Positions 1-47,543 of a stretch of 47,543 nt of DNA are shown piece by piece. Source of the stretch: Bacteriovorax stolpii (GTDB taxonomy: Bacteria; Bdellovibrionota; Bacteriovoracia; Bacteriovoracales; Bacteriovoracaceae); the NCBI GenBank assembly GCA_945860895.1, contig CAMASK010000015.1:1-47543 (forward strand), written 5' to 3'. Every line of letters starts with the position of its first letter. Positions within the stretch are counted from its first letter, which is position 1. The notes under the pieces were generated by a model. The model saw nothing but the letters and a program-made list of their open reading frames with translations. It was not told where the DNA came from and made no database searches. The translations under genes and the position numbers were made by a program.

Positions 1-144
1 CTTCGATGCCGATACTGTTTTAGAAATGTTGCCGGGATGGTTCAAGGATTATAACGAAGAAGCGCCACATTCTGGACTTGGAATGATGAGCCCGTTAGAC
101 TATAAAAAACAAATTAAACAAGGTGCCTAGTCAATTGGGGGCCA
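1..144 (+). mobile_element. IS3-family insertion sequence, right end only
   Basis: The left edge of the window holds the last part of an IS3-family element: the C-terminus of the transposase followed at once by a candidate right terminal repeat at about 122-144. Read from the outside that repeat begins TGGCCCCCAATTGACT, so the element would end in CA-3', as IS3-family elements do. The left end lies outside the window, so the inverted repeat pairing and the target duplication cannot be checked here. The exact last base (144) is inferred from the CA rule. Confidence 0.6.
2..130 (+). CDS. IS3-family transposase (OrfB), C-terminal fragment
   Basis: An open frame enters from the left edge and ends at TAG 128-130, giving 42 residues. 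It carries the signature end of the IS3 OrfB integrase core: a W-F-K-D-Y-N segment, then A-P-H-S-G-L-G and the S-P-L-D-Y-K motif, equivalent to the usual 'YN..RPH..LG..TP..Y'. The catalytic DDE residues lie upstream, outside the window. It is partial because of the window edge, so whether the full transposase is intact cannot be judged. Confidence 0.8.
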   Translation, partial: FDADTVLEMLPGWFKDYNEEAPHSGLGMMSPLDYKKQIKQGA

Positions 145-277
145 AAGCACTTTCTTCTTTTGCCTTTACAAGTTTTGAAATAGTTTCTTTGTTGTTTGCG
201 AGAAGATTGATGTCAAATGAGTAGGCATCAAAAATTAAGACAAAACTAAAAAAAGCGAATGTGAGCGTTTTAATCAT
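131..277 (-). pseudogene. 5' fragment of a small secreted-protein gene cut by the IS
   Basis: On the minus strand an ATG at 277 follows a good ribosome site (AAGGA, 9 bases upstream). It opens a 48-codon frame whose first about 20 residues are a signal peptide: M-I-K-T, a run of F/L/V/I, then D-A-Y-S. The frame then reads a short hydrophilic stretch and stops at TGA 133-131, inside the IS terminal sequence. The real gene sequence appears to run only from 277 to about 145; the last four codons come from the IS. I infer an exported protein interrupted by transposition, with the remainder expected beyond the left edge. A very small intact exported peptide is a less likely alternative. Confidence 0.55.
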
Positions 278-332
278 ATGCAGTCCTTGTTACGGCGGCA
301 TTGATACTTTTTTAAATTTTGATCGTAAAGGA

Positions 333-719
333 TTAAAGAATAAAACGTGTTTTTTCTACAGGGGTAGGTAGACGACATGTTTTTCGCTTCCCAAACAATC
401 GATATCGATTGGTTGCAACGAAATCATAGCCAATATTAAGAAGTCCAGAGGGAAGAATTCTAAGTACTGAAATAAGCTTCCAGCAGCCTCCAAGTTTTGT
501 GAGCGCTTTAATGACTCCGGTTGCTTTTCTATAGGTATCTTGATCAATCATAACGACTAGCGACTTGAGGTTAGCTACATCTTGCGGCTTTAAATTATCT
601 TTCGCAAAATCACTTTGAAGGGGAGAGAATTTAAAAATGGCTTCGCGATCGACTTTCATCATGAAGTCTACAAAGCCATTACATAATCCACAATATCCAT
701 CAAAAAAAATAACATTCAT
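333..719 (-). CDS. DCC-family (DUF393) thiol-disulfide oxidoreductase-like protein
   Basis: 128 residues. The N-terminus shows the family signature F-F-D-G-Y-C-G-L-C-N-G, with a C10-x-x-C13 pair in a thioredoxin-like context, followed by a conserved F-x-P-L-Q-S motif near residue 33. The C-terminal part (N-R-Y-R-L-F-G-K-R) is also typical. Family members are small soluble proteins presumed to act in thiol chemistry; the substrate is unknown. There is no signal peptide, so a cytoplasmic location is likely. It stands alone between the IS scar and the divergent gene at 845. No clear Shine-Dalgarno sequence is seen in front of the ATG. Confidence 0.85.
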   Translation of the reverse strand: MNVIFFDGYCGLCNGFVDFMMKVDREAIFKFSPLQSDFAKDNLKPQDVANLKSLVVMIDQDTYRKATGVIKALTKLGGCWKLISVLRILPSGLLNIGYDFVATNRYRLFGKRKTCRLPTPVEKTRFIL

Positions 720-809
720 GGATTCATTTTTATCTTCATTTTATAATGAATGGCAATGACACAATTAAAGTAGGGCGCTAATTTTGGTCACGATGTTTTT
801 AAGTTAAAT

Positions 810-838
810 TTGCTTCTCCTTTGCTAGTCGGCTAAATT
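810..838 (+). promoter_or_regulatory. candidate sigma-70 promoter, leaderless type
   Basis: TTGCTT (810-815) and TAAATT (833-838) are separated by 17 bases. Only six bases lie between the -10 box and the ATG at 845, so the expected transcription start coincides with the first base of the start codon. No Shine-Dalgarno sequence precedes the ATG. Confidence 0.55.
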
Positions 839-844
839 AATACA

Positions 845-1426
845 ATGAGTATTGATCAAATCTGGATAGATAAGTTGTCACCCTTAGTTCAAAGGGATCA
901 TTTTATTCGGGAAGCCCTGATGGCCAGAGGAATCTTGGAAGATGCTTATCATGCTGAGATGGAAAAAGTTCATTTGGAAAATGCAAAAAAACTCAAAGTC
1001 ATGATTAATCAGAATGGCTTTCCTGTTTTGTCCAATGCAGGATTTGAAGGCGTTCAACTTTCCTGGCTTATCATTAATCATTCCATTCCAGATCCTGATT
1101 TTATGAAGGAATGTTTGTTAGAAATTCGAATGGCCGCTGCTCAGGGCGATTATCCTAAGGATTTATTGGCCTATCTTGAAGATCGTGTGGCTTATTTAGA
1201 AGACCAACCTCAATTATACGGAACAAATTTTGATTGGGTCGAGGGAGAACTCAAACCAACAAAAATTGAAGATTTAAAATTGCTTGATACGAGACGACTC
1301 GAATATGGTTTACCTCCTATGGCCGAAACACTTTTTAAGATCTCTCAGGCTCCGCCCCCTAAAGATCCAGAAAAAAAGAAAAAAGAGTTCGTTTTATGGC
1401 TTAAAAAAGTTGGTTGGCGTATCTAA
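845..1426 (+). CDS. DUF6624-family protein
   Basis: 193 residues, soluble, no signal peptide. It resembles the DUF6624 family: a helical N-terminus, then a G-F-P segment near residue 58, 'A-G-F-E-G-V-Q-L-S-W-L-I-I-N-H' around residues 64-79, then 'A-Y-L-E-D-R-V' and an L-Y-G-T-N-F motif around residue 125, and a closing R-R-x-x-x-G-L-P-P-M. No enzymatic function is established for this family, and none is proposed. The start has no Shine-Dalgarno sequence and appears leaderless (promoter 810-838). The C-terminus is lysine-rich. Confidence 0.7.
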   Translation: MSIDQIWIDKLSPLVQRDHFIREALMARGILEDAYHAEMEKVHLENAKKLKVMINQNGFPVLSNAGFEGVQLSWLIINHSIPDPDFMKECLLEIRMAAAQGDYPKDLLAYLEDRVAYLEDQPQLYGTNFDWVEGELKPTKIEDLKLLDTRRLEYGLPPMAETLFKISQAPPPKDPEKKKKEFVLWLKKVGWRI

Positions 1427-1464
1427 GTATCTAATTTTATATGTTTGTAGTTTTTACTGTCCCT

Positions 1465-1493
1465 CTGACTTATATGCTCTATGAAGCTATAAC
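1465..1493 (+). promoter_or_regulatory. candidate promoter, nearly leaderless
   Basis: CTGACT (1465-1470) and TATAAC (1488-1493) have a 17-base spacer. The ATG at 1502 begins eight bases after the -10 box and has no Shine-Dalgarno sequence, so the transcript would start at or within two bases of the start codon. Confidence 0.45.
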
Positions 1494-1501
1494 TGCCGCC
1501 A

Positions 1502-3154
1502 ATGAAATTCCTCTTTATTTTATTTCTATTACTTCAAATGACTGTGGCCCATGCTATGGCGCCACAAGATGTCATTATAAAAGCGAGACTCGATCAACAG
1601 TCTTCAGCTTCAATGATAAAGCGAGTGAGAACTTTTCTTATTAATAATGAATTTGGTGATCCATATGATCGTCAATTTGAAACACCTATCGTGTTAGATT
1701 TAAAAAAAGTATTGGATGACCTTCCTGAGGATACTCAAAAGTGGATGAAAGACTTTCAGAGTCTTCTGAGTCTGGAGTTATTTGAATCTAGCTACAAGAT
1801 GAAAATTGAAAACTTCTCATATTCTATTGATAATTTTAGTACTGAACTGATGCCTAAGTCTTCGGTTCTAGATCGCATTGAATATGTGAGTCTAAATTAT
1901 GTTCAAGGCTTGAGGTTATCCTCTTTCAGAATTGCTTTTCAAATTGAATTAAAGACAACTACAAGTGGTCAACCTATTAAATTTGAAATTGAACTTATCG
2001 AGCCAGAATTTTTAATCAGTCCTGATCTCATGGTTGAACTACCAATGGGGTGGCAAACAGCTTTGCTCCCTAATTCTTTGCTGATTTCTTTATATGAAAT
2101 TAATCTTTCAAAAGTTTTCTCAAAAGTTATGGAAAATCCTCAGTTGATAAACTTACATATTAAAGATGTTCATATGCCGGACGTTTCGATTCGAGTAGGT
2201 AATAGAACACTGAATTTTGACCAGGTAAAAATCAAAAAATTTTTTTCAACTCGCAAAGAACAAATGAAGATAGCGATACTTGATCTGATTAAAGTTAAAA
2301 TGGAAGAGCGTTTTTCAAATATTATTAAAGATACTCCTCAAGAAATATTTATCCCCAGATCCTTAGTCACTAAAGGTAAAGTAAGTGCGGGTTTTGATAT
2401 TAAATCAACTGTGGCCGATCCCATTTCAAGAGTTGCTGAGGTTGCAGTTGATGGTCACTTCTGTGCGAATTTAGATGACCTGGAGCATTCCCTTTGCGTT
2501 TTATCTCAAATCCCAACAACCATTAGAAGACAAATTGAAGCCACTGCTTTTGATCAATCGATGCTGGAGATTGATAGAAAATTTGAACAAAAATACGCCA
2601 ATATTGCGGTCAGTATCAGTGAGCATTATATCAATCAATTAATTACTGCTGCGGTCCAGGCAAATTTACTAGATTTGGGAGGCAAGGACTTTAAACTTGG
2701 TTCCGAGAAAGCTTTTGTCCTAGCAGAAGTAAAGGGTGAAGGATTTAATCTTTATCTGGATATCATTTATAAACTCCAAGGCTCTCAACGGGTTTTGGTT
2801 GGACGCTCAGAATTGCGATTTCCGATTAGGCTTGAAATGGGACTTAAAATTGTCACTCAAGACGGTTTTCCTCATTTGGTTATCAAAGTGTTAAGGCTGA
2901 ATACGGATAAGGACCTTTTGATTAATGGGCTGCCAAAGTATAATCTTGTTACGAATGTTAATTCCGTTAGATTTAGGGAAAAAGTGATTAAGGGCATTAT
3001 GGAAGACATAGCCCCTTTTGACCAAAAAGTACTTGTAGATCTCGAGCTGAGGGAATTCAAAGATACCTATTTGGAAGAATTGAATTTCTATTCCGATGGT
3101 TTAGGCCGTGCTACTGCCATTCTTTTCATGAATGGCATAAAAATAAGAAGATAA
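1502..3154 (+). CDS. large exported protein of unknown function
   Basis: 550 residues. A clear signal peptide (M-K-F, then F-I-L-F-L-L-L-Q, ending A-H-A around residue 18) predicts export. The mature protein is rich in alternating hydrophobic residues, suggesting extended beta sheet, with no transmembrane helix and only two cysteines (near residues 321 and 331) that could form a disulfide. The middle has an L-P-M-G-W-Q segment and repeated amphipathic strands somewhat reminiscent of lipid-binding BPI/SMP-like folds, but that is only an impression. I do not recognise the family. It lies 75 bases after the DUF6624 gene and has its own promoter-like sequence. Confidence 0.8.
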   Translation: MKFLFILFLLLQMTVAHAMAPQDVIIKARLDQQSSASMIKRVRTFLINNEFGDPYDRQFETPIVLDLKKVLDDLPEDTQKWMKDFQSLLSLELFESSYKMKIENFSYSIDNFSTELMPKSSVLDRIEYVSLNYVQGLRLSSFRIAFQIELKTTTSGQPIKFEIELIEPEFLISPDLMVELPMGWQTALLPNSLLISLYEINLSKVFSKVMENPQLINLHIKDVHMPDVSIRVGNRTLNFDQVKIKKFFSTRKEQMKIAILDLIKVKMEERFSNIIKDTPQEIFIPRSLVTKGKVSAGFDIKSTVADPISRVAEVAVDGHFCANLDDLEHSLCVLSQIPTTIRRQIEATAFDQSMLEIDRKFEQKYANIAVSISEHYINQLITAAVQANLLDLGGKDFKLGSEKAFVLAEVKGEGFNLYLDIIYKLQGSQRVLVGRSELRFPIRLEMGLKIVTQDGFPHLVIKVLRLNTDKDLLINGLPKYNLVTNVNSVRFREKVIKGIMEDIAPFDQKVLVDLELREFKDTYLEELNFYSDGLGRATAILFMNGIKIRR

Positions 3155-3207
3155 ATTTTTACTAAATTCGTTGGCCCGATTAAACTCTTAGTGTTTAAGG
3201 AGATCCA

Positions 3208-4428
3208 ATGACACGTATTACAGTAAGCCCGGAAGATCAGCTCAAAGAACTTAAGCGTGGAGCTTTTGAAATTTTGCCAGAAGAAGAACTACTTAAGAAA
3301 TTAAAGAAATCATTTGATAAGCAAAAACCTTTAAAGATTAAATTTGGTGCTGATCCTTCTAGACCAGATATTCATCTTGGCCATACTGTTGTCTTGCAGA
3401 AATTGCGGCTTTTACAGGATTTCGGTCATGAAATATTTTTTCTCATCGGCGACTACACAGCACAAATTGGCGATCCAACAGGAAAAAATAAAACTCGTCC
3501 TATTTTAACGGCCGAAGAGGTTATGATTAATGCTCAAACTTATAAAGAGCAGGTTGGAAAAGTTTTGGATATGAATAAAACCACAGTGGTTTTTAACAAG
3601 GACTGGCTTGGTAAATTTTCTGGTCTGGATCTAATTCAATTAATGGCCAAAGCCACAGTCGGTGCCATTCTTCAGCGTGATGATTTTTCTAAAAGATATA
3701 ATACCGGTGAAGCTATTTATTTACATGAAATGATTTATCCCATTCTTCAGGGATTTGATTCAGTTCATTTAAAAGCCGATCTTGAGCTTGGTGGAACTGA
3801 TCAGACGTTCAATCTTATGATGGGTCGTCATTTACAACATACTTATGAACAGGAAGCTCAATGTATACTAACCATGCCTTTAATTGAAGGTACGGATGGT
3901 GTGAATAAAATGTCAAAATCCATGGATAATTATATTTCATTAACTGAATCTCCAACTAACATGTTTGGAAAGTTAATGTCGATCTCTGATGATTTGATGA
4001 AGAAATATTATCTTCTCTTATGTCGTCGTCCAAATAATGAAGTTGAAAGTATTATTAATGGACTTACAACTGGTTCTTTGCATCCAATGGAAGCCAAGAA
4101 AAGTTTAGCTGCCGAAGTCACAGGGTATTACCACGGTATTGAAGCTGGTAAAGAAGAAAGAGATAAATTTGAGGCACGTTTCACCAAAAAGCAAATTCCT
4201 GATGATATCCAGACAATTACCAAACCAGCTGGTGCAATCAATCTCTTGGATTTGTTTGTTGAGCTTGAATTGATTAAGTCCAAAACCGAAGGGCGACGCT
4301 TAATTCAGCAAAATGCTGTAAAGGTCAATTTTGAAAATCACGCATCAGAGGCTCTAAATCTTGAAGCTGGCAAAGAAGTAATCCTCAAGATTGGTAAATT
4401 GCGGATGCTTAAAATTTTAGTGGGTTAG
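3208..4428 (+). CDS. tyrS: tyrosyl-tRNA synthetase
   Basis: 406 residues; charges tRNA-Tyr in the cytoplasm. Class I signatures are present: H-L-G-H at residues 56-59 (HIGH motif) and K-M-S-K-S at 234-238. Tyrosine-site residues lie in the F-G-A-D-P segment (46-50) and in G-G-T-D-Q (195-199). The C-terminal about 65 residues form an S4 RNA-binding domain. The length matches the longer bacterial TyrRS class. AAGGAG stands 6 bases before the ATG. The gene ends immediately against the convergent deoC stop with no spacer. A short hairpin (3180-3198) precedes the ribosome site, but I see no T-box. Confidence 0.97.
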   Translation: MTRITVSPEDQLKELKRGAFEILPEEELLKKLKKSFDKQKPLKIKFGADPSRPDIHLGHTVVLQKLRLLQDFGHEIFFLIGDYTAQIGDPTGKNKTRPILTAEEVMINAQTYKEQVGKVLDMNKTTVVFNKDWLGKFSGLDLIQLMAKATVGAILQRDDFSKRYNTGEAIYLHEMIYPILQGFDSVHLKADLELGGTDQTFNLMMGRHLQHTYEQEAQCILTMPLIEGTDGVNKMSKSMDNYISLTESPTNMFGKLMSISDDLMKKYYLLLCRRPNNEVESIINGLTTGSLHPMEAKKSLAAEVTGYYHGIEAGKEERDKFEARFTKKQIPDDIQTITKPAGAINLLDLFVELELIKSKTEGRRLIQQNAVKVNFENHASEALNLEAGKEVILKIGKLRMLKILVG

Positions 4429-5100
4429 TTAATATCCACTGGATGAAGAAGCCGTACCGTTTACGATCTCTACACTTGCACTTGTTCCTAAGCGGGTAGC
4501 TCCTGCTTCAATCATTAATTTTGCAGTTTCAGTATTTCTAATTCCACCACTGGCCTTAATTCCCATGTGGATACCCACAATTGAGCGCATGAGTTTAATG
4601 TCTTCGATAGTTGCTCCTCCAGTTGAGAAACCTGTGGATGTTTTTACAAAATCCACACCAGCCTTGACAGCAAGTTCACAAGTTTTTTTCTTTTCATCAT
4701 TAGTCAGCAAGCAGTTTTCCAGAATCACTTTCAAAAGGGCATTTTGCTGATGGCACACTTGTGCAAGAGAAGACATGTCATCAAGAACATACTGCCAGTT
4801 TTGAGATTTTACGGCGGAGATATTTAATACCATATCGATTTCTTTGGCACCTTCAGCAATAGCCTTTATGGCTTCAAAGCGTTTAGTTTCCATGGTTGAC
4901 GCTCCCAAAGGAAAGCCAACAACAGTACAAACTTTCACTCCGGAGCCTTTAAGTAATTCTATTGCTGCCTTTACGTAATAAGAGTTTACGCAAACTGAGA
5001 AAAAATGATTTTCTCGGGCTTGCTGACAAAGATTTGTGATTTGTTCCAGAGAGGCGTCAGCTTTTAATAAAGTATGATCAATATATTGATTGAGTTTCAT
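4429..5100 (-). CDS. deoC: deoxyribose-phosphate aldolase
   Basis: 223 residues. It splits 2-deoxyribose-5-phosphate into glyceraldehyde-3-phosphate and acetaldehyde in deoxynucleoside breakdown. The Schiff-base lysine is K153 in F-V-K-T-S-T-G-F, the second lysine is K182 in G-I-K-A-S-G-G, and the acid is D89 in E-I-D-M-V. The last residue is tyrosine, as in E. coli DeoC, where it contributes to catalysis. The start has AAAGG ahead of it. It lies 3 bases downstream of the GST gene, so the two are probably cotranscribed. In an organism that consumes DNA it would channel deoxyribose to glycolysis. Confidence 0.95.
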   Translation of the reverse strand: MKLNQYIDHTLLKADASLEQITNLCQQARENHFFSVCVNSYYVKAAIELLKGSGVKVCTVVGFPLGASTMETKRFEAIKAIAEGAKEIDMVLNISAVKSQNWQYVLDDMSSLAQVCHQQNALLKVILENCLLTNDEKKKTCELAVKAGVDFVKTSTGFSTGGATIEDIKLMRSIVGIHMGIKASGGIRNTETAKLMIEAGATRLGTSASVEIVNGTASSSSGY

Positions 5101-5103
5101 AAG

Positions 5104-5685
5104 TTAAACCTTTGTAATTTCGGTGTTAATTACGCTTGGTAAATTTTTATATGTATCCAGAAAATTCTGACATTCTGGTCGTTGATCAATTTTTATGATG
5201 CCTCTGAATATCGCCCAGTCTAAAAAACAATAAAGTGAGATGGAATGAAAGTTCCAATTCTTCAGAGCTTCATTCTCAATATAAGGTTTTAAATAATCCA
5301 GAATGGATTCAATTCGATCTTTTTGACGGACCACGTACATTATTTGTTCATCAATATTTATGCCGGATCTTTTCATAAGGTGAAGGGCAACTCCAGAATT
5401 CATGGCCCCATCAAGAGCTGTGAGTTGATTTTCATCCATCCAGTCAATGTTTGAGAATCTATGGATGGCGTTGAGATAATTAAAAATCTGTCTGGAGTCC
5501 CAGATTGTATTTGCTCCATCAACTAATACAGGAATTTGATTGATGGGATTTATTTTATTTAGGTTGATGGCATCCTGCCCTTCAAATAGATTTATTTCTT
5601 TAAATTCATAAGGCAGCTCATCTAAAACAATACGAATTCTTCTGACAAACGGAGAAGTTTTTGATCCATAAAGTACATAACCCAT
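5104..5685 (-). CDS. glutathione S-transferase family protein
   Basis: 193 residues, GST fold. The N-terminal thioredoxin-like domain has S-P-F at 11-13 (the catalytic Ser/Cys position), the cis-proline in Q-I-P-V at 50-53, and D63-S64 that would bind the glutathione gamma-glutamyl group. The rest is a helical C-terminal domain. Substrate unknown. AGGA precedes the ATG. It is upstream partner of deoC (3-base gap). The presence of gshA at 34390-35628 fits with glutathione being made in this cell. Confidence 0.85.
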   Translation of the reverse strand: MGYVLYGSKTSPFVRRIRIVLDELPYEFKEINLFEGQDAINLNKINPINQIPVLVDGANTIWDSRQIFNYLNAIHRFSNIDWMDENQLTALDGAMNSGVALHLMKRSGINIDEQIMYVVRQKDRIESILDYLKPYIENEALKNWNFHSISLYCFLDWAIFRGIIKIDQRPECQNFLDTYKNLPSVINTEITKV

Positions 5686-5805
5686 TTAAAAATCCTGCCT
5701 ATGAATTTAATATCTTTATTGTCGATATATTAGACACTAGTATCCGATATTGCTAATTCTTAGACAATGCTCCTTTCAACTAACCAAAAAGACATTAGGA
5801 AAGCT

Positions 5806-5821
5806 TGGCACCAGACTTGTA
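5806..5821 (+). promoter_or_regulatory. candidate sigma-54 promoter
   Basis: TGGCAC-N5-TTGTA has the -24 GG (5807-5808) exactly 10 bases from the -12 dinucleotide, which is GT rather than the usual GC. It lies 38 bases before the ATG at 5860. A dyad TGTC-N9-GACA (5720-5736), about 70 bases further upstream, could be an activator site. Inference from pattern only. Confidence 0.35.
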
Positions 5822-5859
5822 TGGCATAGAGCAATACATTTCCTTTTTTTGGAGGCCTT

Positions 5860-6495
5860 ATGAAAACATCCATTTTCCATCTTTTAAGCTTATTTTTAAT
5901 AGTTGGTTTTGCAACATCGTGTGGAAAAAGTTTAATCAATAGTGGCGCACAAACTAATCCTTATTCAAATCCCGAAGCAGTAAAAGTTCAGAATCAACTT
6001 AAGACTTGGTATGCAAGTGCTGCTGAAAATCAAAACATCGGATATCGAGGTGATTTTTTAACCATTAGTTCTTCTGCTACTTCAGGCTTTCAGCTTTCTC
6101 TTAATTTATGTCTGGGAGGATTAGTCAGTATCGGTGATTGTGCTCCACAAGTACCGAGTGGTTGTTACTTAAAAAATAATGTAACTAATAAATATACTGT
6201 TGGTACGCCAATTATTTCAGGTTCTGTTAGTACTGGTTGTAATGTGACGGGTGCTGTTTATAGCAAATCTACTAACACCACCTTGAAAAAAGCCGTAAAC
6301 GGTGACGGATTAGTCCTACTTAACGCATCTAGAACAGGCTCAGTATTTTATTTATACTACGGACCTCAGGGGAGCTATCAGCCAACAACTTTGTACATTG
6401 TTGACACAGCTATGCACTCGCTCTTGAATCCAGTAGTAGTTTATGAGAATAATGAAAAGACGGAATTAAAAAACTTTTCGATACGCCAATACTAA
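5860..6495 (+). CDS. predicted lipoprotein of unknown function
   Basis: 211 residues. A signal peptide with lipobox (V-G-F-A-T-S-C, Cys21) marks it as a lipoprotein. Downstream is a Gly/Ser/Thr/Asn-rich domain with five further cysteines in 85-128 (C-L-G-G, G-D-C-A, S-G-C-Y, T-G-C-N), suggesting disulfides and a periplasmic or surface position. No family recognised. TGGAGG is an excellent ribosome site. A possible sigma-54 promoter lies upstream and a strong intrinsic terminator follows, so it appears to be a single-gene unit. Confidence 0.8.
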   Translation: MKTSIFHLLSLFLIVGFATSCGKSLINSGAQTNPYSNPEAVKVQNQLKTWYASAAENQNIGYRGDFLTISSSATSGFQLSLNLCLGGLVSIGDCAPQVPSGCYLKNNVTNKYTVGTPIISGSVSTGCNVTGAVYSKSTNTTLKKAVNGDGLVLLNASRTGSVFYLYYGPQGSYQPTTLYIVDTAMHSLLNPVVVYENNEKTELKNFSIRQY

Positions 6496-6520
6496 AATAT
6501 TCAAGGTTTCTAGCAACTCA

Positions 6521-6548
6521 AAAGGCCACTTCGGTGGCCTTTTTTTTT
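6521..6548 (+). terminator. Rho-independent terminator
   Basis: Perfect hairpin AAAGGCCAC-TTCG-GTGGCCTTT with a UUCG tetraloop, running into eight or more T residues. It ends the lipoprotein transcript 26 bases after the stop codon. Confidence 0.95.
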
Positions 6549-6653
6549 ATTGTTTTAGTCGGATATATTCATTTCCTTAAATTCTTCCCTCTCTTTCTGC
6601 CTTTATCAGTTATTCTAATAGTTAAAAGATTTCTTATTTGAAGAGGTACGTTT

Positions 6654-8381
6654 ATGGGTTATTACAAAGCAGACATTCGCGACATTGAATTCAACCTTAC
6701 TGAACTGCTAAAAGTCCAAGAGTTGAGCAATTATGGTTTGAGTGATCAGGACGTTAAAAGCATTCTAGCCGAATATAGTAAATTCGTGGAAAATGAAATT
6801 TTTCCTACGAGAGAGCCTTCCGATCATGAAGGAGTAAAACATGTAAATGGTAAAGTTCTTGTTCCAGAGTCTTTGAAAGGTCTTCAAAAAAACTTTTATG
6901 ATAATGGATGGTTTGCTCTAGGGTTACCGGAGGAAATTGGTGGAACACCTGTTCCGGAGGCTTTGTATGTTGCCTGTATGTCTCTTGCTACTGGAGCTAA
7001 TGTGGCCTGGATGATGTATCCTGGATTAACCCGAGCCGCTTTGAATGTGATTAATCTTAAAGGTAATGCTTTCATGAAAACACATATCATTCCAAAAATG
7101 ATGAGTGGAGAATGGGGTGGAACAATGTGTTTAACCGAAGCTGGTGCAGGTTCAGATGTTGGCGCTTTACGCTCGACTGCAAAGCCCCTTGAAAATGGTA
7201 AATATGCAATTCAAGGAACAAAGATTTTTATTTCCTCTGGGGAATCAGATCTATATCAAAATAATATTCATCTGGTTTTAGCTCGTACTCCTAAAGGTGC
7301 TGAAGGAACTAAAGGAATTTCATTATTTGTTGTACCTAGATTCAAAATAAATGAAGATGGTTCAATGGCTGGCCCAAACAATGTGGTTTGTTCAAAGATA
7401 GAACACAAAATGGGAATTCATGCTTCAGCGACTTGCGAACTACAGTTTGGAATTGATGGTCAGACTGAAGGTTGGCTAATTGGTGAAGAATTTGATGGCA
7501 TGGCAACTATGTTCATCATGATGAACGAAGCTCGTCTATATTGCGGAATCCAAGGGGAATCTCAAGCAAATCTGGCTTATCAAATGGCCAATAAATACAC
7601 TAAAGAAAGAGTTCAGTTTGCTAAGGAAATTGTTCATCACCCTGATGTAAGAAGAAATCTTTTAAAAATGCGTGCGCTCTCGCGTGGGATGAGATCTTTA
7701 TGTCTGCATACTGCACATTTATTCAACAAGGTTGAAGATGATCATAGCGTAGAAGGTATCATTGGACTGCTTACTCCTGTTTGTAAGGCGTATTGCTCCG
7801 AACAAGGTTTTTTAGTTTCTTCAACGGCTTTGCAGGCACATGGTGGTTATGGTTATTGTTCAGAGTATGGAGTTGAGCAGTTCGTAAGGGATACTCAAAT
7901 TGCCATGATCTACGAAGGCACCAATGCCATTCAGGCCATGGACTTTGTGATGAGAAAAATTTTAAAAGATGGTGGAAAATCTTTGGGTTTACTCACTCAA
8001 CAGATCGTTGCCTCAGTCCAGACTTTAGATGAAGCTAAATTCAAGAAAGAAAAAGATCTTTTCAACAAAGTCCTTTTCAGTGCTCAGACGATGATGGGTC
8101 AAATGACTGCCTATGCAAAAAATAATCAGTACAATTTAATTCTTCAAAACTGTAGCGATTTTCTCAACTTTGCCTCACAAATGTTTGTGGGATGGAAACT
8201 TCTTCAGTCAGCCATTTTAGCTGATCAGAAAATCCAGTCCGCCAATCCTGAAGATAAAAAGTTTTATGAATCTAAAATTGTTGATTTTAGAGTCTATTGT
8301 GGACACTTTTTGACTCATAATCTCTCAATTGCAAAGACCATCACAGATTTCACTGAAGACATGACAACACTAGAGGTTTAA
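6654..8381 (+). CDS. acyl-CoA dehydrogenase, long DmdC-like type
   Basis: 575 residues, an FAD enzyme that introduces a trans-2 double bond into acyl-CoA. Visible motifs are the FAD/substrate loop T-E-A-G-A-G-S-D (161-168), F-I-S-S-G (192-196), the H-G-G-Y-G segment (396-400) and the catalytic glutamate E421 in I-Y-E-G-T-N. The extra about 130 C-terminal residues match the long subfamily that includes 3-methylmercaptopropionyl-CoA dehydrogenase DmdC and many FadE-like proteins; the substrate cannot be deduced. GAAGAGG precedes the ATG. The next gene starts 48 bases on and may be cotranscribed. Confidence 0.93.
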   Translation: MGYYKADIRDIEFNLTELLKVQELSNYGLSDQDVKSILAEYSKFVENEIFPTREPSDHEGVKHVNGKVLVPESLKGLQKNFYDNGWFALGLPEEIGGTPVPEALYVACMSLATGANVAWMMYPGLTRAALNVINLKGNAFMKTHIIPKMMSGEWGGTMCLTEAGAGSDVGALRSTAKPLENGKYAIQGTKIFISSGESDLYQNNIHLVLARTPKGAEGTKGISLFVVPRFKINEDGSMAGPNNVVCSKIEHKMGIHASATCELQFGIDGQTEGWLIGEEFDGMATMFIMMNEARLYCGIQGESQANLAYQMANKYTKERVQFAKEIVHHPDVRRNLLKMRALSRGMRSLCLHTAHLFNKVEDDHSVEGIIGLLTPVCKAYCSEQGFLVSSTALQAHGGYGYCSEYGVEQFVRDTQIAMIYEGTNAIQAMDFVMRKILKDGGKSLGLLTQQIVASVQTLDEAKFKKEKDLFNKVLFSAQTMMGQMTAYAKNNQYNLILQNCSDFLNFASQMFVGWKLLQSAILADQKIQSANPEDKKFYESKIVDFRVYCGHFLTHNLSIAKTITDFTEDMTTLEV

Positions 8382-8428
8382 TCCTTTTCATGCTAAACTG
8401 AGTGTAATTAAAATTAAAAGGTTACACA

Positions 8429-9253
8429 GTGTTAAAAGATAAAGTCTTTGAGTTGGCCCAGAAGTTTTCTGGGTCCACTCATGGCAGTTCCGATTATGAC
8501 AAGGATTCAATCTTTGTCAGGGGAAGCCATGATAATGAATACGTTCCACTCAGTTTCCTCCAAAAGGAAATTCCAGATTTAGATGAGATCAATAAACTTA
8601 AAGCTGAAGGCTTTGTTTTTAGTAGTTATGATTTTCTCGAAATTAATGAATTTGATCAATGGTACTTAAACCAATTCAATAAAAGACTTTCAAGTAAGGT
8701 GATGAAAAATATTGGTATTTTGCATCTGCCTGATCAAAAAGCTATCTTTGATACTGTTGAAGTTGTTCATCAAACATTTCAGATTTTAAAAGATCACAAA
8801 GTTTTAATGAATGGTAAGAATCTCCCTATTCAGTTGGGCGAATGGTATTCTAAAATCATTTTTGGACTTCATCAGATTAAATCATCTTCTCAACGAGGAT
8901 TTGATTTTAAGACTGAAAATGGAAGAGTTGTTGAAGTCAAAGTTCATTGGCATGACTCAACTTCCCCAAAGGGTGTAAAGATAAAAAAATCCCTGGCCGA
9001 GCTTTCAGATTATTGCATCATCATGTATGTCGCAAAAAATTTTACAATTAGAGATATTCTGTTCTTAGATTCAGAATTCATTCTGAGGAAATTTGATTCT
9101 AAAGGTCATACTATCTTTTTAAAAGATCAGGATGTAGCGGGTTATTTTTTTAGTAAATCAGATAAGCATTTCGATAAAGTTGTAAATAAGACAGCTTTAC
9201 TAAAATTTGCTAGTCCTACCTTGGCCTTAAAGCTTGAAGATCGATTGAGATGA
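8429..9253 (+). CDS. PD-(D/E)XK nuclease-like protein of unknown function
   Basis: 274 residues, starting at GTG with AAAAGG 8 bases before it. Residues about 150-210 look like a restriction-nuclease fold: G-F-D-F-K-T, then V-V-E-V-K-V-H-W, i.e. a D...E-x-K pattern at neighbouring strands, followed by a helix and a hydrophobic strand (Y-C-I-I-M-Y-V). The N-terminus is acidic and unrecognised; the C-terminus is basic. There is no methyltransferase or helicase partner. It lies after the acyl-CoA dehydrogenase and its stop is 7 bases from the convergent methyltransferase stop. The nuclease assignment is inference from the motif. Confidence 0.55.
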   Translation: MLKDKVFELAQKFSGSTHGSSDYDKDSIFVRGSHDNEYVPLSFLQKEIPDLDEINKLKAEGFVFSSYDFLEINEFDQWYLNQFNKRLSSKVMKNIGILHLPDQKAIFDTVEVVHQTFQILKDHKVLMNGKNLPIQLGEWYSKIIFGLHQIKSSSQRGFDFKTENGRVVEVKVHWHDSTSPKGVKIKKSLAELSDYCIIMYVAKNFTIRDILFLDSEFILRKFDSKGHTIFLKDQDVAGYFFSKSDKHFDKVVNKTALLKFASPTLALKLEDRLR

Positions 9254-9260
9254 TTCCAAC

Positions 9261-10499
9261 TTAATATAACGAATATTCAGCAAGCCTACATTCAATGTCA
9301 CCATTAAAAAGAATATGACGTTTAGTAGTCTTGAGACCCACCACTTTAAGCATTTCAAGATTACCGGTGAAGATAGCTGCTCTATGGCCTTTGAAGTTAT
9401 GTTTCCAGTGATCTCCCAAGCCTTTATACAGTGATTTGAGTTTTTCATCTTCACCATATTCCAGTCTTTCTCCGTAAGGAGGATTACAAATAAATAGAGT
9501 CTTATTTTTATTTGGATTAATAACTCTCGCATCGACTTGAGTCAGCTCAATGACTTGATCGAGCTTGGCTTTACGCACATTCTCTTTTGCAGAATAAAGA
9601 TTCATTTCAGATAAGTCATTTCCCCAAATACGGCTTTTTTGACTTTTCAATTTCTCCAACCCGCTTTGGGTGGAGGTAGTAATTTCTTTTAGGATAATTT
9701 TAAAATTCTCTAGAAGATGTTCATCCTTTGTCAGCCATGGATAATTTAAAAAGGTCCAAGGCTTATATTCAGGATTATTTAAATGCTTTTCAACTTTTAA
9801 GTAGCTTGGCGCAATTGAGCCGGCCATTAAAGCTGCTTCAATCACAAAAGTGCCAGAGCCACACATTCCATCCAGAAGATCTTCCGTTTCAGGATTCCAA
9901 TTTACGAGTTTTAGAATCCCAGCCGCAACATTTTCTTTGACCGGAGCTTCAGTATTTGAAACTCGGTAGCCTCTTTGGTTAAGGGGGTCACCACAAAGAT
10001 CGTACATAATAGTAGCAAGGTAAGGTTTTTCAGTCCCACGATCTATGCGGGCCAGAAAAGATACATCTGGGAAATCTTTTTCAACACTTGGTCTCTCACC
10101 TTCATGGTGACGGAAATAATCTACGACAGCATCTTTAAGTTTTAAGTTCGCAAACTGTGAATTTCTAAATTCTTCACGGGCAAAGGGAAGATCCCCAAAA
10201 ATGGTCGTAAGACGGAAAGTATGAGTTACATCCATGAGGCTTTTCCACTTAATATCGGTGGCCTGAAGGTAGTAGTCATTTTCATTAAGAACTTCGAACT
10301 GATATAGGAATTTAAATATTCGGCTAGCTAGACGTGACATAAGCACTGCCTTTAAGGCCACTTCATGAAAGCTTTCAAATTGCACACCACCTCTAACGGG
10401 AACGGTCAACTTTGCTCCTAAGTCATTTAATTCTTTCGCCAGAAGGTCTTCCAAGCCACTTGGACATGAAGCAAAGTATTCAAAACGGTATTTTTTCAT
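9261..10499 (-). CDS. THUMP-domain class I SAM-dependent RNA methyltransferase (RlmL-N/YpsC-like)
   Basis: 412 residues. A THUMP RNA-binding domain covers roughly residues 45-160, followed by a Rossmann methyltransferase. The SAM loop is D-G-M-C-G-S-G-T-F and the catalytic motif N-P-P-Y-G-E-R-L lies near residues 338-345, typical of guanine-N2 methyltransferases. The closest characterised relatives are the 23S rRNA m2G enzymes (N-terminal half of E. coli RlmL, Bacillus YpsC). The exact target nucleotide is not provable here. AAGG precedes the ATG. Divergent from ahcY. Confidence 0.88.
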   Translation of the reverse strand: MKKYRFEYFASCPSGLEDLLAKELNDLGAKLTVPVRGGVQFESFHEVALKAVLMSRLASRIFKFLYQFEVLNENDYYLQATDIKWKSLMDVTHTFRLTTIFGDLPFAREEFRNSQFANLKLKDAVVDYFRHHEGERPSVEKDFPDVSFLARIDRGTEKPYLATIMYDLCGDPLNQRGYRVSNTEAPVKENVAAGILKLVNWNPETEDLLDGMCGSGTFVIEAALMAGSIAPSYLKVEKHLNNPEYKPWTFLNYPWLTKDEHLLENFKIILKEITTSTQSGLEKLKSQKSRIWGNDLSEMNLYSAKENVRKAKLDQVIELTQVDARVINPNKNKTLFICNPPYGERLEYGEDEKLKSLYKGLGDHWKHNFKGHRAAIFTGNLEMLKVVGLKTTKRHILFNGDIECRLAEYSLY

Positions 10500-10600
10500 T
10501 TTTTACCTTAGACAAACCATTGATAACTGACCTTGTCCTTGAGACCTTGGACAAAGAATGTTAGGTTAATTCCCATTATTTATGTTTTTTTGGTTATCTA

Positions 10601-10620
10601 CCAAACCCTTCAGGGTTAGG
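10601..10620 (+). promoter_or_regulatory. hairpin in the ahcY leader next to the ribosome site
   Basis: CC-A-AACCC / GGGTT-A-GG folds into a stem of seven pairs with one A-A mismatch and a TTCA loop. It ends 2 bases before AAGGA of ahcY. A second dyad TTGTCC...GGACAA (10533-10554) lies upstream. No match to the SAH riboswitch consensus is seen. A regulatory role is only a possibility. Confidence 0.3.
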
Positions 10621-10634
10621 AAAAGGAATTGTCG

Positions 10635-11975
10635 ATGAAAGCAACTTTTTCACAGGGAACTTACGGAAGTTCTTCATTACTTAAGTACAAAGTCAAAGAT
10701 ATCACATTGGCCGATTGGGGTCGTAAAGAAATCAAGCTAGCTGAAGCTGAAATGCCAGGTTTAATGGCCCTTCGTGAAGAATTTGGCAAAACTAAGCCCC
10801 TCAAAGGAGCTCGTATTGCTGGATGCCTCCACATGACAATCCAAACTGCTGTTTTGATCGAAACTTTGGTTGAATTGGGTGCGGACGTTACTTGGTCATC
10901 TTGTAATATTTTCTCAACTCAGGACCATGCTGCCGCTGCAATCGCTGCTGCTGGAATTCCGGTTTATGCCTGGAAAGGTATGAACGAAGAAGAGTTCATG
11001 TGGTGTATTGATCAGACAGTTTTCTTTGGCGAAAAGAAAGAACCTCTTAATATGATCCTTGATGATGGGGGAGATTTAACTCAGCTTATTCTTGATAAAT
11101 ACCCTGAACTTTATAAAGGCATCAAAGGTATTTCTGAAGAAACAACTACTGGTGTTCACCGTTTATATGAACTTGAAAAAGCAGGAAAACTTCCAGTTCC
11201 TTGTATTAACGTAAACGATTCAGTCACTAAATCTAAATTTGATAACAAATACGGCTGTCGCGAATCTTGTGTCGATGCTATTCGCCGTGCAACTGACGTA
11301 ATGATGGCCGGTAAAGTAGCCGTGGTTGCTGGTTTTGGTGATGTTGGTAAAGGTTCTGCAGATTCACTTAAAGGTGCCGGTGCTCGAGTGATTGTAACTG
11401 AAATCGATCCTATCTGTGCTCTTCAGGCAGCTATGGAAGGATATGAAGTTAAGAAGATGGACGATGCTGTTAAAGAAGCTGATATCGTTGTTACAACCAC
11501 TGGTTGTAAAGACATCATCAACGGTAAGCATTTCCTTGCTATGAAAGACAAAACAATTGTTTGTAACATCGGTCACTTTGATATCGAAATTGATATGGCC
11601 TGGTTGAACAAAAATTACGGTCACACTAAAGATACCGTGAAGCCACAAGTTGATCTTTACACTCTTGAAAATAACAAACAAGTTATCGTGTTGGCCGAAG
11701 GCCGATTAGTTAACCTAGGATGTGCTACTGGTCACCCAAGTTTTGTTATGAGTAACTCATTCACAAACCAGGTTCTTGCTCAGCTTGAGCTTTGGATGAA
11801 CACTAAAGCTTACGAGAAAAAAGTTTATATGCTTCCTAAGCATTTAGATGAAAAAGTAGCTCGTTTACACCTTAAGAAAATTGGTGTTGAACTTGATACT
11901 TTGACGCCTGCTCAATCTGAATACCTTGGTATTTCAGCTTCTGGTCCTTATAAGCCAGAATACTACCGTTATTAA
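10635..11975 (+). CDS. ahcY: adenosylhomocysteinase
   Basis: 446 residues. Hydrolyses S-adenosylhomocysteine to adenosine and homocysteine, clearing the product of methylation reactions. The NAD loop is G-F-G-D-V-G-K-G near residues 220-227. N-terminal substrate residues are in C-L-H-M-T-I-Q-T and [10 protein letters not shown]. The end K-P-E-Y-Y-R-Y is the conserved C-terminus. I choose ATG 10635 rather than the in-frame TTG at 10629 because AAGGA (10623-10627) leaves 7 bases to the ATG but only 1 to the TTG. Codons are biased toward C-ending forms, suggesting high expression. Single gene bounded by a strong hairpin. Confidence 0.97.
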
Positions 11976-11990
11976 TTTTCGCTTTTAGCT

Positions 11991-12019
11991 AATGGGCCTG
12001 TCACTTAGACAGGCCCATT
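11991..12019 (+). terminator. strong hairpin, probable terminator of ahcY
   Basis: AATGGGCCTGTC-ACTTA-GACAGGCCCATT forms a perfect 12-bp stem with a 5-base loop, starting 16 bases after the stop codon. The following sequence (ATAATATTTCATTT) is only moderately T-rich, so termination may be imperfect; it may also protect the 3' end. Confidence 0.8.
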
Positions 12020-12051
12020 ATAATATTTCATTTGATTCGCAGCTTCATTCT

Positions 12052-12079
12052 TTCAAGTTTAAAAATTAATAGATAACAT
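12052..12079 (+). promoter_or_regulatory. candidate promoter of rpiB, leaderless type
   Basis: TAACAT (12074-12079) lies six bases before the ATG at 12086, with a weak -35 (TTCAAG, 16-base spacer). No Shine-Dalgarno sequence precedes the ATG, so a leaderless mRNA is expected. Confidence 0.4.
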
Positions 12080-12085
12080 TAGTTC

Positions 12086-12517
12086 ATGAAAATCTACATA
12101 GCTTCAGATCATGCCGCTTTTAATGAAAAACAAATCTTAGTGGACTATCTCAAGGATAAATATGCAGTTGAAGATTTAGGGACTCATTCCGCTGATTCTA
12201 GTAATTATCCAGACTGGGCAAAAAAATTAGTGCTTAAGGTGCGTGATGAGAAAGCTGTGGGTATACTCCTTTGTGGGTCAGGCATTGGGGTTTGTATGAC
12301 TGCCAATCGTTTTGCAGGCATCCGAGCAGCACTTTGTCGTGATGAAGATGATGCTAAAATGAGCCGCTTACACAATGATGCTAACGTGTTGTGCTTGTCC
12401 GGCCGTAAAACTTCAATTGAATTGATTCAAAAAATAACTGATACCTTCCTTAGGACCCCATTTGAGGGTGGACGCCATCAGACCAGAATTGATTTATTTA
12501 ATAACTTGGGTGAATAA
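12086..12517 (+). CDS. rpiB: ribose-5-phosphate isomerase B
   Basis: 143 residues. Interconverts ribose-5-phosphate and ribulose-5-phosphate. S-D-H at residues 7-9, the catalytic cysteine C63 in L-C-G-S-G-I-G (anion-hole loop) and H96-N97 in R-L-H-N-D-A-N are all present, as in the RpiB/LacAB fold. RpiB also acts on allose phosphate in some bacteria, but nothing here suggests that. With deoC it links nucleoside sugars to central metabolism. The gene has no ribosome site and appears leaderless. Confidence 0.95.
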   Translation: MKIYIASDHAAFNEKQILVDYLKDKYAVEDLGTHSADSSNYPDWAKKLVLKVRDEKAVGILLCGSGIGVCMTANRFAGIRAALCRDEDDAKMSRLHNDANVLCLSGRKTSIELIQKITDTFLRTPFEGGRHQTRIDLFNNLGE

Positions 12518-12526
12518 CTCACTAGT

Positions 12527-12555
12527 TTGACCAATTGAATAAAAATCTATAAATT
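12527..12555 (+). promoter_or_regulatory. near-consensus promoter of the dtxR-family operon, leaderless
   Basis: TTGACC (12527-12532), a 17-base spacer and TAAATT (12550-12555) make the best sigma-70 promoter in the window. The ATG at 12562 follows after six bases and has no Shine-Dalgarno sequence, so transcription should begin on the start codon itself. Confidence 0.65.
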
Positions 12556-12561
12556 ATAGCT

Positions 12562-13083
12562 ATGCCAGACAAAAAACAAAGCGTTTCTCATACTCACGAT
12601 AATGACCTTACACACTCTATGGTTCATTACCTCTTGGCCATTCATAAATTGAAAGAAGCTAAGGGATATGCACGTGTGACTGACATTGCTCATGAAATGG
12701 GTCTAACTAAAGGTTCAGTTTCAACTGCACTCACTAACTTGAAAAAAAGAGAGTTAGTGCTTGAAGATGAAAGTAAGTTTCTTTCTCTTTCATCTTTAGG
12801 GCATGAAGCCGTTCATGGAATTCTTTCTTCTCGCACACTGCTGTTTTATTTCTTGAAGGATATTATTGGTGTCAATGAAGATGTGGCCCATAAAGATTCA
12901 TGCTTAATGGAACACTTGATGAGTTCTGAAACAAGAGAGAAATTTTTCAATTTCATGAAGACTCTATGCTCAGACGATATTAAAAATGCTCATTTTGGCA
13001 CTTCTTTTGATTTTTCAAAATTCGAGCACCAGCACGACTTTGAAGAAATCCAGAAGGGCGATTCATACCTTAAAACTGAATGA
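12562..13083 (+). CDS. DtxR/MntR-family metal-dependent transcriptional regulator
   Basis: 173 residues. A winged helix (about 20-80) contains R-V-T-D-I-A-H-E-M-G and K-G-S-V-S-T-A-L recognition-helix segments. The dimerisation domain keeps the DtxR ancillary-site pattern H110-x3-C114-x2-E117-H118. The usual arginine-histidine of the other metal site is altered (S-R-T at 90-92), and there is no SH3-like C-terminal domain, as in MntR. Iron or manganese is the likely effector. The stop overlaps the next ATG (ATGA), so the carrier gene is translationally coupled and probably shares this promoter. Confidence 0.85.
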   Translation: MPDKKQSVSHTHDNDLTHSMVHYLLAIHKLKEAKGYARVTDIAHEMGLTKGSVSTALTNLKKRELVLEDESKFLSLSSLGHEAVHGILSSRTLLFYFLKDIIGVNEDVAHKDSCLMEHLMSSETREKFFNFMKTLCSDDIKNAHFGTSFDFSKFEHQHDFEEIQKGDSYLKTE

Positions 13084-14294
13084 AATTTCTTGATCTCCTT
13101 AAGAGCAGCGACAAAGATTTTAAGAAAAATCTAGGTTTCTTCTTTTTGGCCTATTTTCTGGTTCTTTTCAATTATCCATTAATACGAGCTTCTACAACGT
13201 CCTTGTTTTTTGAAGCATTTGGTGCAAAATCTTCTCCCTCGGCTTGGGCATGGGCAGTTGGGTTTTTATCGGTCAGTATTTATTTCTGTAATAAGCTACA
13301 AAAAAAACAATCAGTACAATTCGTTTTTACCTGCGCAAGTCTCCTGTCAGCGGCGATTTTCTTTGCGGGAAATTTAAGTCTATTGAGTGAGAATAAGATG
13401 TTCGCTTATCTTTCTTTTATCTGGAAAGAAATCTGCATAGTTATTCAAATCCATCTGCTTTTAGGATATGCAAATAATTTTTTCAAAAAAACAGACTTTA
13501 AAGTATTGGTAGGAATTGTAGGGGCCATTGGAAGTGTTGGGGGAGTCCTTGGTGGATTACTAACAACTTACTTAAGTTCCCATGGTGGAACTGCTTTAGT
13601 TCTCGACATTGGTACGGCTTTTGTTATTTTACCTGTTTTCTTTTTTTTACCTACAAAAAGATTGTTTTCAAAAAATGATGATAACAAAAGCCCAGTTGCT
13701 TCGATTAACACTCCCGATTTAAAAAAGTATGTTTTTTATATTTGTTCCATGGTTGCTTTAGCACAATTCATTATTAATATTGCCGACTTTAAATTCAATC
13801 TCGCTTTTGAGATGGCCATACCCACTAAAGATTTAAGAACGGCTTACCTGGGAAATGTTTATACATTTACGAATGCATTAACTTTTGTTTTTCAGTTCCT
13901 CATGTTGCCTTTTATATTGCCCAGAGTCACAGAGCGTAACCTGCATCTCTTTATCCCACTTTCATACCTACTCTGCGTTATAGTTTTTGCTGGAGGCTCT
14001 CAAGTCGGCGTGCTTCCTATAGCAATGGTTTATATTTATTTTAAAGCTGCTGATTATTCATTTTTTAGTGCAGGCAAAGAGATTCTCTATCAGCCTCTTG
14101 AGAGTGTTCAGAAATATGGCGCCAAATATCTCACTGATATGCTCGTGTATAGAAGCTCAAAAGCCTTGATTGCTCTCATCTTGATTTATCTTCAAACCTC
14201 TTTCATCCTTGATATGATGATGGTGGGCTTTATTCTCATCTGGCTAGTTGTTGTGATGAAGTTATTTGGCCTTCACCGTAAACTTTTTGATTAA
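13080..14294 (+). CDS. multi-pass membrane carrier, ATP/ADP-translocase (nucleotide transporter)-like
   Basis: 404 residues with about 10-12 hydrophobic segments. The region A-A-D-Y-S-F-F-S-A-G-K-E-I-L-Y followed by Q-P-L-E near residues 320-345 and K-Y-x-x-K-Y-L-T-D resembles the C-terminal half of the TlcA/Npt ATP:ADP antiporter family ('K-E-x-x-Y-x-P-L', then K-x-K-x-x-I-D). Such carriers import nucleotides in intracellular bacteria and occur in predatory bacteria. A more distant MFS carrier is the alternative. It is coupled to the DtxR-like gene by a 4-base overlap and lies 8 bases before the M3 peptidase. Confidence 0.7.
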   Translation: MKFLDLLKSSDKDFKKNLGFFFLAYFLVLFNYPLIRASTTSLFFEAFGAKSSPSAWAWAVGFLSVSIYFCNKLQKKQSVQFVFTCASLLSAAIFFAGNLSLLSENKMFAYLSFIWKEICIVIQIHLLLGYANNFFKKTDFKVLVGIVGAIGSVGGVLGGLLTTYLSSHGGTALVLDIGTAFVILPVFFFLPTKRLFSKNDDNKSPVASINTPDLKKYVFYICSMVALAQFIINIADFKFNLAFEMAIPTKDLRTAYLGNVYTFTNALTFVFQFLMLPFILPRVTERNLHLFIPLSYLLCVIVFAGGSQVGVLPIAMVYIYFKAADYSFFSAGKEILYQPLESVQKYGAKYLTDMLVYRSSKALIALILIYLQTSFILDMMMVGFILIWLVVVMKLFGLHRKLFD

Positions 14295-14302
14295 GGATAT
14301 TT

Positions 14303-16333
14303 ATGCAAAACCCTTTATTGGAAACTTCTCGTGCTTCTCACGGGGCGTACCCATTTGATGTTATAAAACCAGAACATTTTTTACCTGCACTTGATGCTGT
14401 TATGGAGAGTGCTCGTAGAGCTCTGGATGACTATAAGATCAAAGTCGGCTCAGACTTTAAGCATGTGATTGTTGAAAGAGGGGATATTACTGCTCAAGTA
14501 GATTATATCGCAGGAATTTTCTTCAACCTGCATTCAGCTGAGTGCTCTGAGGAACTTGAAAAAATATCTCCGTTAATGTCTGAAAAGCTGACTCGTTTTG
14601 GTAATGATATTTCACTTGATCCAGCCATTTTTGCCAAAGTAAAAACATGTTTTGAAGGGCGCTTTGAGCAGAATTTAGATGCTGAAGAGTTAATGATTAT
14701 TGAAAAAACCTACAAATCTTTCGTTCGTAATGGTGCACTTCTTTCAGATAGTGAAAAAAATCGCATGAGAGAAATTGATGAAAACTTAGCTAAACTTGGT
14801 CTGAATTTTTCTCAAAATGTTCTTAAGGCGACTAATGAATATTTGATGGAAGTAAGCGATAAAAAACAACTTGATGGTCTTCCAGAATCTCTCATTGAAG
14901 CAGCTGCTGAATTAGCAGAAAAAAAAGGGAAAGCTGGATCTTGGTGCTTTAGTCTCGATGCTCCTATGATTGTTCCCTTCTTAACATATGCAAAAAACAG
15001 AGAATTAAGAAAAACACTTTTTCTCGCGAATGCTTCTAAAGCTTTCAATGACAAATACGATAATCAACAAAATTTAAAAGATATTCTCAAACTTCGTACT
15101 GAAAGAGCAAAGATCCTTGGTTTCAATACACATGCAGATTATGTACTAGAAGAAAGAATGGCCATGTCTCCTAAAAAGGTCATGGATTTTCTCGAAGAGC
15201 TTTATTCCAAGGCCAAGCCTCATGCTGAAAAAGAATTCCAAAAACTTCAAGCTTTAGCAAAAGAAATTGATGGGATTAATACAATTGAGCGCTATGACTC
15301 GGCTTATTATTCAGAAATTTTAAAAAAACGTGAATTAGACTTTGATGATGAAATGCTTCGACCATTTTTTAAGTTAGAAAATGTTGTCGATGGTATCTTT
15401 AAAGTTGCCAATAGGTTATATGGATTAATATTTAAAGAGGTTTATAACGTTCCTAAATATCATGAAGACGTAAGAACATTTGAGGTCTTTCAAGAAAAAA
15501 CGAATGCATTTGTAGGTCTTTTTTATACTGATTTTTTTCCCCGTGCCACTAAACGTGGTGGTGCATGGATGTCAGGGATTAAAGATCAAGGAATGTATCA
15601 TAACCAGATTGAACGTCCTCATATTATGATCGTCTGCAATTTTACTAAACCAACTAAAACCAAGCCGTCTCTCCTTTCACTGGATGAAGTTCTGACTTTA
15701 TATCATGAATTTGGACACGCTTTGCATGGGCTTCTCTCTAATGTTAAATACCGTGATCTTTCAGGAACAAATGTTTTTTGGGACTTTGTCGAATTACCAT
15801 CACAAATAATGGAAAATTGGGTTCTTGAAAAAGAATGTTTAGATCTTTTTGCTTATCACTATGAAACTGGTGAAAAAATTTCCAATGACCTGATCTCAAA
15901 GATCAAGGCCAGTGGTAAATTTATGGAAGGACTAGGTACTTTGAGGCAACTGACTTTTGCCTTCCTTGATATGGCCTATCATTCTGTTGATCCGTCTACA
16001 GTTACGGATGTTCCAACTTTTGAAGCAATTGTTTCGGACAAAACCAATTTATTTCCAAAAATTCCAGGCACAAGTGTTTCGACTTCTTTTTCTCATATCT
16101 TTGCTGGAGGTTATTCAGCGGGATATTACTCTTATAAATGGGCCGAAGTATTGGATGCCGATGCTTTTGAGTTTTTTCAATCTTCCGGTATTTTTAATCG
16201 TGAGATTGCTGATAAATTTCGCAAATTTATTCTCGAAAAAGGTGGCACCCAACATCCGATGGAACTGTATAAACGCTTTCGTGGGCAAGAACCTGACGTA
16301 GGTGCTTTACTTAGAAGAGCAGGCTTACATTAA
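14303..16333 (+). CDS. M3-family oligopeptidase (PrlC/Dcp-like)
   Basis: 676 residues, no signal peptide. A zinc metallopeptidase that cuts short peptides in the cytoplasm. The zinc motif H-E-F-G-H is at residues 468-472, and the conserved K-R-G-G-A-W segment lies about 52 residues before it. The C-terminal catalytic residues lie in the H-I-F-A-G-G-Y-S-A-G-Y-Y segment. The length and order match oligopeptidase A / peptidyl-dipeptidase Dcp; which one cannot be decided. AAGGAT precedes the ATG. It follows the carrier by 8 bases and so is probably the third gene of the DtxR-regulated operon. Confidence 0.93.
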   Translation: MQNPLLETSRASHGAYPFDVIKPEHFLPALDAVMESARRALDDYKIKVGSDFKHVIVERGDITAQVDYIAGIFFNLHSAECSEELEKISPLMSEKLTRFGNDISLDPAIFAKVKTCFEGRFEQNLDAEELMIIEKTYKSFVRNGALLSDSEKNRMREIDENLAKLGLNFSQNVLKATNEYLMEVSDKKQLDGLPESLIEAAAELAEKKGKAGSWCFSLDAPMIVPFLTYAKNRELRKTLFLANASKAFNDKYDNQQNLKDILKLRTERAKILGFNTHADYVLEERMAMSPKKVMDFLEELYSKAKPHAEKEFQKLQALAKEIDGINTIERYDSAYYSEILKKRELDFDDEMLRPFFKLENVVDGIFKVANRLYGLIFKEVYNVPKYHEDVRTFEVFQEKTNAFVGLFYTDFFPRATKRGGAWMSGIKDQGMYHNQIERPHIMIVCNFTKPTKTKPSLLSLDEVLTLYHEFGHALHGLLSNVKYRDLSGTNVFWDFVELPSQIMENWVLEKECLDLFAYHYETGEKISNDLISKIKASGKFMEGLGTLRQLTFAFLDMAYHSVDPSTVTDVPTFEAIVSDKTNLFPKIPGTSVSTSFSHIFAGGYSAGYYSYKWAEVLDADAFEFFQSSGIFNREIADKFRKFILEKGGTQHPMELYKRFRGQEPDVGALLRRAGLH

Positions 16334-16425
16334 TTAAACCTAAGACTATCTTAAGAAACTGCTACAAATAATATTTTTTGTTTTATTGCACACCAGATCT
16401 ATTACAATAATCTTTTGAGGTAAGA

Positions 16426-18471
16426 ATGACAGATAAGTTTGGGCAGTATCAATCTGCTCACAACTGGTTTTCCAGGAATAAAGAGATTTATTACAGCTCT
16501 CGCCAACGCGCTTTTGAAATTCTTGGAAAAAAAATTTGTGAGATCATGAATGTCCAGCAGTTCAGTGTCTGGATGTATAGCATAGATCGTGATGCGCTCG
16601 TGGAAGAGATGACTTTTTATTCAAATGATAAAATTACGAAAGGTGAAGTTTTAAGCCGAAAAAAATATCCTGTTTATTTTAGCTATATCGAAAAAGAGAG
16701 TATGATCGTTTGTAATGATACTCAAGCAGATTCTCTTTTATCAGAATTTAGGGATTCCACTCTCATTTCAAATTGCATTCTTGAAGCACCAATTTATTCA
16801 GATGGGGACATGATTGGTCTTGCCTGTTGTGGCGTAAATCAAAAAAGAATCTGGGATCAACTTGACCAAGAATTTTTTGTGACAATTGCTGATTTAATTG
16901 GCCGCTTGTTTGAATCGGAAAAACGTTATGATTACGAAAAAAAACTAAGACATAAAATTGATTTTTTAGAAAACGATCTTAGAAAAAAAATTGATGATTT
17001 AAATGATGCAAAATTAAGTCTTGAGATGGCACTTGAGTCTTCGCAAGCAGGGAAATGGGATTGGGATGTTTTGAGTGGAAGTGCAACCTTTAATAAAACT
17101 TGGTTTACAAAAATAGGCTATGAAGATGGCGAGCTGCCAGAGGATCTCTCCTCTTTTAGAAAAGTTCTCCACCCTGATGACCTAGACCATGTCTTCAAAG
17201 CTTTGGAAGAGCATCTCCAAGGCAAGACAGCTTTATTTGAATGTCGTTACCGGATGATAATGAAATCTGGTGAAGTCCAATTTTGTTTTGACAGGGGTTG
17301 TGTTATAAAGCGCTCTTCCAATGGCCAGCCCATTAAAATGACTGGAGTGAATGTCAATATCACTCCGTTAGTCCAACTAGAGCAGTCTTTAATACGATCT
17401 CAACAACAACTTCAAGCCATGATTAGCTCATTACCTACCCCAGTGGCAATGTTTGATAAAGATTTTAAATACCTCGCTTTTAGTCATTTGTGGGAACAGA
17501 CTTGGGGTAAATATCATGCAGTGAAGATCGGTAACTTGATCACTTCCCTGGAAGTTAATTTTAAAAAAGGCTTATTTGAAAAATTCAATCAGGCCCTGCA
17601 AGGGCAGACAATAAGTAAAGATGAAGATTTTGTAGTGATATCCCCTGAAACTCAAATGTGGTTACGCTGGATTTTACAACCGTGGAAACATTCCAGCGCA
17701 GAGATTGGTGGCGTAATTATCATGTGCGAAAATATCACTCAGCGTAAAGAAGTTGAGATGAGGATTAGTCAGTCTTCTAAATTATCAGCACTGGGTGAAA
17801 TGGCCGGAGGTATTGCTCATGAGATCAATAATCCTCTAAGCATTATCAAAGGTTATATCGACTTACTTAAACGTCAACATTCACGCAAATCATTAACTCT
17901 TGATGGTGCCATCCAATACATCGAGAAAATGGATAAAATGGTTGGAAGAATCTCCCGAATTGTGAATGGGATGAGACGATTTTCCCGAGAATCATCGATG
18001 GATCATAAAATCTCTTATTCGTTGAATAAAATCATTGATGAAACATTGGATATTTGCCTTGAAAGAATTACTAATAATGGTACGGCTTTAAAAGTTACTT
18101 ATTTTACTGATGATGTTTTAATAGAATGTCGGGCGGTCGAAATCTCACAAGTCCTGCTGAACTTAATTAACAATTCATTTCAAGCAATAGCAGTTTTTTC
18201 TCACCCATGGATCGAAATTATTTGTAAAGAAACCAATGAATATTACCAACTCTTTATTTCTGATTGCGGACCAGGAATTCCCAATAATATCCAACATAAA
18301 TTATTTCAACCATTCTTCACGACAAAGGAGATTGGAGCAGGAACCGGCTTAGGTTTAAGTATTTCCAAAGGTATTATCGAAGAGCATCAAGGTAAATTGA
18401 TCTATCAAGTAGATGCCCCAAACACTACATTTCTAATTCAATTTCCTAAATTGAACAAGGAAGATAATTAA
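16426..18471 (+). CDS. GAF-PAS-PAS sensor histidine kinase
   Basis: 681 residues, no membrane segment, so a cytoplasmic sensor. Order: GAF-like domain (about 15-165), short coiled coil (165-205), PAS with PAC (205-320, F-E-C-R-Y-R-M...G-E-V-Q), second PAS (325-440), HisKA with H465 in G-G-I-A-H-E-I-N-N-P-L, and HATPase with N box (L-I-N-N-S), G1 (D-C-G-P-G-I-P) and G2 (G-T-G-L-G-L-S). All catalytic parts are intact. No response regulator is adjacent, so the partner is elsewhere. GAGG precedes the ATG. The last 26 bases overlap the convergent nuclease gene. Confidence 0.93.
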   Translation: MTDKFGQYQSAHNWFSRNKEIYYSSRQRAFEILGKKICEIMNVQQFSVWMYSIDRDALVEEMTFYSNDKITKGEVLSRKKYPVYFSYIEKESMIVCNDTQADSLLSEFRDSTLISNCILEAPIYSDGDMIGLACCGVNQKRIWDQLDQEFFVTIADLIGRLFESEKRYDYEKKLRHKIDFLENDLRKKIDDLNDAKLSLEMALESSQAGKWDWDVLSGSATFNKTWFTKIGYEDGELPEDLSSFRKVLHPDDLDHVFKALEEHLQGKTALFECRYRMIMKSGEVQFCFDRGCVIKRSSNGQPIKMTGVNVNITPLVQLEQSLIRSQQQLQAMISSLPTPVAMFDKDFKYLAFSHLWEQTWGKYHAVKIGNLITSLEVNFKKGLFEKFNQALQGQTISKDEDFVVISPETQMWLRWILQPWKHSSAEIGGVIIMCENITQRKEVEMRISQSSKLSALGEMAGGIAHEINNPLSIIKGYIDLLKRQHSRKSLTLDGAIQYIEKMDKMVGRISRIVNGMRRFSRESSMDHKISYSLNKIIDETLDICLERITNNGTALKVTYFTDDVLIECRAVEISQVLLNLINNSFQAIAVFSHPWIEIICKETNEYYQLFISDCGPGIPNNIQHKLFQPFFTTKEIGAGTGLGLSISKGIIEEHQGKLIYQVDAPNTTFLIQFPKLNKEDN

Positions 18472-19210
18472 AGTTTGCCTTAAAGTCCCAATCAACGAAA
18501 TTTCTGTTGTCTTCTATTTCTTCTTCCACTTGATCATTCAAGAAGGGAAAAAAATCAACACCAGAAAGTTCTTCAATCTTATTAATTGAGACAGCATAAG
18601 CTTCGGTTTCATTAAATGGAACTTCGACATTCATTAAAAAGCCAATACCTTTATAGCCTTCATTATCTTCTCTAAGAATCGCCTTATAATAATCTGTAGG
18701 TATGGAAACTCTATTTGCATTTCCAATAGTTGGTAACTTTTCTGTCAGTACTGGTCCAGTTACAATCCAAATTTTTTTATATTTTAAGGCCCACGCCCTT
18801 ATAAGTGTTTCCAGATTACTCCACCGGCCTCGATTAAACTTGGCCGGTTGAGGTGTCATGTTGCTCATGACAAATGTGTCGCGCATCGCTGACTTATCAA
18901 ATTTCATATCTCCGGCCGGCAAAAGATGGCCTCGATCATAATTGCTGTTTATATAATCTGTAGGTGAAGCTGATCCTGTGGTTATCAATGGATCGATTCG
19001 AAATGAATTCTTACGTTGTACGCAGTTCTGAAGTTTATAATGATCTAAGGAATAGGCTACCCAATTAGCAACTTCATGCTTTTCGTTATAACTCAAAGAG
19101 TAATGATCACGATTGATTAGTTCCTCATCAAGAGGAGAGTGGGCCAGGGGAGTGTCAGAGGCAAATGAAAGAAAAGGGAATAGCAACCATGCTAAAACGT
19201 TCAACATCAT
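18446..19210 (-). CDS. secreted DNA/RNA non-specific endonuclease (NucA/EndA type)
   Basis: 254 residues with an N-terminal signal peptide ending near A-S-D at 18. The beta-beta-alpha metal motif is complete: D-R-G-H at 92-95 (H95 general base), N126 as magnesium ligand and E134 eight residues later, in the arrangement of Serratia and Anabaena nucleases. S-N-M-T-P-Q (116-121) is also typical. It degrades DNA and RNA outside the cytoplasm, fitting nutrient or prey-nucleic-acid digestion. AGGA lies 5 bases before the ATG. No inhibitor gene is next to it, consistent with export. Confidence 0.93.
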   Translation of the reverse strand: MMLNVLAWLLFPFLSFASDTPLAHSPLDEELINRDHYSLSYNEKHEVANWVAYSLDHYKLQNCVQRKNSFRIDPLITTGSASPTDYINSNYDRGHLLPAGDMKFDKSAMRDTFVMSNMTPQPAKFNRGRWSNLETLIRAWALKYKKIWIVTGPVLTEKLPTIGNANRVSIPTDYYKAILREDNEGYKGIGFLMNVEVPFNETEAYAVSINKIEELSGVDFFPFLNDQVEEEIEDNRNFVDWDFKANFNYLPCSI

Positions 19211-19358
19211 GTTGATCCTATTGTTAGTTCTTTATTAGGTTACAGAACGATATGAATCAAAGTCCAGTGGCAGCATGTTAATTACTAAAATGATAGACAC
19301 CTTAGGAAGAGTTTGGTATATCAAACACATTCTTTTTCTATTCATTTTTAGGGACTCT

Positions 19359-21239
19359 ATGATTCTTAGACTGGCCGCTCTTTTGTGCTTATTACAAATC
19401 TCCAATGTGCACGCAGATGCTCGATTAATCATCCATCTAACAGACTATCTGGCGAATGATTATGCAGGTGCTGTATCTGAAGAGAAGAAGATTTTGAGTG
19501 AAGGTGAGTACGCTGAACAGGTTGAATTCAGCCAAACTGCTTTGAAGGAAGGAAAAAGTGATCCTTCTTTAAATTCAAATACTGATTTGATGATGAGACT
19601 TACCTATTTAAACAATGCCATTACTAATAGAGCTCCACCTTCTGAAGTCATTCCACTGGCGCGAGAAATTCAAAAAAATGTAATTAAAGTTTCTGGAATT
19701 TCTCTTTCTCCGTCAAACTGGCCGGATTACGACAAGGCGAAAAAGATCTTTGAGGCAAAATGTATTTCATGTCATGGAGCTGAAGGAAGAGGGGACGGGC
19801 CGGACGGAGTTGATCTTGATCCCAAGCCCTCAAACTTCCATAATCCGCAGCGCGCTCCGATAGTTAGTCCTTTTGCTGCTTTTAATACAATCAGACTTGG
19901 AGTTGCCGGGACTGGAATGATGTCCTTTAGTGATTTATCTGATGACGAAATTTGGTCTCTAGCCTTTTATGTAAATACCTTTAGATTTGGTAAGCCAGTC
20001 AAGAATCGTGAAAATTTGAGTCAAAAAGTTTCCAATGAAACGTTATTAACTAAGGCTGCCGTATTTAATGATGCAGAATTGTCTGAATACCTAGCTTCAA
20101 TTGGTGAGTCATCAGAGCTGGTTAAAAATATCAGACTGTATTTTTTCGATAGTTCTTCGTCAGATTATCTTTCTAAAGCGCAGAATCTACTCAAGCAGTC
20201 CTTCAAGAGTTATCAGGATGGCAATCAGGCCGAAGCAGAAAAATTATCTCTCGAAGCTTATTTTATGGGGATCGAGCCCGTTGAAACTAAAATCAATGCC
20301 AATGATCCCTCAGCTGTGACGAGAATTGAAGAGCATATGGCCGGTTATAGAACGGCCATTAAAAATAAAGATAACTCTACAATCGAAACTCATTTAAATT
20401 CACTAATCGCTGAAATAAAAAATCTGGAAGTTCTTTTGAGTGGCCAGGAAGTCACTCCTGGCTTTGCTTTCCTGTCTGGTTTTTCCATAATTTTAAGGGA
20501 AGGGTTTGAAGCTGTTTTAGTTATTCTCGCTATTCTTGGAGTGGGAAAAGCTGCTGCAAGTTCAATGGTGGTTGGAACTATTCATGCTGGATGGATTGTC
20601 TCACTCATTCTGGGTGTCATCGGATGGTTCCTGTCAGGCTGGTTGATTTCAATGAGTGGTATTGGCCGTGAAATCATGGAAGCGATTGCAGCCTTCTTCG
20701 CCGTTTTTGTTTTAATTTATGTTGGTTTCTGGATGCACCGTCAGACAGAAATTAATCGCTGGAAAGAATTTATAAATGTAAAAGTCCGAAACCTTGCCCA
20801 GACAAAGAACCTGGTTGGATTATTCATACTTTCATTTGTGGTGACATTCAGAGAGGTGATTGAAACAGTTTTATTTTTAAGAACTGTTTACATTGATACT
20901 GAGCCTGACGCTCAAATTTATATTTTTATTGGCGTGATCGTCGCATTCTGTATTGTTTTACTGGTCTCAATTCTTATAACCAAGTTTAGAAATAAAATTT
21001 CACTTAAAAAGTTTTTTGATCTTTCGTCAGTTCTAATGATGATCCTCGCCACAATTTTAGTTGGTAAAGGCGTTCACGCCCTTCAGGAAGCGGGAATTAG
21101 TTCAATGACAGCTTTCCCATTAAAAATGAGAATTGAATTGTTAGGAATTTTTCCATCATGGGAAAGTTTGATTGCTCAAATTGCAATACTCACAACATCT
21201 CTATTAATTTGGAAATCGGCTGGTAAGAAATCGGCTTAA
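19359..21239 (+). CDS. cytochrome c / FTR1-family iron permease fusion
   Basis: 626 residues from ATG 19359, chosen because AGGGA lies just ahead and it begins a proper signal peptide (M-I-L-R...V-H-A-D-A); an upstream in-frame ATG at 19275 has no ribosome site. A periplasmic cytochrome c domain carries C135-I-S-C-H139 and a probable methionine ligand in G-M-M-S-F near 186. A helical linker follows, then seven or so membrane helices of FTR1 with the iron motifs R-E-G-F-E (380-384) and R-E-V-I-E (498-502). It probably oxidises ferrous iron or passes electrons and imports iron, in one chain. Confidence 0.92.
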   Translation: MILRLAALLCLLQISNVHADARLIIHLTDYLANDYAGAVSEEKKILSEGEYAEQVEFSQTALKEGKSDPSLNSNTDLMMRLTYLNNAITNRAPPSEVIPLAREIQKNVIKVSGISLSPSNWPDYDKAKKIFEAKCISCHGAEGRGDGPDGVDLDPKPSNFHNPQRAPIVSPFAAFNTIRLGVAGTGMMSFSDLSDDEIWSLAFYVNTFRFGKPVKNRENLSQKVSNETLLTKAAVFNDAELSEYLASIGESSELVKNIRLYFFDSSSSDYLSKAQNLLKQSFKSYQDGNQAEAEKLSLEAYFMGIEPVETKINANDPSAVTRIEEHMAGYRTAIKNKDNSTIETHLNSLIAEIKNLEVLLSGQEVTPGFAFLSGFSIILREGFEAVLVILAILGVGKAAASSMVVGTIHAGWIVSLILGVIGWFLSGWLISMSGIGREIMEAIAAFFAVFVLIYVGFWMHRQTEINRWKEFINVKVRNLAQTKNLVGLFILSFVVTFREVIETVLFLRTVYIDTEPDAQIYIFIGVIVAFCIVLLVSILITKFRNKISLKKFFDLSSVLMMILATILVGKGVHALQEAGISSMTAFPLKMRIELLGIFPSWESLIAQIAILTTSLLIWKSAGKKSA

Positions 21240-21748
21240 GCTTTGGTCTTAACCTGGTCCCATGCTTTTAACTGCCAGGTCGTGGTCACAATGGCCACTT
21301 CCTTGCCATTTTTGTCACTGATAACTGTTTTCAACTCCTGTAGATGTTTTCCTTCAGAGTCCAAAACTTTTTTGACTGCTTCCTTGTCAATTTGGCGAGG
21401 TGAGCACAGACCTTGCAGATCACTTCTGCCTTGATAGGTATATTTAACATGAAGATCAGAAAGGATTAAACGATACTGACTAATACCGAAACTTTTCAAC
21501 AGAGACATTCCCGCACAGTATTCACCCACAGTTGCCATGGCACATGCATGGACGCCACCGAGGTGATTGTGATTTAGTTTTCTATTTGGTAGCGAAATTA
21601 AAACCGCATCTTCAGATATTTCTTTAATTTTGAATCCGTGAGGGGCATTGAAAGGGATCCCCAGCATCAGGACTTTATTGAGGGCCATCAAATTTGTCTT
21701 GGTTGGATTATTGATTAATTTATTGATGATATTAAATGCAAATTTCAT
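21236..21748 (-). CDS. DUF4442-type hotdog-fold thioesterase-like protein
   Basis: 170 residues with a hotdog pattern: a helix, then 'N-H-N-H-L-G-G-V-H-A-C-A-M-A' (the hot-dog helix region with H-x-G-G-x-H-A) near residues 79-92, then L-H-V-K-Y and E-V-A-I-V-T-T-T-W at the end. This matches the DUF4442/PaaI-like acyl-CoA thioesterase group; the substrate is unknown. Its ATG overlaps the stop of the nitronate monooxygenase gene by 4 bases, so the two are translationally coupled. Confidence 0.8.
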   Translation of the reverse strand: MKFAFNIINKLINNPTKTNLMALNKVLMLGIPFNAPHGFKIKEISEDAVLISLPNRKLNHNHLGGVHACAMATVGEYCAGMSLLKSFGISQYRLILSDLHVKYTYQGRSDLQGLCSPRQIDKEAVKKVLDSEGKHLQELKTVISDKNGKEVAIVTTTWQLKAWDQVKTKA

Positions 21749-22734
21749 ACACGTCCCAATACTTTAAGTAATTTTTGTTCAGCCTCTGCCATTTCAGCTT
21801 TATATTTCTCCACGATACCGCGAATACTGCCAATCTCATGGGTGAATTCAAGCGATGAGCCTGCACACCACACTGATTTATAAGTGGCGCTGAACGCCGC
21901 TTTTTCAATCGCCTTCATGCCTTTATAGTAAGTAAGCATTTTAGCGTATTTTTTAATCTGCTTATTTTTGTTCAGAAGACTCTCTAATATATTTTGATCT
22001 GTTCCAATTTTTTGTACATAAGGTGTGTTGATGACAGTACATCGAGAACCAGAGAGTTTTGTCGTGGTGACAATATCCTCCGCACTATAATCAACACAAG
22101 CTTGTTTATATTCCTCAGTAACTCCAGATTCTTTCGTTGCAATGAAGGGAGTTCCAATTGAAAGCCCATCTGCCCCTAAAGCAAGCATTGATAAAATACC
22201 TGAGCCAGTTCCAACTCCACCAGCAGAGATCACTGGAATGTTGCATTTTTGTTTCAATGCCGGAACCAGTACAGAAGCAGGGATATTTCCCAAATGACCA
22301 CCGGCCCCTGAATTTACGGCAATAATTCCATCGGCCCCTTGATCCTCTACTTTTTTTGCATAATTTTCTTCAATGACATCACAGAAAACTTTTATTCCTA
22401 ATTTCTTTGATTCCTTAATGACTTCTTCTGGAGAACCAAGGGATGTGATGAAAAAGTTAACACCCATATCTAAACATTTATATAATTGCTTCTTCGCCTG
22501 AATGTTGGATTTGTTCACAATAATATTTACACCAAAGGGCTTACTAGATTTGTGCTTAATTTCCTTCAAGCCTTTTTCAAGCTCTTCAATCGTTCTGAAA
22601 TTGAGGGCCGGAATGCAACCAGCAATTCCCGCATCCCCAGCCGCTACAATCATTTCTACATTTGTTACAAGGAACATTGGAGCCATGATAATTGGCAATT
22701 CAATTCCTAGAAGTTCAGTTAGTGCGGTTTTCAT
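21745..22734 (-). CDS. nitronate monooxygenase (NPD family) flavoprotein
   Basis: 329 residues, a TIM-barrel FMN enzyme. Motifs seen: the N-terminal P-I-I-M-A-P-M-F, the V-N-S-G-A-G-G-H segment with the catalytic-type histidine (near 145), and the phosphate site P-V-I-S-A-G-G-V-G-T-G followed by G-A-D-G-L-S-I-G-T. Members oxidise nitronates or act as enoyl reductases. I choose ATG 22734 because GAGGGG lies 8 bases before it; the upstream ATG (22749) would place that site inside the gene. Coupled to the hotdog protein, which may process the same acyl compounds. Confidence 0.9.
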   Translation of the reverse strand: MKTALTELLGIELPIIMAPMFLVTNVEMIVAAGDAGIAGCIPALNFRTIEELEKGLKEIKHKSSKPFGVNIIVNKSNIQAKKQLYKCLDMGVNFFITSLGSPEEVIKESKKLGIKVFCDVIEENYAKKVEDQGADGIIAVNSGAGGHLGNIPASVLVPALKQKCNIPVISAGGVGTGSGILSMLALGADGLSIGTPFIATKESGVTEEYKQACVDYSAEDIVTTTKLSGSRCTVINTPYVQKIGTDQNILESLLNKNKQIKKYAKMLTYYKGMKAIEKAAFSATYKSVWCAGSSLEFTHEIGSIRGIVEKYKAEMAEAEQKLLKVLGRV

Positions 22735-22858
22735 ACAAATGCCCCTCATTTGGCTACAGCGTCATTGTAAGGCAAAGTCATAATACTTTTTCTTCACAAA
22801 GGCTTCGAAACTATGGGTTAATTATAACAGTCATTTTTATTAGCAAGGATGGAAAAAA

Positions 22859-24043
22859 ATGAAAAATCTCATAGCAATGATTGCTTTAACATTATCTGCC
22901 AATTCGTTCGCTGCGCCAAAAGCTCAGTGGCTTACCGTTGATAACGACGTCTTAGCGAAAATTCGCCCAAAACTTAATAAGTCAGTTCAAACTCTTTTTT
23001 CTGCTCAAGGTGCCTCAGTTGTAAAACTTTCTGCTGAAGAAGTTGAAAAACTTTCTGCTGTTATTCACGATGAACTTCATCGTTGTGGCGGATTCATTAC
23101 TCATGAAACTTTTGAAGAAGCACAAAGTGCACTTTCTTTTCAGGGCGATATGTACTTTGCCAAGAAAGCTGTTTTCACAGACTACTCAATTGATCAGGCA
23201 TCATTAGTTGCCCCATTAGTTGCTCAAGTGGATGAACCTTCAATCCGCAGCATGATTGAAAAATTGGCCAGCTTCAATACTCGTTTTTACAAGTCTGAGA
23301 CTGGCGTTAAATCTTCTGAGTTCATTCGTGATACTTGGGCCGATCTTGCCAAAAACCGTAATGATGTAAAAGTTGAACTTGTTCAGCACAAAAACTGGCC
23401 TCAAGCTTCAATCGTCATGACTATCCAGGGCTCAGAGAAATCTGAGGAAATTGTTATTGTTGGTGGTCACGCAGATTCAATTGCAGGGATGTTTGGTGGT
23501 GCGGGCAGAGCTCCAGGTGCTGATGATAACGCTTCAGGAATTGCTACAATCACTGAAGTGATTAAGGTTCTTATGGCAAATGATTATAAGCCTAAGCGTA
23601 CTGTGCAGTTCATGGGATATGCTGCAGAAGAAGTTGGTCTTCTTGGTTCTAAAGACATTGCTGCAAGCTATAAAGCTAAGGGTGCAAATGTCATTGGAGT
23701 TATGCAGTTAGATATGACTCTTAATAAAGGGTCAGCAGATCAAGATATCGTTATGATGTCAGACTTCACCAATGGCGCTCAAAATGAATTCCTTGGAAAG
23801 TTAATTGATGAATATGTAAAAGTTAAATGGGGTTACTCTCGTTGCGGCTATGGCTGTTCAGATCATGCTTCTTGGACAGCGAATGGGTACCCAGCTTCAA
23901 TTCCATTTGAGTCAACAATGGAAGATATTAATCACAAGATTCACACAGCGAATGATACTTTGCAAAATGCTGGTGGAGATGCTAAACATGCAGCTAAATT
24001 TGCTAAGCTTGCTACTGCTTTCGTGGTGGAATTAGCTAACTAA
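22859..24043 (+). CDS. secreted M28-family aminopeptidase
   Basis: 394 residues with a signal peptide cut near A-N-S-F-A-A (about 19). The two-zinc site is complete: H204 (G-G-H-A-D-S), D222 (G-A-D-D-N-A-S-G), catalytic E257 with ligand E258 (A-A-E-E-V-G), D285 and H362. The C329-x3-C333 loop (R-C-G-Y-G-C-S-D-H) is the disulfide typical of Vibrio leucine aminopeptidase. A propeptide-like region lies at about 20-125. It releases N-terminal amino acids from peptides outside the cell or in the periplasm. AAGGA precedes the ATG. Confidence 0.93.
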   Translation: MKNLIAMIALTLSANSFAAPKAQWLTVDNDVLAKIRPKLNKSVQTLFSAQGASVVKLSAEEVEKLSAVIHDELHRCGGFITHETFEEAQSALSFQGDMYFAKKAVFTDYSIDQASLVAPLVAQVDEPSIRSMIEKLASFNTRFYKSETGVKSSEFIRDTWADLAKNRNDVKVELVQHKNWPQASIVMTIQGSEKSEEIVIVGGHADSIAGMFGGAGRAPGADDNASGIATITEVIKVLMANDYKPKRTVQFMGYAAEEVGLLGSKDIAASYKAKGANVIGVMQLDMTLNKGSADQDIVMMSDFTNGAQNEFLGKLIDEYVKVKWGYSRCGYGCSDHASWTANGYPASIPFESTMEDINHKIHTANDTLQNAGGDAKHAAKFAKLATAFVVELAN

Positions 24044-24057
24044 GGAAGTTGATTAAG

Positions 24058-26874
24058 TTGAGTAGTGAAATAGCGTCCCTTTACCAGGACATCCGTTCTA
24101 ATCTTGATATATCTAGAAAAGCATTAATTACGACAAGTATTTCGGGAGATGAAGAATCTCCTGAAATACGGTCTTTAGATGATGCTCAAATCGTATTAAA
24201 TACTCTCGAATCCATTGCACTCGACACCAGTGTTCTGTTGGATCAGATTCCTTCACTCGAGTCTTTATTTGAGAAGAATTTTGGAAAAGTCCGTGAGCTT
24301 TATGACAGGGCAGCCATTGTTGAAACAACATTTGTTGAAGATTTCATTTTTCCTTTAACCAGCAACTACTCAGTACTAGTTGATAATGAATTTAGTGCTG
24401 AAGTCACAGGATCTTATAAAGAGACATATAAAGCCTGGGTTGAAGAAAAGACAGCGAAGCATCTAGCGACTCAGGATTTATTAAAGTTAAATTTTGATAT
24501 TAAAATTAGTGACCGTGATATCAGCTGCCAATGTGTCCAATGTCTTGGTGATTATCGCGCACAAATCAGGGAAGCTGTGTTTGCCTTGCAAACGAGTCTC
24601 ATTGATAACGCCGAAGAAAAACTTCACGACTGGATCCTAGCTAAGAAAATTGCAGATATTTCGGGTGCAGTATTTAACCTGAAAAAAGATTTAGAAAAAA
24701 ACTTCCATAACATGCGTAACAAACTCAAGCGTTCATCTGTGAACAAGCTTGAGAATGAAGTGAAGACTCACTTCCGGTTAAAATTCAGTTCAAAATCTGA
24801 GCTGGGAAAAGTTTATAAAGAAAAACTGAACGTTTTCTTCAATACTCTTTTAGTAGAACAGGGTCTTAAACCTGAACTCATTTCTCCCGAAGAATACGAA
24901 AAGTTTTTTTACCAATTAGAAACTAATATCTGGAAGGGTGAACTCTTCCTAAAAACAGAATTTGAACGTTTCACCATGGCCGTGATGGCCTTAAAGCGCA
25001 AAGATGTTTCTTCCACAATTCTAAGAGACTATCTTGGGCAATTTTGGTTGCACGCTGAATCTCGCCGCATTAATCGTAAAGTTATTTATCATATGGGTCC
25101 TACTAACTCCGGTAAGACTTATCACGCTATAGAAGCTCTCTGTAAGGCCAAAAATGGTTGTTACTTAGCTCCACTTAGACTTCTAGCATCTGAGCTGTAC
25201 GATACCATGAACCAAAAAGGTGTTCGTACCACACTCCTGACTGGTGAAGAAGTCATTGAGATTCCTGACTCAACACATTTTTCTTCAACTATCGAAATGG
25301 CCAAGCTTCAGCAAAGATTTCAATGCTGCGTGATCGATGAAATCCAGATGCTCACTGATCCACAACGTGGTTGGGCCTGGACGCGTGCCTTAGTTAATAT
25401 TCAAGCCGATGAAATTCACATTTGCGGTGATCACTCTGTTCTTGAACTAGTAAAGCAGGTTCTGGCCCTTTGTGGTGATACTCTTGAAATTCGTGAATAC
25501 ACGCGTATGACTGAACTCAATGTGATGGAGCACCAGATTCCTCTTTCTCAACTTGAAAAAAATGATGCCTTGATTGTTTTCTCACGAAGAAATGCTCTTA
25601 AATACAAAGCCGATCTGGAAGAGCTCGATTTTAAAGTTTCTATTGTTTATGGACGACTATCTCCGGAAGTGCGTCGTGAACAGGCGAGAAAATTTGATGA
25701 AGGCGAAACTGATATCATGGTTTCAACTGATGCCATTGCCATGGGGATGAACTTACCCGTGAAACGAATTGTTTTCTCCGCTCTCTCGAAGTTTATTGAT
25801 AATAATGAAAATCCACTGACCTATAGTGAAATTAAACAAATCTCAGGCCGTGCAGGAAGATTCAAACGCTTTCCCGTAGGTCATGTAACAACTCTGAACC
25901 GGGTTGAAGATGGACTTCGCACTTTAAGAAATGCTCTAGCTCACACTCTATCACAAAGTGATAAGGCGATGGTGGGGCCAGATTTAGATATCTTCAGTAG
26001 TGTTAACCATGCCCTTGATGCCAACACTCTTCCTAGTCTTTCCCTTTCAGAATTCTTACGTCTCTTTAATACCATGACATTTAGAAAACCATTCTATTGT
26101 GTGGATATGAAAGAAATGATTGAACTGGCAGAAATGGTAGAAGCTGCAGATGAGGATCGGACTTTATCTAATGCTGAAATCTTTGGCTTCGCCTGTGCTC
26201 CAGTCAATCTCGGATTGATCGAGCATGTACAATATTACTTATGGATTTTGAATCACTACGTTGGAAATCAATCTATCATCAATGAACCGATCGATGAGCG
26301 CTCAGACAATATTGATTACCTTGAAACTTCCATTAAATGCGTAGAGCTCTATCAGTGGCTTTCAAGACACTTTGATAAAAAGAATTTTAACTTCGATGAG
26401 AAGAGTCTACTTGAGAATAAATCCAAAGCTATTGAAAGATTGAATGAACTTCTTTCTGATAAAATTGGTAAAACTTGCTCGAGTTGCGGCTGTAAAATGC
26501 CGGCGAACGCCCGTTTTAATATTTGTGATGAATGTTTTTCAAAACGTAAATTCCAAAGACGTGGCCCTCCTCGTGATGATAGATCAGCTCAAGATAATAG
26601 AGACAACCGGGATAATCGAGAAAACCGCGATTCTCGAAGTGGTGGACGTGGCAGTCATAAAGGTGGCGGCCGTGGCAGAAATGATAAGCGTGGCAATAAA
26701 GAACCTCGCAAAGAAAATGGTGCACGTCCTGAGCGATCACATCAAGCTGAACGATCTTCGGGCCCTTCTTCGTCAACTTCAGACACTGGGATTAGAAGAC
26801 CTAGTCCTCAGCGAACTGGCGCAAAAAAACCAGGTAATAAAAATGCAGCAGCTGCTTTTAGAAAACACCGTTAA
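24058..26874 (+). CDS. SUV3-like ATP-dependent RNA helicase with zinc-finger and basic RGG-like tail
   Basis: About 938 residues. The helicase core begins near residue 345 with G-P-T-N-S-G-K-T (Walker A), A-P-L-R-L-L-A, T-G-E-E, D-E-I-Q (about 427), then S-T-D-A-I-A-M-G-M-N and Q-I-S-G-R-A-G-R. These are diagnostic of the SUV3/mtRNA-degradosome family. N-terminal to it are 340 unassigned residues with a C-Q-C-V-Q-C cluster near 158. The C-terminus has a four-cysteine zinc finger (C-S-S-C...C-D-E-C, about 805-835) and a disordered R/D/N/G-rich tail. The start is a TTG; 24058 is 11 bases from AAGGA, while TTG 24049 is only 2. Confidence 0.9.
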   Translation: MSSEIASLYQDIRSNLDISRKALITTSISGDEESPEIRSLDDAQIVLNTLESIALDTSVLLDQIPSLESLFEKNFGKVRELYDRAAIVETTFVEDFIFPLTSNYSVLVDNEFSAEVTGSYKETYKAWVEEKTAKHLATQDLLKLNFDIKISDRDISCQCVQCLGDYRAQIREAVFALQTSLIDNAEEKLHDWILAKKIADISGAVFNLKKDLEKNFHNMRNKLKRSSVNKLENEVKTHFRLKFSSKSELGKVYKEKLNVFFNTLLVEQGLKPELISPEEYEKFFYQLETNIWKGELFLKTEFERFTMAVMALKRKDVSSTILRDYLGQFWLHAESRRINRKVIYHMGPTNSGKTYHAIEALCKAKNGCYLAPLRLLASELYDTMNQKGVRTTLLTGEEVIEIPDSTHFSSTIEMAKLQQRFQCCVIDEIQMLTDPQRGWAWTRALVNIQADEIHICGDHSVLELVKQVLALCGDTLEIREYTRMTELNVMEHQIPLSQLEKNDALIVFSRRNALKYKADLEELDFKVSIVYGRLSPEVRREQARKFDEGETDIMVSTDAIAMGMNLPVKRIVFSALSKFIDNNENPLTYSEIKQISGRAGRFKRFPVGHVTTLNRVEDGLRTLRNALAHTLSQSDKAMVGPDLDIFSSVNHALDANTLPSLSLSEFLRLFNTMTFRKPFYCVDMKEMIELAEMVEAADEDRTLSNAEIFGFACAPVNLGLIEHVQYYLWILNHYVGNQSIINEPIDERSDNIDYLETSIKCVELYQWLSRHFDKKNFNFDEKSLLENKSKAIERLNELLSDKIGKTCSSCGCKMPANARFNICDECFSKRKFQRRGPPRDDRSAQDNRDNRDNRENRDSRSGGRGSHKGGGRGRNDKRGNKEPRKENGARPERSHQAERSSGPSSSTSDTGIRRPSPQRTGAKKPGNKNAAAAFRKHR

Positions 26875-26876
26875 GT

Positions 26877-27689
26877 ATGAATTCGTATTCAGAATTTGCC
26901 CGTAAAATTCTTTCTGGAGAAACTCTGGAAGATAAACTACTTTCCCATTCCTTTGAGTGGGATAAGTGGCAACCTCACGATTTACCGAACTCCCCAGGAC
27001 GTACGGGCCGGCTTGCCTTTTCTGAAGAAAAATTAAAATTTCCTAAGATGGCGAGACTTAATGAGAACGATAAAAAAGCCCTGGCCCTTCATAGTTTTGC
27101 AAATCATGAACTTCTGGCGATAGAAATGATGGCAGCCGCCATTCTAATTTATCCTCATGTCACAGAAGATGATGTGAGATTTAAAAAAGGAATTCTTACG
27201 GCCTTAAAAGATGAGCAGAAGCATTTAAGTCTATACATCAAAAGAATTAATGAGCTTGGATACGAGTTCGGGGATTTTCCCTTGAATGACTTTTTTTGGC
27301 GTCAAATGGCTAAGCTCAAATCTCCTGCACAATACACAGCTGTAATGGCGCTAACCTTTGAAGCAGCCAATTTGGATTTTGCTCAGTATTACTCGAAGAT
27401 CTTTCGCGATTTTGGCGACGAAGTTACCGCCAACATAATGGATGAAGTTCTTGCCGATGAGATTACCCATGTGGCTTTTGGTGCACATTGGATGAAGAAG
27501 TGGAGAGCTGATAAAGATATCTGGGATTATTATCGAAGTTCTTTGCCCTTTCCAATGACCCCTGCCAGAAGTAAGGGCTTTGGATATGATTCGGTCATTC
27601 ATGGTAAGGCCATGAATGATGAGAGCTTCATTGATCAATTAAGCGCTTATGATGATGATTTTCTGATAACCAAAAGAAAAAAAACATGA
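26877..27689 (+). CDS. DUF455 ferritin-like diiron protein
   Basis: 270 residues, soluble four-helix bundle. Carboxylate-bridged diiron ligands are readable: E78 and E83 in H-E-L-L-A-I-E, E113-x-x-H116 in D-E-Q-K-H, E162 in F-E-A-A, and E195-x-x-H198 in D-E-I-T-H. This is the DUF455 family, whose reaction is unknown; distant relatives include oxygen-using hydroxylases. It starts 2 bases after the helicase stop without its own clear ribosome site and overlaps the next gene by 4 bases (ATGA), so it is tightly coupled to the ATP-grasp-like protein. Confidence 0.88.
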   Translation: MNSYSEFARKILSGETLEDKLLSHSFEWDKWQPHDLPNSPGRTGRLAFSEEKLKFPKMARLNENDKKALALHSFANHELLAIEMMAAAILIYPHVTEDDVRFKKGILTALKDEQKHLSLYIKRINELGYEFGDFPLNDFFWRQMAKLKSPAQYTAVMALTFEAANLDFAQYYSKIFRDFGDEVTANIMDEVLADEITHVAFGAHWMKKWRADKDIWDYYRSSLPFPMTPARSKGFGYDSVIHGKAMNDESFIDQLSAYDDDFLITKRKKT

Positions 27690-28759
27690 AGGCCATTAAG
27701 GTCAATGCAGATTATGAAGTGGAACTATTTCATGGGAAAACTGCTCCGCCCATAATCAACCACACAATTGAATTTCTGGCTTTGTATTTAGAAGACGCTC
27801 CACTTTGGTCAACCAAAAATTACTCCAAAGAATACTTAAATCATGTGGCCAGCATTACTCGCAAAGAACCCAGAATTGTTCATTCTGGCCCTTTTGAAAA
27901 CTGGTGGGGTCCCTTAAAAGACCTAAGAGTTGAGAGAGAATGGAATTCAAAGATTACGAGTACACAAATCATTATTAATCAAGGCTGGTGTAAAAATACT
28001 TTTATCATTCACAAAGCAGAAGATATGAGTGCACTAAAAGCCGATGTGGCCTATTTGCTTAAAGATCCATATGGAATGTCAGGACAAAGATTTCAAGTTC
28101 TTCCCCAAGAATTAGATCTTCAGCAAAAAAAAGAATTGATCCTCAAATCCTTATCGTATGGTTCGCTAATCATAGAGCCTTTGTTTCATCGAATTTATGA
28201 TTTTTCACAATACATTTTCCCTGATGGAAAAAGGATTGCTTATCAGAATCTCGTTGATAGTAAATTTCAATACAAAGGTACAGTCTTTAAGGATTACAAA
28301 GATCCAACACTTGAAAATTTGCCCTTCTTTCATCGAGTTTCAAAAAAAAATTGGGATAACTATAAAGAGCAGATAAATCAAATTATAAAATCCTATAAAA
28401 AGCTTCAAAATAATGCAGGATTCTCCATCGATTCTTTTGTTTATGAAGAGGGTAATGAATTCAAAATTCGTGCAATGAGTGAAATTAACTATCGTCGCAC
28501 TATGGGACGAATGTCTTGGGAACTTTCTTCTAAGTACAGTGGAGGGAAAGTCTGGAGCGGTCTTTATTTATTTAAATACACTGGTGAAGAAATTCTCTGG
28601 GAGTTATTGAAATATTTAGAAAACGTAAAGGTTCTGTCTCCTGGTGATTCCAGATTTGAAGTGCTCTATTTGAGTGCCCGAGATGAAGATGAAGGAATTG
28701 AGTTGTTACAAAAATTAAGAAGCCTACTGCCTGATGCCCAATTTTCGATAAAGCTCTAG
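27686..28759 (+). CDS. ATP-grasp-like ligase of unknown substrate
   Basis: 357 residues. ATP-grasp pattern: K126 before a glycine-rich loop (L-K-D-P-Y-G-M-S-G-Q, 125-134), E164 in I-I-E-P, D172, a D-S-F-V-Y strand (249-253) and the metal/phosphate end E266-I-N268-Y-R270-x3-G274. The N-terminal about 90 residues are rich in aromatic residues and would form the substrate domain. Such enzymes join a carboxylate to an amine or thiol. No named family recognised. Coupled by ATGA overlap to the DUF455 gene; 36 bases overlap the convergent aldolase gene. Confidence 0.65.
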   Translation: MKAIKVNADYEVELFHGKTAPPIINHTIEFLALYLEDAPLWSTKNYSKEYLNHVASITRKEPRIVHSGPFENWWGPLKDLRVEREWNSKITSTQIIINQGWCKNTFIIHKAEDMSALKADVAYLLKDPYGMSGQRFQVLPQELDLQQKKELILKSLSYGSLIIEPLFHRIYDFSQYIFPDGKRIAYQNLVDSKFQYKGTVFKDYKDPTLENLPFFHRVSKKNWDNYKEQINQIIKSYKKLQNNAGFSIDSFVYEEGNEFKIRAMSEINYRRTMGRMSWELSSKYSGGKVWSGLYLFKYTGEEILWELLKYLENVKVLSPGDSRFEVLYLSARDEDEGIELLQKLRSLLPDAQFSIKL

Positions 28760-29341
28760 AATATTTTTACCTGCCTCTTCAGCCGTTGTTCCGTAAGAGA
28801 TAATTCCATCTTCATGGCCTTTCATGACAAACACACCACTTGATTTATTAGCGAGGAGTTCATAGGCAGCATTTGCCATTTCCTGGGTTCCGTAATGAAT
28901 ATTTTCCTCAATGAAATCGCAATTCTGGTTTTGAAGCATTTCCCATAATTTCTGATGATGAACGTGAAAGACGTATTGAATTGTGGGATTTGCTTCATAG
29001 ATCCCAAAATGAGTTAGTGATTCGCTGGATGGAGGAATTAAACCTTCGGCAGTCACTGAACCACGCTTAAGGTCACAATCCATAACTTTGGTATAGTGGT
29101 GGGCTTGGAGGTGAGGTAAGTGACCAGTTTGACTTCCAGTGATGATAAAGGCTTTCTTTTGGAGACGAGAAGAAAGATTGCCATATCCGATTTTTTCGTT
29201 CGGGTATTCTCCAACCAAGCCTTGCTTGTAGAAGATGGCCCGCCACTTTTCCAAAGCGATAACTTGAACCAATTCAGGAGCCGGGGCCCTCTTGAGAGTG
29301 AGCTTGAACTTTATAATACCTTCATCTTTAGCATTATTCAC
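28724..29341 (-). CDS. class II aldolase/adducin-family protein
   Basis: About 205 residues from GTG 29341, which has AAGGA 6 bases before it; a TTG 36 bases earlier (29377) is possible but lacks a ribosome site. Family motifs: Y-G-N-L-S-S-R (phosphate loop), T-G-S-Q-T-G-H, the metal-binding V-F-H-V-H-H and a later G-H-E-D-G-I-I with a third histidine. P-P-S-S-E-S near the middle is in the usual position. It resembles fuculose/ribulose aldolases, epimerases and methylthioribulose-phosphate dehydratase; substrate unassigned. Convergent with the ATP-grasp gene, divergent from the acidic protein. Confidence 0.85.
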   Translation of the reverse strand: MNNAKDEGIIKFKLTLKRAPAPELVQVIALEKWRAIFYKQGLVGEYPNEKIGYGNLSSRLQKKAFIITGSQTGHLPHLQAHHYTKVMDCDLKRGSVTAEGLIPPSSESLTHFGIYEANPTIQYVFHVHHQKLWEMLQNQNCDFIEENIHYGTQEMANAAYELLANKSSGVFVMKGHEDGIISYGTTAEEAGKNILELYRKLGIRQ

Positions 29342-29371
29342 TGTAAGTCCTTGATCTCCTATGGAGTTTTC

Positions 29372-29399
29372 TTGCAAACTTCATAACGTGTCTTATAAT
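29372..29399 (+). promoter_or_regulatory. sigma-70 promoter of the acidic membrane protein gene
   Basis: TTGCAA (29372-29377), a 16-base spacer and consensus TATAAT (29394-29399). The predicted transcription start is near 29406, giving a leader of roughly 45-60 bases before the start of the acidic protein. Confidence 0.55.
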
Positions 29400-29452
29400 G
29401 AGAATACTGGATAACCTATACTTAATTCAACACAATTCACTTAGGAGCAGTT

Positions 29453-30595
29453 ATCTTCGCAAAGTTGATCAAAGACATTAAGACCAAAATTCCTTTGAAG
29501 AAAAAAGCAGAGGAAGAAGATGAGCTTGATGACGAAGAAAATTCCGACGAAAGAGATAATGGTTCAACTGATCCTTCTTTAAGTGCGAGCATTGATAAAA
29601 CTGGTGTTACAGATATTAGCAATCTAGATGATGAGTCAGAAGCTGATGATGATACCACTCAATCAAAAACTCAATCCATCATAAATAAAATTAAAGCCCT
29701 GATTCCTAAAAAGAAAGCATCCGAACATAATGAAGGCGATGATGAAGCTGAAGCTGAAGATGAAGATGAAGAGACTTCAGATTCAGACGGTAAAAAAAAC
29801 ACTAAGAAAAAAAAGCCGATTATTTTTATTGCTGTCGCAATAGGTGTAGTGGTTCTTTTATTTGAAGATTCTATTTTTCCTCCTGAGCCTGCATCAGAAC
29901 CAGCTGTGGTAGTTAAGCCAATAGAGAAAAAAATTGTTCCTGGGAAGAAAGCAGATACTGAAGCAAAACCAGCCGAGACAGCTGCAACTGATACAGCGAC
30001 CGAAGTGGAGAAACCGGCTGAGAAAGAAGCAGATATAGCTACAACAGAAACTCCTGCTACAGCAGAAACTCCTTCTGAAACAGAAACTCCTGCTACAGCA
30101 GAAACTCCTACAGAAGCAGTAAAGGAGACTTCAAGTGAAGCAACAGATAACACTGTTACTGAGACACCAGTTGAAACAACTACAGAAACAACTACTGAAA
30201 AACCAGATGAGACAATTGAAGCCCCTAAAACAGTAGATTCGGTTGATGGCCAAGTTGCAGAATCAAGCGATGATTTAACCGAAAAAATTCTGGAAGATTT
30301 AGAAAAAGAAGTAAAAAAGAATAAGCCTAAAGAAGTTAAAAAAGAATACGTTGGTCCACCAGATTATGAATATAGAGGCCGAGGTTTGGTTTATAACTGT
30401 ACAGGTAAGCACTGGGCTTGTGTCGATGCACCAAGCTTTAAAGTTTGTGAAGATAATTTCTCTTCAGTCACTTACAGCAAAAAAGTAATTGAATGCTATC
30501 CATTTAATGTATACACGAATCAAAAAGGCTGCGAATTAATGCAGAATCGTGTGGTTTCTTCTAATGCCAAGACAGGATTTTGTAAGGGAAATTAA
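29453..30595 (+). CDS. acidic single-pass membrane protein with repeat linker and Cys-rich end
   Basis: About 380 residues, family not recognised. Two similar units open the protein: a basic amphipathic segment (I-K-x-K-I-P-x-K-K-K-A) followed by a Glu/Asp tract, first near the start and again about 80 residues on. One membrane helix follows (I-I-F-I-A-V-A-I-G-V-V-V-L-L-F, about 120-135), then a Glu/Thr/Ala/Pro-rich linker with exact repeats. The last about 75 residues contain six cysteines (Y-N-C-T-G, W-A-C-V, K-V-C-E, I-E-C-Y, G-C-E, G-F-C-K). I infer a cytoplasmic acidic tail and an exported Cys domain. The start is uncertain: TTG 29465 is 17 bases from AGGAG, whereas an ATC codon at 29453 is 5 bases away. 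Confidence 0.75.
   Translation: MFAKLIKDIKTKIPLKKKAEEEDELDDEENSDERDNGSTDPSLSASIDKTGVTDISNLDDESEADDDTTQSKTQSIINKIKALIPKKKASEHNEGDDEAEAEDEDEETSDSDGKKNTKKKKPIIFIAVAIGVVVLLFEDSIFPPEPASEPAVVVKPIEKKIVPGKKADTEAKPAETAATDTATEVEKPAEKEADIATTETPATAETPSETETPATAETPTEAVKETSSEATDNTVTETPVETTTETTTEKPDETIEAPKTVDSVDGQVAESSDDLTEKILEDLEKEVKKNKPKEVKKEYVGPPDYEYRGRGLVYNCTGKHWACVDAPSFKVCEDNFSSVTYSKKVIECYPFNVYTNQKGCELMQNRVVSSNAKTGFCKGN
30044..30109 (+). repeat. 36-bp-period tandem repeat inside the acidic protein gene
   Basis: Two identical 30-base units (30044-30073 and 30080-30109) are separated by 6 bases. Each encodes T-E-T-P-A-T-A-E-T-P. They extend a Thr/Glu/Pro/Ala-rich spacer and are a likely site of length variation by slippage or recombination. 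Confidence 0.9.
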
Positions 30596-31314
30596 GCAGC
30601 GTTCTTATTAAACTTTTTGTCCATTAACGGAATAAAAAATTCTTCTTCATTTTTAAGGGCTTCTTGCTTCATGCCAGAAATGAACATTTTTACTAGATTT
30701 GAATCAAATTGAGTTCCTGAAAATTGGATAAGTTCATCAAAAGCGACTTCGTAAGGCAACCCTTTACGATAGGGACGAGTTGAGGTCATTGCGTCGAAGG
30801 TGTCGGCAATTAGAATAATTCTTGCTGCCAGAGGTATCTCTTCACCTTTGAGTCCTAGAGGATAGCCTTTACCATCAAATCTTTCATGATGAAAACGGGC
30901 ATTGGAAGCAATTTTTTCAAATTGAGGGTAATCTTTTAAAATTTCCCAGCTTTGCTCTGGATGCTGTTTCATAATTTGAAATTCAGCTTCAGAAAGGCGC
31001 GAGGGCTTATTGAGAACAGCATCTGGTGTTCCGATTTTTCCAATATCATGGAAAATCGCAGATAGTTCCAGTTCATACATTTCAGATGAAGATAGTTTTG
31101 CTTCAGTACCAGTAACTAATGAAAAATAGGCAACGCGCATGCTATGGCCAAAAGTATAACTATCTTTGGCATCCAACGCTTTCAAAATAATTTTAGCTGC
31201 TTGTTCGCTGATCTGACGATTCTCGTTTTTGAGCTGCTCAACTTGTCCCGCCATGCCCAGAAGGGAAAGGGCAGTAGTCAGTGACGGCAATTCAAAGACA
31301 TTATTTTTTTTCAT
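30592..31314 (-). CDS. HD-GYP domain protein (predicted cyclic-di-GMP phosphodiesterase)
   Basis: About 240 residues from ATG 31314; a TTG at 31326 is in frame, but GGA lies 7 bases before the ATG. The HD-GYP signature is complete: G-H-S-M-R-V, F-H-D-I-G-K-I-G, the H-P-E-Q-S segment, R-F-H-H-E-R-F-D-G-K-G-Y-P-L-G-L and I-A-D-T-F-D-A-M-T. The 60-residue N-terminus is short and lacks a receiver or PAS domain, so input must come from a partner. It would break down the second messenger c-di-GMP. Divergent from the PP2C-like gene; the stop codons overlap with the acidic gene by 4 bases. Confidence 0.92.
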   Translation of the reverse strand: MKKNNVFELPSLTTALSLLGMAGQVEQLKNENRQISEQAAKIILKALDAKDSYTFGHSMRVAYFSLVTGTEAKLSSSEMYELELSAIFHDIGKIGTPDAVLNKPSRLSEAEFQIMKQHPEQSWEILKDYPQFEKIASNARFHHERFDGKGYPLGLKGEEIPLAARIILIADTFDAMTSTRPYRKGLPYEVAFDELIQFSGTQFDSNLVKMFISGMKQEALKNEEEFFIPLMDKKFNKNAA

Positions 31315-31466
31315 AAGTTCATCCAACTCAAAAACGTAGTGAAGGCCAAAAATGGTTTCACTCTATAAATTCTCTTCGGTTGTTTTGCCGAAAAATAAAC
31401 TGTAAAATAGGGGAAGCCCTGATAAAGAAGATAAGAGTTTGAAAATATTGGGTTTAAGGCGTGAAA

Positions 31467-32618
31467 ATGGTCATATTAGATGAGCGTGGCTTTCTGGATA
31501 AACAGTTGGAAGATCAAGGATTTAAAATTTTTGATTTTTATGATGAACACAAGATCCTGGACATCAAAAGCTTATGTGAACTTCCCTTGAGTAGAAAGGC
31601 TGACATACTTTTAGTCGATACTCAGTCGGTTTTAAATCATCCTGAGCTTGAAGAAAAATTTAAAACCATGCTAAATACTTTTTTAGGTGTCATTTTTTTC
31701 CATGAGCAGAAAAATGACAAAGCACATACATGGGTTCTAGATCAGGCTGCATTTTTAACTAAAATTATCGGTCAATATGCTCTTCCAATGCCACAGCTTG
31801 ATTGGACTATGCTTTCTAATCAAATGCAGTTTTTATGGACCCTACTATCTGAACAGAAAGCTCTTCAGTCTCATCTTGTTAAATTCAGCCAGGAATTAGA
31901 CTTGGCCTTACAGGTGGCCGAGAACGAAATGCTCAAAGCTAAAAAAATTCATGAAATTTTAATTCCCAAGCGCAGTGATGAAATAAAGGGAATTTCTTTC
32001 TTAAATAAATACGCTTCTGGAGACGGTGGTGGAGGAGAGTTTTATGATCTTCATCAAACTGGTAACAAAATTTATCAAATATTTATCTCAAGTCAGTCTT
32101 ATTTAATTTCAAGCTCGCTGATCGGCGTTTTGAATTTACACAAGCAAAAAGACTTTAAGGAAGAAGCTTTTTTGCGGGATGCAAAAAATGAGATTCAGGC
32201 CATTAATGGCTCCAGGAAAAAGAAATCTGAAGTTGAAATCGTGATTTTAGAGCTTGATATATCTCATCTAACTCTTAAGGCTTCGGGTTGGGGAAAATTT
32301 GAATTTTATAGCCATCTCAATGGACAAATCGACCTTGGACTAAATGCCTCTCAAGATTTAAAAGAATCTTTGCCTTACCAAATGGTAAAGGGCGAAAAAA
32401 TGATTGTATTCTCTCCAGGATTTCTATTTAATTGGAAAGAAGGTCGTATTAAACTAGAGTTATATTCATTTTTAAAAGGTCATCATCGGCTGCCACAGTC
32501 CGATCTTTTGATGGAACTCTTCTTGCAACTAAGTTTAGTCAAAGAAGCAGAATTTCTGAGTAAGGATGCAACGGTAGTAATGATGGAGGTAAACCGTCAT
32601 GGTATTCATAAAATTTAG
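31467..32618 (+). CDS. degenerate PP2C/SpoIIE-like protein
   Basis: About 383 residues from ATG 31467 (AAGG 8 bases upstream; GTG 31461 is too close). The N-terminal about 110 residues resemble a receiver-like fold (I-L-D-E, A-D-I-L-L-V-D-T, V-I-F-F-H). A helical linker (about 140-175) leads into K-A-K-K-I-H-E-I-L-I-P and G-G-G-G-E-F-Y-D, the landmark of RsbU-type phosphatases. The second metal motif (normally D-x-S-G-H-G) is replaced by I-S-S-Q-S-Y-L, and the first aspartate is glutamate. I therefore infer a pseudophosphatase with a regulatory role. The last 20 bases overlap the following gene. Confidence 0.6.
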   Translation: MVILDERGFLDKQLEDQGFKIFDFYDEHKILDIKSLCELPLSRKADILLVDTQSVLNHPELEEKFKTMLNTFLGVIFFHEQKNDKAHTWVLDQAAFLTKIIGQYALPMPQLDWTMLSNQMQFLWTLLSEQKALQSHLVKFSQELDLALQVAENEMLKAKKIHEILIPKRSDEIKGISFLNKYASGDGGGGEFYDLHQTGNKIYQIFISSQSYLISSSLIGVLNLHKQKDFKEEAFLRDAKNEIQAINGSRKKKSEVEIVILELDISHLTLKASGWGKFEFYSHLNGQIDLGLNASQDLKESLPYQMVKGEKMIVFSPGFLFNWKEGRIKLELYSFLKGHHRLPQSDLLMELFLQLSLVKEAEFLSKDATVVMMEVNRHGIHKI

Positions 32619-33240
32619 TTTTATTTTAATTTTAACAATGAGCTCATTATTTGCTCAAACTCGTTTCAGCTCAAAAAGCTGTCTTGATTCTAATTACAAT
32701 ATGAAGATGATTCAAAAAGGACCTCTTTTTGGTCTTTTGAAGCAAGAATTTGTAATTATTAAAAAGAATTGCATCATTCACATTACACATAAGAAATATT
32801 TACCTAAAGAATGGATTATCGATGTTTGTCGTGAACCCATACACATCAAAGTAACTTCTGCTACGGGTGTTGATGTGGCAAAAAAAGAAGCTGAGTGTAT
32901 AAACAAAGATAAGTCTCGTGATACCAGCGATTTTTGCTCACAATATTTTACTATGATGGATGTTATTCAGGATGATGGTTTAATTTTCGCTGAAGGTGAT
33001 CGCGATAATTTGAATTCTAATCATGGTAAAACTTATTGCAGCTATTTATTATTAAAAAAATATCTAAATGATTCAGTTGTTTTCAGCCGTTACACTGAAG
33101 TTCCAGATATCTTTATCGAAAAAGCCAAGGAAGTTGAGTCTCCTGCTACCCCTGCAATTCCTGAAGAATCACAGGGGAAAGGTAATGATAAAACAACTAA
33201 GACTGAAGGTTATCAAGTACAGACATCTGCTACTTTTTAA
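32599..33240 (+). CDS. small exported protein of unknown function
   Basis: 213 residues with a signal peptide (M-V-F-I-K-F...S-S-L-F-A-Q, cut near 20). The mature part has seven cysteines (including K-S-C-L, K-N-C-I, D-V-C-R, A-E-C-I, D-F-C-S and T-Y-C-S), so it is probably disulfide-bonded in the periplasm or outside. A Pro/Glu/Lys-rich tail follows. No family recognised. GGAGG lies 9 bases before the ATG, inside the upstream gene, which it overlaps by 20 bases; the two are likely cotranscribed. The 3' end overlaps the convergent PLP-enzyme gene by 11 bases. Confidence 0.75.
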   Translation: MVFIKFSFILILTMSSLFAQTRFSSKSCLDSNYNMKMIQKGPLFGLLKQEFVIIKKNCIIHITHKKYLPKEWIIDVCREPIHIKVTSATGVDVAKKEAECINKDKSRDTSDFCSQYFTMMDVIQDDGLIFAEGDRDNLNSNHGKTYCSYLLLKKYLNDSVVFSRYTEVPDIFIEKAKEVESPATPAIPEESQGKGNDKTTKTEGYQVQTSATF

Positions 33241-34387
33241 CTTTGCTGAAAGCGTATTCTAAATCAGCAATTAAATCATCGGCATCTTCTATACCAACAG
33301 ATAATCTGATCAAGTTATCAAAGATGCCGAGCTCTTCTCTCACTGCTTTTGGAATTGAAGCATGAGTCATAATGGCAGGATGATCAACCAAGCTTTCAAC
33401 TCCTCCAAGGCTCTCGGCCAGAGCGAAAAGTTTCACATTCTCAAGAAAGTTACGGGACTCTTCAATTCCGCCTTTCAAGAAGAATGTAATCATTCCTCCA
33501 AAACCTTTCATTTGAGATTTCGCTAGTTCATGCTGGGGATGTGATTTTAGTCCAGGGTAGACTACTCTCTCTACTTTAGGATGAGTTTCAAGGAAGTAAG
33601 CAAGTTTCGTGGCATTTTTTTCATGAGCACGCATTCTAATAGCAAGAGTTTTAATTCCTCTAAGAACAAGCCAGCTATCAAAAGGTGATTGACATGGACC
33701 AATGGCATTTTGATAGAAGAAAAGTTTTTCACGAATTTCATCAGAATTAAACATCATCGCTCCGCCAACCACATCCGAATGACCGTTAATGAACTTAGTC
33801 ATTGAATGAAGAACAATATCTGCGCCCTGATCCAGAGGATTCTGGAAGAAAGGACTCATAAAAGTATTATCAACCACCACAAGTGATTTTACTTTTTTCG
33901 CCATAGTCGTTATCGCCTTGATGTCAGAAATCTTAAGCAGAGGATTAGTAGGAGTTTCAAGCCAGATAAGTGCTGGTTTAAAAGTCTCTAATTCTTTCTC
34001 AAGGTTCTTTAAATTTGTGGTATCCACAAATTTATATTCATGAATTTCAGGGAACACTTTTGAGAAAAGACGATATGTTCCGCCATAAACATCATCTCCG
34101 CATAAAATCTTGGATCCTTTGGGGAGCATGTGCATGATTAAAGAAGATGCGGACAGACCACTGGCAGTTACCAGACAGTGTTTGGCATTTTCTAAAGATG
34201 CCAGGCATTCTTCAAGACGTGTTCTGGTCGGGTTGTGAGAGCGAGTGTACTCATATCCTTTGTGTTCACCGGGGGAAGATTGAACATAAGTTGAAGTCTG
34301 GTAAATAGGAGGCATGATGGCCCCTGTAACCGGATCAGGCTCACCACCGACATGGATGACTTTAGTTTCAAATTTCATTTCTTTCAT
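33230..34387 (-). CDS. cystathionine gamma-synthase/gamma-lyase family PLP enzyme
   Basis: 385 residues, the Cys/Met metabolism PLP family. Seen: Y-E-Y-T-R-S-H-N-P-T-R near residue 44, the A-S-G-L-S-A cofactor loop, W-L-E-T-P-T-N-P, D-N-T-F-M-S-P, and the Schiff-base lysine in H-S-M-T-K-F-I-N-G-H-S-D. It could make cystathionine (MetB), split it to cysteine (gamma-lyase) or release sulfide from homocysteine; sequence alone does not decide. It begins 2 bases after the gshA stop with GGAG 6 bases ahead. Being next to gshA favours cysteine supply for glutathione. Confidence 0.92.
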   Translation of the reverse strand: MKEMKFETKVIHVGGEPDPVTGAIMPPIYQTSTYVQSSPGEHKGYEYTRSHNPTRTRLEECLASLENAKHCLVTASGLSASSLIMHMLPKGSKILCGDDVYGGTYRLFSKVFPEIHEYKFVDTTNLKNLEKELETFKPALIWLETPTNPLLKISDIKAITTMAKKVKSLVVVDNTFMSPFFQNPLDQGADIVLHSMTKFINGHSDVVGGAMMFNSDEIREKLFFYQNAIGPCQSPFDSWLVLRGIKTLAIRMRAHEKNATKLAYFLETHPKVERVVYPGLKSHPQHELAKSQMKGFGGMITFFLKGGIEESRNFLENVKLFALAESLGGVESLVDHPAIMTHASIPKAVREELGIFDNLIRLSVGIEDADDLIADLEYAFSKVKK

Positions 34388-34389
34388 TA

Positions 34390-35628
34390 TTACTCCATTA
34401 ACTCTTTCAATTCATGAGAAGCGGCAAGTGTTGAGAGCCGGGCAATGACTGAATAGACCGCTTCTTTTATTTTATGATCACAATCTTGTTTGACATCAGA
34501 TAAACAAAGTTTTTGGTAAATCATCCCTTGAGAATTTAAATTTGCCTGCGTTCCTTTGAGTGGGTTGGTTCGCATAAAACCACCTGTGCTTTTCCCATTC
34601 ACCAGATAAATGGTGACTTCTGCAGGGGCATCATCATATTTTACAATAGTTTCGACACCCTCCTGAATGAGCACGGAGGTAAATTTTAGATTATTTTTTC
34701 CAACATCCATTTTATTTCGAACTTTCCTGTTCATGTTCTTGATTTCTTCGCCTGAGGAAACAACTGATATCCCCATGCCATAAGTCCCTTGGGAAGCTTT
34801 CACAAAAACCGAAGATTCTGGAGGTAGAGTTGCCAAGAGTTTATCAACTTCTTTAGCCAGTGCATCCAGGCCTTCTTTAGTATTGTAATCAACACCATCG
34901 ACAGTCGAAAAATGGGCCTGTATCAAGTCAGGATTAATGCCAAAGTTGGCCGCAAAGGCATTCGCCACATCTTTATAAAGGTTAAAATGGTGGTTTTTTT
35001 GACGTTTATACCAACCAACAAATGGAGAAGGATGAACCTGAGTCTGAATTGTTTTCCAATCAACAGGTAAAGGATTTGATTGGTCATTATTTAATACGAT
35101 AATATCAAAATCAAATTTTATTTCTGGACTCATGCTTTGAAATTTTCCATCCATGACTTGAGCTTCATGAATCAAAATATGATGCCCAGATTGAGATTCA
35201 AGCTCAAGTTTAGATGAGCCATGATCTTTAAAAAGATTTTTATCTGGAGAGAAAAGGATTACTTCTGTATCGGCCATTTCAATAGTTGCTTTTAGTTTAT
35301 GAAGATGATCTAGATAGAATTTATTTTTTGTATGAGATTCTGGCAGAAGTCCAACTCTCTTTAGATTTGGCATAACTAAATCAAATGCTTCTTTAAAGCG
35401 ATCAGCACAGTGAAGAAGATCCTTACTACAAATATTGTTAAACCCAGCTGGATACATATTGTGATCAACCGGAGCAAATTTAAATTTGCTTTCTCTTACA
35501 TCAACACTTGAAGTTAGTGGTTGTATGACCTTACTTTGTTCCTTATCTATCCACTGATTGACCTCGTTCCAGTTGTGACAAATGAACTGTTCGAGTTCAA
35601 TTTTATTTGAAACTTTATAGGACGGCAT
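34390..35628 (-). CDS. gshA: glutamate-cysteine ligase, Acidithiobacillus-type (third class)
   Basis: 412 residues. Joins glutamate and cysteine as the first step of glutathione synthesis. It belongs to the less common GshA class first named from Acidithiobacillus ferrooxidans: F-A-P-V-D-H-N-M-Y-P-A-G-F-N-N near 52-66, F-V-K-A-S-Q-G-T-Y-G-M-G-I near 283-295 (ATP loop), and V-N-G-K-S-T-G-G-F-M-R near 342-352. Its ATG lies 14 bases inside the upstream ATPase gene, so translation is coupled. No gshB is in the window. A GST is encoded at 5104-5685. Confidence 0.88.
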   Translation of the reverse strand: MPSYKVSNKIELEQFICHNWNEVNQWIDKEQSKVIQPLTSSVDVRESKFKFAPVDHNMYPAGFNNICSKDLLHCADRFKEAFDLVMPNLKRVGLLPESHTKNKFYLDHLHKLKATIEMADTEVILFSPDKNLFKDHGSSKLELESQSGHHILIHEAQVMDGKFQSMSPEIKFDFDIIVLNNDQSNPLPVDWKTIQTQVHPSPFVGWYKRQKNHHFNLYKDVANAFAANFGINPDLIQAHFSTVDGVDYNTKEGLDALAKEVDKLLATLPPESSVFVKASQGTYGMGISVVSSGEEIKNMNRKVRNKMDVGKNNLKFTSVLIQEGVETIVKYDDAPAEVTIYLVNGKSTGGFMRTNPLKGTQANLNSQGMIYQKLCLSDVKQDCDHKIKEAVYSVIARLSTLAASHELKELME

Positions 35629-36658
35629 ATGATTTCCATTTATTTGTAAGATTATTTACATGCTCCACAGGATCAAGGCTCATGACTTCCGGAAATTCAA
35701 GAACTACAGGGAAGGATGATTTCAGGATTTTTTTCAATTCTTTTTCGCGTCCATCTAACGACGCCTTTAGAGCTTTAAGATTTTTTTGTTCCGGATTCCA
35801 TTCACTCATTTCTTGTTCTAAGCACTTGTTTAAAACCAAGAAATGATCTTGATGAATAAAATGTGTCGCATGAGCTTTCATCTCAATGGCTTCCTGAGCT
35901 TTACCTTGCTCAACAGAAGTAACCAAAAACCAATTGCATTCTGATTTTGATTTCAATCTGTCTTGAAGACTTAAGCCCTTTAGGAAAGCATCTTTAGACT
36001 GATAGATAACTTGTACAGCTCGGATAAAATCTTCAATAAAATTAGCATCGGTCACATTTTGAAGATAACCAAGAAGCTTTTTTACTCCACTTGATATTAC
36101 ACGATTGATTATTCCAAACCCGAAAACTTTTTTACCAGCATTGGCCGTCTTGCTTCCAAAGTAATTGAATAATTCAATGAAGCTTTGATCAAAGAAAGAT
36201 TTTATTTTTCCTAGGCCCTCTAAAAAATCCAGGAAATGAGCTCCTGGGGGTGTATCCAAAACAATTACATCATATTTTCCAGAATCAAATTGCATCTGGA
36301 CTTCTACTAAAGACAGGATTTCATTCATGCCACCATAAGGTCGTGACAATATTTTTATAATCCGATTAGTCGCAAGATCTGGAGTATTATTTTTTTTTGC
36401 CATTCTTTGGATTGTTTTCTCTGGAGACATTAATAAGGCATCAAGCTTTATGTTATTAACTTCCACTTCAGTCACGACACCAATTGCATCACCCTGAAGT
36501 CCCAAAAGATCTTTAAGCCTACGGGCGGGGTCAATAGTAATTAAAAGCACGCGCAATCCATTGCTTGCCTGAGCAAGAGCACGAGAGGTGGCAAGAGTGG
36601 TTTTACCAACTCCTCCAGTTCCGCAAAATACTTCAAACGATTTAGTGATTATGGACAC
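35615..36658 (-). CDS. ArsA/Get3-like ATPase, paralog 1
   Basis: 347 residues, starting at GTG. The P-loop is G-T-G-G-V-G-K-T-T near 13-21, followed by T-I-D-P-A-R-R-L (about 41-48) and the switch region L-D-T-P-P-G-A-H-F-L-D-F-L near 151. Soluble, no membrane segment. The ArsA/Get3 group uses ATP to move between conformations, for arsenite efflux or for holding membrane-protein helices; no arsenic gene is nearby. The signature lysine before G-G is a threonine here. It is 9 bases after its paralog, probably forming a heterodimer. The 3' end overlaps gshA by 14 bases. Confidence 0.88.
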   Translation of the reverse strand: MSIITKSFEVFCGTGGVGKTTLATSRALAQASNGLRVLLITIDPARRLKDLLGLQGDAIGVVTEVEVNNIKLDALLMSPEKTIQRMAKKNNTPDLATNRIIKILSRPYGGMNEILSLVEVQMQFDSGKYDVIVLDTPPGAHFLDFLEGLGKIKSFFDQSFIELFNYFGSKTANAGKKVFGFGIINRVISSGVKKLLGYLQNVTDANFIEDFIRAVQVIYQSKDAFLKGLSLQDRLKSKSECNWFLVTSVEQGKAQEAIEMKAHATHFIHQDHFLVLNKCLEQEMSEWNPEQKNLKALKASLDGREKELKKILKSSFPVVLEFPEVMSLDPVEHVNNLTNKWKSYAVL

Positions 36659-36667
36659 TTTGGGATT

Positions 36668-37489
36668 TTATATGAGATTCGACAGAGAACCTACTAAATC
36701 CAACTCTATAGTCTTAGAATTTATACCTAATGAGTGTGGCAGAATGCATTGCATCTCTGCGCGGTGCTCATCAATGAGATTTTTTTCGTTTATGGCCTTA
36801 TCCCTTAACCCAGAGGGCAAATCTGAGAGATTTTGCTCAACTAATGAATAGAGGCAATTGTTAACGGTAATGCCAACTTGAACAGGAGTACGTTCTACCA
36901 AACCTGATTTGAGTTCAATGGCTTCCTGCCAGGACATTTGACTTGGCAGGCTGATGATATGAATTTTAGTGTAAGTTGGATCATTTAAACGAGACAGCAT
37001 TTTATGTGTGTCTTCAAAGATTAAACCTGATTCAAAGATATGCTGAAAATTTGTAGTGGATTCAACCATGGTCAAGGCATGTCCTGAAGCCGGGGCATCC
37101 AGAACCACTATAAGTCGAGGATTTTCCTTACCCATCTCAAGAACTTTTCCCAGATAAATTAAATAATTAAATCCTGGAACCATATTAATCAGAGCTCTAA
37201 AAAAGGGAGTTTTTACAATCCATTTAGCTATGATTTTTGAGTTGAGCCTGCGTTCAATATAACCTCTGGCCGATTCTTCGAGATCTAATGCTATTTCGCG
37301 GATACCATCAGTTTCTGTTTCGGTCGTAATATCTTTATGAATTTCACTCAGTGCTTGATTTTTAAATGTGAGATAAACAGCTTCATGATCATGTTCAACA
37401 AGATATCTGACAAAAGATTTGCTGAGCGTGGTTTTTCCCACGCCGCCTTTGCCAGTGAAAATGTAGAGACGGGCAGGAGTTACAATCAT
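36668..37489 (-). CDS. ArsA/Get3-like ATPase, paralog 2
   Basis: 273 residues, shorter than its partner. The P-loop is G-K-G-G-V-G-K-T-T, with the signature lysine intact. The switch reads V-L-D-A-P-A-S-G-H-A-L-T-M, where D-A-P replaces D-T-P. The middle region M-V-P-G-F-N-Y-L-I-Y-L-G-K is hydrophobic and could cover a client groove. A similar two-gene arrangement of unequal Get3-like ATPases is known in mycobacteria (Rv3679/Rv3680). The gene lies 13 bases after the outer-membrane protein gene and 9 before paralog 1, so the three are probably one operon. Confidence 0.87.
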   Translation of the reverse strand: MIVTPARLYIFTGKGGVGKTTLSKSFVRYLVEHDHEAVYLTFKNQALSEIHKDITTETETDGIREIALDLEESARGYIERRLNSKIIAKWIVKTPFFRALINMVPGFNYLIYLGKVLEMGKENPRLIVVLDAPASGHALTMVESTTNFQHIFESGLIFEDTHKMLSRLNDPTYTKIHIISLPSQMSWQEAIELKSGLVERTPVQVGITVNNCLYSLVEQNLSDLPSGLRDKAINEKNLIDEHRAEMQCILPHSLGINSKTIELDLVGSLSNLI

Positions 37490-37502
37490 GTTTAAATCTT
37501 CT

Positions 37503-38270
37503 TTAGAAGAGGTACATTCCGGTAATTAGTAATTTAAAATAATAACCCTTAATATCTGAGCCTTCATTCTGTTCTATGGCAAATGGCCAGTGCATTTGTC
37601 CCAATACACCAACAACATAATGTTCATTTAATCTAAGTTCAACACCGCCACCAAAATTTAATCCAAAAGTGATTTTGCGATCTGACCATTCCTGATCATC
37701 GCCAACTTTCCTCTTGGCTTGAGGAGCATAAAACCCTAGTCCACCTAAGAAGTAAGGTGAAAAATTATCATATTCAACGAAGCGCCCTTTAATTGAACTT
37801 GTGAGTCCCATCAATTTCATTCGATCATTTTTATCTTTATGCTCAGACATATGAGCATTTAAAAGTAAGTCAAATGAGTAACTGGCGGCATAGCTATAGA
37901 GTATATCGAGTGTGATTTTATCAGAGCCATTCTTAGCATAATTTCCAAGGAGGAAAGTTTCACCTAAGCCAAAGCCAAGTCCGTGCTGCTGAAGTCTACG
38001 AAGACCAGATCCAGTTTGAGAATTATTTTTAGCCGAATCATATTTTTCTTCAGACTCAAGATCATCATTCTCTTCAGATTTTACAGATTTATCTTCAAGC
38101 ATTTGCTTTTTAGTATTTGGAGTTTTGATCTTGTAGCTGGGTATCGTAGGGGGGACGCCAGAATTAACCGAAGTGGGGTCATTCACTTGCTGGGCAAAGG
38201 AAAGAGGGCTCTTAAAACAACTCATGGCCACAAGGGCCATGAGTATAATGCTAAATTTTTTGTTACTCAT
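37503..38270 (-). CDS. outer-membrane beta-barrel-like protein
   Basis: 255 residues. A signal peptide (M-S-N-K-K...S-F-A-Q-Q, about 27) is followed by a charged Pro/Ser/Glu-rich segment to about 100. The rest alternates hydrophobic and polar residues in strands (G-L-G-F-G-L-G-E, Y-F-L-G-G-L-G-F-Y, F-G-L-N-F-G-G-G-V-E-L-R) and ends in phenylalanine (G-M-Y-L-F), the usual outer-membrane insertion signal. It resembles small OmpA/OmpW-like eight-strand barrels. It starts 10 bases after phaR with AAGG ahead. Confidence 0.8.
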   Translation of the reverse strand: MSNKKFSIILMALVAMSCFKSPLSFAQQVNDPTSVNSGVPPTIPSYKIKTPNTKKQMLEDKSVKSEENDDLESEEKYDSAKNNSQTGSGLRRLQQHGLGFGLGETFLLGNYAKNGSDKITLDILYSYAASYSFDLLLNAHMSEHKDKNDRMKLMGLTSSIKGRFVEYDNFSPYFLGGLGFYAPQAKRKVGDDQEWSDRKITFGLNFGGGVELRLNEHYVVGVLGQMHWPFAIEQNEGSDIKGYYFKLLITGMYLF

Positions 38271-38280
38271 GAACCTTAGA

Positions 38281-38670
38281 TTAGTTCAGAGTAGTTGAAT
38301 TTTCCATAGAAGAATTCAAATTAGTAGCCATGAAAGGCATAGCAGCTTCAGTAGCGGCAGGAACTTCGAAAGTGAGGTTCAATTTGCTTTCTAACGCTTG
38401 GATGTAGCCAGTAAGAGTGCCTTCTTCAGAGCGGATTACGCGCTTAAGAAGTTCAACGTTACCTGGCTTAAGAGACTTTCTCTCTTGATCGAACAAAAGT
38501 TGAATCTGAGTCATATAAGTGATGTCGTTCTTAGACTTATTATCGATCACTTGGATTTCGTGACCTTCGCGAACGATCTGAGCGATCTCTTCAAGAGTTA
38601 CGTAGCAGCTTTGGAAAGTGTCGTAGAGCTTGCGGTTCTGGTAACGCTTGATGATACGTACGTCTTTCAT
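38281..38670 (-). CDS. phaR: PhaR-like polyhydroxyalkanoate synthesis regulator DNA-binding protein
   Basis: 129 residues. The N-terminal 65 residues match the PHA accumulation regulator DNA-binding domain: I-I-K-R-Y-Q-N-R-K-L-Y-D-T, Y-V-T-L-E-E-I-A and I-Q-V-I-D-N-K-S-K-N-D-I-T. A helical C-terminus rich in Ala/Met/Asn follows. ATG 38670 is chosen because AGGGGA lies 6 bases before it; the longer frame from 38700 has no ribosome site. Codons are strongly biased to ATC, AAC, TAC, TTC and CGT/CGC, unlike neighbours, suggesting very high expression. No PHA synthase or phasin gene is near. First gene of the six-gene minus-strand run. Confidence 0.92.
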   Translation of the reverse strand: MKDVRIIKRYQNRKLYDTFQSCYVTLEEIAQIVREGHEIQVIDNKSKNDITYMTQIQLLFDQERKSLKPGNVELLKRVIRSEEGTLTGYIQALESKLNLTFEVPAATEAAMPFMATNLNSSMENSTTLN

Positions 38671-39059
38671 GTTAATTCCCCTATTTGTGGTTATACCCAT
38701 TTAAATCATTTTAAAGGTATATTTGTTAATTAGTTTCGAGCGAGAAGCTAGGCACAAAGAACTTTTGTTTTTGCGCACTGGCGACATCACAAACGATTCG
38801 GGGTGGTTTTACTAATCCCCACCAAACAAGTCAACTCGTTCAGTCAAAAATAATTCATTAGGAAAAAAATTTATCCTTAAGACGGTAATTTTTTCCCTTT
38901 TGCCTTGAGGTGTGTTCCATAAAATTAGATACTTACGTATTTTTCCTGTGGCTTGCTGAGAAGCGCGTTAAAAATCTATATTCCTAAAAAAGCGGGGCTC
39001 GTATGCCGATTAGATCAAAAAGAGGTTAATCGAGTGACCTCTGATCAGACAGGATGCCC
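38671..39059. other. 389-bp divergent intergenic region
   Basis: Between the divergent phaR and TPR-lipoprotein genes. No convincing small gene or structured RNA is seen. It must contain both promoters. A sigma-28-like match lies at 38985-39012, and a short imperfect hairpin (GGTGG...CCACC) lies around 38812-38834. Probably room for regulator binding. Confidence 0.6.
38985..39012 (+). promoter_or_regulatory. candidate sigma-28 (FliA-type) promoter
   Basis: TAAA (38985-38988), 16 bases, then GCCGATTA (39005-39012); the E. coli consensus is TAAA, 15 bases, GCCGATAA. The start would be near 39018, about 40 bases before the TPR lipoprotein ATG. One mismatch and one extra spacer base make this tentative. 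Confidence 0.35.
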
Positions 39060-40910
39060 ATGAGAGCTTGTTTATTTTTAGTTCTTCTATCTCTACCAAT
39101 CAGCTTTATGAGTTGTTCCCATCTTCCTGATCACCAAGATAAATACACTGATCTAACTCCTGAGCAAATGGAAAGACTAAACAAAGATGCACTGACGATC
39201 GCATCAGGAAGACTTGAACAAATGGTTGCTCAGGCCAAAACGAATCAACAGGCAACAAATTATTTAGCGAGTGATCTTTTTCTCAAAGCTAATATGTCAT
39301 TACTGGAAGGTGATCATACAACGGCTGCGGTATTGTTTAAATACGTTAGTGAACTTGCTCCGACAGATGAATTTATTCAAAAAAAATATGCCATTAGTCT
39401 AATTCGCATTGGTAGTTTGGAAGAATCTCAGATCGTATTAGAAAAAATTTATAAGAATTCTGGAGAAGAAAAAGTAGGGATGATTTTAGCAGGTGTTTAT
39501 ACAGGTCTTGATAAAGAAGATAAGGCATGGACTCTCTATAAAAAACTTTTAGCCCAAAATCCTGAAAATGAAGACGCCTGTATCTTCTTAGGGAAGGCTC
39601 ATGCTTTAAAAAAACAATTGGTCAAAGCAGAGAATCAGTTAATTGATTGTGCTAAAAAAAATCCTAAGAGTGGGATTTACGACTATTATCTTGGCAAATT
39701 AAGCATTGATCAGGGAAAAATTGATAAGGCAGTTAGCCATTTTGAGAAGTCACATAAGAAGCAGCCAGGGCTCTCTCAGGCAGTGAATGCATTGGGAATT
39801 ATATATGAAGAAAAAGAAAAATTTGCAGCAGCGATTAAAATCTATAAGAAGCATTTAGAAGTTAGTCCAGATGATACTTCCATCCTGAATAGAATCGTGC
39901 AGGTTCTGTTCAATCAAGAGAAATATCAAGAAGTAATTCCTTATGCAGAACAATTAATAGACATTGAACCAGATAATTTGAATTTGAAAGTTAAGCTTGG
40001 TGTTCTTTATACTGATGCAAAAAAATATAATGAAGCCATTTCAATTTTTAAAGATCTCCTTAGCGCTGCCCCTCAGTCTGATAAAATTCTCTATTATTTA
40101 GGAGCAATTCATCAGGAAATGGATCAATTGGAAGAATCAATTGAATATTTCAATCAAATCCCTTCAAGTAGTGGCCTCTATACAGATAGTTCGGTTCAAA
40201 TGGCAACAATGTTATCTACTCTTGCTCAAAATGAGCATTCAAAGGAAGAAGGTACTAAAAACCAGGTTAAGTTTTTGACATTTATTAATAAGAATCTGGA
40301 AGATCACAAGGACCTGCAAGTTGAATTTAGTGTCATCAAGGCTGGTTTTTATGAAGCTACAAATCAGTTTAGAAAAGCTATGGAAACTCTGATGGTTGTT
40401 CAGGAAGAAAAAAAATTTTCAACACAACATAAATTTTATCTCGCCAATCTTTATGAAAAAGAAAAAAAGTTTGATGAATCAACAAGTCTTATAATGGGTA
40501 TTATCGAGAAAGAACCTAAAAACGCACATGCCTGGAATTTTCTGGGATATTCAATGCTGGTTCGCGGAAATGAATTAGATCGAGCCTATGAATATATACA
40601 GAATGCCCTTAAGATTAATCCTGATGATGGGTATATTCGTGATTCGTTAGGCTGGTATTACTATAAAAAAGGCGATGTCAAAAAAGCTCTCTCTGAATTA
40701 CAAATTGCTCACTCTAAGGTCCCTGATGATATTGAAATTTTAAAGCATCTGGCAACTATTCATACAGAGCTCAAAAATTTTGTAAAAGCTAAATCGTATC
40801 TAGAGACTGCCCTGAAATATGTTCGCCTGTCTTATGATCGGAATGAAATTATGGCCACTCTTGAAAAGCTAGAAACTGATCGTATTCCTGCTTCAGGTAA
40901 ACTGGACTAA
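39060..40910 (+). CDS. TPR-repeat lipoprotein
   Basis: About 616 residues from ATG 39060 (AGGA 5 bases upstream; an ATG at 39054 is too close to it). The signal peptide ends in a lipobox F-M-S-C19. The rest is a chain of roughly ten to a dozen tetratricopeptide repeats, e.g. A-W-N-F-L-G-Y-S-M-L...A-L-K-I-N-P-D-D and D-S-L-G-W-Y-Y-Y-K-K-G-D. It should act as an envelope-anchored protein scaffold. The last repeats resemble bacterial outer-membrane TPR lipoproteins; the partner is unknown. A possible sigma-28 promoter precedes it. Confidence 0.88.
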   Translation: MRACLFLVLLSLPISFMSCSHLPDHQDKYTDLTPEQMERLNKDALTIASGRLEQMVAQAKTNQQATNYLASDLFLKANMSLLEGDHTTAAVLFKYVSELAPTDEFIQKKYAISLIRIGSLEESQIVLEKIYKNSGEEKVGMILAGVYTGLDKEDKAWTLYKKLLAQNPENEDACIFLGKAHALKKQLVKAENQLIDCAKKNPKSGIYDYYLGKLSIDQGKIDKAVSHFEKSHKKQPGLSQAVNALGIIYEEKEKFAAAIKIYKKHLEVSPDDTSILNRIVQVLFNQEKYQEVIPYAEQLIDIEPDNLNLKVKLGVLYTDAKKYNEAISIFKDLLSAAPQSDKILYYLGAIHQEMDQLEESIEYFNQIPSSSGLYTDSSVQMATMLSTLAQNEHSKEEGTKNQVKFLTFINKNLEDHKDLQVEFSVIKAGFYEATNQFRKAMETLMVVQEEKKFSTQHKFYLANLYEKEKKFDESTSLIMGIIEKEPKNAHAWNFLGYSMLVRGNELDRAYEYIQNALKINPDDGYIRDSLGWYYYKKGDVKKALSELQIAHSKVPDDIEILKHLATIHTELKNFVKAKSYLETALKYVRLSYDRNEIMATLEKLETDRIPASGKLD

Positions 40911-40931
40911 GAGAGAAATTCGCATTAACAT
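40903..40931 (+). promoter_or_regulatory. candidate leaderless promoter within the TPR gene end
   Basis: TGGACT (40903-40908), a 17-base spacer and TAACAT (40926-40931), six bases before the ATG at 40938. No Shine-Dalgarno sequence is present. The -35 box overlaps the stop of the upstream gene. Confidence 0.45.
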
Positions 40932-40937
40932 ATAATC

Positions 40938-41597
40938 ATGTTACTAAGAATATTTTTAAGTCTTATCTTAATTCAATTTTCCTCTTGTGCTTTTTTCGTT
41001 GGTTCAACACTTAAAGGTCAGAAGATTGAAGAACTCATTAATTACCTTAAAGGCACTGGCGAAGGCAAAGGTCGACTAGGTATTAATCATCATCAATACT
41101 TATTTGGTTTTGAAGCAGTCTTAAAAGAAAATCATGACTGGATTCTGGCAGCAAATATTCCTCTGCATGGTGAGGAGATTCTATTATTAAAGAACCTCAG
41201 TCAGGAAAAAGTTGCGGGTGATCTTGAAGAAAGTCTCGAAGCAAGGATCGAAAAGGGAATTGCTGATTATCTTCGATCACAGAAAAAATCTCCCAAATTG
41301 GCAAAAATTTTTCTAATAGAGCTTAGACGTATGATGCGTTTAGTACTTCATGCAGAGCTAAATTTAAAAGTCACATGTCACGGTAATGAATGCAAAATAG
41401 GGAATTCTTCTTATGTGGTTGAGGCTAAGTCAGAAGAGCTCTCATTTAAAAAATTATTATCTTCAGATTTTGAAATTGAATATATTGCTCAAAATCTTAC
41501 AGGGTCTATCTTTCGCAGGGGTAATATTTTTCTTCATTCGAAGAAGCCTTCCCAAACCCAAGAAACATTATTGTCGCTTGAACTTTTTTGGAACTAA
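40938..41597 (+). CDS. small lipoprotein of unknown function
   Basis: 219 residues. Signal peptide with lipobox Q-F-S-S-C17. The N-terminal mature part has K-G-T-G-E-G-K-G-R-L-G-I-N-H-H-Q-Y-L-F-G-F-E (about 38-59), a pattern seen in lipoproteins of the outer-membrane assembly type, but I cannot assign it. Two more cysteines (C-H-G-N-E-C, about 149-154) may form a disulfide. It lies 27 bases after the TPR lipoprotein, with a leaderless-type promoter of its own, so it may be transcribed both alone and with that gene. Confidence 0.78.
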   Translation: MLLRIFLSLILIQFSSCAFFVGSTLKGQKIEELINYLKGTGEGKGRLGINHHQYLFGFEAVLKENHDWILAANIPLHGEEILLLKNLSQEKVAGDLEESLEARIEKGIADYLRSQKKSPKLAKIFLIELRRMMRLVLHAELNLKVTCHGNECKIGNSSYVVEAKSEELSFKKLLSSDFEIEYIAQNLTGSIFRRGNIFLHSKKPSQTQETLLSLELFWN

Positions 41598-41724
41598 AAT
41601 AAAGTGAATAGTTGACTGTAACGGTGGCAGAAAGCACCTCTTGTCAGATACTTACCCTTTTTGTAGTGATTAAATAGAGGATACGCTTACAATACTGATA
41701 TATAATTTTTAGGAGCTTCTTAAG

Positions 41725-43482
41725 ATGAAAAGTTTAGTCCTGTTATTTTATGGAATTCTATTTTTGTCTTGGGGTTGCTCTAAAGATAGAAATTTTGATG
41801 AGCGTGAATTACATTTAATTTCTCCTGAAGCCATTGCTGGATTTGATCCGATTCATGCATCTGATATGTATTCAGGAAATGAAATGGGAAAAGTTTACGA
41901 AGGCTTATTTGAGTTCCATCCATTAAAGCGTCCTTACGAACTAATGCCAAACCTTGCAGAATCTCTTCCTGAAGTAAGTGCCGATGGACTTACTTATACT
42001 TTCAAGTTCAAAAAAGGTGTGCAGTTTCATGACAGTCCTGCTTTCAAAGACGGTAAAGGTCGTGAACTGAAGTCTGATGACATTCTTTATTCCTTAAAGA
42101 GACTAGCTGATCCAAAACTCCAGGCCAAAGGCTGGTGGTTATTTGATGATAAGATTATAGGCTTGAATGAGTGGAAAGATAAAAATGCTCCTCTTGAAGC
42201 AACCAATTATGATGAAGAAATTGAAGGCTTGAAAAAAATCGATGATTACACACTAATCATAAAACTAAAAAAACCTTATCCGCAATTTTTATACGCTCTG
42301 GCCATGCCATATTCATTTATCGTTGCTAAAGAAGCTGTTGATCATTTTGGAAAAGAATTTTTGAATCATCCGGTTGGAACAGGACCTTTTATTCTTCCCG
42401 TCTTTGAACAGTCTAATCGTATTGTTTACACTAAAAATCCAAATTTCCGCGAAAAATTTTATCCATCTGAAGGTGAAGAAGGCGATGATAAGCTTGGCTT
42501 ATTAGCAGACGCTGGCAAGAAAATACCGATGGTTGATAAAATCATCGTAGACATCGTGGTTCAATCTCAGCCGAAGTGGTTATCATTTCAAAAAGCTAAA
42601 GCTGATCTATTGGAGATTCCTAAAGATAACTTTGACCAAGCCGTTATTGGTGGAAAAGAACTGTCTGAAGAATTAAAGGGAAAAGGTATTCGTCTTTTTG
42701 CTAATCCTCAGTTAGACACTACATTTTTTGCTTTCAATCACGATGATCCTTTGTTTAAAAACAAAAAACTTCGTCAGGCCATGTCTATGGCGTGGAATCG
42801 TGAAGAAGCTAATAAGCTTTTCTACAATAGCGCTGCACTTGAAGCTCAGAGTGTTATCCCACCAGGTCTTGGTGGATACCGTAAAGATTTTAAAAACCCA
42901 TATGTTAAATTTGATGTGGGCCAGTCGAAGAAGCTTTTAGCTGAGGCCGGTTTTCCGAATGGAAAGGGACTTCCCTTTATTACAGTTCAAACGCGTAATG
43001 AAACAGTTGCCCGTCAAGTCATTGAACACTTTGCTAAAAATCTATCTAAAGTTGGAATCAAAATTAAAGTAGGGATGAATACCTGGCCAGAGCTAGTTAA
43101 CAAGGTCACTAAGCGTCAGCATCAAATGTACACAATGGGCTGGGGAGCTGATTATCCTGATGCTGAAAATTTCCTTGGACTACTCTACTGCCCAAATTCT
43201 TCACCTGGTTCAAATGGGTCTAACTACTGTAATCCGAATTTCGATAATCTTTTCAAAACAGCTACGATTCTTCAGGAGAGTCCTGAGAGGAATGCACTTT
43301 ATGAAAAAATGAATGAAATGATTGCAAACGAGAGTCCATGGATTTTTGGTTTTCACCGTACTAAATTCTACCTTTCACAGGCATGGCTCAAAAATTACAA
43401 ATTTATGGAATTCAATCATTCTCAATTCCAATATTTGAATGTTGATCTAGAAGTTAAAAAAGAGTTATCGAAAAAGTTCTAA
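41725..43482 (+). CDS. peptide ABC transporter substrate-binding lipoprotein (family 5)
   Basis: 585 residues. Lipobox L-S-W-G-C18 anchors it to a membrane. The OppA/DppA-type family-5 fold is recognised by the start of the mature domain (F-D-P-I-H-A-S-D-M-Y), the Y-E-G-L-F-E segment (about 56-61), L-K-K-P-Y-P-Q-F-L-Y, F-A-F-N-H-D-D-P...L-R-Q-A-M-S and M-G-W-G-A-D-Y-P-D-A-E-N-F-L near 471-484. It would bind peptides outside the inner membrane and deliver them to the following permeases. AGGAG precedes the ATG. First gene of a four-gene ABC operon. Confidence 0.95.
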   Translation: MKSLVLLFYGILFLSWGCSKDRNFDERELHLISPEAIAGFDPIHASDMYSGNEMGKVYEGLFEFHPLKRPYELMPNLAESLPEVSADGLTYTFKFKKGVQFHDSPAFKDGKGRELKSDDILYSLKRLADPKLQAKGWWLFDDKIIGLNEWKDKNAPLEATNYDEEIEGLKKIDDYTLIIKLKKPYPQFLYALAMPYSFIVAKEAVDHFGKEFLNHPVGTGPFILPVFEQSNRIVYTKNPNFREKFYPSEGEEGDDKLGLLADAGKKIPMVDKIIVDIVVQSQPKWLSFQKAKADLLEIPKDNFDQAVIGGKELSEELKGKGIRLFANPQLDTTFFAFNHDDPLFKNKKLRQAMSMAWNREEANKLFYNSAALEAQSVIPPGLGGYRKDFKNPYVKFDVGQSKKLLAEAGFPNGKGLPFITVQTRNETVARQVIEHFAKNLSKVGIKIKVGMNTWPELVNKVTKRQHQMYTMGWGADYPDAENFLGLLYCPNSSPGSNGSNYCNPNFDNLFKTATILQESPERNALYEKMNEMIANESPWIFGFHRTKFYLSQAWLKNYKFMEFNHSQFQYLNVDLEVKKELSKKF

Positions 43483-43492
43483 AAGGTAGTAA

Positions 43493-44428
43493 GTGGCTAA
43501 GTATATTCTCAGAAGGCTCCTATACATGATTCCTGTGTTGTTGGGAGTGAGCCTTATTATTTTTGTGTTGTTCAATTTAGTGGCCGGAGATCCTACAGCA
43601 GTTCTACTGGGAAAAAATGCTACTGCAAGGCAGATGGCTGAATTGAGAGAAACGTTGGGATTAAATAAGTCTGCTTTTGCCCAATATTTGGATGTTGTGA
43701 AGTCAGCTTTTACTTTTGACTTTGGACGTTCATGGGCTACTAAGCAAGAAATAACCCACATGATTAGGCAGGGTGCTTATCCTTCATTGTGTTTGTCCAT
43801 ACCAGCATTTTTTCTTTCTACAGTCTTCTCGCTAATTATTTCTCTTTTTGTTGCTTACTACCGGGGCAAAGGAATTGATTTATTTATTCGTTTTCTTTGT
43901 ATTGCAGGTATGAGTATTTCTGCATTGGCATACATCCTGTTTTTTCAATGGTTTTTAGCCTTTAAGTTAGGGTGGTTTGAGATTTCAGGATTTGAATTTG
44001 GTTTTCCGGATTTTGTTCCTTATATTGCTCTACCCGCTATAATCTGGATCCTTTTAAGTTTGGGACCTGATGTTCGCTTTTTCAGAACAATTATTTTAGA
44101 TGAAATCTATCAAGACTATGTAAGAACGGCCCGTGCAAAAGGGCTTTCAGAGTTAACCATTCTCATGAGGCATGTTTTAAGAAATGCCATGATCCCGATC
44201 ATAACTTATGTAGTGATTCAGTTGCCGTTTCTGATCTTAGGTGCACTTCTGCTCGAAAGCTTCTTTAGTATTCCTGGTCTAGGTGGCATGACTTTGAATG
44301 CATTAAATTCTTCTGATTTTCCTGTGATCAAAGCGATGGCAATACTCTCAAGTGTTATGTATATCATCTTTGGTTTAATCTCAGACATTCTTTATACCGT
44401 GGCCGATCCACGCGTGAAGTTGAAGTAG
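43493..44428 (+). CDS. peptide ABC transporter permease 1 (DppB/YejB type)
   Basis: 311 residues, GTG start, AAGG ahead. Six membrane segments. The inner-membrane permease motif is E-I-Y-Q-D-Y-V-R-T-A-R-A-K-G-L-S (about 203-218), the cytoplasmic EAA-type loop that touches the ATPase. A typical N-terminus (Y-I-L-R-R-L-L-Y-M-I-P) and G-D-P-T-A-V-L-L-G follow. It starts 10 bases after the binding-protein stop. Confidence 0.95.
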   Translation: MAKYILRRLLYMIPVLLGVSLIIFVLFNLVAGDPTAVLLGKNATARQMAELRETLGLNKSAFAQYLDVVKSAFTFDFGRSWATKQEITHMIRQGAYPSLCLSIPAFFLSTVFSLIISLFVAYYRGKGIDLFIRFLCIAGMSISALAYILFFQWFLAFKLGWFEISGFEFGFPDFVPYIALPAIIWILLSLGPDVRFFRTIILDEIYQDYVRTARAKGLSELTILMRHVLRNAMIPIITYVVIQLPFLILGALLLESFFSIPGLGGMTLNALNSSDFPVIKAMAILSSVMYIIFGLISDILYTVADPRVKLK

Positions 44429-44436
44429 GTGATGAG

Positions 44437-45288
44437 ATGAAAAAAAACTCAATATGGAAAGATGCTTTTAAAACATTGTCCAAAGATAAATGGGCCATGA
44501 TTTCATTGGGCATAGTTTTGATTTACAGTCTCATTGCACTACTTTCAGCAACTGGTCTCATTGCTGCTGACTGGGCCCAAGAAGTGGGAACTTCTAATCT
44601 TCCTCCGAGTGCAGAGCATTTTTTTGGAACCGATATTTTTGGAAGAAGTGTCTTAACTAAAGTCATCCGCGGTACTCAAGTTGCCATGTCGGTAGGACTG
44701 GCTACTTCACTCATAGCAATACCAATTGGAGTAATTCTAGGCGCACTAGCAGGATATTTTGGCGGATGGGTAGATGACATCATTACATGGCTCTATACTA
44801 CATTCTCTTCAATTCCAAATATCATGTTGCTTATTTCCATTACGATGATACTGGGCAAAGGTTTATTTGCTATCTATGTTGCTTTGGGTGCAACTAGCTG
44901 GGTTACACTTTGTCGTTTGATTCGTGGAGAAGTAATGAAGCATAAAGAACGAGAGTATGTTCAGGCAGCCACTGCCATTGGTGGAGGTCATATGAGAAAA
45001 CTCTTTCTTCACATCCTACCAAATGTTAGTCACATCGTAATCATTAATACTTCTCTTCAATTCCAGATCGCGATTAAGTCAGAAGTTATTCTGTCTTATC
45101 TTGGTTTAGGCGTTCAAGGGGAGCCAAGTTGGGGAACGATGATTGACGATGCGAAGTTAGAACTTGCCCGCGGAGTCTGGTGGCAGTTAGCGGGAGCTAC
45201 TATTGCCATGTTTTTAGTTGTTCTGGCATTTAATTTATTAGGGGATGCATTACGTGATGCTCTCGATCCTAAGCTAAAAGGAAAATAG
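44437..45288 (+). CDS. peptide ABC transporter permease 2 (DppC/YejE type)
   Basis: 283 residues. N-terminal membrane helix, then P-S-x-E-H-F-F-G-T-D-I-F-G-R-S, the conserved periplasmic motif of this family. The EAA loop is E-R-E-Y-V-Q-A-A-T-A-I-G-G-G (about 171-184), and W-G-T-M-I-D-D-A follows near 230. It pairs with the upstream permease to form the channel. It starts 8 bases after that gene and ends 3 bases before the ATPase gene. Confidence 0.95.
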   Translation: MKKNSIWKDAFKTLSKDKWAMISLGIVLIYSLIALLSATGLIAADWAQEVGTSNLPPSAEHFFGTDIFGRSVLTKVIRGTQVAMSVGLATSLIAIPIGVILGALAGYFGGWVDDIITWLYTTFSSIPNIMLLISITMILGKGLFAIYVALGATSWVTLCRLIRGEVMKHKEREYVQAATAIGGGHMRKLFLHILPNVSHIVIINTSLQFQIAIKSEVILSYLGLGVQGEPSWGTMIDDAKLELARGVWWQLAGATIAMFLVVLAFNLLGDALRDALDPKLKGK

Positions 45289-45291
45289 AAA

Positions 45292-47022
45292 ATGACTTCA
45301 ACATCACTGCTTTCAGTAAGAAACCTTGTTGTAGAATTCCAGACCGGTGAGGGTTTGGTTAGAGCGGTTAATAATGTCTCATTTGACATTCCAGCGGGAA
45401 AAACGATTGGAATCGTGGGTGAGTCTGGATCAGGTAAAAGTGTTACCTCACTTGCCGTAATGGGCCTTCTGCAAAAACCTGCTGCAAAAATTCCTCAAGG
45501 GGAAATTTTCTTCAATGGAGTTGATCTTCTAAAGTGCAATGATAATCAGATGCGTGATCTGAGAGGAAATCAGATTTCAATGATTTTTCAGGAACCTATG
45601 ACTAGTTTGAATCCTGTTTTCAAAGTGGGAGATCAAATTGCAGAGGCTATTCGCATTCATAAGAATGTTTCCAATCGCCAAGCCTGGGACAAAGCGGTTC
45701 ATCTAATGAATCTAGTTGGTATTCCCAATCCTTCTGCTAGTGCTCATAAGTATCCGCATGAAATGTCAGGTGGTCAAAAACAACGTGTGATGATTGCTAT
45801 GGCAATTTCTTGTGATCCGAAACTTTTAATTGCAGATGAACCGACAACTGCTCTGGATGTAACGATTCAAAAACAAGTTCTGGAACTCATGCACAAAATC
45901 CAACAAGAGTTAAAAATGAGTATGATGTTCATTACTCACGATCTTGGTGTTATTGGTGACATCGCTGATGATGTGGTGGTGATGTACCGCTCAAATATTG
46001 TTGAAAAAAATAATGCGAATGCTATTTTTACTGAAGCTCATCATCCTTACACGAAAGGTTTGCTCGCCTGTCGACCTAAGCTGGGAGCAAATCCAAAACG
46101 ACTTTTAACAGTCAGTGATTTCATGACTGAAGATGGAAAAGAGAAACAAGTTCCTGCATCACGTATAGAAGTTTATGAAAAAGAGAATTTCATTGATCAT
46201 GGTCAGAAGGTTCTTCTGGAAGTAAAAAATCTTGTGACACAATTCCCAATCAAAGGGGGAATTTTTGGCAGAACTGTTGATCACTTTAAAGCTGTTAATA
46301 ATGTAAGTTTTAAATTAAAAAAAGGGCAGACACTTGGTTTAGTAGGCGAGTCGGGTTGTGGCAAAACAACTCTTGGCAGAAGCATCCTCAGACTGGTTGA
46401 GCCTTCTGCGGGAAATATTATTTATGACGGTAAGGACATCACCAATATAGGCCATGAAGAGATGCGACTTCTTCGTAAGAAAATGCAGATCATTTTCCAG
46501 GATCCTTATTCCTCTTTGAACCCACGCATGACTGTTGCCGACATTCTAATGGAGCCTTTAGTAATCCACAATGAGGGTGGTAATAAGAATCAAAGATATA
46601 ATATGGCCCGTGAACTACTTGAGAAAGTAGGGCTAAATGCGAGCCAAATGAACCGATATCCTCATGAATTTTCTGGTGGTCAGAGACAACGTATTTGTAT
46701 TGCCCGAGCCCTTATGCTTCGCCCGGAATTTGTGATCTGTGATGAATCTGTTTCAGCGTTGGACGTTTCGATTCAGGCGCAAGTATTAAATCTACTTTTA
46801 GATCTTCAGTCAGAATTTGGTCTTACTTACGTTTTCATTTCACACGACTTAAGTGTTGTAAATTTTATTGCTGATGAAGTTGGTGTGATGAACGCAGGTC
46901 AAATCATTGAAATGGATAAAGCGAGCTCAATCTATAAGAATGCCAAAGAAGAGTATACACGCACTCTTCTTTCAGCAATTCCTAAAGGTGAAACTAAGCG
47001 TTCATTGGCTTCATTGGTTTAA
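45292..47022 (+). CDS. peptide ABC transporter, fused double ATPase (YejF-like)
   Basis: 576 residues, two complete ABC domains in one chain. Domain 1: Walker A G-E-S-G-S-G-K-S, Q loop, signature M-S-G-G-Q-K-Q-R, Walker B L-L-I-A-D-E-P-T. Domain 2: G-E-S-G-C-G-K-T-T, F-S-G-G-Q-R-Q-R, and F-V-I-C-D-E-S-V in place of the usual D-E-P. The linker between them carries the oligopeptide C-terminal ATPase extension. The gene order binding protein-permease-permease-fused ATPase is that of yejABEF. The last 29 bases overlap the convergent symporter gene. Confidence 0.95.
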   Translation: MTSTSLLSVRNLVVEFQTGEGLVRAVNNVSFDIPAGKTIGIVGESGSGKSVTSLAVMGLLQKPAAKIPQGEIFFNGVDLLKCNDNQMRDLRGNQISMIFQEPMTSLNPVFKVGDQIAEAIRIHKNVSNRQAWDKAVHLMNLVGIPNPSASAHKYPHEMSGGQKQRVMIAMAISCDPKLLIADEPTTALDVTIQKQVLELMHKIQQELKMSMMFITHDLGVIGDIADDVVVMYRSNIVEKNNANAIFTEAHHPYTKGLLACRPKLGANPKRLLTVSDFMTEDGKEKQVPASRIEVYEKENFIDHGQKVLLEVKNLVTQFPIKGGIFGRTVDHFKAVNNVSFKLKKGQTLGLVGESGCGKTTLGRSILRLVEPSAGNIIYDGKDITNIGHEEMRLLRKKMQIIFQDPYSSLNPRMTVADILMEPLVIHNEGGNKNQRYNMARELLEKVGLNASQMNRYPHEFSGGQRQRICIARALMLRPEFVICDESVSALDVSIQAQVLNLLLDLQSEFGLTYVFISHDLSVVNFIADEVGVMNAGQIIEMDKASSIYKNAKEEYTRTLLSAIPKGETKRSLASLV

Positions 47023-47542
47023 CGGCACAGTATATTTTTAGAAAAATGATACTGAGGACAAATCCCCAATAAACATTGAGATTCCAATCCCATTGTAAAA
47101 CTTGCGTATTTAGATATACACCACTCATTCCGCAAAGGTATGCCCCAATAACACTGGCCGGAGTAAGACGATATTGGAACCATCTTTTTAGAATGACTTT
47201 GCTCGTAAATAACGCAAGAAGCGATCCACCTGTCCAGGACTGAGCTTTAAGACCCAATAGTAATAATCCATCATTACTCGAAGCTATAATCGCCACGGTA
47301 AGAATTAAGCCTGCCACCAGCACCGAGTCTAAAAAGCCATAGAGTTTAAGCTTTTTTACATCTCGATTTGGAAAAATATCATTATAGAATGTAGCACATA
47401 AAGCATTGATGGTTGAATCCAACACACTCATAGTCGCAGCTAAAACACCTGCCACCATAATTCCTCGAAGTCCCGTAGGAAAATAATTTACAATAAAATG
47501 TGGGAACAAGTGGTCTGCATTTGGAACTGAGGCTGGAATTGG
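46994..47542 (-). CDS. sodium:solute symporter, C-terminal part
   Basis: The frame enters from the right edge and stops at 46994, giving about 182 residues. F-P-H-F-I-V-N-Y-F-P-T-G-L-R-G-I-M-V-A-G-V-L-A-A-T-M-S splits across two adjacent family elements: the G-L-R-G-I and A-A-x-M-S-x-L-D-S motifs diagnostic of the SSS family, followed by about four membrane helices. The substrate (sugar, amino acid, vitamin, iodide-like) cannot be told. The start is beyond the window; the TTG at 47509 is not a start, because the frame stays open and family-like before it. Confidence 0.88.
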   Translation of the reverse strand, partial: PIPASVPNADHLFPHFIVNYFPTGLRGIMVAGVLAATMSVLDSTINALCATFYNDIFPNRDVKKLKLYGFLDSVLVAGLILTVAIIASSNDGLLLLGLKAQSWTGGSLLALFTSKVILKRWFQYRLTPASVIGAYLCGMSGVYLNTQVLQWDWNLNVYWGFVLSIIFLKIYCAVKPMKPMNA

Positions 47543-47543
47543 A

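Follow-up and report, generated by a model that had tools for sequence, protein, structure and literature searches.

Does the 4-nucleotide overlap between two genes of Bacteriovorax stolpii, encoding a DUF455 diiron protein (270 aa, positions 26877-27689, forward strand) and an ATP-grasp enzyme whose family has no name (357 aa, 27686-28759, forward strand), reflect a shared function, and if so, what chemistry might the two proteins perform together? The locus lies in a 47,543-nucleotide stretch of DNA, referred to here as the window, and the overlap (ATGA, 27686-27689), which joins the stop codon of the DUF455 gene to the start codon of the ATP-grasp gene, is plainly seen in the sequence. The preliminary description of this DNA had taken it to imply both equal production and joint function, and had suggested a small biosynthetic or protein/peptide-modifying route from the nature of the two proteins. 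Equal production does not follow from gene overlap alone; joint function is considered below in the light of comparative evidence. DUF455 is a Pfam family with no assigned function, and the literature searched yielded passing mentions of it and no functional study; nor did it yield any description of the DUF455/ATP-grasp pair.

Two predicted enzymes and their folds

The DUF455 protein scores 160.8 bits against Pfam model PF04305, well over the gathering cut-off of 34.3, and its predicted structure (pLDDT 94.0) is a four-helix bundle that carries all of the predicted diiron ligands on its four long helices. These ligands, E78 (27108-27110), E113 (27213-27215), H116 (27222-27224), E162 (27360-27362), E195 (27459-27461) and H198 (27468-27470), make up the E / E-x-x-H / E / E-x-x-H arrangement which, together with the bundle, marks a ferritin-like diiron protein, and E78, E113-x-x-H116, E162 and E195-x-x-H198 are invariant in an alignment with 18 relatives, so that the earlier statement that every E/E-x-x-H ligand is kept extends to the family. 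The closest solved folds are those of aldehyde-deformylating oxygenases, matched weakly (E 5e-3); iron-storage ferritins and Dps proteins, again matched weakly, are near as well. Likeness of the DUF455 half to aldehyde-deformylating oxygenase and AurF is found in both sequence and fold, and is weak in each; the scores lie under the family cut-offs and the partner proteins differ. A PDB match to Crov588 (51.5 bits, no passing stretch) was rejected as a repeat-sum artefact, this being a leucine-rich-repeat virus protein.

The second protein gave nothing over cut-off in Pfam, NCBIfam or PDB sequence searches, and Pfam and NCBIfam scans of each of 23 relatives returned sporadic weak matches only; its assignment comes from structure prediction and fold comparison. 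An AlphaFold2 model made with these 23 relatives (pLDDT 93.8, pTM 0.92) has the ATP-grasp fold that had been proposed from the letters of the gene: Foldseek returned 300 PDB matches at E <= 0.001, of which the best 50 are all ATP-grasp enzymes. The lowest E-value among the matches listed is that of PurK (6.5e-12), and the best TM-scores among the same matches belong to the peptide ligase 8ynd (0.69), 3wvq (0.67) and BesA (0.64). PurK, PurT and biotin carboxylases match the model as well, several with better E-values and lower TM-scores, so the acceptor of the enzyme need not be an amino acid.

The motif of the family can be written N7...E11; W74-G75; K89; K126; S132-G133; E164; D172; D249; E266-x-N268-x-R270; T-M-G274. 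Between the window protein and its 23 relatives N7, E11, W74, K89, G133, D249, E266, N268, R270 and G274 are invariant, and across 35 ATP-grasp proteins of Bdellovibrionota, Chlamydiota and Bacteroidota the columns kept include K126, S132-G133, E164, D172, D249, E266, N268 and R270, along with N7 and W74-G75, which are specific to this family. The enzyme has the residues expected of an ATP-grasp protein, with predicted nucleotide-binding lysines (K89, K126), a hinge glutamate (E164), metal ligands (D249, E266, N268) and R270, the exceptions being a change of E164 to A or K, and of K126 to R, in some family members. Retention of nucleotide and metal residues, asserted previously for the window protein, thus holds among its relatives for K89, D249, E266 and N268.

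By TM-score or weak sequence match, the closest characterised or named proteins are mostly amino-acid or peptide ligases: 8ynd, 3wvq (PGM1), BesA and LdmS. For the PGM1/8ynd-type peptide ligases, which have the best TM-scores among the matches listed (0.67-0.69), 8ynd also gives a weak sequence match to the family and shares with the window protein a G-x-x-G-x-x-x-x-D...E-x-N-x-R region, but identity is about 12%, and the invariant N...E and W-G motifs are peculiar to the window family. Among named sequence families, that of the L-aspartate-L-methionine ligase LdmS (NF047900) comes nearest to the Chlamydiota homologue of the enzyme, at E 1.4e-6 and 27 bits, far below the curated cut-off of 475, whilst the window protein itself gives no match to this model. 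The structures 7r8p and 7r8q (SAOUHSC_02373) are of LdmS, and 7r8q aligns with the window model at a TM-score of 0.57 in Foldseek. We know of no diiron partner for LdmS.

Inheritance of the pair

In all 30 home-family loci recovered by a search of 58 relatives, the DUF455 and ATP-grasp genes are neighbours with a shared orientation. In 28 of these the spacing is between -32 and +4 nt, with the -4 overlap recurring in many relatives; about 450 nt separate the genes in the other two, one of these intervals holding an opposite-strand gene of 137 aa. A GTDB scan based on the ATP-grasp alignment recovered 56 Bdellovibrionota loci, and in 54 of them DUF455 is the gene immediately upstream, with a contig edge and a Halobacteriovorax marinus genome as the two exceptions; the two genome draws overlap, and the 30-locus and 56-locus counts are therefore not independent. 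The adjacency noted in the window is thus conserved in relatives, and the arrangement persists while ATP-grasp identity between genera drops to 21-30%. In Halobacteriovorax marinus (G177) the DUF455 gene has moved to a contig other than that of the ATP-grasp gene and both are retained, and four home-family genera, at 95-99% completeness, lack both genes together. At two such empty sites (locus L231, 1280-4623, and locus L232, 188-3505) the helicase and aldolase genes that otherwise flank the pair abut one another. Predicted promoter and terminator sites along the operon were no more numerous than in shuffled sequences.

The upstream flanking gene encodes a SUV3-type DEXQ RNA helicase (24049-26874, forward strand; PF22527, 211 bits against a gathering score of 27), and since it ends only 2 nt before the pair it is probably part of the same transcript. 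Downstream, a class II aldolase-family gene (28724-29377, reverse strand; PF00596, 48.1 bits against 22.2) converges on the pair as previously reported; the 3' ends of this gene and of the ATP-grasp gene share about 36 nt (28724-28759), and comparable overlaps are seen throughout the genus. Most home-family loci have the helicase upstream and many have the aldolase converging. The preliminary description left open whether these two genes belong with the pair, a doubt that is settled by their presence and absence across family genomes: the helicase occurs in all 34 sampled, including four without the pair, and the aldolase was found in three of those four and was not found in seven genomes that have the pair. 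As the helicase is retained on loss of the pair and the aldolase varies independently of it, neither is an obligate partner and the pair itself is the unit; both genes are neighbours, and optional partners at most, and they were rejected as pathway members on this presence and absence. Elsewhere in the window (33230-35628) a TIGR02049-type glutamate-cysteine ligase (303.9 bits against 293.9) is encoded beside a putative Cys/Met-metabolism PLP enzyme.

Outside the home family the association takes two further forms. In six other Bdellovibrionota families, among 144 genomes of the phylum, the DUF455 and ATP-grasp matches share one open frame, and the 12 fused loci examined are single open reading frames of 594-802 aa with the DUF455 half first. 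The catalytic columns are kept in both halves, with a few substitutions in the most divergent proteins, and the C-terminal half belongs to the family of the window ATP-grasp protein, the split and fused forms aligning in hhalign at 99.9% (E 5.7e-31) over 287 columns that include the N...E and W-G motifs. The neighbourhoods of the fused genes vary and contain neither helicase nor aldolase, save for a SUV3-type gene alongside in one genome. Several fused genes of one family have nearby a putative MoxR-type ATPase gene and a conserved unnamed gene (KDDWDLAIRFRDIQRYGYL...).

The second form is co-occurrence at a distance. Whole-genome searches covered three phyla, Bdellovibrionota, Chlamydiota and Bacteroidota, each genome draw being a sample. 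Of the 92 Chlamydiota genomes covered, 29 carry the full pair, one carries DUF455 only, two carry the ATP-grasp gene only and 60 carry neither (Fisher p 1.9e-20, uncorrected for kinship), although the two genes lie far apart. The Chlamydiota ATP-grasp gene is found between ispF-like and murA-like genes, names that are read from sequence. Ten Chlamydiota loci have, immediately upstream of DUF455, a gene encoding an SH3-domain protein, which in turn is preceded by a conserved gene for an unnamed protein of about 240 aa with no Pfam match. In Bacteroidota, 3 of 248 sampled genomes, and many Prevotella-type genomes as well, carry the ATP-grasp gene but no DUF455.

A tree of 73 DUF455 sequences, in which long branches were flagged and the bootstrap is not fully settled, places all ligase-accompanying DUF455 proteins in one clade (support 97/89), with the fused forms at several basal branches that are long and of modest support. 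The stand-alone DUF455 proteins of Bdellovibrio-type genomes belong to the same Pfam family (PF04305) and have the same ferritin-like region as the window protein, but form a separate clade with different neighbours, and no ATP-grasp homologue was found in the genomes that carry them. At seven loci these stand-alone genes lie beside YebC-like and usually RluB-like genes, surroundings hinting at a link to RNA or translation. The DUF455 proteins of plasmids and chromids in rhizobia and others were set aside, being different, distant and without a ligase.

Because adjacency, fusion or co-inheritance recurs in two phyla, the pairing is not due to chance, and the two genes form a conserved, co-inherited and partly fused unit. 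The overlap in the window, the fusion in relatives and the nearly constant joint keeping or loss in two phyla further indicate that the DUF455 and ATP-grasp proteins very probably run one shared reaction sequence. Joint function, first proposed from the gene overlap, has thereby gained strong additional support, from fusion, unlinked co-occurrence and joint absence.

A proposed two-step reaction and its alternatives

The reading that we favour, with a probability of roughly 0.6, is that the genes encode one two-step system, in which amide ligation of an amino-acid-like substrate is combined with diiron oxidation of the product or of a precursor. ATP-dependent amide formation is suggested because the closest ATP-grasp proteins are mostly amino-acid or peptide ligases, and O2-dependent oxidation because the diiron half most resembles oxygenases. 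The ATP-grasp half would use Mg-ATP to activate an amino-acid-like substrate at its carboxylate, as an acyl phosphate, and would then couple this to an amine through an amide or peptide bond; for its part, the DUF455 half would use O2 at its diiron site to oxidise a compound of the same route, which it might hydroxylate, desaturate or cleave. Ligation followed by oxidation is slightly favoured, since anaerobic Bacteroidota keep the ligase alone and DUF455 proteins of this clade almost never occur without it, although oxidation may instead supply the substrate of the ligase. The biosynthetic or peptide-modifying route of the preliminary description would accordingly be sharpened, by the likeness of its ATP-grasp enzyme to amino-acid and peptide ligases, towards substrates of this class.

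Alternatively, the pair may modify a macromolecule: the ATP-grasp enzyme would attach an amino acid or another group to a protein or an RNA, and its diiron partner would oxidise what was attached, reminiscent of RimK-type tagging or of the tRNA hydroxylase MiaE. Such a role could account for the RNA helicase gene directly upstream in the home family and for the YebC-like and RluB-like genes that flank the other DUF455 clade, as well as for the Chlamydiota arrangements in which DUF455 follows an SH3-domain gene and the ligase gene adjoins a murA-like gene. However, the helicase persists without the pair and lies near fused genes in one genome only, the neighbours of the pair vary between phyla, and a Pfam scan that admitted hits up to E = 1 gave the proteins of the window no MiaE or RimK match, the diiron protein included in the case of MiaE. 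We consider modification of a macromolecule unlikely.

Less likely still is a role in iron or redox homeostasis, with DUF455 serving in iron storage or peroxide protection and the ATP-grasp enzyme making an unrelated or iron-related compound. Whilst ferritins and Dps are among the weak fold matches of DUF455, and a rhizobial DUF455 gene adjoins a peroxiredoxin gene, covalent fusion to a biosynthetic-type ligase in six families would be unexpected for a storage protein, and it is to oxygenases (aldehyde-deformylating oxygenase, AurF) that DUF455 comes closest in fold and in sequence. Finally, the conservation of the SUV3 and aldolase genes at the same family locus makes gene order alone weak evidence, and would fit unrelated housekeeping genes that overlap by chance in one family and are kept together by descent only, but this highly improbable explanation is already contradicted by fusion outside the home family, by unlinked co-occurrence in Chlamydiota, by the keeping of both genes once parted in Halobacteriovorax and by their shared absence where the flanking genes are intact.

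Relation to known systems and implications

The beta-ethynylserine (bes) route is of the type that combines a diiron oxidase with an ATP-grasp amino-acid ligase. Heme-oxygenase-like diiron oxidases (HDO) are found with ATP-grasp ligases acting on amino acids or peptides in at least 25 cluster types, including that of mangotoxin (PMC13185094). As in the mangotoxin (mbo) and bes systems, the window encodes an ATP-grasp protein together with a diiron enzyme, the amino-acid substrate of the pair being a predicted one, and BesA is itself among the fold matches given above. The diiron partner in mbo and bes is, however, an HDO, in contrast to the ferritin-like DUF455 protein of the window, and the window pair differs further in being fused in several families, in its core-like inheritance and in that no surrounding biosynthetic cluster was seen. 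Given the different diiron family, the fusions and the core-like inheritance, we do not regard the pair as a member of the HDO/ATP-grasp systems; on paper, it would resemble ligase plus diiron oxidase systems such as that of mangotoxin, with a DUF455 partner instead.

More tentatively than the two-step reading itself, we propose that the pair may constitute a conserved route, as yet undescribed, that is fused, overlapping or unlinked in different members of the Bdellovibrionota and Chlamydiota, and that yields either an amino-acid or peptide compound in modified form or a modification of this kind on a macromolecule, in a basic cellular rather than a secondary-metabolite role. One DUF455 clade is now tied to a specific enzyme class, and the natural single-chain fusions offer a single protein for purification and assay, with amino acids and short peptides as the substrates to try first. 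If the proposal is correct, predators and intracellular bacteria belonging to two distant phyla would share a previously unnoticed oxygen-dependent reaction, of which anaerobic Bacteroidota would retain the ligase half only.
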